From: Edaphochlamys debaryana
Lineage: Eukaryota; Chlorophyta; Chlorophyceae; Chlamydomonadales
Direction: 5' to 3'
NCBI GenBank assembly: GCA_016858145.1
Contig: JAEHOE010000003.1
Location: 2,542,001-2,606,000 of the forward strand
DNA length: 64,000 nt
The translations under genes and the position numbers were made by a program. A model generated the notes under the pieces. The model had not been told where the DNA came from. It worked only from the letters and a program-made list of their open reading frames with translations, and ran no database searches. Below, piece by piece: positions 1-64,000 of the stretch (the first letter of the stretch is position 1; each line of letters opens with the position of its first letter).

Positions 1-1625
1 GGGCAGCCCCACTCCTCCAGAAGCTCCAGGGCCGCCTCGCAGCCTGACCCCGCGGCCCAACGCCATGTGTCCTCGTCGCACGGGCAGCCGTGCGCCCTCA
101 GCCAGCGCATGGTCTGCATGCCCGCCGTGAACCGTGCGCCCCACTCGGGCATGTAAGACATCGCCGTGTACGCAGCGGTGAACTCGGGCCCGGCAGCTGC
201 GCACATGTCGCCTGCCGTCAGGCCGTGTTGCTCGGGGGTCCAGCCGAAGGCGTCCCACACCCACTCCAGGACGGGGATCTGTCCACCCATGGCGGCCCCG
301 AAGACCAGGGAGCTCGGGTTGAGGGCGCAGCCCGCCTGCAGTCAAGGTCACGTGGTCAGGACGTGCCCGGGCAGGCAGGTGCAGACAGAAGAGCTAACTC
401 CATACCCCGCATACCCCGTGCGGCCGTGCCCCACCTGCCGAAGGGTCTGCAGCACCGCCAGGTGTCCAGCCTCCGCCGCCATCTCGACGTCGGTCAGCGG
501 CCCTACCATGACACCAACCTTCGTCTGGCTGTTGACCACGCCACGCTCAACGAGCCAGTCCGCCACCTCCGCAAGGCCCACCTGGATGGCGTCGCTCAGC
601 GTCACCTGCGGCCCGTTGCCGCCACCCACGCGCCGTCCGTGCGCCCACAGCCACTCAAAACGCTCCAGGACCGTGGCTGCGCTTAGCGCGGGCGTGGCCG
701 AGAGGACGACATCGTAGTAGTTGGCGCCAGGCCAGAAGTCAAACTCGTCTTCCCCGTGGTGATCCTCCTCGGAGGCGAACTCGGCGCCCAGGGACAGGAG
801 CCACTCCGCCTGTGGCGCGGTTAAGAGGGCACGGAGGGGCAGTTGGGGAGCATTGGGGCGTGATCGCACGGCCATGCGTGCGCCATGGGACAAGCCGCCC
901 TTGCGGGTGAGGGCCTGGGTACCTGTGAGTCAGCTGGCAACAGTGTGGAGGTACCGGTAATGGCAACCAGAGCTGCGAAGCGCTAGGAATAGATAGGAAC
1001 CACCGGTTCCCCGCGTCTTCCCACCTTGGCCCGCCAGTCGGGCGTGGGGCTGCGGAGGGCGACGTCCAGGCCTCGAGAGTCGAGACCGCCAATCCCAGTT
1101 CTGCGCGCCGTCGTACCGGGCCCACAGCTGCTGCACGGTCGCCAGGTCGCAGCCGTCTAGCGCCGCCACAGAGTTAGAGCGATAGCGGCTGCGGGCATCT
1201 GGGTCGGTCTTATGTGTGAGCAGGGCGTCCGCGAGGGCCGCATGGCCGCTGCGAAGAGCCTCCACGGCCGCCTGAGCGGCCTTGACAGGAGCTGGGGAGC
1301 TCTGGATGACCAGGTCGCAGACGCTGGTGTGCCCCGCACTGGCAGCAGTCTGCAGCAGAGCGTCCCAGTAGATGCGGCCCCGCACCGTGCCAGGCTCCAG
1401 GAGCCAGCGGAGGCTGTCCAGAGCATTTGAGGCAGCGGCGGCCTTCAGGGTCTCGCAGGTCGGAGAGAGGCCCGTCGCCGCCAGCGTCAGCTCCAGGTTG
1501 GAGACGTCGTTGCTCTGCGCAACGAGCGATACCACCTTCTCGCGCTGCTTGGTCGTTAGGCGCTTGAAGGCCGCAGATGGGAGCCCAGAGTTCACCCACT
1601 GCTCCAGTGCCCAGCGGGGGACGTC
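1..1625 (-). pseudogene. A1: degenerate F-box/ankyrin-like gene, 3' end outside window
   Basis: First member of family A. Recognisable pieces are 1625-1025 (helical repeat region, starting at the DVPRWALEQW motif), 809-435 and 335-1 (runs off the window). The last two match A2 exons 2 and 3 in length and splice sites. Two defects are visible. The N-terminal F-box-like segment of A2 and A3 is absent: no related sequence lies in 1626-2139 and a stop sits just upstream in frame. Relative to A2 and A3, 7 extra bases near 1065-1080 (a TCTCGA-type local repeat) shift the frame before the TPDWRAK end of exon 1. The region near 1500-1600 is almost identical to A2, so the damage is recent. An unseen upstream exon could still serve this copy. 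Product function unknown; the repeats suggest protein-protein contact. Confidence 0.7.
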
Positions 1626-2139
1626 CTGGAAGAAGTGGATGGTGACGCAAGATTGGGGCCTCTTCCCTCAGCATGGCCCCACCAGTTCTGGCAGAGCGAC
1701 TGGCCACATGCCTCAGGACGGCACACGCGCCACACGCCCCATGAAGCGCCCCAACGGGTGTGCGCAGCTGCGCACCGCCTAAAGAAGCTGGACTGGTGCC
1801 CGCATGCATCGCCTGGTCGTCTAGACTGATGAGCAAGTGCCCCGACAAGAGACTTGTTTGCAGCTAGTAAGCGGTAAGGCCCTATGCCCCCCACCCCAGG
1901 GCTTCCCTCACCGAAACAACCAACGCTGCCTTCCCACTACACCATAGCAGCGCTACCCGCTAGACGCTGACGTGCAAGCCACCACACCACCCCACTGCCG
2001 CAGTAGTCAGCATCAGACCGTAAATACACACTCAACCATCCGCCCCTCACCGAGACCCGGTCACTCAACCCCGCGCTTGCTGAAATGCCTGTCCACACAC
2101 CCCTCAGCGCCCCTCCCGGTTCGCCCCTGTCACGCAGTC
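1626..2139. other. intergenic, A1 to B1
   Basis: No coding exon is supported. The stretch does not resemble the F-box-like start of A2 or A3, which is the reason A1 is called truncated. It should hold the 3' flank of B1; no TGTAA motif was seen on the minus strand. Confidence 0.5.
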
Positions 2140-4661
2140 TCACACACCGCTCGCCGGCTCCACCTGCGTCCTGAACCGCAGCATGCCCAGGCGCTCCTCG
2201 GCGACCACGCCCGGCTGCTGCCGGGCCCACGCCACGACCCCCAGTCGCTTCGCCAACTGAAGCCTGCGTCCCAGCTCCGTCCAGTCGGGCCGGCAGCCCT
2301 CGTCCACCAGCCACTGCAGCGTGGCGACAGGCGCTGACGTCACGGCTTCCGACAGCAGCCTGGCCCCGCTGGCGTCCGGGTTGAGGGGCAGGCCCAGGCG
2401 GCGCAGCAGCGGCAGCATGCGCCACTCGCGGCCGCAGACAGCGGCGAGGTAGGGGCCACCGTTGTCCTGAGGGCGGGGGCGGCAAAGGGAAGGGAAGGGC
2501 TTGGCAAGGCGCGCGCGGATGCCGGCTGAAACGTAAACGGGCCAAGCCTTCAGGTAAAGGGGCCCAGCGATTGACGGCAAGGCCACAAACCTTCACCTCA
2601 GCTACCATCAGCTCTCAGGCCCCAGCCCAGCCTCATCCGCTCACCGGCATGGGGCAGCCCAGCTCCGCCAGCAGCTCCACCGCCGCCTCGCAGCCCGAAG
2701 CTGCCGCCGCTCCTCACGCGGCTGCATCCACCTCAAAGCCCCGGGCGGAGAGCCATGACATGGCTTCCACGGAGCCACTGTAGGCGGCCGCGGCAAAAGG
2801 CTTGCTGTATGACCCGCCGCCGCCCCCAAGCACGTGTGCCCTGCCACTCCGGTTCAAGTCCTCACCAGCAGGGGCATGGTCCACCGCCCACTGCATCACG
2901 GGCACGCGGCCGGCGTGGGCCGCCTCAAACAGCAGCGCATTCCAACGAAACGGGTAGCCAGCCTGCCAGTGTGCGGGGGCGGGGGACACCAACGGCCAGT
3001 CAGCCGAGCCGGCAGGGGTCAAAAAACTACACAGCAGGACGCAACGGGTCGCGCAGCGCAAAGCTGCACTTGCGCCTCTTGCCCCTCTGAAGGGGCTTGC
3101 AGAGCCAGAGCAGTCGAGCGCCCGCCGCCGCTGCGCCTGCACCCGCCCCACCCTGTTATCCCTGCGGCCTTCCCACCTGGGCCCTGCGCCCTCCCTTCCC
3201 TGGAACCACCTGCCCCACCCTGTTATCCCTGCGGCCTTCCCACCTGGGCCCTGCGCCCTCCCTTCCCTGGAACCACCTGCCCCACCTGCCGCAGCATCTC
3301 CAGCGCTTGCACGTGGCCCTGTGCCGCCGCCTCGTCCACAGAAGCCTCCTCGCTGCGGCCGATCATCACTCCCTCCGCCAGCAGCCACCGAGCCGCCTCC
3401 ACCAGCCCACCGGCAACCGCGGAGCTCAGCCCGTACAGCGGCTCTCTGTCCACGTTGTCATCAGCCACCGGCTGGCAGCCCCTGCCACACAGCCAGGCGT
3501 AGCGCTCGACCATCTCGGCCCCAGTCAGGTTTGGGTTTGTGATGTAGTAGCAAGTGCGCTGGGGCCTAGTGCCCAGGGAGCACAGCCACTCCGCCTTGGC
3601 CTGCCAGTCCGGGGTGCGGCTGCCGAGGGCCGCCGTCAGGGCGGAAAGCAGCTGCTGCACAGCGGTTGGGCCGTTGGGAGCCGCGGCGCCGTCACCGCCC
3701 AGGCCGCCGACAGCGCCGCCGTCGGCCCCTGCTGGGCCCGGCTCGTTGCCCTCCTGCCCCTCCACTTCCTCCCCTGGCCATATGACCGCCTGGGCTGCGA
3801 ACATGGGGTCCGGGGCCTCGGCTGGCTGCCCGGGTTGTATGCCTTCGGGAGGTGGGAGCCGAATATAGGTGACCCACACGCGCTGGGCAGTCGTGAGGTC
3901 GCAGCCCTCGAGAGCTGCGAGGAAGAGGTTGAGCGCTGATACCTGCTGGTCCGCCTGGTATCCCACCGCCGCTGCCTCTGCCAGGAGCCAGTCCATGAGG
4001 GACACATGGCCAGCGCACGCAGCAGCCCCCGCCGCGTACCAGATGTCGCCACGACCCTCGTATGGGATGAACCTGGCGTCTCCGTAAACGCGGCGAAAGG
4101 CTGAGCAGCGGTCCAAGCACCACTGGCAGACCACCCGCTGCCCCGCCCTGGCCGCTGTTGAGAGCACGGCGCCCCAGTTGATGTTGAACACTTCTCGCGC
4201 CCCCGACTCGTCCACCAGCCACACGCAGCTCTCCAGAGCGCCGCCTGCGGCCGCTGCCTCGAGCGTCCCCTGGGTGGGCTCCGTGCCGGTCAGGGCGATG
4301 GCGGCACGCAGGTTGCGGACCTCATTGCTCGCGGCCACGAGGGCGACCAGCCGCTGGCGCTGGGAGCCCGTGAGTGCCTTGAAGGCGTTAGGTGCTGCCC
4401 ATCGCTCGTCGAACGCCCAGGCTGGAACGCTCGCGGAGAGCGCAATCACGCGGCATGCTGCTTGAAGACGTCGGCTGCCGTGGTGTTCACTGTCCTCAGG
4501 CACACCTGCTCGTTGGGGTACAGGAAGGATGCGATCCGCTCCAGGTAATCGGGCGTCCAGAGCTGTCTCAGCTCGCTGTCGGAGGCGGTTCCGAGAGCCG
4601 GGCGGTCCGTGCTGTCGAGACCTCCGCATCGCTCCAGCGGGTTGCACTGCTCGTGAGCCAT
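2140..4661 (-). pseudogene. B1: disabled F-box/ankyrin-like gene (frameshift and nonsense codon)
   Basis: Second family, same layout as intact B2. Exons are 4661-3286, 2962-2645 and 2466-2140, with phase-0 introns after LRQ and after the GCPMP-equivalent position. The start MAHEQ and the F-box-like segment (DYLERIASFLYPNEQVCLRT) are present, followed by ankyrin-like helical repeats. Two lesions separate it from B2. A 2-bp insertion near 4447-4449 puts a TGA directly after FKQHAA and shifts the rest of exon 1. A TGG to TGA change at 2714-2716 stops exon 2 after GFEVDAAA. All splice sites and the final stop remain, so loss of function is recent. Both lesions would have to be sequence errors for the gene to be active. 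Confidence 0.8.
3151..3284. repeat. 67-bp direct tandem duplication in B1 intron 1
   Basis: Two adjacent copies (3151-3217 and 3218-3284) of a 67-bp unit beginning CCCTGTTATCCC, identical by eye. The unit abuts the exon 1 donor and repeats several CACCTG stretches that look like donors on the minus strand. B2 lacks it. Confidence 0.85.
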
Positions 4662-5392
4662 CGAGCTAGGTGAAATAACTGGGTTTGGGTTCGACAGCAA
4701 GGCCTGGGTGACCGCGCGCAGCAGACTCGGGAATACAGCTTGGCGATTCTGGTTCGGGCTAGAAGAGAGATGCAGAGGACTACCGGTATGCTTGCAAAAC
4801 ACACCAACGTCTGTGACCCGACGCCGTTCACGCCTTCGCGGAATCACTGAACGTGACCATGCCCTTCCGTGACCTCCGTACGTGTCGCCCCGCCCCGCAT
4901 TCCGCTACCCGTCTCCATCATCCTAGCCCTGCAGGACCCTGCCGTCCGCCCCCGAAAGGCCAAAGTCTCCAATCCGTACTAGGCCCCCCCGCCTTGCGCC
5001 CCCGAAACCCTCGCGATGACCCTAAGCCTTGGCCGCCTTGCGCCCCCGTACCGAACGCTCCATCTCGCGAGACGGGAGGCCCTGCGTGCGCACACCAGAC
5101 ATCCTGCGTACCCGCTCCGACCCTGCCCCTTGGCGGCGTCTTCCCTCCTGCATTTCTGCCTTCACGCTGAGCCGTCTCATGCGCCGGCCACCGCAAGCAC
5201 CCCGCACCCCTCACGTGCCCCACTCCCTCTCCTGTACAACAAGCCCCACGTCAGAAGTCCGCGCATCGCTGCAGTCTACGTATCCGCCTACTGCTGCTGC
5301 AGCCCTTGACGTAAGCCCCCACACCCCTAACGTGCCCCTCTCCCTCTCCCTCTGTTGTACGGCCCCACCGTCACCCCATCAGCCCCTTCCCC
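4662..5392. other. intergenic, B1 promoter side and A2 3' flank
   Basis: The first about 200 bp upstream of the B1 start are strongly similar to 11425-11650 upstream of B2 (shared blocks such as CACACCAACGTCTGTGAC and CTTGGCGATT), so the duplicated unit includes the B promoter. The rest is C-rich and diverged; no gene is supported. Confidence 0.6.
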
Positions 5393-7901
5393 TCACTGCC
5401 CGAGCTTCGCCCGCTGCGCCCTGATCCACGCCAGCAGCTCCGCCTTCTCCGCATCGGTGGCGCGGCTGCCGTACCACTCCACCGCCCACTCGGCCTGATG
5501 CCAGCCGCCCTCGTCCACCGGATAGCCCTCCTCCTCCACCAGCCACCGCAGCATCCGAAGGGGTGCTCCGCTTGACAGGAAAGACCAGAAGGTATCCCTC
5601 TCGCACGGCTCACCGAAGGGCACGCCCAGGCGGCATAGCACGGGCACCATGTTCCACGCGCCCCCCTCCACTGCCGCGTCGTAGGGACTGCCGTCGGTCT
5701 GTGGGGCGGATGTGTGGACAGGCAAGGATAACAGGTCATGAGGGGACCACGGCATGCGCTTGCGGGAAAGGATAAAAGGGACGTGCTACTAAACCCTTGG
5801 AGTCCTTCAATCGCCACGACGAGGTTCAAGGCCTGGCCCAGGCAATTCAACCCTGTGCTGCGCTGACGCTGACGCTGACACATGCCCCCCGTCGGGCCCC
5901 ACCGTCCAGGCCACCCAGCCGCCCATGCCCCGCCCGCTACTGCTGTCAGCAGACCCTGCTTGATAAGGCTCTACGGCTTCGTCGGCTACAGTAGCCTCCC
6001 CCCTTCGTTGTACCGGTCGAGGGTGCAACCCTTGCCCACCCCCACCACTCACCGGCTTGGGGCAGCCCCACTCGTGCAGAAGCTCCAGGGCCGCCTCGCA
6101 GCTCGACCCCGCGGCCGCGTGCCATGTGTCCTCGTCGCACGGACAGCCGTGCGCCCTCAGCCACAGCATCGTCTCCACGCCTGCCGTGCGCACTTCACCC
6201 CACTCGGGCCCGGCAGCGGCGTTCATCTCACTTGCCGTCAAGCCGTGTTGCTCGGGGGTCCAGCCGAAGGCGTCCCACACCCAATCGAGGACGGGGATGT
6301 GTCCACCGCAGGCGGCCCCGTAGGCAAGGGAGCGGGGGCTCAGGGCGCAGCCCATCTGCAGTGAAGGCCACCAAGTGGGCAAGGTTTGCCCTCGTGGCTT
6401 CGTGTCTTCGCAACATGCAACTGAGCCCAGGCGTACCTGCTGATGCCCGCTGCCTTTCCCACGACACCCCCTTAGCCCCACCTGCTTGAGAGCCTTTAGC
6501 ACGTTTAGGCGCCCAGCCTCCGCCGCCATCTCAACATCGTAACTGTTCTCCACCATCAAGCCGGTCTCCACAGAGCGTTCGACAACGCCACGCTCAACGA
6601 GCCAGTCCACCACCTCCACCAGGCCCGCCCGGAGCGCTTCGCTTAGCGTCCCGCGCGGTCCCAGCCTGCCGCCCGCGCGCCGTCCGTGCACCCACAGCCA
6701 ATCGAACCGCTCCAGGACCGTGGCTGCGCTTAGCGCGGGCGTGGCTGCGAGGACGATATCGTAGTAGTTGGCGCCGGGCCAGAAGTCAAACTCGTCTTCC
6801 CCGTGGTGATCCTCCTCGGAGGCGAACTCGGCGCCCAGGGACAGGAGCCACTCCGCCTGTGGCGCGGTTAAGAGGGCACGGAGGGGCAGTTGGGGAGCAT
6901 TGGGGCGTGAGCGCGAGGCCAGTAAGCCATGCGTGCGCCCTGGGACAAGCCGCCCTTGCGGGTGAGGGCCTGGGTATCTGTGAGTCAGCTGGCAATAGTG
7001 TGGAGGTACCGGTAATGGCATCCAGTGCTTGCGAATTGCTGCTCTGATAGGCTTGAACAACCGGTTCCCCGCGTCTTCCCACCTTGGCCCGCCAGTCGGG
7101 CGTGGGGCTGCGGAGGGCGGCGCCCAGGCCCCTACTCTCCCAGAACCAGTTCTGCGCGCCGTCGTATCGGGCCCACAGCTGCTGCACGGTCGCCAGGTCG
7201 CAGCCCTCCAGGGCCGCCATAGAGTCAGCATGGTAGGCTCTGCGGGCATCTGGGTCGGCCTCATGTGTGAGCAGGTAGTCCGCGAGGGTCGTGTGGCCGC
7301 TGCGCAGGGCTTCCACGGCCGCCCTGGTTGCTCCAAGGGGAGTTGGGGAGCTCTGAAGACAGAGCGTGCAGACGCTGGTGTGCCCCGCCTTGGCAGTGGT
7401 CTGCAGGAGGCCATCCCAGTTGGGAGACTCCCGCATTCGCCCAGGCTCCAGGAGCCAGCGGAAGCTGTCCGAAGCATTTGAGGCAGCGGCGGCCTTCAGG
7501 GTCTCGCAGGTCGGAGAGAGGCCCGTCGCCGCCAGCGTCAGCTCCAGGTTGGAGACGTCGTTGCTCTGCGCAACGAGCGATACCACCTTCTCGCGCTGCT
7601 TGGTCGTTAGGCGCTTGCAGATCCCAGACTCAAGCCACTGCTCCAGCGCCCAGCGGGGTACGGGCTGGGAGAGGTGGATGGCGGTGGAGTCGGGTCCCTG
7701 GCCACCCCTGAGGACCACGGCCGTGATCCGGTTGATGGGCCTCAAGAAGACCTTCTCATTGTGGCTCAGGTAGGTAGCGATGTGCTCCACGAGGTCGCGG
7801 TTCTCAAAGACAGCACTCGCGGGCGATGCGTCCGGGGATCGCGCTGCGGCAGCATCCTCGGGACCACCGGACACCTTCTGACGCTTGTACAAGTTCAGCA
7901 T
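5393..7901 (-). CDS. A2: F-box-like protein with ankyrin-like repeats (intact)
   Basis: Four exons, 7901-7083, 6856-6482, 6355-6053 and 5698-5393, all with GT-AG phase-0 introns, give 600 residues. The start is the ATG of MLNLYKRQKV; the upstream frame is open but has no ATG. Residues about 25-60 (DLVEHIATYLSHNEKVFLRP) resemble an F-box. The rest is a chain of degenerate 30-35-residue helical repeats of ankyrin flavour, for example VVDWLVERGVV, AAEAGRLNVLKALKQ and LEWG/LHEWGCPKP. F-box proteins with such repeats usually present substrates to SCF ubiquitin ligases; that role is inferred here. A2 is the middle A copy of an A-B-A-B-A array on one strand. The assignment as gene is firm; the fold name is less so. 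Confidence 0.85.
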
Positions 7902-9064
7902 CCAGGCAGACGCTAGATTGTGTCCGGAACAAGCAGGCCCGCGACAAGCTGGTGGCTGCCGACCGAAATGGCGCGAAGGCGCAGTCCCTCGCAAAGTGCC
8001 GGGCAGCCAGTAACGATGGCGCTCTATGACAAGCTATTTACACCATGTGGTTTAGCGGACCTAGCTTTCCCTGCACCCCCTGGCTCATCTCCCCATGCCT
8101 TGCCACACGACCACGACGACTTGCACTGCCCTGTTGCGCCCCTTCCACGTGGCCCCTTCCCCCCTACCCCCCGTGCCTTTCCAGCACTTGCACCGCCCTA
8201 TTGCTGGCCCTGTTCCTCTCCGACCTATGAGCAGGTCCTTCCTGGCTGGACTCGGCTTGGTCCGCCTGGTTCCGCCCCATGGCGCTCATGGTCGGCGCGT
8301 TCCTACACCTTCCGAAGTATGCTGGGGGGACTGGTCAAGGCGCAGGCCACCTTGACCAGGCCACCCTCAGCGGCAAACAGGGAAGAACCCGGGCGGGCAG
8401 GCCAGCGTGGTTGGTAAGTATCCCCCTCTCGGCTTTCCGGCACGCCAGCAAGATCTGCCATCTGGGACGCATATCCCAGGCTACCCATTTGAGGAGCAGG
8501 TCCGGCTAGCCGCATGCCTGTAGGACCGCGGGAGGGGGCGTGTGGAGCGAGCGGGGGCGCTGGCTGCACTGCTCCCCTGCCCCCTCTCCTCCCTTGCATT
8601 GCTACCCTCCGTGACCATCTTCCCTGAACTTTACTCGTTGTGCAACTCGCCAACAGCATGATAGCATGGCTTACGGGACAGAGTTCAGCAAGCGCCAAGT
8701 ACAGGGCATGGAGGTCTGGCGACCGGCACTCCCTCGGACCCATTCATCCGGGGCTACTCTCCACGCTGCCGCCAGAAAGCCTGGCTGTGTGTGGCCCCCT
8801 GGCACAGCACCACCATCCCCCTCAGGTTTGCGGTTGATACTCTTCAGCCCGCTAGGTGCCAGGACTCACCGCTTAAAACCATGCCGCCACTGCCCCATTA
8901 GGCCTGCCCGTGCCGTAAATCGCCGGCGGCAGCACTCGCTTCCCCCACAGCGGGATGCAGCCCCTGCTCGATTGCCACACGGACAGCACCATTCCGTGCC
9001 TCCTCAACACGACACGACACCCCCCTGCCAGCGCCCCTCCCAGTCCGCCCCCTGCCGCGCAGTC
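7902..9064. other. intergenic, A2 promoter side and B2 3' flank
   Basis: About 150 bp directly upstream of the A2 start are nearly identical to 14809-14985 upstream of A3, then similarity stops abruptly near 8085. The remaining 1 kb shows no supported gene. Confidence 0.6.
8034..8040 (-). promoter_or_regulatory. candidate TATA-like box of A2
   Basis: On the minus strand this reads TAAATAG, about 136 bp upstream of the A2 ATG. The same heptamer stands at the same distance upstream of A3 inside a block conserved between the two copies. Function is inferred from conservation and position only. Confidence 0.35.
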
Positions 9065-11424
9065 TCACACACCGCTGGCCGGCGCAACCTGCGTCCTAAA
9101 CCGCAGGAAGCCCAGGCCCGCCTCGACAACGACGCCCGGTTGCTCCCGGATCCACGCCATGACCTCAGGGCGCCTCTTGACACACTGAGACTTGCGGCCC
9201 AGCTCCGTCCAGTCGGGCCGGCAGCCCTCGTCCACCAGCCACTGCAGCGTGGCGACAGGGGCCGCCGCAACGGCTTCCCATAGCAGCCCCTCTCCGCTGG
9301 CGTCCGGGTTGAGGGGCACGCCCAGGCGGCGCAGCAGGGGCAGCAGGTGCCACTCGCGGCTGCAGACAGCGGCGAGGTAGGGGCCGCCGTGGTGCTGAGG
9401 GGCGGGAGAAGGCCGACGGCTCGGGGTTACGATGATGGCAGGTGTGATTGGCGGGCGCTACAGTGCACGGAGCCGACAGAGGGCGGAGGATATGCCCCAA
9501 ACCCCACACGGCTCGGTCCCAGAGTCCATCACGGGGCCTGACTCGAGACAGCCCAGCCCAGCCTCACCCGCTCACCGGCATGGGGCAGCCCAGCTCCGCC
9601 AGCAGCTCCACCGCCGCCTCGCAGCCCGAAGCCGCCGCCGCTCCCCACGCGGCTGCATCCACCTCAAAGCCCCGGGCGGAGAGCCATGCCATGGCTTCCG
9701 CGGAGCCGCCGTAGGCGGCCGCGATGAATGGCTGCTGGCCTGCGCCCCTGAGCAACGCCACCAGCTCGTCCCTGCTTGCGTCCTTGCCACCCGGGACGCT
9801 GTCCAGCACCCACTCCATCACGGCCACGCGGCCGCTGCGCGCAGCCGATTGCAGCAACGAGTCCCAGCGCAGCGCGCAGCCGGCCTGCGGCCGGGTGGGG
9901 TGGGACCAATAGTCAGAGAGCAGGAGCGAAGTCACGCGCGGATGTCAGGATGGCGTGGACGTCGCACAGCGATGGGGCCAGGGGTCGCGAGACGTTGACG
10001 CGTGCAAGAGCGGGTCGCACACAACCCTGCGCCCCGGCACCGCACCGCCCCGTTTGTTGGCCCTGCTCCCTCCCCACCTGCCGCAGCATCGCCAGCGCTT
10101 GCACGTGTCCGTTACAAGCCGCGGAGGTCGCCGAGTTGTATACGTGTCCGTCCAACAACACGCCCTCCGCCAGCAGCCACCGAGCCGCCTCCACCAGCCC
10201 ATCTGAGATTGCCGAGCTCAGCGCGAACCCCGGCGCCTCATCCTCGACATCTTCTGCGGCCGGCCGGCAGCCCTTGCCCCGCAGCCACATGAAGCGCTCG
10301 ACCAGCTCAGGCCCAGTCAGGCCCGGGCCCGTGATGTAGTAGTAGCACGTGACCCGAGGCCGAGCTCCCAGGGAGCACAGCCACTCGGCCTTGGCCTGCC
10401 AGTCCGGGGTGCGGCTGCCGAGGGCGCTGCTGAGAGCTGTAAGCAACTGCGTAGAGATTAGATCGTCGGGAGCCGCGCCGTTGCCGTCCGCACCGCCGTC
10501 GCCATCACCGTTGCCCTCTGCAGGGCCCAGCTGCTCACCGTCCTCCTGCCCCTCCCCTGGCAGCAGTCCCTCCCCTAGCCACCAGCCCGCCTGGGCTGCG
10601 ATGATGGGATCCAGGGGCTCGGCGGGCTGCGGGGCGCCCTGGGGCGGGATTGGGGAGTAGGTGGCCCACAGGCGCTGCGTGGTCGCCAGGTCGCAGCCCT
10701 TGAGAGCTGCGAGGAAGAGCCTGCGAGCGGCTGCCTGGTTCGATGGGTAGCCCGCCGCCGCTGCCTCCGCCAGAAGCCAGTCCATGAGGGAGACATGGCC
10801 AGAGTACGCGGCAGCCTCGGCCGCAGACCAGATGTACCCGGCGCCTTTATCGAGGTGGCGTAAGTAGGGCCAGCGGTCCAAGCACCACTGGCAGACCATC
10901 CGCTGCCCCGCCTTGGCCGCTGCCGAGAGCACGGCTTCCCAGTTGACGCTGCGCAGTTGCCGGGCCCCAGACTCGTCCACCAGCCACGTGCAGCTCTCCA
11001 GAGCGCCGCCTGCGGCTGCTGCCTCGAGCGTCGCCTGCGTGGGCTCCGTGCCGGTCAGGGCGATGGCGGCACGCACGTTGCGGACGTCATTGCTCGCGGC
11101 CACGAGGGCGACCAGCCGCTGCCGCTGGGAGCCCGTAAGCGCCTTGAAGGCATTAGGTGCTGCCCATCGCTCGTCGAACGCCCAGGCTGGAACGCTCGCG
11201 GAGAGCGCAATCGCGGCATGCTGCTTGAAGACGTCGGCTGCCGTGGTGTTCACTGTCCTCAGGCACGCCAGCTCGTTGGGGGCCAGGAAGGATGCGATCC
11301 GCTCCAGGTAGTCTGGCGTCCAGAGCTGTCTCAGCGCGCTGTCGGAGGCTGTTCCACAGGCTGGGCGGTCCGTTGCGTCAAGTCCTCCACATCGCTTCAA
11401 CGGGTTGCTCTGCTCGTGGGCCAT
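9065..11424 (-). CDS. B2: F-box-like protein with ankyrin-like repeats (intact)
   Basis: Three exons, 11424-10078, 9884-9576 and 9394-9065, joined by phase-0 GT-AG introns, encode 661 residues. The start is MAHEQSNPLK. Residues about 30-62 (LWTPDYLERIASFLAPNELA) form an F-box-like helix set. Ankyrin-like repeats follow (GHVSLMDWLLAEAAAAGY, VEAARWLLAEGVLLDG, GHVQALAMLRQ), with an acidic Glu/Gly/Asp linker (GEGQEDGEQLGPAEGNGDGD) in the middle. It aligns with family A along its length, for example TPDWQAKAEWLCSLG against TPDWRAK-AEWLLSLG, but lacks the A intron at that point. Likely a substrate-recognition or scaffold protein; no substrate can be named. Confidence 0.85.
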
Positions 11425-12214
11425 CGAGCTAGGTTAAAACACTGAGGTTGGGCTCGACAGCAAGGCCTGGGTGACCGCGGGCAGCAGACTCTGGGACAGC
11501 TTGGCGATTTTGTGCAGGGTTCGGGCTAGAAGAGATGCAGAGGACTACGCTTGCCCAACACACCAACGTCTGTGACGCAATAGCGTTCACGCCTCGCGGG
11601 ATCACTGAACGTGCCCATGCCGTGACCTCCGTACAGTGTCGCCCCGCAGACCGCACACGCGTAATCCACTAGCCAGTGCAGGCCCCTGTCCTAGCCCCTG
11701 CAGGAGCCCGTCTTGCGCCACCGCCCGTGCCCCGCCCCGCAGACCGCACGGCGGCGATCCCACAGGACCCGAGCCCCTGCAGAAGCTCTAAAGTGACGCA
11801 CATCCCGCACTGCCTCCGTCTTGCGCCCCCGAAACCTTACCAACTGACCCAAACCCTGCACTGCCTCGGTCATTGTAGCTGCCATCATCCTCCTTACACC
11901 CCGTGCCGAACGCTCCACCTTCGGAGGCCCTCCTGCGTGCGCACACCACCCATCCTGCGTACCCGCTCTGACCCTGCCCCTTTGCGGCGCCTGCCCTCTC
12001 GCAAATCCGCTCTCACGCAAATCCCGCCTATGCACCACCCACCGCAAGGTCCCGCATCCCTCACATGCTCCACTCTTTCTCCTCCAGGAATCCCGACGAC
12101 ACAAGACGTCCTGATGCGGCCATGGCTACAAGCCTGTATGTGAGCCCCCACATCCCTCACCTGCCCCGCTCCTTCTGCTGTACAGTCCCGATGTCACCCC
12201 ATCAGCCAGTCCCC
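11425..12214. other. intergenic, B2 promoter side and A3 3' flank
   Basis: The first about 230 bp match the region upstream of B1. A minus-strand TGTAA (plus-strand TTACA at 11894-11898), about 320 bp beyond the A3 stop, could be its poly(A) signal. No gene is supported. Confidence 0.5.
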
Positions 12215-14808
12215 TCACTGCCCAAGCTTCGCCCGCTGCTCTCTCACCCAAGCCAGTAGCTCCGCCTTCTCGCCATCGGTTGCGCGGCTGCCATACCACT
12301 CCACCGCCCCCTCCGCCTCCGCGCAGTCCCCCTCGCCCATCACATAGCCCTCCTCCTCCACCAGCCACCGCAGCACCTGCAGAGGAGCCCTGCCGACGAG
12401 CAAGTAGGAGAAGATGGACCGCTTGCCCTCAGCGCCCAAGGGCACGCCCAAGCGGCGTAGGACGGGCACCAAGTTGCATGCGCCCTCGCCTGCCGCCGTC
12501 TTGTAGGGGCTGCCGTCGGTCTGTGGGGCGGGCGCATGGGCCGGCAAGCAACGACCGTGATGGGGGATTTGCGCGGCCGGCGGGGGAGGCGACCGTTGAC
12601 TCGCCAAGGATGTGCATGCCCCCATGAAATCCGACGGCAAGCAGTTTCAGGGTCTGGCCCAAGGAAGCACTCCGTGAGTCGCGCTGACGTCCCCACCCGG
12701 CACCCCACCCGCCCTGTTGTGCTAAATGCTGACCTGCCAGCCACGGTTCTATGGCCTTGTGGTCCACTCCGATGCCTTCCCAACTGAAGGCGGCTCCTTG
12801 CCCGGCCCCACCGCTCACCGGCTTGGGGCAGCCCCACTCCTCCAGAAGCTCCAGGGCCGCCTCGCAGCCCGACCCCGCGGCCGAACGCCACGCGCCCTCG
12901 TTGCACGGGCAGCCGTGCGCCCTCAGCCACAGCATCGTCTCCACGCCTGCCGTGCGTGCAGAGCCCCACTCGGGCCCAGCGGCGACGTTCATCTCTCTTG
13001 CCGTCAGGCCGTGTTGCTCGAGGGTCCAGCCGAAGGCGTCCCACACCCAATCGAGGACGGGGATCTGTCCACCGCAGACGGCCCAGAAGGCGAGGGAGCG
13101 CGGGTTGAGGGCGCAGCCCACCTGCAGTCCAGGTTAGCAGTGAAGCGTCGCCTTGACTCAATCACGGCTGCGTCACAGCCTCGCACCCGATGCTCAATCC
13201 GTACACCACAACAGGGCGTATCTGCATAGGCCCATCCCAGCACCCGAGTCCCGGCACCCTCCGCGCCCTCTGAGCCTCACCTGCTTGAGAGCCTTCAGCA
13301 CGCTTAGGCGCCCAGCCTCCGCCGCCATCCCATCGTCGTAGTCATTCGCAACCATGGTGCCGACCTCCGTAGAGTGCTCCACAACGCCGCGCTCGTACAT
13401 CCAGTCCACCACCTCCATAAGGCCCGCTCGGATTGATTTACTCAGTAGCCCCTCCGGCCCCTCGCCGCCGCCCGCGCGACGGCCTTGCGCCCACAGCCAC
13501 TCGAACCGCTCCAGGACCGTGGCTGCGCTTAGCGCGGGCGTGGCCGAGAGGACGGTATCGTAGTAGTTGGCGCCGGGCCAGAAGTAGACCTCGTCCTGGC
13601 CCTCCTCGTTTTGGCCCAACACGACGTCGTGGCCCTCCTCGGCGGCGAACTCGGCGCCCAGGGACAGGAGCCACTCGGCCTGGGGTGTGGCACGGGATCA
13701 GCAAGGAAGGGATGAAAGGGTATAGCACCGAAGCGTTGACCGGTGAGGGCTGGTGAGCAGTAGAGCGGGTGAGCGATACCGGTATGAGTGCGCCATGAGC
13801 CCCTTCGGACGGGAGGGCCGAACCCAGCTCCTTTCAGGTGCACGATACTGGCATGTCATACAGCGCCTGCTTGAGCAGTCCGTCTGTGTCTGTCGGCTTG
13901 TCCTCTCCCCCAGTCTGCCGCCAGCCGTCCGCGCCGTTCGCTACCTCACGCTAACGTTGCTCCCTGGAGTTGTCCCCGCGTCTTCCCACCTTGGCCTGCC
14001 AGTCGGGCGTGGGGCTGCCGAGGGCGGCGTCCAGGCCCTCAGATTGCCAGGACCAGTGCTGCGGTCCGTCGTACCGGGCCCACAGCTGCTGCACGGTCGC
14101 CAGGTCACAGCCGTTTAGCGCCACCATAGAGTACGAGTGATAGCGGCTGCGGGCATCTGGGTCGGTCTCATGTGTGAGCAGGGTGTCCGCGAGGGCCGCA
14201 TGGCCGCTGCGCAGGGCTTCCACGGCCGCCTCAGCGGCCCTGACAGGAGCCGGGGAGCTCTGGATGACCAGGTCGCAAACGCTGGTGTGCCCTGCTTTGG
14301 CAGCAGTCTGCAGCAGAGCGTCCCAGTCGGGAGACTCCCGCATTCGCCCAGGCTCCAGGAGCCAGCGGAGGCTGTCCTCTGCGTTGGCGGCAGCGGCCGC
14401 CTTGAGGTTTTCGCGGGTGGGCGACAGGCCCGTCGCCGCCAGCGCCAGCTCCAGGTTGGGGACGTCGTTGGTCCGAGCCACGAGCGATACCACCTTCTCG
14501 CGCTGCTTGATGGTGAGGAGCTTGCAGATCCCGGACTCAAACCACTGCTCCAGCGCGCACCGGGGCACGGGCTGGGAGAGGTGGATGGCGGTGGAGTCGG
14601 GTCCGTGGCCATCCCTGAGGACCACGGCCGTGATCCGGTTGATCGGCCTCAGGTAGACCCGCTCGTTGAGGCACAGGTAGGTAGCGATGTGTGCCACGAG
14701 GTCGCGGGAGTCGAAAACAGCGTTCGCAAGTGATGCGTCCTGGGATCGCGCCGCGGCAGCATCCTCAGGACCACCAGACACTTTCTGACGCTTGTGCATG
14801 CTCAGCAT
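12215..14808 (-). CDS. A3: F-box-like protein with ankyrin-like repeats (intact)
   Basis: Four exons, 14808-13990, 13679-13281, 13121-12819 and 12520-12215, with phase-0 GT-AG introns, encode 608 residues. Exons 1, 3 and 4 have exactly the A2 lengths. Exon 2 is 24 bp longer because an acidic loop is extended (EEGHDVVLGQNEEGQDE in place of SEEDHHGEDE). The start ATG gives MLSMHKRQKV. The F-box-like segment is DLVAHIATYLCLNERVYLRP; repeats as in A2. A3 is more diverged from A1 and A2 than they are from each other, which suggests that the A1/A2 copy step is younger. It is the first gene of the array in transcription order. Confidence 0.85.
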
Positions 14809-15515
14809 CCGTACATATGCTAGATTAGGTCTGGAACGAGCAGGCCCGCGACAAGCTGATGGCTGCCGACCGAAATGGCGCGAAGGCGCAGTCCCTCGCA
14901 AAGTGCCGGGCAGCCAGTAACGATGGCGCTCTCTGAAAAGCTATTTACACCATGTAGTTTAGCGGACCTAACTTTCCCTGCAGCCCCAAGCCACCGCGCC
15001 ACGAAACACATTGTCTTGCCCTTTCCCCCCGCCACGGAACACGACCTCTTCCCCCTTGCATGGCCGATGACGCTAGATTGCCGCATTCCCCGAGCTCTCC
15101 TTTCCACCCTGCCATGCGTTGCCTCATGCATGCCACTCCGGTATGCTGACGGGCGCCGGGGCGCGTCGAAGCCTGTCGAAGGAAGCGCTTCAGACCAAAT
15201 GGTGCTGACCGTGAACCTCCTTGAAAGTCAATCTCTGTCACCGAGACCCAGCTGCTCACGATGGTTAATGTGTGGCGTACATCTCGGCTTGGCACATGCG
15301 CTGGGACGAGAGATCTGGGGATAGGGGGATCTGCAGGCCGTCACCGCGAGGGGCACGCTTGAGCCGGGGGCGGCCGGGGCTGCCACGAGCTCAAACTGTG
15401 TTCGTGGCGCTCGTTGCTTTCGTGAGGCCAAAGGCAGTGCCAGCACCTCACCTGCAGCATACGTACTTACGAGCAAGCTCACACGCACAACTCGCGTGCG
15501 CAGGAAACCGCAAGG
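14809..15515. other. divergent intergenic region, A3 and M20 peptidase
   Basis: It contains the conserved A-type upstream block (14809-14985) and, on the other side, the 5' flank of the peptidase gene. The two genes are transcribed away from each other. No exon was recognised. Confidence 0.55.
14941..14947 (-). promoter_or_regulatory. candidate TATA-like box of A3
   Basis: Minus-strand TAAATAG about 136 bp upstream of the A3 ATG, at the same offset as the copy upstream of A2. Confidence 0.35.
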
Positions 15516-18500
15516 ATGGCGTTTCGCGTCGTGGGAATCGGCCTGCTGGGCATTCTGCTCGCCCTTGCCGCGCAAGTAGGCCTTCTCTACAAGGAGTCTC
15601 TGTCGGCACTGCAGGCCAGCCAGGACGCCCCCGCGGACTACTCGTGTAAGCCTTGATGTCGGGATGATCCTCGCCTCTCGCCAACCCTGCCCGGGGCTTG
15701 CGAATTGCGTGCTCGGGAACCTACCAAGAGGGGGCCGGGCCGTGAGCGATACCTCGCCGGCTTCGAAGTCGGCCCATTATCCATGTACGTGGCGGGGTCC
15801 TGCACACGCGCCCGCAGGCCCCAAGTTCGACCCAGATGCTGCGATCTCGCGCTTCCGACACCTCATCACCTTCCCCAGCGTCAGCGACGTGGCTGACCCG
15901 CTGCACACCGGGGACAAGCAGGTGCGAACGGGGGCCCTGCCTAACGGACTTCACAGCAGCCCAGGCGTCCGACGTCCTGTCCTTCGACAACGCCCAGTCC
16001 CATGGAGGCCTAAGCCCGTAACGCCCCCAGTTGTAACCTGTTGCCTCCCTCACCAGACCGTCCAGACGCCCCCTTGCGTTGGTGCAGTCTCAAGGCTGCG
16101 CTGCAGTGACACACATCGGGTCATGGAGCCCCGTACACAGCTGCGCTTCCCGGCCTGCTCTTTACCCCGCTCCCCCACCCCACCCGTACGCACCCTATGC
16201 ACCAACACCCACCACCACCACCACCACTCCCCCCCAGGCGCTGGAGGCCCTCCTGGCCGCCATGGAGGAGCAGTACGCGGACGTGTGGGCGCAGCTGGAG
16301 GTGGAGAAGGTGGGGGGGGGGGGCGGGGGGTGATTTTCGGAGCATTGGAGAGCGAAGGAAGAGATAGAGCGGCAGCCAGCGAGCCCGATGCGCACCGAAG
16401 TCCAGAGCGAGAGGTCCGGCGGCGAGCTCCAGTAGCGGCTCCGTCGTGGCTGGCTTGACGAGTGGCGTAGGCTAAAGCAGCTAGACCTAACTCTGGGGGG
16501 GGGCGGGGGGGGCCGGAGGAAGGGAAGGGAGAGATGTGGACAGGAGGGGAGGTAGAGGTGGAGAAGGTGGAGGGAGGGCAGGTAGGAGGGAGGCAGGTAG
16601 GGGGGAGGGTTGTAGCCTCTGGGCAGAGAGGGAAAGGGGTCGTGTCAGGGTGGGGAGGTGGAGCTGGAGCTGGAGATCGTGGGAGGGGTGTGTCGTACGC
16701 CGGGGTCAACTGGTTGTCTTCTCACCTGACCTAGCCACCTGGCCCGCCTTCTCTCACTCCGCCCCCGCCCCCCCTCCCAGGTGGGCGCCAACGGCTACAG
16801 CCGCCTGGTGACGTGGCGGGGCAGCGACCCCTCCCTGGAACCCGTGCTCTTCGTCAGCCACTATGACGTAAGCGCGTGCCGTACAAGTACGACGTAAGCA
16901 CGTGACCTTCCATGTGCCGGCACGGACCCGCCGCCAGGCCGGCGTGGCGTGTGCGGGCAGGGGCTCGGGCCCAAAACGAAGGGGGTCGCTGGTTGCCCCG
17001 CCCAGTGCCGTACACAGGGTGTGCACATGTGCAGGGCGGCCCTCATGCGTTACCCCACACACGCTTATCACGCGCCGACCCTACGCATCCTAAACACACG
17101 TGTCAACCCCCCCCCCACACACACGCACACAGGTGGTCCCCGTGACCCCCGGCACCGAGGGCGACTGGCGCTACCCCCCCTTCTCGGGGGCGCTGGAGGA
17201 GGGGTGCGTGCCTCGGGGCGGGGGCGGGGGCCGTAGCGGGGGGAGTCCACGGCAGTTCCGCCCGGCTCATCTTCTTTGGCGCCATGCGCACCGTTACCGG
17301 TACCGGTACCGGTATCGGTATGCACGCCGACCCCGACGACCGTGCTCGGTTTCACACGCACGCACACGCGCACACCGTCCAAGCCCACGACCATCCTCCC
17401 CGTCCTGTTGCCCCCCTCGCGCCCCCCTTCTGCCTGGGAATCACCCCCTCCCCCCCGCCCCCCCCCACGCACGCGCAGCTACGTGTGGGGCCGCGGCACG
17501 GCCGACGTCAAGATCGGGGTGGCGGGGCTGCTGGAGGCCGTGATGGGCCTGCTGCGGGGGGGGTGGACGCCTGCACGCACCGTCATGCTGGGGCTGGGGC
17601 ACGACGAGGAGGCGAGCAGGGGGGAGGAGGGGGGGGAGGAGGGGGGGGGCAGGAAGGGAGGTGTTGAGCCGGAGGGGGGGCGGCGAGTGGCGGGTGGCGG
17701 GGTGGGGGTTCATCACACGTCAACTGCTCGGGACAACAACCCCTTGGCCCCATGCCCCCCCCCTGCCCCCTCCTGCCCCCGGGCGTGCGCTGCGCAGGTG
17801 GGCGGCCGCCTTGGCGCGGCCAAGACCGCAGGTACGGTCGGATTCAGGATCCGGGATTCGGGGACGATACTCGGGGCGCGGGGTTGGAAATCCAGATCGA
17901 GCTTCTGCCAAGGCATCCGGGTTCGAGCTCCCTCCCCCACACCCTCCGCCCCCACCTCACCCGTCCACCCCCCTACCCCACAGCCCTGCTGGCCTCCCGC
18001 GGTGTGACCCTCGACATTGTGGTGGACGAGGGGGGGCTGGTGTTCGAGGACGGCCTCAAGCCCTTCCTGCCGGGCCGGTGGGGTGGGGTGGGGGGCGGAG
18101 GGGGGAGGGGGGTGGAGGAGGGAGGGGAGGGGAGGGGAGGGGGGTGAAGGGGGTACAGCCGCCATGGTCCAGGCGGGCGCCATGGTCCGCACACCTAACC
18201 TCCAACCTCCACGCTCCACCCGCTAACCGCCAATTTCTAACCCCCAACCGCCAACCGTCAACCGCCACAGGCCGGTTGCCATGGTGGCGACCGCTGAGAA
18301 GGTGCGGTGCGGTGGGGTGGGGTTCGTGCGAAGGGGGAGGGGGCTAGGGGTTTGGAGCGCCGCGGATCACCCTGTGGACGGTGATCGCCCCTGTTTCTCA
18401 GGAATTCGAGCGTCCCGGATCTCCGCCATTGCTCGAGTCCTTCACGGTCTAACCCCCTGTTGAACCCCCCCGGACATCCCAGGGCTACACCATGATCCAG

Positions 18501-21500
18501 GTGACGCTGCGGTCCGCCGGCGGCCACTCCTCCATACCCCCCATCGACGGATCGAGCGTCATGGTGGGGCGGGGGTCCCCGTGTGTATGGGGGGGGGGAG
18601 GGGGGGAAGAGATGTGGGGCGGTGAGTGTTGTCGGATAGCGAGTCTAGCGTCAGCGTAACGAATGTCTTAGGCCGGTTATGACCCGGCACACAACGCTTG
18701 AGGTTTGCTAGCCTCGTCCGAAGTGTCTGGCTACGAGCCAGCGAAGGCTATTTCAAGGGGAGGTCCCGTACGGCACCTGCGCACAGGCAGAAGCCGTAGG
18801 GACAGTAACCCCGGGTTCTAAGCGTCTGTTCGCATGCGTTGCTATCGTCCGATAGCGCTGCATCTGAGTATGCTCACAGGGCTCAGCGATAGAGCCCTGA
18901 GGTTCGGGAGCATAGGCCTGGTTGGGTAACCGAGGCCTTCACACCGTGTACGAGTCACTCGACACGTAACAGAGTATCTGAAGCGTCACGTGCCCTTCCG
19001 GTCACGCTACAACATCACGCCCCTTCTTAGGAGCTGTTGTCCTCAACAGATTTCACGAAGAGTCCATGGGCACGGGCTGGGCTGCCCAGTAGGCATCCAC
19101 CAGCGCCCTGTCAGTGATGGCAGCATCTGCTACCCAGGAGGCTGCCTCACGGGGCAAGCCCTCCCACTTGACCAAAAAGCGGTGCATCTGACGAGTGCGC
19201 AGCTGCTTGGTCTCGTGGCGAAGGATCGCTTCAACCTTGGCGGTTGGGCGTCCCGCGGCGTCAGCCGCAACCACGGGGGCAGGCGGCGCAGCCTCGGGGG
19301 CTGCCGCCGGAGCCGTGTCAGGGGGGTTTACACCCGTCGGCGTTCCATCAGCGGACGGAACATAAGGCCGAAGCAGCGAAGCATGAAACACGTTGTGAAA
19401 CGCGTATTCAGAGGGCAGGGTCAGGCGAAACGCGACGCCCCGACCTCCCATATCCTCGGTTATCGGGAAAGGTCCGATGTACCGCGGCATCAGCTTCTGA
19501 GGGCCAGGGCCCATGTTCAGGTTTCGAGTACTTAGCCAAACCAGTTGCCCAGGCGCAAACGGCGAAGGTCGGCGGTGGCGGTCAGCATCAGATTTTGCGC
19601 GCTCTTGCGCTTCTTGCAAACACCGCCGAGCGGCAGCCAGGCGTGTTGCGTACGTCTCAATGTAGCGACGCGCGTCAGGGTCACCTCCTGCCAACTCGCG
19701 CAGCAGCGGAGTGCGAGGGTGGAAACCGTAATTCAGGAAGAAGGGTGACTCTCCGGTCGACCGGTTGCGAGCATTGTTGATGGCGAATTCTGCTGCGGGC
19801 AGCCAGCGATCCCACTGGGCCTGAGAAGACGAGTCACAGTAGTTGCGGAGCATATCTCCGAGAACTCGGTTCACTCGCTCAGTCTGCCCGTTGGATTCGG
19901 GATGGAAAGCCGAGGACAGGTTCCTTCGGGTTCCAAGCCTAGCCATCAGAGTCTCCATAAAGTCGCCAGTCCACCGCGGGTCCCTGTCCGCAACAACAGA
20001 CAGCGGCACCCCGTGTAACCGCACAACCGTGGAGAAGAACAGCTCAGCAGCCTTACGCCCATTAAGGCCCTTTTCCTTGCACGGCACCAGGTGAACCATT
20101 TTGGTCAGCCGATCAACAAACACCAGAACACCGTCATTAGCACGGCCCTGGGTTGGAGGCAGTCCGAACACAAAATCCATGGACACGCTCTCCCATGGTT
20201 CAGAGGGGATTTCCAGAGGCTGAAGCGTGCCAAGGGGCTTTCCCGAAGCAGGCTTGTTGCGCTGGCAGGCTTGACAGCCTCGCACATGCTCAGCCACATC
20301 AGCGGCCAGAGAGGGCCAGGTCAGACGGCGGCGCAAGATAGCCACAGTCCCATCCCGTCCAGGATGCCCAGCCAGGGAGTCAGCATGCGCACGAGAAATT
20401 AATTCGCGGCGTAGTTCAGGATCGTTGGGGACGAGGATTTTCCACTCGCCCTCCCCCTCCTCGCGGAGGTACAGACCCTCCTGGGTCTTAGCCAGCCCTG
20501 CCACGTTGGCTGGGTCCTGGAACCAGGTATCATGCTCAAGAGCAGAGAGCAGGCGGGCTCGAAGTCCGTCCAGGGGGTCTGTGGCTGAACGGGGGCGCCG
20601 TCCGGCTGCCGCGTCCATCAGGGCAAGTGTGGGCAGGCGCGAGAGTGCATCTGCCACCACGTTTAGCTTGCCAGGCCTGTAGACCCATTCGAAATGGAAA
20701 GTCTCCAGGAACTCAACCCAGCGGGCTTGCCGCCTACTCAGATGGGCTTGAGTTTTCAGCAAGGTCAGAGGGTGGTGATCCGTCACAAGGGTGAACGGGA
20801 TCGAGCTCTGGAGGTAGCACCTCCACTCCCTAAGAGCGTTAACCACACCCAGCAGTTCTTGCTCGCCGGTGGTGTAATTCCGTTCAGCAGGAGAGAATTT
20901 CTTGCTTGCAAAAGCCACGGGTCGACCCTCCTGAAGCAGGGCGGCGCCCGTGCCATTCAGGGAGGCATCGGAGACGACCTCAAAGGGTTTCGAGAAGTCA
21001 GGAAAGCTCAACACCACATCAGTAGACAGCCGTTCTTTCACAGCGTCAAAGGCTTGCAACGCCTGTGAAGGCCAATGCTCAGGCAGCTTGGGGAGCTTGA
21101 AGAGCTCAGTCAGAGGAGCCGACAGTGCTCCGAAACCGGCAATGAAGCGGCGGAAGTAGTTGGCCAGGCCCACAAAGGACCGCAGTTCTGTCATGTCACG
21201 AGGCCTAGGCCAGGTTTTGATGACCTCAACCTTCTTGGGATCCATCCGGATGCCCTTAGCACTCACGACGTGGCCCAAGTACTTTACTTCCGGTCGCCAA
21301 AATTCGCACTTGCTCATTTTGACCAAAAGTTGCCGTTCCCGCAACTTGGCCAGCACCAATCTGAGGTGCTTTTCGTGCTCTTCAGGGCTTTTGGAGTACA
21401 CTAAAATGTCATCCAGGTACACCATAACAAAGCCCGCTCTGATGAAGGGTGCCAGCGTGGCTGACATGGCTGCCTGGAACGAGCTTGGGGCATTGACCAA

Positions 21501-24500
21501 GCCGAACGGCAGTACCAACCACTCAAAATGGCCCAGAGGGGTGGTGAAGGCAGTCTTCTCCACGTCCGAGGGGTCAATCCGAATCTGGTGGTACCCAGAA
21601 GTCAAGTCCAGGGCCGTAAAGACCGTGGCCCCCGCAAGTCGGTCAAGGGTATCATCAATGCGGGGCAGTGGGTACCGGTTCTGAATTGTCAGCTTGTTCA
21701 AAGATCTATAATCGATACACATCCTCAGGTCCCCTGTTTTCTTCTGTACGAAGAGTACGGGGGCACCGTACGGGGAGGTGGATGGTCGGATGAACCCTTT
21801 GGCCAACAGGTCCTTGACCTGCTTCTCGACCTCAGCCAGTTCGGTAGGCGAGAGCCTAAACTGAGGTCTATGAGTGGGCTGGGACCCAGGCTTCAGAAGG
21901 ATCGTGTGCTTGACGGGGAGCTCACGCAGGGGAGGCAGCCCAGTCAGGGGAGCAAACACGTCCGCAAAGTCAGAGAGCACAGAGCTTAGCGCGGGGTTCT
22001 GGTCTGCTTCCGGGGGCAGCACCAAACCCGGGGGCTCAAGAGGCTTGGGCGCTGGACCAGGCGCAGCCTCAGCAGTGTTCAGGAGAGGTGCCGAGAGAAG
22101 GGGGCCAGAGGTGTCCACCTCGGGCGAGCCAGGGGCATCCGCCTCCCGCACCCAAACCATCACACCTCTCGCCCCAAGAGTCAGCAGGTCCTTTGAGGCT
22201 CGCTTGGCCGAGACCATCTTAACCGAAGTAATGGTCTGACCTTCCTCAAGCAAAGCAACTTGAGGCGCGGCCGAGAGCGCGCCGTCTGAAGCGGTCGGCA
22301 CCGGGAGCGCTTCCGCGCCGAGCGCGCGAACTGTAACCCAACGTCCCGTACCAGGCTGTTGGAGCTCCAGCGCAGACTCGCCAGTGCATATCCGAGTTCT
22401 AAAACGCTTCAGGAAATCGCGTCCCATGACCAGGTCAACAGAGGCGGTCAGTTTCGGCAGTACCAACACGCGAAGTGTGGTTTTCAAAGGGCCGAGCCGG
22501 AACGGAATGCGGCTCTCGCCCAGGATGGGTGCTTCACTCCCATCAGCCATGCGAACAGGTGCAAACAGCGTGGGCTCCAGGCGTAAGCCGAGCTGTCGGG
22601 CGAGGTCGTCAGCAATGAAGGTGTGAGTGGACCCGTTGTCCGCGAGGGAACGCACACGCGCCCCGCTCAACACCCCAAGGAAGATATCAAGACCTTCGTC
22701 CGAGTTATCAGCTGCAGCGCACTTCGGTTCTGTCGCATCGGCTTCGGGAGGGCTCAACCAGACCTCCCAGGCCTCTGTTTCTGGCGGGGGTGTATCAAAC
22801 CCGCAAGCGGCATCAAACAGCTGAGTCCCAGGAGGCAGTGTACGCCAGAGGCGCCACCGCGACGACAACAGGCTGCGAAATGCTCCACGGAGCGCAGCGG
22901 GGACCAGCAAGGCCGCTGTAGTGCTCGGGTCATGTTCTTTGCAGCGCGCAAAATGCCGCAAGAACGGAGCAAGCTGAGAATCAGGTGGTCGAAACCACAC
23001 AGAGTGGCCAGTGCAGTCGAGGGTCGGAAAGGGTCGGGTCGCAGAGGCAAAGTTCTTCGCCACTGCGTTACAGCCTCTGCTATCAGCGAACGCATCCATA
23101 GTGAACTCGCGACCGAGTTCAGCAGCAGCTTCTGCGACTAAGTCCATCCGGACAAACCGCGAGACTACGTCGGTGCCCGTCTTCTTTTCACAGGCTTGCG
23201 CCCCTTCCTTCACGAGCGTGCCCACACGCTCAGTAACCCCTGAGGTCCCTCCAGACCGGGTTTACTCCTCAACAGCACAGGTGCGACCGCTTTCCGGCGA
23301 TGCGCGACCAGCGCCCAACGACGCACACCCAGCAAGCGAGCCACTGTCGCATAACTGGGTAACCCCCTACTTCTTGGGCGGCTTGTTCTCCTTGTTGGGG
23401 CACTCGGCGGCCCGGTGGCCAGCCTGGCCGCAGGTCAGGCACAGGCCCTTGGCCTTGAACATGCCCCACTCCAGGTGGCTCAGCAGGCGCCCATCCGGGC
23501 CCCGGATTTTGGTCAGTCCGAGCGGGTTGCTGCCGCGCCCCTGCGCGTTGCGGGTCTGCACGCGCTTGAACGGGGGCTCGTGCGCTCCACCGTCCACCGC
23601 GGGCAGCAGGTTGCGGCGCTTGTTGCCGGTCTGTTTCACACGGGGGCGGGGCGTGCGCTCAGCGTACGCAAGCGTGGGTTTCGAAGAGGGTTTCGCGAGC
23701 GCCCGCAGGGCACGCTCGCGACCGCTCGCCCAGCTAATCAGCGCGGTCAGCGACCGAAACGGCTTCTGCTCGGCGTCTACGACGCATTCTGACTTCAGCG
23801 CGGGGGTCAGGCCGTTCTGGAACAGCGGAATCAGTGTGAAATCGTCCATTTCCACAATCCCCGGCTGATAACCCGCGTCGCGGGCCTTCTCCTGGAAGCG
23901 CTGCGAGTACTCCCGCACTCCCTTGACCTCGTCCATCAGGATCGAGCGTCCCACTAGCGCGTCCCGGGCCCGTTCCTTGCGCGACAGCACCTCCGTGCTC
24001 CAACGCCCTAGGAAACTTGCCTTCAGAGCGATCAGCGAGATATCAGAGGGGAGCGCCAGAGCGTAGGATTCAGCGGCGGCGTAGTCGCGGCATGCGAAAA
24101 GGAGAGCATCGCGAGGGGTCAGAGTGCGCTCGTAGCTCATAAAGATTTCAAAGCGCTCAAAGAACCGCTCAGGGTCCTCCTTCTCAGTGAAGGGAGCCAG
24201 GGTGCCCTTCGCGGGGTTACCGCGAGGCTTCTGAGGCTCGGCAGCCGGTGCGCGAGGAATCAGAGCAGGAATTACCTGCATGAACGCGGCCTGCTGCTGC
24301 TGCATCTGCTGCATCAGCTGCAGCTGCATCTGCACCAGGGCCTGGTGGTCGAAGGGCGCCGGGCCGGCCGGCGCGACGGCCGCGACCGGAGCGGGCGGGG
24401 CCGCGGGCTGCACGGGCTGCACGGCCTCCGCCTGCCCCGCGGGCGCGGGCTGCACGGCCTCCGCCGGCGCCACGGCACCCCCCGGGCCTCCGCCCAGGGC

Positions 24501-27500
24501 CGGGTTCTGAGGCACCACCGGGTTTCCACCCGGGGCCGGGGGCTGGGCCCCGCCCTGGACCGCGGCATCCACCGGGCCAGGGGCCATGGGGTCAGCAGCG
24601 GCGGGGAGCTGAACCGGCGCCGGTTCAACTTCCATGGCCAGCCGTAGTAGCTGAACTGGCTGACCTCAGCCCTCTGAGCTTATTGAAGGCGCAAGCCAGT
24701 CTCCGCCAGTATTGGGCGTCGGACCGATATTTCACCCTTCCCCGCTGCAACCGCTGCGGCGACATCCTGATGTCCGGACGACGCGTTTGCATCGTCGACA
24801 TCATCGCAAACAAGATCAAGTGTCTGTGCCTCCCGGCAAACGACCTTGACTTCTCAGACAACCCATCAGACATGGATAACGAGCAGCAGCAGCCGCTGGC
24901 TCCCCCGCCGGTTCTGGCCATGGAAGTTGAACCGGCGGGGGAGCCAGCGGCTGCTGCTGCTCGTTATCCATGTCTGATGGGTTGTCTGAGAAGTCAAGGT
25001 CGTTTGCCGGGAGGCACAGACACTTGATCTTGTTTGCGATGATGTCGACGATGCAAACGCGTCGTCCGGACATCAGGATGTCGCCGCAGCGGTTGCAGCG
25101 GGGAAGGGTGAAATATCGGTCCGACGCCCAATACTGGCGGAGACTGGCTTGCGCCTTCAATAAGCTCAGAGGGCTGAGGTCAGCCAGTTCAGCTACTACG
25201 GCTTCCACCGTAGGTGCGGGGTTAGAACGATGCTAAGACACCAAAGATGTTGTCGGATAGCGAGTCTAGCGTCAGCGTAACGAATGTCTTAGGCCGGTTA
25301 TGACCCGGCACACAACGCTTGAGGTTTGCTAGCCTCGTCCGAAGTGTCTGGCTACGAGCCAGCGAAGGCTATTTCAAGGGGAGGTCCCGTACGGCACCTG
25401 CGCACAGGCAGAAGCCGTAGGGACAGTAACGCCGGGTTCTAAGCGTCTGTTCGCATGCGTTGCTATCGTCCGATAGCGCTGCATCTGAGTATGCTCACAG
25501 GACTCAGCGATAGAGCCCTGGGGTTCGGGAGCATAGGCCTGGTTGGGTAACCGAGGCCTTCACACCGTGTACGAGTCACTCGACACGTAACAGAGTATCT
25601 GAAGCGTCACGTGCCCTTCCGGTCACGCTACAACAGTGAGGAAGGCGGGGCATGGCTTTGGCTGTTGCGACAGCGACGCTAGGACGCTCGCGTGGGGGCA
25701 TGTGGGGGCGATGCAGGACGGAGGATGCTACGGCCCTCTCGAGGGCCGCTGGAGGTCAGCTGTTGGCACACGGGGAGGCCAGTCGTAAGGTCCGAAGGCT
25801 TCCATCCTCCCGGCTTCCCTACCCTCCGGGCTCCCACCCATGCCCTCCGCGCCGCCCCGCCGCTTCCCCCCTCCCGCCGCCCCCCGCCCCGCAGGCCCAG
25901 ACCTGGCGCCTGGGGGCGGTGCTGGCGCTGGCCCCCCCCACCCCCGTGCTGGCGGAGCCCGTGACGGGTGCGTGTGTGTGTGCTGGCCCTAATCAGTGGT
26001 TGATATTGTAAACCCAAAGCAGCAAAAAGCTAGAACCCGGCTGAAACGGGCGTACCCCGAACATACTAGATTGTGGTGTGGGGGGGGGGGGGGCGGGGTG
26101 TGGGGGGGGGCTCTGTATTCGCAGGGGCCATGCAGCGTAGTCAGGAGGACGTGGGGGAATCCAGCTGGGCGCGTAGCCGTAGCCGCTGCCACAGCGCGCG
26201 TGGATCCGCCTCAGGTGTGTAGGGGGGCGGGGCGCTTGGGGGCAGGCGGGGGAGGATGGGGCACGAGCGTGCACTTGGGCCGAGTGGCGGGGGCGAGAGT
26301 GCATGACGTTGGGGCCCTGAGCTGGCCGTTACCGCACCCCCTCCCTCCAACCCTCTCCTCCCCTCCCCCCCCAGACATGCTCGTCGCCTTCGTGCCGTAC
26401 GCCCCAGCCTGGATGCGACCGCTGCTGGCGGGGGCACACTCCAACAAGTCCTGGTGAGGGAGATGCCGACGGAGGGGGGGTGCTGGGGGGCGGACAGCCG
26501 TCCAGAAAGCGAACCGGAAACGAAACTGCCCGCCGGAGGTGCCGGCGGGGACAGCTGCAGCCCGCGCCACAAACACCCCATCCCACACTCCGTCCCGCCC
26601 CGAACCCCCAATCCCGCTCAGCAACAAACATCCCCAACCCCACCCTCCCTCACCCCCCACCCACCCCAACGTGCTGCCCCCAGGTTCGTCAACCGCCTGC
26701 TCGCCTGGGCCTTCCGCCGCCTGCTGTCCGCCGACACCTCCGCCTTCGTCACCAACACGGTGGCCCTCACGCGCATGGCGGCGGGGGTGGCGGACAACGT
26801 GCTGCCGCAGGTGGGGAGGGGCCTCGTGGGGGCTGGGGGGCAGCAGGGGGATGGAGGCTGGGGGGACAGGGGGATGGGGAGGCTGCATGCTGCAGACCGA
26901 GTGTGGGGTACAGGGGCGGTTGACAGGGGCATGGCACGGAGGGGACAGGCCCGTGTTGCAGCCCGCGTCGGTGTAGGCGGGGAGCCGGGGATCGCCGACC
27001 ACCCAACCCCACCCCGCCAACCGCCAACCGTCAACTGCCAACCACCAACCGCCAACCGCAGGAGGCCACGCTCAAGTTCAACGTGCGCATCCTGCCCGGC
27101 TCCTCCCCCGAGGCCGTGGGGGAGTACTTCAAGTGGGCGGTGGGGGCGGCGCGGGTCAACGGGGAGGTCAAGGTGCTCATGGTGAGGGGGGGCGGAGAGC
27201 AGGGGTGGAGGGGAGCGGAGCGGAGGGGGGTTTGCGTGACGCTTGATTGCGTGAGGTGTTGGAACGTGGGAGCATGCGTAAGGGCGCCCGAGCTTGAGTG
27301 TGTTGGTGTGGGGGGAAGTGGAGGGCGGGCCGTGTCAAGGCGTGTATCAGGGCGCGTGAGCGCTGCGGAGGGGAGGGGGCAGGCGGCGCGTTATTGTGCG
27401 GAGTATCAGAGGGCGCCGGGTTGACGCTCGTGCTTTGTATGGCAGCATTACGGCATGGGGGGAGCATGTCCGCGTGTGTTAGAACCGTCAAGCCCGCTTC

Positions 27501-28571
27501 CGTTCTGGCTTTCAACCCTGCTATGCCCGCAACCCCCACACCCCCTCTGCCCCCAGGAGCACTCCAACCCCCCCTCCATGGTGACCCCCGCCACCGGGCG
27601 CCACTTCAAGCTCCTCAAGCAGGCCATCCAGGAGACCTGGAGCGAGCCGGGCAAGGTGGGGGGCATCGCGGGTGGGGGAGGGGGGAAAGGGGCGGGGGGG
27701 CAGGGGGGGAAGCGCCTGCGATGGCCAGGCGGGTATCGGCCGGCGAGGTGTGTGTGGCAGGGGCAGCCCCTGGGCTGATTCCCCTGCCGGCGTCCGCCTC
27801 ACCTCGCACTGCTTCGGACCCGGCACAGGGTCCGCGCTTCCCTCAATACCGGTAGTAGGGACGTGGATCAGCCTGCTCTCCAATACATTCATCCCTCCTC
27901 CTCCCTCTGCCCCCACCCTCCTCCCCCCCCCCAGCCCCCCCTGGCCGTGGTCCCCTTCCTGCTCACGGGCGGCACCGACTCCAAGAACTACCGCAACGTC
28001 ACGCGCAACGGCATCCTGCGCTTCGTGCCCATGGGTGGGTGCGGGGGCTCGGCCAGTGGGCTGTGCAGCGGGGTGGGGGCTACACCGTAGCACGCGGTCT
28101 GTGGGGGCGTTCCCGCGCTTGGTGCCCATGGGTGGGTCAGGGGTTGGTGGTGAGGGGAGGGGAGGATAGTGCAGTTGCACGGGTGGGCCAATCTCCGTTG
28201 ATGTCGGTCGGGTCGGCGGGTCAAAGCAAGGCGTGGGCGACGACGCTCCGGCGGACGCCCCCCGCAGCTGCTGGCAGCTGCCGCCTCACCGTGACGTTCG
28301 CCCCCACCCTCACCCCACCTCAAGGCCGTGCTCCCCTGTAGCGCAGCCTCCTCCTCCTCCTCCTCCCTCAACCCCCTCCCCCCAACCCCCCGCGGCCCCC
28401 CAACCCCACCCCCACCCCACCTCCAATGCAGGCATGAACAAGACTGCGGGTGACCTGGGCCGCATCCACTCCACCAACGAGCGCATGAAGGCCGAGTACT
28501 TCCCGCGGGCGGTGTGCACCTACATGCGCATGATGCAGCTGATGGCGGGGCCGGCACCGGCCCAGGGCTAG
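15516..28571 (+). CDS. M20-family metallocarboxypeptidase (PM20D1/Gly-X carboxypeptidase type), host of a Gypsy insertion
   Basis: Seventeen exons: 15516-15645, 15818-15921, 16238-16309, 16781-16867, 17133-17203, 17479-17611, 17798-17831, 17984-18077, 18271-18301, 18483-18563, 25895-25967, 26375-26453, 26684-26810, 27062-27181, 27557-27655, 27935-28034, 28432-28571. They join in phase to 524 residues, the usual family length. Residues 1-25 form a signal anchor ([13 protein letters not shown]). Metal ligands of the di-zinc site are visible: His in VSHYDVVP, Asp in GRGTADVK, Glu-Glu in LGHDEE, Asp in VVDEGG, His in RIHSTNE. Family members cleave dipeptides or N-acyl amino acids in vacuole, ER or secreted form; the substrate here is unknown. 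Exon 6 ends at a GC donor (GAG/GCGAGC). Intron 10 (7.3 kb) carries the antisense Gypsy element; no coding phase is lost across it. Confidence 0.9.
16331..16409 (+). repeat. 79-bp intronic repeat, copy 1
   Basis: This segment of M20 intron 3 matches the reverse complement of 30489-30567 over 79 bp with six mismatches and no gap. Its core is GATAGAGCGGCAGCCAGCGA. It begins 21 nt after the 5' splice site and lies in sense orientation. Confidence 0.8.
17285..17322. repeat. ACCGGT hexamer repeat in M20 intron 5
   Basis: Short tandem array of ACCGGT/TCGGTA units with slight variation, inside an intron. Confidence 0.7.
18622..18626. repeat. target-site duplication GTGAG, left copy
   Basis: GTGAG directly precedes the left LTR and recurs directly after the right LTR, as expected for Ty3/Gypsy integrase. 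Confidence 0.9.
18627..19014 (-). repeat. LTR (3' LTR in element sense)
   Basis: 388 bp, TGTTG...CAACA. Differs from the other LTR by three substitutions (near 18811, 18882 and 18902). Confidence 0.95.
19015..19030 (-). other. candidate polypurine tract
   Basis: In element sense the bases before the 3' LTR read CTAAGAAGGGGCGTGA. They are purine-rich and in the expected place for plus-strand priming. Confidence 0.5.
19053..23225 (-). CDS. Gypsy Pol polyprotein with chromodomain
   Basis: Open frame of 1,390 codons; the first ATG is at codon 27 (23147). Residues about 35-135 form a domain before the protease that resembles phage-type adenine methyltransferases in pattern ([14 protein letters not shown], then [17 protein letters not shown]). 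Then follow aspartic protease ([11 protein letters not shown], about 195-205), RT ([12 protein letters not shown]), RNase H ([16 protein letters not shown]), integrase ([22 protein letters not shown], catalytic core with SMDFVFGLP and [12 protein letters not shown]), and a C-terminal chromodomain ([29 protein letters not shown]). The chromodomain probably directs integration to marked chromatin. The frame is the same as gag, but two stops intervene. Confidence 0.93.
23367..24635 (-). CDS. Gypsy Gag with CCHC zinc knuckle
   Basis: 422 residues from ATG ([10 protein letters not shown]). N-terminal third is Pro/Ala/Gln-rich. The middle carries the retrotransposon gag pattern ([18 protein letters not shown], then [10 protein letters not shown]). 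The C-terminus has one zinc knuckle, [14 protein letters not shown], for RNA binding. It assembles virus-like particles. The start codon lies 5 nt from the end of the 274-bp inverted repeat. The stop is TAG at 23367-23369. Confidence 0.92.
   Translation of the reverse strand: MEVEPAPVQLPAAADPMAPGPVDAAVQGGAQPPAPGGNPVVPQNPALGGGPGGAVAPAEAVQPAPAGQAEAVQPVQPAAPPAPVAAVAPAGPAPFDHQALVQMQLQLMQQMQQQQAAFMQVIPALIPRAPAAEPQKPRGNPAKGTLAPFTEKEDPERFFERFEIFMSYERTLTPRDALLFACRDYAAAESYALALPSDISLIALKASFLGRWSTEVLSRKERARDALVGRSILMDEVKGVREYSQRFQEKARDAGYQPGIVEMDDFTLIPLFQNGLTPALKSECVVDAEQKPFRSLTALISWASGRERALRALAKPSSKPTLAYAERTPRPRVKQTGNKRRNLLPAVDGGAHEPPFKRVQTRNAQGRGSNPLGLTKIRGPDGRLLSHLEWGMFKAKGLCLTCGQAGHRAAECPNKENKPPKK
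24640..25203. repeat. 274-bp near-perfect inverted repeat with 16-nt spacer in the Gypsy leader
   Basis: Arms 24640-24913 and 24930-25203 are reverse complements with no mismatch noticed; both strands translate to the same peptide ([20 protein letters not shown] is one part). The spacer 24914-24929 holds, on the plus strand, a copy of the gag start (GGCCATGGAAGTTG). An RNA from the element would fold into a long hairpin directly before gag. Confidence 0.93.
25226..25243 (-). other. candidate primer binding site
   Basis: Four bases after the 5' LTR (element sense) the sequence reads TGGTGTCTTAGCATCG. It starts with TGG, as sites complementary to a tRNA 3' CCA end do. The tRNA cannot be named with confidence. 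Confidence 0.4.
25248..25635 (-). repeat. LTR (5' LTR in element sense)
   Basis: 388 bp, TGTTG...CAACA; should hold the element promoter. Confidence 0.95.
25636..25640. repeat. target-site duplication GTGAG, right copy
   Basis: Directly follows the right LTR and matches the left copy. Confidence 0.9.
26124..26171. repeat. short dispersed repeat, copy 1 (M20 intron 11)
   Basis: GGGGCCATGCAGCGTAGTCA and following bases resemble 29127-29174 over about 48 bp with several mismatches. Possible decayed transposon fragment. Confidence 0.5.
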
Positions 28572-29841
28572 GCGGCGGCAGCGTGAGGGGGCCTCACCGC
28601 TCGGTTGCGTGGGCCCCACTCAGCACGCACAGGGGTTGGTTGTGTGCTGTTTGGAGTGGAGAGAGTGCCGCGTAAGCTCTCATGCGCAGCGCGGGATCCG
28701 CATGGGCATTTGCATGGTGCATAGAATGAGGGATTATTTCGGGGGAATGAGAAACGGGGGACGAGGTTACGCAAAAAGCAAGGCCAACAAAGGGCAATCC
28801 TGGCCCAATCCCCCCCCCACCTCTGGCATTGTTTAGGGGGGTGGATGAGAGGGCCGGGCATGCATTCGGCGCCCCCGTGAGAGGTGGGGGTCCGCGGCCG
28901 CCCGCTGGCAACGGACTGTCGGGGGTTACTAGAACATCGAGCACGTGAACATAATTGCGGGGCACGGTCTGAGCGAGGTAGCCCAGCGGCACAGACTGGG
29001 GCTCCTGCGGGGAGGACGGGGTTGGCTGCGGTTGCGCTGAGTTGGGGCAGGCACGCTGTGTAGAGGCGCAGAGCGCTCCCTGGCTGTGGGCCATTTCATG
29101 GACGAGGGAGGAGGCCACGGGATTTTGGGGCCATGCAACGTAGTCACGAGGAAGGCAGGGGATGCAGCTGAGCGCCGCTGCGCCCGAGGCACCGATTCCG
29201 AGCTCGGAGTCCCCCTGCCTCGGGAGTCGGGGTGCACGCGCTGCTGCCGAACGCATCCAACTGCCCCTGCCGTTTCCAAGGGGCCGACGATCATATGCCA
29301 GGGCTATCGCCGGCTGCTCACATTGGCCGCTGGATGGGGTCGTGGATGGGGATCGTGAGGGCGGGGGTGAGGCCAGGAGGCACGGACCGGCGGCCGCGCG
29401 TTTGACTGGCCTTGCTAGACGAGACAAGCTAGACGAGACGAGGACGAGGCGACGGTCACGGTCACTGGAACGATAGCAACACGGTCACGGCGGACATTGG
29501 CAGCCAGACTGGCATCTCCACAGCGCCGGGTCTGTCTCCACGGCCTTACGCGCTCGTCCAGCCTCCCCGGTCGCCCGGCGTCCTCCCTTGGCGTCCTCCG
29601 CCCCACCAAGAGCACATGCCCTCCGCTCAGCCCAGGGGCGCCGTCAGCCTTACCATCCGCACAGCCCCGACCGGCATGGCTGCACCACGTGACAGCCCAG
29701 CCCCGCGGCCCGGCACGTGCCCCGACGCGGACACGTGCCGGGATCGCACAGCCCCGGCGCTCGCTTGGTGGCCGCACCGCGCGACAGCCTACCGGCGTCA
29801 GCGGATGGCAAGGGCAAGCAACCGCCAGGAGCCAGAGGCGG
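28572..29841. other. convergent intergenic region, M20 and WD-MYND gene
   Basis: It should hold the two 3' UTRs. Position 29127-29174 carries copy 2 of a short dispersed repeat. A minus-strand open frame with an HEMAH string exists but has no other support. No TGTAA motif was seen. Confidence 0.5.
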
Positions 29842-32800
29842 TCAGTCCAGCTCCGTCAGTCGGTCAACCACGCGCCGCGCCGCCCCGCCCGGCCCCCCGC
29901 CGCCGGCCTCCGCATCCGCCGCCGCTGCGGCGGCGCCGCAGCCCTGCGGCGCCGCCCCGCTGCCGCCTCCGCCGGCCCCTCCTCCGCCGCCAGCCCCTCC
30001 GCCGCCGCCGCCATCTCCGACTGCCGCTGCTTCCGCCGCCGCCGCCGCCTGCTGCTGCTTCCAGGCCGCCGCCAGAACGGGGCACTCCTTCTTGTGGCCG
30101 TCACGCCAGTGCGTGGACTGAGGGCGGGCGGTCGGGGAGGGGGGTGGTGGGGGAGGGGGACGGGTAGGCACCAGGGGGGTTACGGTAGACACACAGTCGT
30201 GCTGAGGTCAGAGGGCGTGCCGGCCCCTCCACACGGCCTCATGGTCCACCGCCCAGTCGTGGCAGGAGGGCGGGGACCCGACGGCCACAAATCCGTACGG
30301 CTGAGCTCAGCGCTTTATTCGGCCGGGGCCAGAACGCGCTGCTCAGAAAGCGCTGCGCGCTCCTCCCTAAAGCGCACCCTGAGCCGCCCCGCTTTTCGCA
30401 CACCGCACGAGGGGCCCGTTGCCGTGCTGCACCCTCTGACCCCATGCTTTCACCCCGCCCCGCTATCTCCCGCCCCCACTCCCGTCTCCGCTCTGGACCT
30501 CGGTGCGCATCGGGCTCGCTGGCTGCCGCTCTATCTCTCCCTTCGCTCTCCCATACTCCGGAAGTCACCCTCACGGCACCCCCCACCCCACCTGGCAGTG
30601 CGCCGAGCAGTAGAAGACGCTCTTGCACGCGCCGCACCGCTTGAAGCCCCCCACGGCCGCCGCCGCCGCCCCCGCCGCCGCCAGCGCCGCCACGCCCTCC
30701 CGCTGCAGGCAGGACGGGTTGCCGCAGCGCCGCCCCCCCAGCGCCGCCGTGGAGCCCTCCAGCGCCACCTCCCCCCGGCTGCGCGCCACGCCCGGGCCCT
30801 CGCCCATGGCCTTGAGCTGCGCCCGCTTGGCCTCCTCCTCGGCAGCGGCCTGGGCGGCCTGGGGGGGAGGGGTGGGTGGGGTGCGGGCACAATGTAAGAA
30901 GCAGGGATGGTGAAAGGACGAGTGGCCTGGGCGGCCTGGGGGGGGGGTGCATGCGTGATTGCAGGTGGGAAGGGCTGCTGCCAGGAGCTAGCAGGGTAGC
31001 GGCAGGCGGTGCCGCGCCCCCGACCCCCGACAGCCAGGCCACGCCACGCACCTCATCCGCCGCATTTCGCTGCGCCCCCTTGATCGCCGCCCGCATGTTG
31101 AACGACGAGGCCTTGCCCGCCGCCGCCGCCGCGCCGCCGTCGGCCGCCGGCGGCGGCCCCCCCGCCGCGCCGCCGGGCCCCTCCGCGTCCGCCTCCCCGT
31201 TGCCGCTCGTCCCAGCCTGCCCGCCCCCGGCAGCGGCCCCGCGCTCGCCCGCGCCGCCGCCGCCGTTGGTGGCGCCGCCAGCTCCGCCGCCGCCGGCAGG
31301 CTGCTGCAGATCTGCCAGCGTCAGCTGCCGCCGCGGCGGTACAAACGCGGCAAATGTGTCAGGATGCTCCGAGACCCGGCCGGAGGACCCGGCGGCGCCG
31401 GCGGCAGCGGCCTTGGGCGTCCGAGCGTCGTACCAGTACTCGTACGGCACCACGTCAGCCGGCGACGGCCGCGTGCTGGCCTCCCGCCGGTCTGCCTCCG
31501 TCGCCCGGCAGCCACCCAGCGCCGTCGCGCTGCTGCTGCCCACGCCGTCAGCGGCGCCGCCGGCAGTGCTCGTGGCGGAGGGCGCCGCCGCCGCCGATGC
31601 CCCTGACGTCGCCGTCGCGGCGGCGGCGGCGGGGTCGTCTGGCGGCAGGAGCAGCAGCAGCTGCAGCTGGCCGCCTGCGCCGCCCGCCACCAGGCACAGC
31701 TCGTTAACGGCCAACGCCGTCACCTACGCAGGGGGCCGGGTGAGCAGGGCGATTGAGGCCGGCGCCAATGCCTTCATCCCGTGTCACCCCGCCTTCGCCC
31801 CCCACCGCCCCCCTCCTCCCCGCATGTGGCCCCTACAGCCCCGCCCTTCCCCCCACCTGCCACCCCCCTCCCGCCCTCCCCCCCACCCACCTGCCACCCC
31901 AGCCTCGCCACCGCCAGCAGCGCCCCCCCGCAGCCCCACAGCCGCACGCAGCCGTCCGCGCCGCCCGAGGCCACCTGGCCCCGGTGGGGCAGGCAGGCCA
32001 CCGCCCCCACGGCGCCGCGGTGGTAGCCGCGCCAGGGCTGGAGAGGGGGGGGGAAGGGGCGGGCGGGATGATGGGAGCATGGGGAAAGGCGACGGCGTAG
32101 AGGTCATAGAAACGCAAACAGATTTGGACGGGCCGGAGGTAATGAATGGGGGCCAGCTTGCCACGTAGGCGGGACAGTAAGAACAGGGGCAAGTGAGGCC
32201 AGGCCCGCTGCAGCGTACCTGGGGCGTGGCGTCGGGCGCGTTGGGAGCGGGGGAGGGGGTGGGCGTGGTGAGCACCCATACCTGCGTGCGGGAGGTCGAG
32301 GGGCGGGGGTAGGCGTGTGCAGCGAGCGAGTGCAGCGCAGCCCACGCCCCAGCCGCTGTGCCCTCAAGCCGCGACCGTACAACAACGCTCGCGGCTGTGT
32401 CCCTGCGCGATCAACAACTGGCCCCCAACACCGTGCCTCCCTAAACACAGTTGAACTCCCTCCACTGCACGAGCAGTCCCCGACACAGCCCGGCCTCCCG
32501 CTCCCAGTCAGAGGATCAGCGCACAACCCGCTCCCCCCGCCCCCACCGTGCCGTCCTCGCAGCCCAGCACAATGGTGTCTTTGTCAAAGTCCGCCGCCAG
32601 GGGCCGCCCCAGGCCCCGCAGGTGGGGGGCCATGCCGGGGGGGCAGCCGCCCATGCGCTGCACGGGGCTTACCTGGGGGGTGGGGGGTGGGGGGTGGGTG
32701 GGGGTGGGGGTGGGAGTGAGGGCCATGGAACGCGGCGGCGTGACCTGCCCTCCCCCGCCCGCTGGCTGCTCGCTAGTCGCTGCTGCAGCTAGTGATGCAC

Positions 32801-35284
32801 GTGCAACCCACTGACGAGTCGGCATCGATGTCCCCGAATCCCAGAGCCCCCCCCCCACTCACGAACTGCAGCATGGGGTCCCGCCCCGGCAGCCAGGAGA
32901 CCACCATGAGCGTGTCCCTGGGGGGTGGGTGGGTGGGGGGAAGAGGCCGGAGAGAGGGAGGGGGGAACTGGAGAGGGCCACAACCCGAGGAACCCCCCGC
33001 CCGGTCGGCCCCCACCTGTGCAGGCCCGCACCTCCACCCAGCACCAGCCCTCCCTTTCACGCGGCTCCCACGCCGTCGGCCCACCCCCCTCACCACACCT
33101 GTGCAGGCACGTGTGCGCCACGTTTGCCGCCAGCTCCAGCTCCCCCGCCTCCACCCCCTGGGGGCGCCCCAGCGTGCCAATGATCTTGGCGTCGCCCTGA
33201 CAGGAGGGGGGGGGAGAAAGGGAGAGCTGAGGCTCGGCGTGCTATAGCAGAGTCCCAGGGGCCCTCTTTAACGAAGTTGAAAGAGCCCCAGCTCGCTGCA
33301 CAGATTCACTCCAGCCATCCCCGCCCCCTCGCTTCTCCTCCGTCGGCCCTCGCCCTCCGCCCTTCCCGGCCCTCACGCCCCCCCGGGCTCCCCACCAGCC
33401 GCCAGGCGCTGACGCGGCCGTTGCCCCGCGTGTGCACCACCATCATGGCATCGCTGCCGCCGTCGCCCCCGCCGCCGCCGGGCCCGCCGCCGGCCCGGCC
33501 GGGCCCCAGCGGGCCCAGCTTGACGCACGTGACGGGCAGCGAGTCGAGCTGCAGGTCGGGCACGAAGAACTGCCGGGTGGCGGGGAGACAGGAGGATGGG
33601 AGTGAGGGTGAAGGGACGGGTGGCGGGTTGGCAGTGCGGATCGCAGGAGGCCATCCACTGCCACTTGCACTTCTTCGGGCGCCGGGAAAAAAGGCGCAAA
33701 GACTTCACCAATCGCCCCAGGCCCAGGCCCGGCCCCGCTGCTGCCCCCACCCCTACCCAACTCCACCTGCGCACCCACCTGCGTGAAGGTCGCGTCCCCG
33801 TGCGGCTGCCGCTTCCACACGCGCACGTACCCCTCCGACGTGCCGGCGGCGATGTAGGAGCGGGAGGCGTCCAGGGAGGTCACGGGGGCGCCGGCCTGGG
33901 AGGGGGGGCGGGGGGGGCGGGGGGCCGGAGGGCGGGGGGCGGGTTCACGGGCGCTTCGCGCGGCCGCCACATATACCGCCCCGGCCCCCCTTTACTGGCC
34001 CCATAAACTCTCTGGGGGCCTCTGAGAGAGCCTATATATATATATATATACTGGCCCATTACACTTAGTGGCGCCTCTGAGAGAGCCCCCGGTCCCCTCC
34101 CGTGCCCCCCCCAGACAACCCTCCCACCCGGCTCGAACCCCCCCCCCCCCAGACACACACACCTCCCCCCGCTCTCCGCCGCGCCCACGTTTCCATGGCT
34201 TACACGAGCAGCCCTGAACACCCCTCCCCCCGCCCCCACCGTGAGCGTCTGCTGCCGCGCCCAGCTACCCGTGTCCCACACACTGATGCGGCCGCTGCTG
34301 CTGGCGTCGGCGGCGATCAAGAGGTCGCCCTGGGGGGAGGGGGGGAAGAGGGGCGGTGGGGGCGGTGGGGGCGGAGGGTGCGAGGGGCGCAGGCCGGGCC
34401 GTCAGTTTGGGCTGGGGCCAAAGGGCGTGCACCCCTGTGCCGCTCTCAGTGCCAACCACCACCAAGACCCGCTCGTCCCGGCCCCCATCGCAACGGCCGC
34501 AGCCGCCACCACCTGCTCCCCTTTCGCCGCCCCACCTTGACGGTCACCGCCACGAACCGCTCTCCGTCCACCTCGAGCAGCTGAGGCGCCGGCTTGAACT
34601 CGGGCTCATCCTGGGGGGATGGAGGGGTTGGGTATGGGGGTGGGGTGCGGGGAGGGGGAGGCAGAGGGGGGAAAGATGGGGGGCAGAGGAGGGGGAGTGT
34701 GGGGTGGAACGCTGCGGGGGCTGTCGAGACGGTGAGTCAAGAAGGGGTGGGGGTGGGCGCGGGGAGTGTGTGGAGCGCGTGAGGGCAGACGAAGGGAGGC
34801 AGGTGGTTGAGGAAGTCGGGTAGGGGCATGAAGGGGGGTCGAAGGGGCGAAGGCGTGTGGGTGCGGGCGGGCGAAAGCGCGACGCTTCTGGAGCCAGGCC
34901 CTTGGCGCTCGCGCACCCGGGCACACGCAGACGTGTGGCTTACCCGGCTGGTCGGCGCCCATGCCCTCACACAGGGAGCATAACCTGCAAACGAAGCGGT
35001 ACCGAGCGTGGGCCGGCAGCTTTTGGCGTGGCCTCCGCACACCCGGCATGGCATTCCGCTGTAGCCCCGCCAGAGCTCACCTATGGCCCCGATTACGGGG
35101 GGCCAGGCCGCAGAGCAGGCAATATGCGACACCGTGGCATTGCCGCAGTGCCAGAATCTGCAGCGTCAGGGCGTCAGAGCGCCAGCGGCATCTGCCAGGC
35201 TCCTGGCCTCCCGCCCAAAATTCCGCCAGCGAAGGTAGCAAACTCTTACCTCAGCGGCTGATCGTCAGGTAGGAAGGTCTCCAT
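29842..35284 (-). CDS. WD-repeat protein with C-terminal MYND zinc finger
   Basis: Eleven exons join in phase: 34610-34536, 34329-34240, 33895-33779, 33569-33396, 33196-33099, 32917-32863, 32672-32547, 32037-31891, 31723-31052, 30858-30592, 30117-29842 (698 residues). Beta-propeller strands are visible: DLLIAADASSSGRISVWD, YIAAGTSEGYVRVWK, VHTRGNGRVSAWRL, TIVLGCEDGTV, VASGGADGCVRLW, LCLVAGGAGGQLQLL. A low-complexity Ala/Gly stretch follows, then a MYND finger (CGNPSCL, FKRCGACKSVFYCSAHCQ, STHWRDGHKKECP) and a Gly/Ala tail. MYND fingers bind proline-rich partners. Two N-terminal exons are proposed, 35284-35250 (METFLPDDQPLR) and 34984-34944 (CxxC motif), but their phase does not fit the next exon, so one exon or splice site is missing there. 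Confidence 0.82.
30489..30567 (-). repeat. 79-bp intronic repeat, copy 2
   Basis: Reverse complement of 16331-16409 at 73 of 79 positions. It lies in the last intron of the WD-MYND gene, sense to that gene, starting 24 nt after the 5' splice site. Confidence 0.8.
34033..34050. repeat. TA dinucleotide microsatellite
   Basis: Nine TA units within an intron of the WD-MYND gene, flanked on both sides by the same GCCTCTGAGAGAGCC 15-mer. Confidence 0.85.
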
Positions 35285-35524
35285 GGCTACAAAGAGAGCT
35301 GGCCTCAGAGAATGCACCTGCACCAACAAGGTCTAGCCCGTCATGCTGGCTGAACGCGGAAACGGAAACTTTCGTGAGCCGTAGATGTGTATCGTGTGTT
35401 GCTACGTGCGCAGGAGGCCTTCGCGCGGAGGCACATGCAGCCCGCGACTAGCATCATCAAGGTTGGACCGACGCGCCTCTACACGCATTGAATAGCTCAC
35501 GCTATTGCATAGGTAAAAACAGGC
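35285..35524. promoter_or_regulatory. bidirectional promoter region, WD-MYND gene and NDUFAF8-like gene
   Basis: Only 240 bp separate the two proposed divergent start codons. No clear TATA box was seen. The arrangement suggests a shared promoter; this depends on the less certain first exon of the WD-MYND gene. Confidence 0.45.
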
Positions 35525-35977
35525 ATGTCCAAACGTACAGGTGGCAGCGCGCCGGAGCAGACCGCTGCTCGCCTTGCAAAGGCATTCGCCTCGTGCAGCG
35601 CACAAGCGGAGCTCTATGGCGCGTGCGTGAAGAAGCTGGTGCCGGAGGTGCGCCTGGGTATTGAGGGGGGCAGCGGGGAGCGCTTCCTGGGCGGAATGCT
35701 CCAGGATGGACTGCACGCGTGGCACGCGGCGCAAACCCTCGGTGGCACGCTTCGTGCCCCCGCTCGCAGGTGGAGACTGGCGTATGTGCTAAAGAGTTCG
35801 AGCAGCTGAAGACCTGCTTCACGCGGGCGGTGGGTGGGTGGGCAGCTAGCCGGGTGGGCAGCTAGCCGGGTAGCCCCGTCCTCCAATCGTGCCGTGTCCC
35901 AATAACCCCCTCCTCTAACATTCCCGCCTTTGATTTGCCTGCTTTCGCAGCTGCGATCATCCAGTCGGCGATCTTGA
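35525..35977 (+). CDS. NDUFAF8: twin-CX9C protein, NDUFAF8-like complex I assembly factor
   Basis: Three short exons, 35525-35647, 35770-35829 and 35951-35977, encode about 69 residues. Two CX9C motifs stand at the expected spacing: CSAQAELYGAC in exon 1 and CAKEFEQLKTC in exon 2. This gives the CHCH hairpin oxidised by the Mia40 pathway in the mitochondrial intermembrane space. The order LA.C.A.A..YG.CV and C.EFE.L..CF is that of NDUFAF8, which helps to build respiratory complex I. The last intron has a strong acceptor (GCCTGCTTTCGCAG). Without it, exon 2 would read through to a TAG at 35863-35865 with a slightly longer tail. The name rests on motif similarity only. Confidence 0.78.
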
Positions 35978-37336
35978 CGTCCTGGTTGTCAGATCGTTAG
36001 ATCAATTACTTGGAGCTGGGAGCAGACGAGGCCAGAAAGCTCGCGTAGGTAGGAGCCGGCCTGAGCCGGCAAGCCCTGGGGAAGTGCTACACAACGCAAG
36101 AGCGGGTTCGGCAGTGTGCCGCGCGCTGAGCAAGCGCGCCGGCGAGCGTGGTCGAGGGCAGAGAGCACAGAGGCTGTATCCAAGAGACTAACATGCATGA
36201 TGACGGGCCGTGGGGGGCTACCGGCAGGAAGGGGCCGGAAGGGGCTGGAACGGGGGCCTAGAATCATTGATAGGGGCGGCTGTGTGCTTGGGGGCAGTGC
36301 ACAGGGCCCCCGCGGCCGGAGAGCTGGAAGATTGACGTAGCACAGGCGGGTTAGCAGGGACTTAACCGTTGCTGTTGAGTGGAACGGCCGCTTTGCAGGG
36401 CACTGGTGTGTGGTGGAGTGGTTGGGGCGGGGAGAATGCCCCTGGCTGGCGCTGCTGGCGGGACGCAGTGTAAGTTACAACCGGTTGAACCTTATTGTGG
36501 CTTCGAAGGCACCTCGCTCAAGCCTGCTCAAGCCACCGCCAACACAACGATCAACGCCAACCATGCAACTGTCCGAGTTGCCCAACGACGAACGCTCTTT
36601 CCGAGGCCCCCGCCTGGCCTCGACCCCGCCGGCCTTCTCCTCCCCGCCCTGCGCCGCCCCTCCCCTCCCCTGCATCCTCAAGCCCCGCATCTCATATGTA
36701 CGCACAGCCGGAGTGTGCAAGCTCTCCACATACATTACCGCCGCCCCGCCTCAAGGCCCCCTCCGCCCTCCGTCCGCCAACGCGCATTCTTCTCCCTCCC
36801 TCCGCCACACGATCACGGCAGGTGAGTGCAGACCGCCCCAGATCACGCCTGTCGGTACCTCCTTTAGGGCCCCGTCCGTTGCTAAGCGCCGTGTTTGAAC
36901 GCGTGTGTTCTTAGTTGTGTCTCACGGCCCCCTTCTGCACCGCTCTTCCCTCCATGGCTCCAAGGCAAGGCTCTCATACAAAACCCTTCGTGCCACCTTC
37001 TCATCCTCGTCTATCCTGCCTCTCGTGGCAAGCCTTCATGCCCCCACCCGCAGGTGTGTGGTATGAAATGGGGGACCATTGGCATCACGTGGGCCCTCGC
37101 AGCACGGCCCCCCACCCAAGCCCTCTCCGCCCTTCGCGCCTCGTGCCTCATGCCGCATCCCTCCTCCACGTGTCCTCCCCGGCCTCCGTGTCTCTACAGC
37201 TTCGTCCTGCTCCGCTCCACCCACCCGAGTGCATGGGAACTGAGATTCTTCTCGAGAGGTGTTTACCCATATCCTTATCCTTATCCCTGATGGACGACGA
37301 TGTAGAGCAAGTGCAATGCTGCCCAGACCCACACGC
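35978..37336. other. convergent 3' region of the NDUFAF8-like and BELL genes
   Basis: Holds both 3' UTRs. Several plus-strand frames exist (for example from 36561) but show no recognisable domain and no consistent splice model. Confidence 0.5.
36469..36479. terminator. palindromic TGTAAGTTACA, candidate shared poly(A) signal
   Basis: TGTAA is the usual poly(A) signal in Chlamydomonas. This 11-mer offers TGTAA to both strands, 490 bp after the NDUFAF8-like stop and about 860 bp after the BELL stop. Confidence 0.4.
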
Positions 37337-39132
37337 TCAGGACCAAGCCATCTGCAGGTAGCTGCTGCCACCGCCTCCGCCATCGGCGGCGGCGGTGGCG
37401 GCGCCTCCGCCGCCGGCCTGCCCGCCCACGCCGCCAGCCCCCCCGCTGCCGCCGCCGCCGCCGCCGCCGCCACGGCGGCGGCTGGAGCCGCCCTTGCCGG
37501 CGCCGGATGCGGCTGCGGCGGCCGCTGCCCGGAGCTCGCTCGCCGCCTGCATGGCACGGGCGGAGGAGGGAGGCGCGAATCGTGTGGCAGGCAGGGGGAG
37601 GGCGGAGGAGGGAGGCGCGGGCCATGGGAGGGCAGGCAGCTGCCGGTGCACGGGCGGAGGCGTGCAGTCCTTGGGCGCCGCAGCCACATCGGCGGCGTGG
37701 TGTGTGGCCACCCGCTCTCTCACCCCCTCTCACCCCCCCCCTCGCCCCCTTTCACGCCTCCCTCCCTCCCTCCCTCACACCTCCCCCTCCCCCTCCCACC
37801 CACCCGGGCCGCCTCCTGCTCCAGGGCGCCCAGCGAGGCCGCGTCCGCCGCCACCAGCGCCAGTTGGGCGGTGGGGGAGTTGCGGGCGGCCGCCATCTTG
37901 GACAGCAGCTCGTGGTCCCCGCGGGCCTGGGTGAGGCACGGGTGGGGTGGGCGGGTGGCGTGGGGGGAGGGGTTGGGTGGCGTGGCGTGGGTGGGTGGGT
38001 TCGGGGCGTGGGTGGGTTGGGGGAGGGAGGATGGATGTGTGGTCGCCTCAGGCCTGGGCGGAAAGGGACGCGCGGGGCGGGGCGGCGTGGGGCCCTGGCT
38101 CTCCCCTATCGCACCTGCGCCTCAGCCCCCATGCGCGGGTGGTTGTCTGTGAAGACCTTGGTGATGAGCGGCTTCCAGATGCGGACCTGGCAGGGCGGGA
38201 GGGGCGGGAAAGGATGAGGACACGAGGGGAATGAATAATCCTGGGAGCCATGAGATGGGCCGCAGATACAGCGGGAGCGGGGTCTGCACAGCGGTGTGGT
38301 ACGGCAGTGGCGGTACGGCACTCACCCGGGCGTTGATGAACCAGTTGTTGAGCTGCGGGGCCGCGGGGGGGGCCAGCAGGGGGAGCCGGTGGGTGGAGTG
38401 GCACGGTTACTAGTTAGCGCGGTGGAGTGGCCTGGGACACCTCTGTCCCACTCGGCCCCCATGTGCTTAGACCCAGCCCCAGGGGCCGCGCGAGAACAAC
38501 ACACGCGCCATGCCAAACACACGCCGACAGCCCCCTCCGCCCCGTCTTTGGTCCCCCGCCCCCTCCCTCGCCTGCAGCAGGTCCAGGCCGGTGGCGCTGC
38601 AGAGGGTCTCCTTCTCGTCCTCACTCGGGTAGGGGTGCACGATGTGGGCTGGGGGAGGAGCGGGTCGGGCGGGGCAGGGCCAAAGTTCGACGCCCGTGGG
38701 GGCGGGGTAGCCGGCGGTTGCCTCGCCGCCTCGAGGAGCGCCTGCTGTGGGCCCCTCGGGGCTGGGCTGCCCCGCCTGCTCGGCCTCCATCCTGTTGCCC
38801 TGCTGCTGCCGTGGTTGTGACCCGGTGCCCCCGGCCCTTGGGGCCCCTTCCCCGGCCCTCCCGGCAGGCCGCACCGTAGACCCAGAGCTTGAGGTGCTGC
38901 GGGTGGGAAGGCACGAGGGGAGGGAAAGCGCATGAGGGTTCAACAAAAACAGGGAGGATGGCGAGAACACGAAGGCATCGCCCAATTGAGCACTCACGTT
39001 GACGGCGGTCTTGGGCAGATTCTCCCGCCCCTTCTTGCTGCCCGGCCCGGGGCCGTTGCCGCCGCCGCTGCCGCCACTGCCGGCGCCACGCTCCGCCCGC
39101 TCGCCGCCACTGCCCGCCGCGGCAGCGCCGCC

Positions 39133-39163
<31 letters not shown>

Positions 39164-42100
39164 CCGCCAGCTGCGGCGCTGGCGCTCTGGGCACGGCCGT
39201 GGGAGCGGATGCCAAGGCCGCGGCTGTTAATCATGCGCGATGGCGGCGCGACGGAAGCGCCGTACGCCAGGGCACCCGCCGCCACCCGTCCCTGCAGTGA
39301 CGTCCAGTTGCTGGTGGAGCCGCCGCCGCCGCCGCCGCCGCCAGTGCTGGCGGCGCCGCCAGCGCTGCTGGTTGGCATGGGGTGGTCTTGGCCGGGCCCC
39401 GCCGCCGGCATGGGCGCCGGTGGTTGGGACCCGGGGCCGTAGGGGCGGTTGGTGTACGGGTCTACCGTCGGCCAGCCGTACGACGGTTGGGGTTGCGGTT
39501 GGTATGGCGGCGGCGGGCCGTGCTGGTAGGCCCCCGCCGCGGCCGCGTGATGCTCCTGCTGAGCCTGCATCTGCTGGTCTTGATGTTGTTGGTGCTGATA
39601 ATGTGATGGGTGCTGCGCGTAATGCTGTTCGTAGTAGGCTTGGTATGGGTCCACGTTTGCGTGCGGCTGCTGTTGCGGCGTCGACGGCTGTTGCGATCTG
39701 TGCTGCTGTTGCGGTGATCGCTGCGGCTGTTGCGCGTGCATGTGAGCGTCTGGGTCTGACGGGTGGGGCGTCCCCGCGTCGACCATCATCTGCTGGAAGC
39801 TGCCGTACGCCGGCCCAGCTGGCGGTTGGTGCATATGGCGCCTGTCAGGCGGCGGTTGGCCCGGCGGCGGTTGGTACGACGTGGACGGGTCTTCTTGCTT
39901 GACGCGATGCGCCGTCGGCGGCTGCGGCGGCATGCCCGGCGGCGAGGGCGGCTGCGGCTGGTACGGGCTGGGCGCCTGCTGCTGCCTGGCGTACGGCGAC
40001 GGCTGCTCGTAGCCGTAGCCGCCGTACTCGGCGGCGGCTGGCGGCGGGTGGCTGGCGGCGGGCCCGCCCGAGTACGAGGAAGCGCCGGCGGGTGGCGGCG
40101 CCGTTGGCGGCCGGACCATTTGGGCCACAGGAGGCCACGAGGCGGCGGCAGGGGGGCCATGTGCGTACGGCGACGGCGGTTGGCTGCCGTACGGCGGCGG
40201 CGGAGCGGGGGCTGCCGGCCAGTACGCGCCGCCGCCGGGGGATGTGTGGTACGGCGGGGCGTGGTACGGGTAACCGTCGTAGCGGTGCTGCGGCGGGGCG
40301 TGGTGGGGCGGATGGTTGGGGTATTCGGCAGGCGCCGGCGGCGTGTACGTGCCGCCGCTGTGCGGCCGCGGTGGCAGGTAGGCGCCGCCGCCACCGCCGC
40401 CAGCGCCACCGCCGCGTATCTGCGTGCTGCCGACGTCGCTCTGGGACCTTGCAGTCCGCACGCCGCCGCCACCGCCAGCCCCGCCGCCGTCGCCGCCACC
40501 GCCAAGCACGCCGACGCTGAGCTCGGCGCTGTGCTCCTGACCCTCGCCGCCGCCGCCGCCGACGCCGCCGCTCATGGCTGACGGCGCCGCCGCCACGGCC
40601 TGCTCCGGCGGCGGCGGCGGCAGATGCTGTGGCGGCGGCGGCGCCGTCAGCTGCTCCAGGAGGGCGGCGGCGGCGGCGGGGTCGCTCTGGCCCAGCAGCG
40701 CCTGCAGCGCCTCCATGGCGGCGGCGGAGAGCGCCTGGTCGCTGCCCAGCGCCGCCACCGCCGCCGCCGCCGCTGCTGCCGCCGCCGCCGCCGGGTCGAC
40801 GCGCAAGAGCATCGGCTCGTCCGCTGCGCCACCGCTGCTGCCGCCGCCAGCCAGGTTCTCGTTGGCGGCGCCGCCGCCAGAGGGCTGCCCCTCCAGGCCC
40901 AGCGGCGTGCCGGCGGCGAAGAGCAGGTCCTCCAGCGGCGCCAGGTTGGGCGTGGACAGGAGCTCCCGCATGTCCGCAGTCAGGCCCGTCGGCGGCGTGT
41001 ACGTCCGCGCCGCGCCACCGCCGCCGCCGCTGCCGCCGTTGGTGGTAGCGGCAGCTCCGCCGCCGCTTCCGCCGCTGCCACCGCCGCCGCTGGCGCCGCC
41101 GCCACTGGCGCCGCCGCCGCTGCGCTGGGCCGCGAAGGCGTCGGCGGCGGCCCATGAGGAGAATATGTCGGGGGACTCGATCCGGTGGAAGGGGTTGGAC
41201 AGCTGGGATGAGTGGCCCGGCGTGCCGATGGCCGCCAGCAGCTGGGCCGACAGCCGCCGGGTGACGTCCTCGCGCGCGGCCGCCGCCGCCGCCGCCGCCG
41301 CCTCGGCGGATGCCGGTGCCGGCGAGCGGGTGCCGGATGCGGGCCGTGTGCCTTCGACGGCGGCGGCGGTGTCATCGGTTCCAGCGGCGGCGGCGGCGGT
41401 GGCCGCCGCGCGAAGTCCGGCCGTCGCTGGCTGGTCGGACGGCGACGGCGGCGGCGCCGACGGTGGACCGAGCAGGAGGGACCAGATCTGGTCGAGGCCG
41501 CCGCCGCCGCTGCTGCCGGCGGCGCTGGCGTTACGCTGCAGCTCGATGGCGCCGCCGGCGGCAGCACCGCCACCGCCGGCTATCTCGGCGCCGCCACCGC
41601 TGGCGGTGCCGCTGCCGCCGCCGCTGGCTCCGCCGGCCTGAGGGAGCAGCATCAAGGGGCGAAGCAACGTTGTGAGAGCTAGCACGAGTGAGGTGGCACT
41701 ACTACAGCAAAAGCAACTAGTGTAAAAGCGCTAGGCCACCAAAGTACTGCTAAGTTACTGCCCCGGACAAGCCGATCTCGCCCTTCACTTGCCAACGCCT
41801 CCAGCACCCAGCACCACTCACCGCTTGCAGCGATGCACCCACCGCCGCTACCGTCGCCGCCGCCACGGCCGCCGCTGCCGCCGCGGCGCCGGGCATGATG
41901 CTGCTCGTGATGCTGCTCTGGACCTCGCGCCGCGTCGCGCCTGCCGCCTCCGCCTCCGCCGCTGCTGCGGCCGCTGCTGCTGCCGCAGCCGCCGCCCCCG
42001 CCACCCCCGCCTCTTCTTTCACTGCCGGCGGCAGCGGCGCAAACTGCAGAGTGTGAGCCGCCCCCGGAGGCATCGGCGGCGGCGGATGCTGAGATCTCGG

Positions 42101-44721
42101 GGGGTAGGCGTACGGCGGCTGCGCGGAGAGCTGCGACGGCGGCGTGGGCGGCGGCGGTGGCAGCGGCGGCGCCCAGGGCCCAGCGGCGGCACCTGGCGTC
42201 GGCGAGCTGAAAGCCGGCGTCGGTGGCGGTGGCGGTGGCGGCGGCTGCCGGGGGCCCCAGGGGCCCGCGCTGCCGCTGGCAGGCCCCGGCGGAGGTGCTG
42301 CCGCCGCCCAGCCGCCGCCGCCAGCGGCGGCGGCGGTCCCGCCAGCCCTGCCCGGCGGAGCGTGACCCGGCCACGAGTGCGGCATGGGCGGGGCGCTGGG
42401 CCGCGGGCTCTGCTGCTTCTGCAATTGCTGTCCGTATTGCTGCTGCGACGGGGACGGCGGATGACCGCCTAGCTGGCGGAGGTAAGGGGGGTAGGAGTGG
42501 GCGAACGGCGGCGGCGGGTAGGGTGGGTAGGGGCCCGGGTGGAAGGGCGGCGCCGCGCCTGAGCCCGGGCCGGCAGCGGAGCGGTAGGTGTGGAGGATGG
42601 CTGCGTCTGACTTGGTCTTCCGCAGGGACATGGCGAGCGGGCTCTCGGGCGTGCGCGTCCTGGGGGTGGCAACGGCAGTGAAAAGGCGACCCGGGAGGGT
42701 TGTTGGCAGCAAGTTACGGTGCGTGCAGGGTAGCAGCGTCATACCGGTAGTCAAAGGGAGTGCCAGGTGGTAAAGGCAGAGGAGGCTGCAGGCCTTGGAA
42801 AGATGAGGATGGGGCGACGAAAAGGCTGCGCCTTTATTAGGCGCTCCTTGCTTTCCGCCCTTCTGTCAAATCCTCAGGGCTTTCCATCCCACCAACCCTC
42901 CACAGAGCTGCGTACATGCCCCCGATGCAAACCCACCGTGGCACCAGCACCCGAGCGACCGGGGGCCACAGCGGCGGCGGCGGTGCTGCCCCTGCAGCCG
43001 CCGCCGAGGGAGACTCGTGGGGCGGCGGCGGCGGCATGTACCCCTGCGGCGTCGGCGGGAGCGGAAACCCTGACGGCGTGCCAGCAGGCGCCGGCGGCCC
43101 GCCAGCGGCAGCAGAGGGTAGCCACCAACCCGGCGCGTAAGCGCCGGTGGTGCCTGGCGGCGCCGCTGCGCCGCTGCCGCCGGGCCCTGCCGCCGCCACC
43201 GAAGCTGGCGGCGGCATGGGTTCCCAGGTTGCAAGCATTGACATGTCACTGACGCAGCGGTTTAGGCCCGGCGGCGGCAGGTGGGGCGGCGGAGTCGAGA
43301 AGAATGAACCTGGAGTTGGCGGCGGCGGCCGCCATCCGGCCGACGCTGGCGGCGCCGCCATTGCGGTGGCGGCGGCGCGGGCGGCGGATGGGCCGCCAAA
43401 GGGGCCGACGGCGGCGCTTGGGTGGTGCTGCGGAGGCAGAGGGGCCGAGTGAGGGGTTAAGATGAAGCAAGGATGAGGTGAGTGCGTCAACATCGGCATT
43501 GGTGTGATGAGCAGCTGTGCGAGGAGCCGGGAGCCGGGAGCTGGGGCTCCGAGCCTTGGCGGGGAAGCCTCAAAAGCAAACTAGGGTGAGGAAGCTGGGT
43601 GCCGGGAGCAGGGAGCTGGGGCTGGGGCTTAGCTGCTGGCGGTGAATTGCCGTGGACGTTCTCCCTTGAGGTGCCTCATAGTGCTTGGAATGCGCTTCAC
43701 TGCACGTGTGCGCGCCACGGCCCTGCCCTGACATTACCTGCAGCTGTTGCGGCGGCGGCCCTCTAGGAGACGACACGCTGCCGGCGGCGCCGCCCGGCTG
43801 GAGGCTCTGGGAGGTGCTGTCCTCGGAGCGAGCGGACGCTGTGCCGCCGCCGCCGCCAGCGGCGCCGGGAGCGGGCATCGGCGGCGCCGACTGGACCCAG
43901 CGCAGCGGCAGGCCGCCGCCGCCGCCGTCGGCAGCGCCGCCGGTGCTGGGTAGCCCGGCGGGCGAGTGCCAGCCGGTTGTTGCGTACGGCAGTGCCGCTG
44001 GCGACGGGAGGTGCTGCAGAGCCGGCGGCGGCAGCAGAGAGTGCGGTGGGATGGCGGCGGCGGCGGAAGGCAGCGGCGGCAGCGGCCGCGGCCTGGCGGA
44101 GGTGTCCATGCCGCCGCCGCCGCTACTGCCGTCGCCGCCACCGTCACCGCCGTCAGCGCCCATGGCGTGGCCGGTGTGGGTGCTGACGTTGCTGGGGCCT
44201 CCGCCGCCGCCGCCAGGATCCTCCTCCGCCTCCGCCACCATCATGCTGACTGGGCCGCCGCCGCCGCCACCGTCACCGTCGCCGTCGCCAGACGCCAGCA
44301 TTGCCGCCGCCGCCAGCAGCTCCTCCGGCGCCGGCGGCCTCCGTACCCTGCTGTGGTGGCCGCTGCCTGCACCGCCGCCGCCGCCAGCCTGGTTCGCCAG
44401 CGCCGCCAGGTCTGACTCGCTGTACGTGACGGCGGAGGACAGCGGCCGCTTGCGGCCGCCGCCGCCGCCGCCGCCGCCGCTGGAGGTCCTGCCGCCGGCG
44501 CCGTCGGGGCCAGGCCCCAGCGCCTGCGCTCCCGGCGTAGGCGCCTGATCGTAGCCCTCTAGGCATCCGGCGCCCCAAGACGCCACGACGCCAATGCCGC
44601 CGCCCCCGTACGGCAGATCACAGCTTGTACGCTCGAGCGCGCCGGGGGCGGAGACCGTCTCCGGCAGCCCACCGCCGCCCTCGTTGCCGCCGCCGCCGCC
44701 GCCGCCGCGGCCACCCAACAT
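37337..44721 (-). CDS. BELL-class TALE homeodomain transcription factor with long low-complexity N-terminus
   Basis: Ten exons in phase: 44721-43738, 43427-42937, 42659-41822, 41637-38998, 38896-38875, 38648-38572, 38352-38326, 38186-38115, 37926-37804, 37546-37337, about 1,827 residues from the first ATG (MLGGRG). Residues about 1642-1705 form a TALE homeodomain spread over five exons: ENLPKTAVN, HLKLWVYA, HIVHPYPSEDEKETLCSATG, LNNWFINAR, VRIWKPLITKVF. The PYP loop extension and WFINARV followed by WKP are BELL-type rather than KNOX. In Chlamydomonas, BELL factors (GSP1, HDG1) act with KNOX partners in zygote development; which paralog this is cannot be told. The first 1,640 residues are Ala/Gly/Pro/Gln-rich. 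One donor is GC (CAG/GCGAGG at 38572). The start may lie further upstream, since the frame stays open. Confidence 0.88.
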
Positions 44722-46464
44722 GCTGCAAGCCCCCGACCCACCGCCGCTGAAACCCAGATCACGCAAGTCGGCCCCCGAGGGCGTAAATGCACCGCCGATC
44801 TGATCTGATCTGACCAGAGCCGCCAAACGCCAACGCGGCCCGCTTCTTTGCGGCCCGCTCGCTCGTTCTTGGCCTAGCGGGTCGGCCCTAGCGCGAGCCC
44901 CCGCGGCCGCCGCCTGCCATGCGCCCCAAGCGCTCGGGCGGTGCGATGCGAGCGGCGGCCCCAAAGCAGCCCACGACCTCGCACAGCTCCAGCACAGCGC
45001 GCTCGGCTGCGGCGGGCGCTGGCGCGTCGCTGCCTCGGCTCGGGCTCGGCTGGGCCGAGGGAAGGATGGCTATCGCGCGCCGTCGCTTGCAGCTCGCGAC
45101 CTGCGCGAAGCTAGCGGGTCTGCAAGCGCTCCGCGCTTTGCGAGTAGCAGTGTCTAGCTAGCTCGTGTGCGGGGCGCTTAGCGCGTGCTGCAAGTGCTTA
45201 GCTTCTCGAGCGCCAGCTGGCTCGTGCTCGCGGGCTGGAGGCGAGGAGGCGCTCGCGGGCTGGATCCGGGGCGGGGCCGCCCATCAAAAAAGCGCCCGCG
45301 CCGGCGCCCGGACGGTCCCCGCTCTCGGCCCGACCCAAGCGCCGAGGGCTCTGTGGCCCAAGCCGTCGGCTGTGTGCGTGTGCGTTAGCCCGCATTGGGC
45401 CGCGCGGCTGGTCCCGCGCGCCGAGCGGGCGTTACGCCGCCGCGTGGGGTCTGGGAGCGGCCGCCGCGGCACGCGCCGCACGCCGGGAGCTCGACGGCGC
45501 GTGAGTGTGTCGTTGGGGCGCCGGGCTTCTTGTTGCCGCTTTGAGGCGCTGGCGGGGACCCTGTGCGGCCTTGGGGCCTGGGGGCGTCGAAGGGCTGCCG
45601 CGGCTGGGCCCGGGGCGGTGGGGCCGCGAGGGCCGCCATTGTCGTGTGAGCTGCGGAGACCCCAACGGGCCGGCTGCTGTTTGGTCTGCTCGGGGTCAGC
45701 AAGAGGGCTTGGGCAGGTGTGGGGGTCGTGTGTTTGCGAGCCGGGGCAGCGGTGGCAAGGCGCTGTTCCGTCCGGGCGCCGTTTGAAGACCTGCAGCACG
45801 CACCGGCGCCCAAGGCGCTCGCGCTGATGCCCTCCTCGGCCCCCCCCGCCAAACGTCTCCCCCGGCGCTGCCTGGCGCTTGCTACAGCACGACTCGCGAG
45901 CGCAGGCCAGCGCAGGGCCCCGCCGCTCCCTCGGCCTGCTGGCCGGAGGGCAAGCCAGCCGGGTGGCGGGCGGCGGCGGCGGCGGGGCCCGGGCAGGCCC
46001 AACGCCGTTGCGGCGATGGTCGATCGGCGCGGTCCGTCTGCTAGCCCGTCTACCAGTCGGCTGGGGTCTGCTCGGCAGGAGATGTGCGAGGCACAGGGCT
46101 GCGTGGGTCGTCGCACCCGCGCAGAGCCCCGACCGGCGCCGACCCGCGCCTCAACCGCCTCGCGCGGACCTTGCCGCCTCGGCAGCGCACATCGCTTGCT
46201 TTGGACCCACGGCGGCATGTCCAGGCCCAAGCGCTGAGCTCAAGCTCGCGGCCGCGCCTGTCGAGCGCTGCGGGACACGTCACTCGCGGTGCGGCACCCC
46301 TCACACGTCACCCGAGCAAGTGACGCTCGTCGGAGCTCGACACGGGGCTCGGCACGAGCTGCTCTCTCAACCCAGGCACCCCAAGCCCTGCGACATATCG
46401 CGACGACGACGTCTACAAGCTCGCCGCACGTTGTTACTAGTGCTAGCAGCTCGGCGCTGCCAGC
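44722..46464. other. divergent intergenic region, BELL gene and Pro-rich gene
   Basis: 1.7 kb, extremely GC-rich and full of GCGCTCGC-like words. Long open frames occur on both strands through base composition alone. It probably holds both promoters and 5' UTRs. No exon is supported. Confidence 0.5.
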
Positions 46465-49400
46465 ATGGGGCCGCACGGTTGGCCGCAGGTGCCGCCCCCG
46501 GCCGGCCCCAGCGAGTCATCCGAAGAGCCGCCCGAGCCCGACCCACTGCTGACGGGGGCGGGCGGGGAGGAGGACGCGGGGGCGGCGGCGGGAGCGGCGG
46601 AGGTGGAGGCGGAGGTGGAGGCGGCATGGCTGCACGAGGGGCTTGGGCGCAGCGATCTCGGGGGCCCTGGGGCCGTGGCCCGTGGCCCCGCGCCCTGGCC
46701 CCCGCCGGGGCTACCTTTCATCCTCCCCCGAGCCGCTGGCGGCAGCGATGGCGGCGGCGGAAGCGGCGGTGGTGGCGGGGATGGTTCCGCTGCGCTGGTG
46801 GCAGCGGCCGAAGCGGCCGCCCGGACCCGCCTCCGCCGCTCGCCGGCCTTCCACTCCCACCCGACCGCTTACCCCCAAGCGCAGCCGCGGGCGACGCCGC
46901 CGCCGTCGGCCTACCGGGACTGGGACCCCCGCTACAGCCCCCTGCCCCGGCTGTCGCCGCCGCCACCGCAGCAACACCAGCAGCAGCAGCCCTCCCCGGG
47001 CCCCAGTCAGGACCCAGGTCCGAGGCCGGGCCCTGGCCAGGCCCGCGGGCGGGGCCGAAACCCGCCGCGGTCGTACGGTCCTAACGAGCCGCCGCCGCCA
47101 CGGCCGCCACCCCGTCGGGCCCTGGCGGCGACGGCGGCGCCGTCCATCGCAGCCGCTGCCGCGGCGGCGGCCGCCGCCGCCAGACCGGTCCTGGAGCTGG
47201 CGGCGACAGTCAGATCCCCTGGGGTGGAGCGGTTGATGGCGGCGGTTGACCCCGGCGATCCCAACGGCCCGTCCGTCATGGCGGCGCTGCGGGCCGTCGC
47301 GGAAGTGTACGGCAACGAAGGTGGCGGCGGCAGCGGGGCAGGCGAGGGCGCTGGCGGCGGCATGAGCCTGCTGGTAGCTGGGGGGCGGCGGGGTGCTCGG
47401 GGCCGCGGCGGCGTGGGTGGGGCTCCGGCGTATGGGCCTGGGCCTGGCGGTGCCGCCGGGTCCTGCGGCACTGGACCCGCGGAGGGCCGGCCCGGGCTGC
47501 CGCCTGCGCCAGGGCCCTCCGAGGCACCGCCCGCCGCCAGGGCCCCTCGTCCGCCGCCCTCTCCCCCACCTCCGCGGCCAGACCCCTCTCCCGTCACGCT
47601 GGAGCCGACGGCGCCGTCTGCAGGAGCAACGGCGCGGCTGGGCCCGGCGGCGCCGCCTGCGGCGGCCGTGGTGACGGCGGCGGCGGCGGGCCCACCGCCG
47701 CCGGCGGAGGGACCGCTAGCACGCGTGGTGAGCACGAGTGGGGCGGCCTGGTGCCCTCTGGTGTCCCTCCAGCGGCCTGCCGCCAGGTCGTCCCAGCTGC
47801 CGCTGCCGCCGCCGCCCCCGCCGCTGCCCCTGACTGTGGCGGCGGCTGCGGCTGCGGCAGCGGCAGCGGCTGCGCGTCAGCGCACGCCTCCACTTCCGTC
47901 TCCACCACCGCTTCCAGACCTGCAGCGGCCTTTGGGCTCCGCTGAGGCCGACGCCGGCGGCCATTTGGATGGCGCCAGCGGCAGCGGGCAACACGTCACT
48001 CGCATCGGCAGTCTAGGCGGTAGCGGCGGCGGCCACCCCAGCGCCGCCTACCCACCACCTGCCACGGAGCCTCCCGCAGCGGCCGCAGCGGCCCCACTTC
48101 CACGACCACCGGCGCCGCCGCTGCCGCCCACCCTGCTCGCCGGTGCGCACGCGGGCACCCGCCCTGGTGACGCCCCCCCTCCGATCCCACGCCATGCGCC
48201 TTCTGCCCCTCCGCCGCCAGCGGCGGCAGCAGCGGCGGCGCCACAGGGTGGCGGCGGCGCCCCGCCCGCTATGCCGCCCGCTCCGCCTCCCGTGACCACA
48301 GCACCGACGGCACCACTGCCACCTCCGCCAACGGCAGGTCCCTCAGCAGCAACGGCAACGCCAGTGACGCCGCCGCCGCCTGCTTCAACGGCGCCGCCAG
48401 GGCCGCCGCCGCCGCCGCCGGCGTCGTCGTCGAGCCGGGCGGCCCTGGCGGCGGTGCACCGGCTGTGCTGCGGCCTGCTGGAGGTGGCGGCGCTGAGCCC
48501 CACGCACGCGGCGCATGCGGCGGCTCTGCTGGCGCCGGTGGCTCTGCAGGTGGGAGCAGATGCATGGGGGCGGCACGGGTGCGGGTGCTGGATGTGGGAC
48601 TGTGGGAGGGAGGCTTGCGATGCCCATGCTAGGCATGCCACGGCTACGCTCCGGGTGTTGGCTGCGGGACTCGGAGGCCAGTTGCCCGGCCTGCCCCCAG
48701 GCAAGGCACGCACACCTGTCATCCCTTGGCCTCCATCCGTCCCTCTCCGCCCTCCCTGCCCCAGGTGCACCTGGCGGTGGCTGTGGGTGCGCCGCCCTCG
48801 GCCCAGCCCCTGCCCCACCTGCTGGCAGCCTACCAGCAGCGGCAGACCGGAGGCAGCCAGCACACGCAGCCGCCACCGCCAGCCCAACAGCTGCCGCCGC
48901 TGCAGCAGCCACCTTTGGCGCTGCAGCCACCACCGCAGCAGCATCCCGCGCCGCACACCCCGCAGCCCTCCCGCCCGCCGCAGAGGCCGCTGCAGCCGCA
49001 GTCCCTGCCACCGCTTCCACCATTTCCGTCGCCGCAGCCGCAGCAGGCGCAACAGGGGCGGCGGCTGTCCCAGCCGCCGCCGCTGCCGCCGCCGCCGCCC
49101 CATCTGCAGCAGCATCAGCAGCACCTCTCACCGCCGGGGCTGCCGGCCCCGCCGCCGCCGCTGCCGCCTCTGTTTGGGGCCCGCGCCCCGGCGCCAGCGC
49201 CGCCGACCCAGCCGCCGCCGGCAGAGCTCGGAAACCTCAGCACTGCCGCCGCCGCCGCTGCAGGTTCTGCGGCGGCGCCGCTGCCGGCCCACCCCGCCGT
49301 GTACTCCTTGCGACCGCTGCCACCGCTACCCCCGCCCTTCCGACCGGCGTCGCAGCTTCCTCCCCAACACGTGCTCCTGCCGCCGCCGCCGCCGCTGCAC

Positions 49401-49727
49401 CACTGGCCCAGCGGCTTGACGGAGGTGAGCGTCAACGGCGGCGGCGCGGTTGCTGGCAGCAGCGACGGCGGCGGCAGCGGCGGCGGCCATGGCGGCGGCG
49501 CCGGCGCCGGCGAGGAGCTCGTAGACGTCAGCCAATCTGCCGCCGTGGAGGAGGCGGAGCGCCGGGGCACGAGCCCTGGCGGCGGCAGAGGCCGCAAGCG
49601 GCGGTCCGCTGAGGGCAGGGAGGTCGGGGAAGGAGGGGGGGGTGCCGGCGGTGGGGAGGGAGGGAGCAGGGGAGGCGGTGGTGGCGGCAGCGGCGGCCCT
49701 CCGAGCAAGGAGAGGCGGCCCGGCTGA
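46465..49727 (+). CDS. unknown Pro/Ala/Gly/Gln-rich protein
   Basis: Two exons, 46465-48549 and 48765-49727, joined by a phase-0 GT-AG intron, give 1,015 residues. I do not recognise the family. Almost all is low complexity (Pro, Ala, Gly, Gln, Ser runs). The only ordered-looking part spans the splice junction at about residues 670-715: ALAAVHRLCCGLLEVAALSP, then HAAHAAALLAPVALQVHLAV and PHLLAAYQQR, an amphipathic helical stretch. The C-terminus has a basic cluster, GRGRKRRSAEG, that could be a nuclear localisation signal. It is head-to-head with the BELL gene. A nuclear co-regulator is possible but is inference from composition only. Confidence 0.65.
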
Positions 49728-51502
49728 TGGCGAGCTCCATGGTGGCAATTGCTGCTTGTGGAGGGAAGCTGTATGGGGTCACGGGGATGAACCTCACCGT
49801 ATAAAGTTTCGGGCTCCATCCACAACATGCATCGCGGGACGGGGCGGTGCGCGCTGCGTGGTGTGCTCTGGTCTGAGGGTCGACACTGGGATGAAGGGTG
49901 GGCGCTGGTTCGAGCGTCGACAGTGCGTTGGAGGGTGGACGGAGGGAGTGCAGGTTGCCCAGCTTGATGGTACTGCGGTTGGACGATGGCGGCGGGGCAT
50001 GTCACGGGTGCAACGCAATCCCTGTACAAAGGCTTTGAGGCTGAGGTAGCGGAGGAAAGAGGTGTTCTCGTGCGTACCGGCAGCAGGCGTAGCGCTAGCA
50101 GGCATAGCAGAGGCACCTTGACCAATGACTAGAAGGCAGGAGGCAGGGGTGGTGATATGGTACCGTAGTGCCACGCGTGGACGGAGGGAGCGCACGGACC
50201 GCCGGCCGGCGGCCTTGTTTGGCGACCCCTTACAGGTTGAAGAGGGCAGTGCCGTGGCGGACTGACGCCGTCAGGCCGATGCCTGGATGCAAGCCACGAA
50301 GCTCACTGTCCGTTCGTGCGCGCACCGTCCTCGGTGGTTACAATGAGGGACCTCAGCTAGCCGGGTGCACGGCAGCAGAACGCCGTGGCTTGGCAGCCAA
50401 CCTCACGGGTTTGCCCCCTGCAAGCCAGTACGCCCCGCCCCCAAAATGGACGCACATCTCGCATCCTCGGTCACGCGCAGAGCGGCCTTGCGTCGTACAC
50501 CAGCTGGCCTCTCCGCCCAATTCAAGAGATCTGACTCCCTTCACCGAATCCGTTCCCATACCGGGACCTAAGAGCGGTCCAGCGCTGGACCCTCGACGTT
50601 GCGCTCAGAAACTCAGTAGATACTCGCTTTCAATGACAGCGCAGATATGCATGCGCTTGCCATAACCCCTCTACTTCGCAGAGATTGAGCTCGCCCATCA
50701 GCGCTGCTGCTGCATCCAGGCTCCCATGTTGTGCACGGCAGACGAGTGACGCGACAAGCAAGGCCAGCCGGGCCAGCAAACGCGGCGGGGGGCTAAGAAC
50801 AGGGGTGCCAGGCAAGGGAGTGCGCAAGGGCACGGCCCGGGGAACCGCCCGCGGCGGGGGGCGTAGGGTCCAGCCGGGGGGACACGTTAGCCGGGCTGAT
50901 GTCGGGGCAACGGATACGGCGTCCGGATGGTTTCAGCCCTCCTCATGATGTCGGCCAGCATGGCAGGAGTTCGAGCTGCTAGCCGGTGTCCGTCGGCATG
51001 TCCGGGCCTTCCGCTATGAGCCAGCATCCTCCCCAGCAGGCCCCAGCAAACTAGATAGGGGCCCGAGTTGCCAACCGGCATGTCCGCCAGCATTCTAGGG
51101 GCCCGCGCTGCCGACCAGTGCGTCGGTCCGCATGTCCGGGGCTGGCGCTTCCGGCGGAATGTCAGTCGGCATGTGTCCCCCCTCGGTCAGCATGGTAAGG
51201 ACCCGTTCTTCCAGCTGGTCTGTCGGCGAAAACTGCTATGACCTGGCAACACACAGCCGTCGCGCGTGGTCGCGTCGCCAAGCGAACGGAGAATGGCCCG
51301 TCCTTGCGGTGCCTGTTGCGGTGTGGGGTGCCCTGCCTACGTATACCGCGCTGCACTACTCTCTGTGCTGCGGCTGACGCCCGGCCGCGCGACCAGCGTG
51401 CTCGAGTGATGGTGCCAGGATGCTCTTGGTGGTGTCCAGAGCCGCGTGCCCGACTGCCCGTAGCCTGGTCTGATATCGCTTCTACTGCGCGAGCACGCCG
51501 CC
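49728..51502. other. intergenic, between Pro-rich gene and LINE
   Basis: No gene is supported. The first few hundred bases should be 3' UTR of the Pro-rich gene. From about 50880 the sequence becomes repetitive. Confidence 0.5.
50880..51225. repeat. degenerate tandem repeat with CGGCATGTCCG core
   Basis: Variants of CGGCATGTC, GCCAGCAT and GGGCCCG recur roughly every 50-80 bp. The units are too diverged to fix a period by eye. Confidence 0.45.
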
Positions 51503-51515
51503 GTCGCGCGAGGTG
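51503..51515. repeat. LINE target-site duplication, copy at LINE 3' end
   Basis: GTCGCGCGAGGTG, repeated exactly at 54053-54065. Confidence 0.85.
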
Positions 51516-54052
51516 ATGATGATGATGATTGTTACACAGCTTCATGGCTGTGAGGTCCAAACGAGCCAAAAGGCTTCATAGACCTCAGCAACAGCAGCTA
51601 TCATTTGCAGCTATCATCAATAATGTTCTTGGTCCAACCATTTACGCTAAGTCTGCTAGCCTCAAAAAGCGCGCGTGTCTCATCTCGGCAATTACCCGCG
51701 CCAAACCCCTCTGGTCCGGTCCTGCCATAACCTCCATCATAGTGCTTCCTGGCGTGACTCCTAAGGCCCACAAGCCTTGTCTAGCTTCAGCTAAAGCAGG
51801 GCACTCCAGCAAGAAATGCCGCTCATCTTCTACTGCCCCGTGGTCTCCGCAGGCTCTGCACCACCGCTCATGCCTCGGCCGTCCCCCTGGCCGATTCACC
51901 TCCAACGCAAACGTGCATAGGCGAAACCTTATAAGCAGCCGATGCTGCCAACGCGGGATATAACACTTCCTGTGCTTAGCTGGCCCCATCCAATGCATCC
52001 AACGGCACATCTTCACCCCTGGGGGAGTGCCATCCGTCTGAAACAACTCAGGGCGTGTCTGTAACCTGTCGCTGCACCAATCGTCATCAAATCTCAGCCT
52101 CAGTTGCTCAAGAATCCTGTCTGCGGGAACCATGGATCGGGTGATCCGTTCAACCCGTTCTTCAATGCCTAGCGCGCTGGGCTCCCCTTCAAGTGGGTCA
52201 AAGCGCATCAGGCGCAAGAAACGAAGCATTTGGGCCCCCCATCCCCCCGCCCTACCCCTGAGTGCCAGTCGAATCTCCTCCCTGAACACACAGACGTAAA
52301 CCTCCGGCGCCTTAACCAAGCGGTTCCAAAATCCCAAGACCAGATGTGCCCAGAATACATGCAAGGGCCACTGTCCCATCTCCCTATACAAAACCCGGTC
52401 AGGCGACAGAGTAATACCTGCTACCCGACGTAGGAAAGTGCGTTGTACCTGCACCGCTGGGTCCTTCAGGGCCAGCTCAAAGTAGCCTGACCTGCCTGCC
52501 TGCGCCTCCGGTTGTTGCCCATATCCCCCCTCTAAAACCTTCATCAAGACCCCCGGCGCCCACACTTCCGCCCCGTAAGACAAGATGGCTCGCACCTGGG
52601 TGTCAAAGCAACCCGTAGCAATATGGGGCGTTAGCAAACCTTGCCGTTCCAGCTTACTCAGAAGCGCATGCATAGCCCGTCTCCCACAATCGTTCAACTC
52701 CTCCCTACAGGACTCAAAAGGCGAGTCGGGTCCAAAGTGGATCCCCAGATACCGCGCCCTTCGCTTCCATGGCACAGCCTTCTCAGTCGCAACCCCTTGT
52801 TCCAGCCGCGTCATCTTCACGCACCCCGCCTCCCCCCGTTCGTACTGGGCTGCGCGAGCCGTTCCGTCGGGGTGAAAGAAAAGGCATTCACACTTGTCCA
52901 CATTAGCGCTCATCCCAAACGCCGCACACCATTCATCCAAGCATCGCAGCACGTGATCCACTCGCCTCTGGCCATGGGCAAACAGCGCTAAATCATCCGC
53001 GTACAGCTTCAACGGCACCCGTCTTCCATCTGCCTTAGGGCACTCATCCCCAAACGCCTGCACCATGCTACTTCTGTCCTTCGCCTCCACATAATCGGCA
53101 TACGATTCACCGTAAAAACCATACAATGCGGGGCTGCTCGGGTCACCTTGCTTGACTCCCTGTGTTGACAGAAACGGCGGCCCCATCTCCCCATTCCCCT
53201 TAACCCGCAGCTCCACCCTATTGTAGCAAGCCTTAAGTGCGGCAAGCATCTCCCCGTGCACCCCCCTCTCTTCCAACCTTTGCCAAAGCAACTCCCTAGG
53301 TACCCTGTCGAAGGCTTTCTCGAAATCAATGAGTAACACAAATAGCGGCTTGCGGTCCGTGGTGCCAGCTGGACCAGGCCGTTGCCGATCCGTCAGATGC
53401 CTCAAAACAAACAGACAGTGGATTGTGCTTCGCCCTTCAATGAACCCTCCCTGCAGGGGGTTACGCGCCGGCTTGCCATGTTCCTGACAGACTTTGGCCC
53501 ACCTTGCTAGCCTCCTTACCATGACAAACGCATACAACTTGGCCAGGGCACCCCCTACTGCCAAACCCCGATAGTTGCCTTCCGTGTGCGCATCTCCTTT
53601 CTTGTGGATGGCCGTGAGAGAGGAGCCTTCCCATTGCGGTGGATAGTCCCCTGTCCTCCTTATATGCTCAAACAACGTTGTAAGATGTGGTGCAAGCACC
53701 CACTCCGTCACAGTCCGCCCCTGCTCTGTCTCCCTGCTCCGTGTGGCGTTCTTATAGCACTCCGCAGGCACCGGGTCCAGCCCCCCTGACTTGTTGTTCG
53801 CAAGCCTCTTTAGCGCCTCCAGCACCTCACCCCTCTCTAGCGGCCCGTTCATTGCCGCCGCCAGCTCCACCCGCTTATCTCGGTCTCCACCCGCTTGTGC
53901 CCATTCTGCACCCGTTACGCAAGCTTTGCCATTGATTGCGCAGAAAATCCGGTTCACCATGTCCACAGAGAAACCATTAGCGTGGCCATTCAACAGCCCG
54001 TCAAACCATGTAGTGAGCCGCGCCACCGGAATAGGGCATAGGAATAGGGCAT
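51516..54052 (-). mobile_element. 5'-truncated non-LTR retrotransposon (LINE)
   Basis: 2,537 bp between exact 13-bp duplications. In element sense it begins at 54052 with two ATGCCCTATTCC units, enters directly into an RT open frame without the endonuclease part, and ends in a 3' region with a short ATC microsatellite tail next to the duplication. These are marks of target-primed reverse transcription with 5' truncation. Confidence 0.9.
51642..54052 (-). CDS. LINE ORF2 fragment: reverse transcriptase and C-terminal zinc knuckle
   Basis: About 800 codons without a stop; the frame continues 73 bp into flanking DNA only by chance. RT motifs are in order: NNKSGGLDPVPAECYKN, FIEGRST, VLLIDFEKAFDRVP (motif A), QGVKQGDPSSPALY, LKLYADDLALFA (catalytic YADD), YLGIHFGP. 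The C-terminal end has a zinc-binding pattern (CRACG, then DERHFLLECP) of the type found after RT in L1-like plant and algal elements. The endonuclease and any ORF1 are missing, so this copy cannot move alone. The open frame indicates a recent insertion. Confidence 0.9.
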
Positions 54053-54065
54053 GTCGCGCGAGGTG
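54053..54065. repeat. LINE target-site duplication, copy at LINE 5' end
   Basis: GTCGCGCGAGGTG, matching 51503-51515. The next bases on both sides differ, which fixes the length at 13 bp. Confidence 0.85.
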
Positions 54066-55314
54066 GCGTCGCTGCCGAGCGTGGGTGCATGGGTGCATCC
54101 TGACCTGTGGAGCCCAAGCTGCCATGCAACGCCTTTACCACGTACTGAGTAATGCGTTACTCGGTGTGCTGGGACTGGCGTCAGGTCGCGCGACGTGCCT
54201 CCCGTTTCACTCGCGCGCCGCTCGGTGCCCACTCGCAGCGCTGAGTCCCGGCTTGTTCTCCTTGATCTTTGCTACGTGTTACGCTCCTACGGCATCGCTC
54301 GGATGGGCTGGCACAGCCCGACCAATGTGTCGCGCGCGGTCGCTTTTTGGCCTCGGGCGCCTGTCCCAAGGTCTGCGTGGTTGCCGGTGGCGCCTTTCGT
54401 TGCTGGTGTGCGCGGCTGGGTCGCGAGGGGTCTGCCGACGAGGTCCGGACATCCCTACATGGACGCTCTTCGGCCTCGCGCAATGCGGCTTTGGGTTCTC
54501 GCAACCTTGCGACCGCGGTGCGTGCGCTCGAGTGGTCGCTCGGGTGCGTCTCCGCGAAGTGTGGGGCGAAGAGTGAACTGTTTTTCGTATCCGTAAGGCT
54601 CTGTCCCATCGTGGATGGGCGAGCCAACCACGTTCTCGAACGAGGTAACCCTGCCATAGGAGCACCACGAATAGATCCCTTCATCCTGCATCTGCTCCCT
54701 TCTGCGCCATGCCATGCCATGCACAGCGCGGGAACCAGACGAAAGCAAGGCATGTCGTACGCTACGTGGCACGAGTTAGCAGTGCAGGGGCACATGCCAG
54801 TTGGGCATGCGCGTACGCCAACCCTCATACATATTACGTGCCAGTAATTTGCACAGTAGGGCACAGAGTGGCATGGTGTGACCACCTGAAGGGGTGCCTT
54901 CTGTATCTCAATTGCCCTAGGTGGCTGTGTATCTCAATTGGCCCTCAGGCAATCCAACCTTAGGCAACCACGCAAATTTTGTTCATAAACAATAAGCAAC
55001 ATCAGGGGAGAGCAACATCAACAGGGCCTGCGCCCAGCCTCGGCGCACTATGTCACTGATCCAACGTTGATGCACGCTCATCGGTACATGCATGCGTACG
55101 GAATTGATGATCGACAGCCGCCATACATCCCAGCGCTGCTAATCCGTTGCATCCGCTCTGCTCTATACGTATGCATCCACCTCCAGCCTCGCTCCTCAGC
55201 ATCAGCGAGCGTTGCGCTCCATTGTTGCGCCCGGGGGGCGGACTCCGCCGTCGTCCGGGGGCGGAAACCGCCGTCGGCGGGGGGCGGACTCCACCGTCGG
55301 GGGGCGGACTCCGC
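54066..55314. other. intergenic, LINE to subtilase mosaic gene 3' flank
   Basis: No gene is supported. The part near 54840-55020 is unusually AT-rich for this window and has a repeated TGTATCTCAATTG motif. Confidence 0.5.
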
Positions 55315-55315
55315 T
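55230..55315. repeat. short GGGCGGACTCC repeats at the stop codon of the mosaic gene
   Basis: About four imperfect units of 20-26 bp (GGGGCGGACTCCRCCGTCG). The last one overlaps the stop codon at 55315-55317. Confidence 0.6.
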
Positions 55316-58300
55316 TAGGGCGGAAGGACGTTCGACTCATAGTCTCCCGCCATGTTGCCTGCACGGGAAGAAGCGGCGCCGGGACCTCGGGAAGATGGTG
55401 CTGCCAAGACAATCGACTGTCCCTCTGTTTCCCGCCGCCAGGTCCAGGTCCCAGGTCCAACCAGGTCCAACCAGGTCCAACCAGGGTGGCAATGCTTTGT
55501 GCAACGCATCGAAAGTGTACACCCGCAAGAAGCAACAACACGTTCGTGTTGCCCCAACCCTCTGCAGCCCTCCCGGCAGCGGCGTGGTGAGGCGCTTCCA
55601 AACACGTCCCTGCCCGCGCCCCCTTCCGTCTGGATTCCGCGCGCTATGAAGCGTCCCCGCTCCTTGCTCACCTGGTGGGTAGTATTGGCACACGTAGATG
55701 GGTGCGTACGTGCACGACGCCGCCACGGCTGCGCACCCGAGCTGCGTGGACCCCACCCACAGCAGCTGCGTGGCGTGGCCTGTGCCCGAGGAGAAGCCAG
55801 GGTTGTTGTAGTCGTACTCGTAAATCTGTACGGAAATCGGGAGTACGGCAGGGAGCGATAGTGGCATGTCAACCCCTGGTGTTGCAAGGGCTTGTGCTTC
55901 AGTTTTACCCTGTTGTGGGTTTGCTACGGCAGCACCTGGCGACGAGTTGCGCTCCGGACCAGCCACACGCTGCGTACCTCATTGTACCACCCATCAGCTG
56001 CCTGTTGCCAGTTGGCCTGCCCTGCTGCCAAGTTCTCCCCCACGCCGTTCGTGCCGCTGTGCTCGAAGCCGCAGTACGAGGCCAGCTCCTCGCCCCAGGC
56101 CCGAGCCGAGGCCTCCAGCGAGGTGCTCCAAGCCATGGCCGGCGCATGGTGCCTGGCGCGGTAGTAGTTGTGCATGTCCAGGATTTCATAGCCTGAGTGC
56201 ATGGGCGAGGGTTTGGGGAGCGCGTCAGCATGGGTGGTGAGCCATCCACCCACGGCAAGGCCGGGGCGAGTAGATGGATGAAGTCAACTGCCTCTGCCCC
56301 ACCAAGCAAGCGCCTCGCCAACGGCGTAGGCGCAAGCAGCAAGCGGGCTTACGCGCAGCTGTACTGGCTTCCGTGTGCATGGCTTACCGGATGGACCGGG
56401 GCCCGGTCCTGGGCCTGGGCCTGGGCCGGGCCCGCCGCACGTGCCGCACGACGCTGGGCAGAGCACGTCTCGGACGCCCTGACCATTGTAGACGTAATCA
56501 ATGGTCGTCGTGCAGTAACCCAGGCCCACCCAATAGTCACAGTTCTCAAATGATTCGATATCTTGGCAGCCTACGGGCCAGGGGTGGGCGGGCGTGGGCG
56601 GGCGAGGGCGTGCAGGGGTGCGTGAGGGCGTGTACATGGGGAGGGTGGCCAATCCATATCGTGCACGGGCCAACTCCATCGCCCAGGCTAAGAAGGCATG
56701 CATCTATTCCGATAGCGGCTCGGCGGGCGGCGGAAGCATGGCCCCGGGACTCGCCTGTGACTTCCGGCGGAGGCGGGGGCGACTTTGGCGGCGGCGGCCG
56801 CGGCGGCGGGGGCTTCGGCGGCGGGGGCCTGGGGCCGGGGGGTGAGGGCATGGGGGGATGTTAGATGGGGCAGGGGAAGGGCGGCGTCCCCGAGTCCCTG
56901 GGGGCCGGTCCCTGATGGCCTGAGTCACCGTGTCCTCTGAGTCCCCGAGTCAGTCCCCCGCGTGCCCCAGTCCCTTCTGGAGTCTCCCAATTAGACTGAC
57001 CGAGGTGGCGGGGGTTTCGGCTTGGGGGACGGCGGCTTGGGGGACGGCGGCTTGGGGGACGGCGGTTTCGGGGGCTTAGGAAGCGGAGGTCGCGGGGGTT
57101 TGGGCGGCTTGGGAAGCGGAGGCCGGGGGGGCGCCGGGGGTTTTGGAGGCTTCGGAGCCGGAGGCCGGGGCGGTGACGGCGGTTTGGGCTTGGGAGAGGG
57201 CGGTGATGGGGGCCGCGGGGGCTTGGGCCGAGGAGAGGGCGGTGAGGGCGGCGAGGGGGGAGCTGCGGGGGGCACAAACGCATAATTCGAAGCCGTGTCA
57301 AGACAGAACGAGACATGCGGACGGACACCTGCTAGCTGCTTCATGCTATGCCCCCCATGTTCCCATAAGAAGATTCCGCATCCCTGGCGAACCCGACTAC
57401 AGGCCTTTGCACTGCCAGCAGGCGCTGGGCACAGGACATGAACGGTAATGAAGGGGCCCAGATCTGGGACTGGCCAGGCGTACCCACCTAGCACGCCGCA
57501 AATCCCACACGTCTTAGGGCACAGCACGGTAGGCACGCTCTGGTTGTTGAACATGGTGCCCGGCTTGCAGTAGCCGAATGTCTGCCATGACGCACAGGAC
57601 GAAACCTTATCGACGCAGGCTGGGGCACACGGGAAAGGAGTGCATGTCAGGGGGCAGGCCACATGAGGGCCTTTTCGCAATCATGCATCGGTAAACGGTA
57701 CGGACCCTTACTACCTTAGGCCGCAACAGGCTACAAGCCACCAGGCCAAGCGCTACCGGGAGAGTCAAACGGCGCCAAAGAGTTGCTTACTTGAGGGTGG
57801 CTTGGGCCCTGACGCATGGCCCAGGAAGGCAACGTAGGCGGTGGCTCCCTGGTCCTTCATCAGCATGCAATCGCGCGTTATCGACGACCATACCCAATAG
57901 GCGCACAACGCGTTATTGCCACATGCGGTGCAGCAAGCCGCGGCGTTGGGGGCGCCGGCCATGGTCATGAACTGAGAGCCTGTGGGGCGGTTAAGGGCGG
58001 GTAGGGGGCGGGGTTGACCAGACCGAGGCTTCACGCTTGTTAAGATGTAAAGCGTGACCCAATAGTAAATTTGTGATCAGAGCAATTGCGCGGGCGTTGC
58101 GCACACCTCATGATGCTAGCGGCCTTGACCACAACTTCCCGCGCCGCGCTCGCTAAGAACGCGGAGCAGGTCGTATTTCTGAGCAAGCCACTGAGCAAGG
58201 CTTGGGGTCAATCCACGCAGTTTGCCGCAACGACAAGTCTGAATTCGGCGGCCTCAAACGCGGCCCTTCGCGTGGCAAGTAAGGCAGGTGTGGTACACAT

Positions 58301-61300
58301 CAACAGTGTATTATGAATTCGCAAATACTGGTAGATGTCGGCATGCCTTGGCCGGCAGGCTGCGCGCCCATTGCCCCCGCCCGTCCCCGCCCATCCACCC
58401 CAAACCCCCTTCCCCTCCAAAATTGCCTGCGCCTTGGCACATGACCTACCCGGAGCGCCATAGTTCATGTTGCCGCGAATGGTGCACGTATCTGCATGGA
58501 GGTAGAACGACGGGAAGGTGGGAGGGATGCGTCAGCAGCCGTCAGGCCCCCTAGCGGATGCGCATTCAGCGGTGGGGACTTGGCTCCATGCTGTGCCCGC
58601 TCAAGGCGGCCCTTCCAGGTAAGCATCAGCATATGGGACTGAGCCCGTATTATCCGAACTCACTGTTCGGGACCGTGCCAGGCGGCCGGGGGACCGGGGG
58701 GCGCGGGGGCAGAGGCGGTTTCGGCGGCTTGGGACGCGGCGGTGCGGGCGGTTTCGGCGGTTTTGGAAGCGGCGGCGCCGGCGGTTTGGGGGGTTTGGGC
58801 GACGGCGGTTTGGGGGGTTTGGGCGACGGCGGCTTGGGAGGCTTTGGTGAGGGCGGCTTGGCGAATTCTGTGAGGGGCGGCAGGTGAGGGAACAGCATTA
58901 GCAAAGGCGGGGTCGTGTATTGGCGACCGGTATCCAGCCAAGCACCCATGGTCCCAGCCACCATGCTCACCAGGCCAGGCCCACACAAACGAGATGGAGC
59001 GCAGCGAGCCGTCCGACGTGCCCCGGATGGCAATGAGTCGCTTCTCGCTCGTGGAGGGGCAGCCCGCGGGCTTGTCGGGGTTGAGGATGGGCCACTTGGT
59101 GTAATTTGGGGGGTCGTTCAGGGGCTGGCCTGACCCGGCAACAATCGTTCGCACGGACGTGCCGAACTCCAGCCGCGCCACCGCCAGGGGGCCGTTGTTG
59201 GTTGTGACGATGACTGAGGTGATGCGCTCTCCCGCATTGAGGGCGATGCCGCCCACAGCGCCGTTTGGGGTGCCGTGGCGGGCCCCAACGCCGGCGTAGC
59301 TGAACTGGATGGCGTCGATCCAGTACCCGCTCAACCAGTCGAGCCGCGTAACTGCGTGAATACACGGGCAGCCGCGCATGGGGAGTGAATGGGGGCTGAG
59401 GACGGGGCTTAGGGCGGAGGGGGAGCTGGCCAGCCTCACCGCTGACCTGTGTTAGGTCGGCGCGATGTTGATCGACAAATGCCCAGGCGTGCCCCCCGCC
59501 GAGCAAGCTACTGCTGTGCACCTAGCGCGTCCTTGCTTGAGTTGGCTTCGCTCCCCGCAGGATCAGGGCCCGGCTGAAAGGCCGGCCGGTGGGTGCGAGA
59601 AGACTTTCGCGGGGTGGCCGCAAGGGGGTGTCATGGAGCCACGCACAGACTCGCCTCCCACGCCCAGCACGCGATGCCACAAGCTAATGATTGCTTACCA
59701 ATACACTGTTGCAATGCGAGAGGGCAAGGTTCTCGACCCGGCGCGAACGCAAGCATGTTGAGGCGCGGACTCGCACCAACTCGCACCGAGGAGCGATGCA
59801 AATATCCGCTTAGCGTGCGTACATACTACATGGCGGTGGCAGTGAGTAATTCTGCCAACATTGTGCGCGAGGATGTTCGCGCGGCCTCGATCAAGCGTCG
59901 CTTGCTGACTTTCAAATCATGCCCGGTATTTCGTATACACCATATACTACTTAGATCCTTGATGTGAGAGAGTTGTCGGAGTTTGCCGCGGCTTCGCGTG
60001 GAGAAATGTGTTCCCGCGACCCTTCACCTACTTCACCATCGCAACCCGGTAACCCGGAGACTTCTCGCAGAGCGCGCCGCCCGGCCCCCGCGCTTCATAC
60101 TGTGCCTGCACGCATGTGCCATACCTCAGCTATCTTCAGGGTTCCACCCAGCAAAACCTCCCCAGCTTCGAGGAAGCCCTGGAGGAAGCTGACCTCCGAT
60201 GCTATAGCACGCACGTGTTCTCGGCAGCTGCCTGTCGGCCCGTGTCAAATGTGCGCTTACTTGGCTTGGCGCCGCCAGCCGCCAGAGGCGTGTCGTCAAA
60301 GTAGCTTCCCGCGGTCGACGCTCCGTAGAAGTTCGACGTCACTACGCACCGGCTTGGAACTGGTGGGAAGCAAGAGGCAGCAGGAAGGGAGGAGAGACGA
60401 AGGGACATCACACACACTGCGGCACCGCGCCGGCGCCTACGCTTCCCCGGCTCACACGAGCAGCCTTTCACACCGGCACGAGCGAATGGGGGCAGCCTTA
60501 CTCCAGGGAGGGCTTGCCAGACGGCCTGCTTGCACGCGCATTTGTACGCACCTCCGGCGGGCCGGGGTCCCGAAGAGTATCCATTGGCAGGCCCGAATCC
60601 ATTGACCCCGAGTCCTTGGTCCTTCTTGAGGTAGCAATCCCAGGAGCTTGAGCTCCAAACCCAGTAGGCGCATTCTGGGGTGCTGCCGCAAGTGCTGCAG
60701 CACGCCGCCGCGGACGACACGGATCTCACGGTGTTGAATTCGGAGCCTGCAGGGAACCGCCGTGTGAGCTCAGCCGCCAATGCACGTAACACAAGCAGGC
60801 CTTCGGTCCACGCTGGAACAGCACTGACTCACCTCCGATACCGTAGTCCATATTCTCGAGAATTGAGCAAGCGCCTGCGCTCAAGAACCGCAACCGAGAA
60901 GAGCAGCACCTGTAAGGAGAGCTTGTATCGATATGCCCACAGCGGCGAGAAGTGACAACAGGCACCGGCATCCCGCCGCGTGCACGGTGCCAAGGACCTA
61001 CCGGGTGTGGGAGCCGGGCCGCCGCCCAGTAGCTTGAGGCTCTTGAATACGTTCAGGCGGCCCTGCATAGGCACATATAGGTGGGCATAGGCGCGTGGAG
61101 CTTCTTCAAAGGCGCTCCCCGCAACGCACCCCTGCACCCCAACCTTGACCTGTACTCCAGCTGCGGGGAACTGCCGGCCGGCCCCTCCCCCTTACCGGGC
61201 CCCCGCCCTACCCCGCTCACCCCTGCCCTCCATCCTGCCCTACCCGTGCACCCCCGCCTCGGCCCCAGTCAACAGGCCTCACCAAGCATGCAGCCCCCCC

Positions 61301-63948
61301 AGTGAAATCAGCGTGCTCACCCCAGTGCTGCTGTAGTAGGCTCCGTCCACAATGTCCACGCCCCGCACCAGCGCAGACTTTATCTCCGCCGCCGTGGCGG
61401 TGGGCTTGTAGGCCCACAGCAGGGCGGCAGCGCCTGCGCGCAGTGGGCAGAGACTGGTGTGTTCGCGGGAAGCATCTTCTCCAGGGCTGAGAATGAATGA
61501 GCGCTTGTGTGGCTTGCTGATATCGACGGGCGAAGGCGTGACACCAGTATGGTAGAGCGTATCCGTAGAGAACCAGCCAGTCACTGCACGCCGCCACCAC
61601 GTGGCACAACACCAACGCAACCCCCGTCGCTTGTTCTGAGCCCGTCCTCACCTGCTACGTGTGGGGTTGCCATGCTCGTCCCAGACAGATACGCGTATTG
61701 GCTTGTGGGGTAGGTGGACAAGATATCTGTGCCAGGAGCGAACAGGGTCACGCTCTGCTCGCCGTAATTGGAGTCGCCGGCCATTACGTCATTGACGTCC
61801 ACGTTGCCGACTGTGATGACGGCTGGCAAGATGATGCTGTGGCAGGCGGGGAAAGGGGGGGGATGATGCTGAGGGGGGGTGGGACAAAAGAGAAACCCAC
61901 GTTACACCGTCCTTCAGATACCGTACAACGTGACCACGTCCCACCTCCCGGGGAACGTTGGGTTGGCGTCAATGTCCCAGCCGTCATTTCCTGCACGCGA
62001 GCAAGCCAAAGGTTAACCTGTTACTCATTGCTTGATGCGCAGGGGCTCCCAAGTACAAGGTAAATGTGCGCCTGTGCCTCTACCTGCCGCGCAGATGAAC
62101 AAGTGCCCGGCGTTCTGGCTGACAAGGATCTCGTCCTCCAGGGCTGACTCAGGAGCCCCTTTCCCGCCCCAACTGTTCGACGTGATCTTTGCGCCTCGAT
62201 CCCTGCGGGCTCGTACACACAGCCGATCAGATGCACAAGCAGGGATGTGTTGCACGTGACTAGCTAGCCTGTTCGGCAACCCATGGTAGCGGTCGCCATG
62301 AGATTTCAACCGAGCTCCCGGCTGCTGTGTGCCACGGCCCACCTGCACCATGCCATGCACTCGATAGCTACTGAGACGGGGCCATTGCCCGTTGAGTCAA
62401 GGAACTTGCAGGACAGCAGCTTGACGCGCCATGACACTCCCGCAACTCCGATGCCGTTGTTCCCCACACCGCCAACCGTCCCTGCGTTACCGGACAAGGG
62501 CATGGGGCGTTGCATGGCTTGTCATTGTTTCACCCGCAGCTCACTTGCATGCGCATCTGCTGCATACTGCTCGATGCTTGCTTCCTACCCGCGCAATGCG
62601 TCCTGATGACGTTGGGTTATGGAGCGAGGGTGGAGCAAGGAGGGGGCGGGGAAGCGGGGGCGTGGGGGAGGGGGCATAAAGTTATGTACGGTAGGGCGGG
62701 GCGTGAACCCGGTAGGCACGGGCCCCCCTTGAACCTTTCCCTCCGGACGTCTGGAGTCTTACTAAGCTCACCCGTGACCTTCGTCGTCGTTGTCAATGTC
62801 AGTGAATCCCGTTTGCATGTCGATCACCTCGCCCAGGTTTGCTGAAAGATCGGGGTGGCTTCCCTGGATGCCGGAGTCAATGATGCACACCTTGACCCTG
62901 CACGCAGAAGCACCGGCACGAGCCATCCGGGCAACCAATCAAGCGCAAGAAGCGTCTATGTTGAAGAGGCGCGAGGCTAGCTAAGCAGGCACCGTATCCC
63001 CCGTGCAGCAGAGCGCGTTATGAGCGAGGATGAGAGTCAACCCACGCAACCCACGTTTGCGCGCCCTGGGCTATGTCCCAGGCTTGGGGTGCGCTGATGA
63101 GTTGCATGGCGCCGCTGATTTGCCCCCAGCGTGCGTCATTGGGCGTTGCCATCTTGCTCATTATGTAGTCGGGCTCGGCGTCAAACCCTGGGCGGTGAGG
63201 TAGGGTGTCCGTGCGAGAGGCACTGTGAGGCATGATGTCGTACCCTCGCCGCAACCCGCCGCCGTCTCGCTCGGGGGCACGTGTCAAGTACACCATGCTC
63301 TACGGTACCCTCCGTCTCAACCCGCCGCCGCCGCCAGCTTCGGAACTCACCCTTGGCCTTGAACTCAGCAATAATCTGTTGAAGGTGGGTTGCGTCGTCC
63401 GGCTTGGCGTCGAGCCTGGCTCTGAGCTGTGGTGACACGGCCGGGGTCCCCGACTTGGCTCTGTACCAGCCCATCGCGCCCACCCGCTTCAAGCCAGACG
63501 GGTTGACGCCCATGCCCCCTAGCGTGCTGTTCTCCGAATCGCTGAGGAGAGAGAAGTCGGGAGCTCGGGACCTGGCCCTGGTGCGAGACGGCCTTAGCAG
63601 GAAGCCGGCGTACGCTCCGTAGGTCGTGGGCTTTGGCGGCGGCTGCATGCATCGGGCAAAATCAAGGGAGGGGGGGCGGTGGGGTGACGGCTTGGGTTGT
63701 GTCAGTACAGGAGGTAGGGGTAGGCTAGGGTGGATGGGATGGTGCGTGTGACTGCAGTAGTGGCGGCAGGGGGGCCCGGGGTGGCGCCTGGCCCCGCCAG
63801 GGGTTGGGGGCACGTGAAGGCACAAGGGGGTTCACACTTGAGATCCAGCGGTTGAGACCTGCAAGAGCTGAGTGTGCGAGGCCCGATGCGACCCCGCAGT
63901 GGTCGTAGACGACAAGGGCTATCACGCCAATGTGCTGCAGCGTTCTGG
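55315..63948 (-). CDS. secreted mosaic subtilase: S8 protease + PAN + jacalin-like + ShK + CAP modules (5' end outside window)
   Basis: Exons (high to low): 63948-63836, 63642-63351, 63187-63055, 62897-62772, 62602-62589, 62481-62343, 62202-62084, 61990-61945, 61836-61652, 61433-61321, 61062-61002, 60874-60833, 60746-60552, 60359-60261, 59351-58971, 58867-58664, 58491-58450, 57979-57791, 57619-57488, 57262-57001, 56828-56755, 56570-56388, 56192-55978, 55825-55672, 55358-55315. They join in phase to 1,184 residues. Subtilase triad: Asp in VCIIDSGIQG, His in GHGTHCAG, Ser in SGTSMATPHVAG, oxyanion Asn in CAAGNDG. Then PAN (CAYWVWSSSSWDC), jacalin-like lectin (WIDAIQFSYAGVG), Pro-rich linker (KPPSPKPP), PAN (CAYWVWSSITRDC), ShK (CASWQTFGYC), Pro-rich linker, ShK (CDYWVGLGYC), CAP (DMHNYYRARH, GHATQLLWVG). 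Cell-wall or matrix remodelling is likely; volvocine hatching enzymes are subtilases. Whether transcripts span all modules is untested. Confidence 0.85.
62589..62602 (-). other. 14-nt microexon of the subtilase catalytic His motif
   Basis: Flanked by AG (62604-62603) and GT (62588-62587). It supplies the THCA part of GHGTHCAG. Without it exons 62897-62772 and 62481-62343 do not share phase and the His motif is lost. Confidence 0.8.
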
Positions 63949-64000
63949 CTGCAGGGTATGCAGGGCGGGTTGCAAACGAGGTGTTCGACGGTCGAAACCC
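63949..64000 (-). other. intron of the mosaic subtilase gene, running off the window
   Basis: The acceptor CCCTGCAG precedes the exon at 63948. The signal peptide and start codon must lie beyond the window edge, since the exon enters in phase 1. Confidence 0.6.

Follow-up and report, generated by a model that had tools for sequence, protein, structure and literature searches.

A probable single gene for a secreted subtilisin-like protease with a PAN, jacalin-like, ShK and CAP tail bordered mostly by phase-1 introns in the green alga Edaphochlamys debaryana

Among the S8 proteases of green algae, sporangin (VLE1) of Chlamydomonas reinhardtii is described as acting on the sporangial cell wall (PMC6313938; PMC9549277), and 21 S8 proteins are counted in the same species, in a paper whose main text does not contain the term PAN (PMC6313938). 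Outside the algae, deseasin MCP-01 is a multidomain enzyme that carries a collagen-binding domain at its C-terminus (PMC9549277). As regards E. debaryana itself, its most expanded orthogroup is reported to contain SRCR and C-type lectin domains (PMC8226300), an expansion in keeping with the many animal-type modules found in its genome; RNA-seq data have also been produced for this species (PMC8226300). At the level of titles and the beginnings of abstracts, the published literature yielded no description of an S8-PAN-jacalin-PAN-ShK-CAP architecture, which is the one considered here.

The stretch analysed (the window) comprises 64,000 nts (C3:2542001-2606000), and searches of its own genome were made over the 141.9-Mb, 502-contig assembly. 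On the minus strand, the scoring of splice sites around the open reading frames of the domains, followed by their assembly, gives a chain of exons that is frame-consistent at every junction down to a stop codon at 55315. The final model has 25 exons and approximately 1,196 aa, starts at 64281 (C3:2606281), beyond the edge of the window, and contains no stop or frame break; its introns are all GT-AG, with the exception of one GC-AG. An unguided, ab initio splice DP likewise chose the end at 55315 and a single gene, with several internal exons garbled, and due to these poor internal exons the final model was curated under the guidance of homology. Thus, the claim of an earlier note on this DNA, that the exons run from the S8 domain to the CAP domain without a phase break, holds at all the junctions. 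The features are as follows:

64281-64135, minus strand, outside the window: exon 1, putative signal peptide; weak collinear match in a paralog on contig C39 of the same genome
55315-63642, minus strand: gene body within the window, 24 of the 25 exons; phase-consistent exon chain, collinear with the C39 paralog
63351-63642, minus strand: propeptide exon, phase 0 to 1; 55% identity with C39 across 92 codons, matches also in C178 and C76
61002-63187, minus strand: catalytic region of peptidase S8, 9 exons; Pfam PF00082 (4.3e-50), PDB deseasin MCP-01 (3.8e-56)
62602-62589, minus strand: 14-nt micro-exon encoding THCA in the HGTHCAGT motif; flanked by AG and GT, counterpart in C39
60552-60874, minus strand: PAN 1, a 42-nt exon (60874-60833) and a 195-nt exon (60746-60552); phase 1 at all borders
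58971-60359, minus strand: jacalin-like domain, two 1-1 exons (60359-60261 and 59351-58971) separated by a 909-nt intron
58664-58867, minus strand: Pro-rich exon, 204 nt, phase 1-1; a Pro-rich stretch stands at the same place in C39, where its splicing is ambiguous
57791-58491, minus strand: PAN 2, a 42-nt exon (58491-58450) and a 189-nt exon (57979-57791); phase 1 borders, 71% identical to C39
57488-57619, minus strand: ShK 1, a single 132-nt exon, phase 1-1, six Cys; Pfam ShK 24.2 bits (cut-off 20.9), 67% identical to C39
56755-57262, minus strand: Pro-rich linker, exons 57262-57001 (phase 1 to 2) and 56828-56755 (phase 2 to 1, GC donor); marginal splice sites
56388-56570, minus strand: ShK 2, a single 183-nt exon, phase 1-1, six Cys; Pfam ShK 21.6 bits (cut-off 20.9)
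55315-56192, minus strand: CAP domain, three exons (phases 1-0, 0-1, 1-stop), stop codon 55315-55317; Pfam CAP 1.4e-17, with counterparts in the C54 genes

The gene probably begins at 64281, and not at about 63948 as had been proposed earlier, a position for which C39 offers no match. The signal-peptide exon finds a weak, but collinear, counterpart in C39 (tblastn, 43.9% over 41 columns, E 0.04). An exon at 63934-63836 (HIGVIAL...), present in an earlier 26-exon model, was left out: nothing in C39 corresponds to it, and in that copy the donor of the signal-peptide exon and the acceptor of the propeptide exon after it are both phase 0. The window gene, too, joins phase 0 to phase 0 when this exon is skipped. 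A simple hydropathy scan between 64281 and 55315, of a kind blind to signal peptides that an intron interrupts, found a signal-peptide-like ATG only at 64281. When the stop-to-stop segments of the window strand were compared with C39, no same-strand match at E<1e-3 fell outside the exons of the model, so that no start conserved with C39 would lie concealed between S8 and PAN; the separate start for a PAN-jacalin-CAP gene, contemplated by the earlier note, does not appear by either route. The same comparison gave a match on the reverse strand at 64926-64810 (E 2.6e-4), as well as a number of weaker matches (E 0.005-0.04). The motif TGTAA is absent within 1 kb downstream of the stop codon and occurs once inside the gene, at 61906, in an S8 intron. 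Elsewhere in the window there is a 67-bp tandem repeat of 2.2 copies with 98% matches (3140-3286).

The assignment of the catalytic region to family S8 is clear (PF00082, 171 bits against a cut-off of 21.8), and the translation, aligned with MCP-01, contains the Asp/His/Ser triad and the oxyanion Asn in their motif contexts: VCIIDSG (D), GHGTHCAG (H), AAGND (N) and SGTSMATPH (S). The micro-exon was sought because THCA was missing from the HGTHCAGT motif, and the C39 paralog contains an AG-flanked GACGCATTGTGCAG-GT stretch that matches it. In a tree of 17 S8 rows, the window and C39 sequences are sisters (97/94) within a set that includes C178, C76 and three Volvox proteins (100/99), with Chlamydomonas sp. 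UWO 241 P0022 next outside this set (94/92).

The domain search that had been suggested for the joined protein matched the S8, PAN, jacalin, ShK and CAP profiles, with only PAN 2, taken alone, below the Pfam cut-offs (PAN_4 20.6 bits of 27, PAN_1 20.3 of 21.4); PAN 1 exceeds both (PAN_4 28.9 bits, cut-off 27; PAN_1 23.1 bits, cut-off 21.4), and the CAP match covers positions 1-117 of the 117 of PF00188 (65.1 bits). The pairing of a 42-nt exon with one of 189-195 nt, previously noticed for the PAN units, is seen in both of them, and the order of the modules and the 1-1 phases of the first Pro-rich exon and both ShK exons were also as first read. The jacalin-like exon kept its 1-1 phases, although the domain proved to need two exons across the 909-nt intron: it is not listed in a full-length Pfam scan (E<=0.1) and was matched once both exons were joined. 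Along with this profile match there is a beta-prism fold: in Foldseek, rows 1-30 are named lectin, griffithsin, ZG16 or WGA16, and larger proteins, immune or pore-forming, occupy rows 31, 40, 41 and 48. A single-sequence search of the PDB gave four chains, none of them a lectin, and an 11-row profile gave eight, which bear the names griffithsin, PPL3, jacalin-type or horcolin and have weak E values (0.007-1). The canonical jacalin sugar site has the form GXXXD; read by eye against this motif, the present domain contains DGSLRSISF, with Arg where the Asp would be expected. The sugar-site Asp thus seems to be absent, and glycan binding should therefore not be assumed.

The C39 paralog (C39:619623-627585), delimited by own-genome searches and tblastn, follows the order S8-PAN-jacalin-Pro-PAN-ShK-Pro-ShK, collinear with the window gene and with phase-1 sites at the borders of PAN, jacalin and ShK 1, whereas it has two more ShK after ShK 1, ends at CRGSCGLCSSG-stop (with the best acceptor), and lacks both the CAP domain and the S8 intron found at 61945-61836 in the window gene. 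Amino acid identity is 39% in the signal peptide, 55% in the propeptide, 72% in S8, 61% in PAN 1, 70% in jacalin, 71% in PAN 2 and 67% in ShK 1, with dN/dS values of 0.43 (propeptide), 0.26 (S8), 0.25 (PAN 1), 0.31 (jacalin), 0.33 (PAN 2) and 0.31 (ShK 1), and of 1.36 in the 36-codon comparison of the signal peptide; dS ranges from 0.42 to 1.27 between modules. The similar divergence from S8 to ShK 1 is what would be expected of a block that was duplicated once and kept under selection. Nevertheless, the S8 part of C39 closes with an in-frame TAG, directly before its strong phase-1 donor, and the donor after ATPHVA reads TT in place of GT, with weak alternative phase-1 donors near both lesions, so this copy may be undergoing decay or may terminate behind S8. 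Downstream of it (C39:617001-636000, local 13500-15500) lies a long array of near-identical repeats which translates as CRSMPHPPPPPIHTHALAPTC....

On this basis, we consider it likely that the window holds one gene, for a secreted multidomain S8A subtilisin-like protease whose tail would have been assembled by the joining and swapping of modules at phase-1 introns. The reading as a single gene has good support from S8 to ShK 1; the passage from the second Pro-rich region into ShK2-CAP is less secure, because it goes through three marginal splice sites (57001 gtcagt, the GC donor at 56755 and 56570 cgtag) and because ShK-CAP genes free of any protease exist in the same genome. The fusion proposed earlier is therefore supported from S8 to PAN-jacalin-PAN-ShK, given the collinear paralog, the jacalin domain that spans an intron and the lack of an internal signal-peptide-like ATG, and is less certain in its last step.

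It is at this step that the strongest alternative arises, according to which two genes would lie side by side: one with the order S8-PAN-jacalin-Pro-PAN-ShK-Pro, which would stop at about 56988, and a ShK-CAP gene running from 56570, or from further upstream, to 55315. If the donor at 57001 were not used, the frame through ShK 1 and the Pro-rich stretch would stay open and end after PPPPRSV, at the stop codon 56990-56988; moreover, the C39 paralog of the protease lacks CAP, and C54:338001-356000 contains two plus-strand copies of a gene with the order signal peptide-ShK-ShK-ShK-CAP and no protease (in a third, inverted copy, a signal peptide and three ShK were found, but not CAP). As read at the best sites of one plus copy, these C54 genes resemble the window gene in their 1-1 ShK exons, in the intron positions and phases of their CAP exons (1-0, 0-1, 1-stop) and in the matching last exon, although they have their own putative signal peptide. 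Such a peptide is precisely what is missing ahead of ShK 2, where no signal-peptide-like ATG is found; in addition, the phases of the single chain close exactly, and in C39 a Pro-rich stretch likewise stands between ShK 1 and the next ShK, and runs directly into it. In consequence, we regard two adjacent genes as unlikely. Among at least 32 S8 and at least 32 CAP matches in the genome, the window locus is the only one with both within 10 kb.

A division near 61000, which would leave a short S8 protease on one side and a distinct PAN-jacalin-ShK-CAP protein on the other, would find a precedent in the stop codon of C39 at the end of S8, yet in the window the frame is open at this point and is followed by a phase-1 donor, a strong donor of the same phase is kept in C39 just after its stop, other S8 paralogs have a phase-1 donor at the S8-closing exon too, and no start or signal peptide is conserved ahead of PAN 1, all of which makes this division very improbable. 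Even less credible is a decayed or non-expressed gene whose frame was kept by chance: the possible lesions of the C39 paralog would speak for it, but the window gene maintains 25 exons without a stop or frame break, dN/dS of 0.25-0.33 against C39 in five modules, and, as judged by eye, the residues of its catalytic site and the six Cys of both ShK.

Returning to the single protease gene, its intron phases differ between front and tail. The 10 introns of the front part have phases 0, 1, 2, 2, 1, 2, 1, 2, 1, 0, and the 14 of the tail, counted from the S8/PAN border, 1, 1, 1, 1, 1, 1, 1, 1, 1, 2, 1, 1, 0, 1; phase 1 thus accounts for 12/14 against 4/10 (Fisher p=0.03). By chance, 12/14 would have a probability of 8e-5, 6e-4 or 6.5e-3 at rates of 1/3, 0.4 or 0.5, which are assumed rates and not the phase background of the genome itself. 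The initial impression that almost every module from 61002 onward begins and ends in phase 1 is in this way largely sustained, with the exceptions of the second Pro-rich region (phases 1-2 and 2-1) and the phase-0 intron inside CAP.

The same borders were surveyed in 14 PAN loci and 11 of the 48 jacalin matches, excluding from the counts the 4 PAN and 2 jacalin copies that belong to the window and C39 genes. At the module end, the best site is a phase-1 donor in 15 of the 16 copies with a site (PAN 6/7, jacalin 9/9; donor unscored in 3 PAN copies), and at the module start a phase-1 acceptor in 11/13 (PAN 6/8, jacalin 5/5; acceptor unscored in 2 PAN and 4 jacalin copies). At rates of 1/3, 0.4 and 0.5, the respective probabilities are 8e-7, 1e-5 and 3e-4 for the donors, and 2e-4, 1e-3 and 1e-2 for the acceptors, figures that treat related copies as independent trials, which they are not: the phases of paralogous modules are inherited and do not represent independent events. 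The 48 jacalin-like matches form a large family for a green alga, with clusters of exons at C10:765002-773239, C91, C42 and C96.

The shuffling of exons that form symmetric phase-1 modules is traditionally linked to animal extracellular proteins. In E. debaryana, two of its traits coincide: (i) phase-1 introns stand on both sides of the modules, in the tail and in the other PAN and jacalin copies, so the symmetric 1-1 modules first noticed here are found in other genes of this genome; (ii) the same module occurs at the same border in different genes, as with ShK and CAP in C3 and C54, where the CAP intron phases agree and the last exon matches, and as with the S8 border, which is followed by differing downstream frames in C3, C39, C76 and C178. 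The S8-closing exon has a phase-1 best donor in the window gene, in C39, in C76 and in two copies on C178, with PAN after it in the window and C39, and, by eye, other Cys-bearing frames in C178 and C76. After the S8 gene at C76:65001-75000 come several copies, nearly identical to one another, of a module that has no name (LDEAGCGALQEKYGLVPQ...CRYWCVP). We tentatively propose, as a real possibility that falls somewhat short of an even chance, that this unicellular alga has its own animal-like class 1-1 shuffling, in which the recombination of S8, PAN, jacalin, ShK and CAP cassettes cut at phase-1 introns would have given rise to a family of proteases and lectins, all secreted. This family would have converged on the modular matrix proteins that animals possess, and the S8-CAP gene would be its most elaborate product seen here. 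What gives this proposal its value is that a single genome contains paralogs with a common front and differing tail modules at phase-1 borders, together with protease-free genes that carry the same cassettes, whereby the donor-acceptor relations of shuffling become testable in a lineage outside the shuffling events of animals; it also indicates a candidate family of wall-remodelling proteases.

As for the function, the combination of signal peptide, propeptide and catalytic residues suggests that the protease is secreted as a zymogen. The signal peptide would direct the protein to the secretory pathway, the propeptide would presumably hold the protease inactive until its removal, and the D/H/S triad would then cleave protein substrates. 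PAN, jacalin, ShK and CAP are typically extracellular modules, and the Pro-rich stretches are similar to the hydroxyproline-rich rods found in the wall proteins of algae; because of both these properties, the likeliest role for the tail (PAN, jacalin-like, Pro-rich rods, PAN, ShK, ShK, CAP) would be to anchor the enzyme on glycoproteins of the cell wall or matrix and to pick its substrate, a task that accessory domains perform in other proteases of the matrix. This tail could have been built by joining and swapping modules at phase-1 introns, as suggested by the phase-1 donor that closes S8 in the window gene and the paralogs examined, with different modules after it.

Outside this genome, no protein with the same domain order appeared among the best 120 of 6907 listed (query words taken from residues 1-500; 7993 scored candidates), and a query with the PAN-jacalin region gave none of 7996 proteins at E<=1e-3. 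As these searches took in proteins of 0.55-1.75 times the query length, with no named row from Edaphochlamys, the absence of the order elsewhere is weak evidence, and it is within those lengths, and among the matches listed, that the earlier statement that no named protein has this order can be upheld. From 78 candidates, under the same limits of length, the CAP region gave one match, P0121, a EukProt protein of 1808 aa with six Pfam stretches of CAP.

The nearest named S8 relatives among the matches listed are P0006, P0007 and P0015, of Volvox africanus and V. reticuliferus (48-51% identity over approximately one third of the query), which share an N-terminal S8 and a repeated tail module, although this repeat has no Pfam name and they contain no PAN, jacalin, ShK or CAP (Pfam, E<=1). 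P0022 of Chlamydomonas sp. UWO 241 combines a related S8 with a Thr/Pro-rich linker and an animal-type module, but this is SRCR (69 bits) in place of PAN, jacalin, ShK and CAP, and the metagenomic P0034 unites S8 and CAP in one chain as CAP + S8 + S8, with CAP at the N-terminus and no PAN, jacalin or ShK. Judging from these sequences, S8 with varying C-terminal modules is a theme of these algae, and the module order of the window gene is the new part. The nearest working analogies would be sporangin, which digests the wall at hatching, and deseasin, with its collagen-binding domain (PMC6313938; PMC9549277). Sporangin is set apart by its description as a type 2 membrane protein whose core is grouped with furin/PC-like enzymes (PMC6313938; PMC9549277), and deseasin MCP-01, the best solved S8 relative of the window gene, is bacterial and bears different accessory domains.
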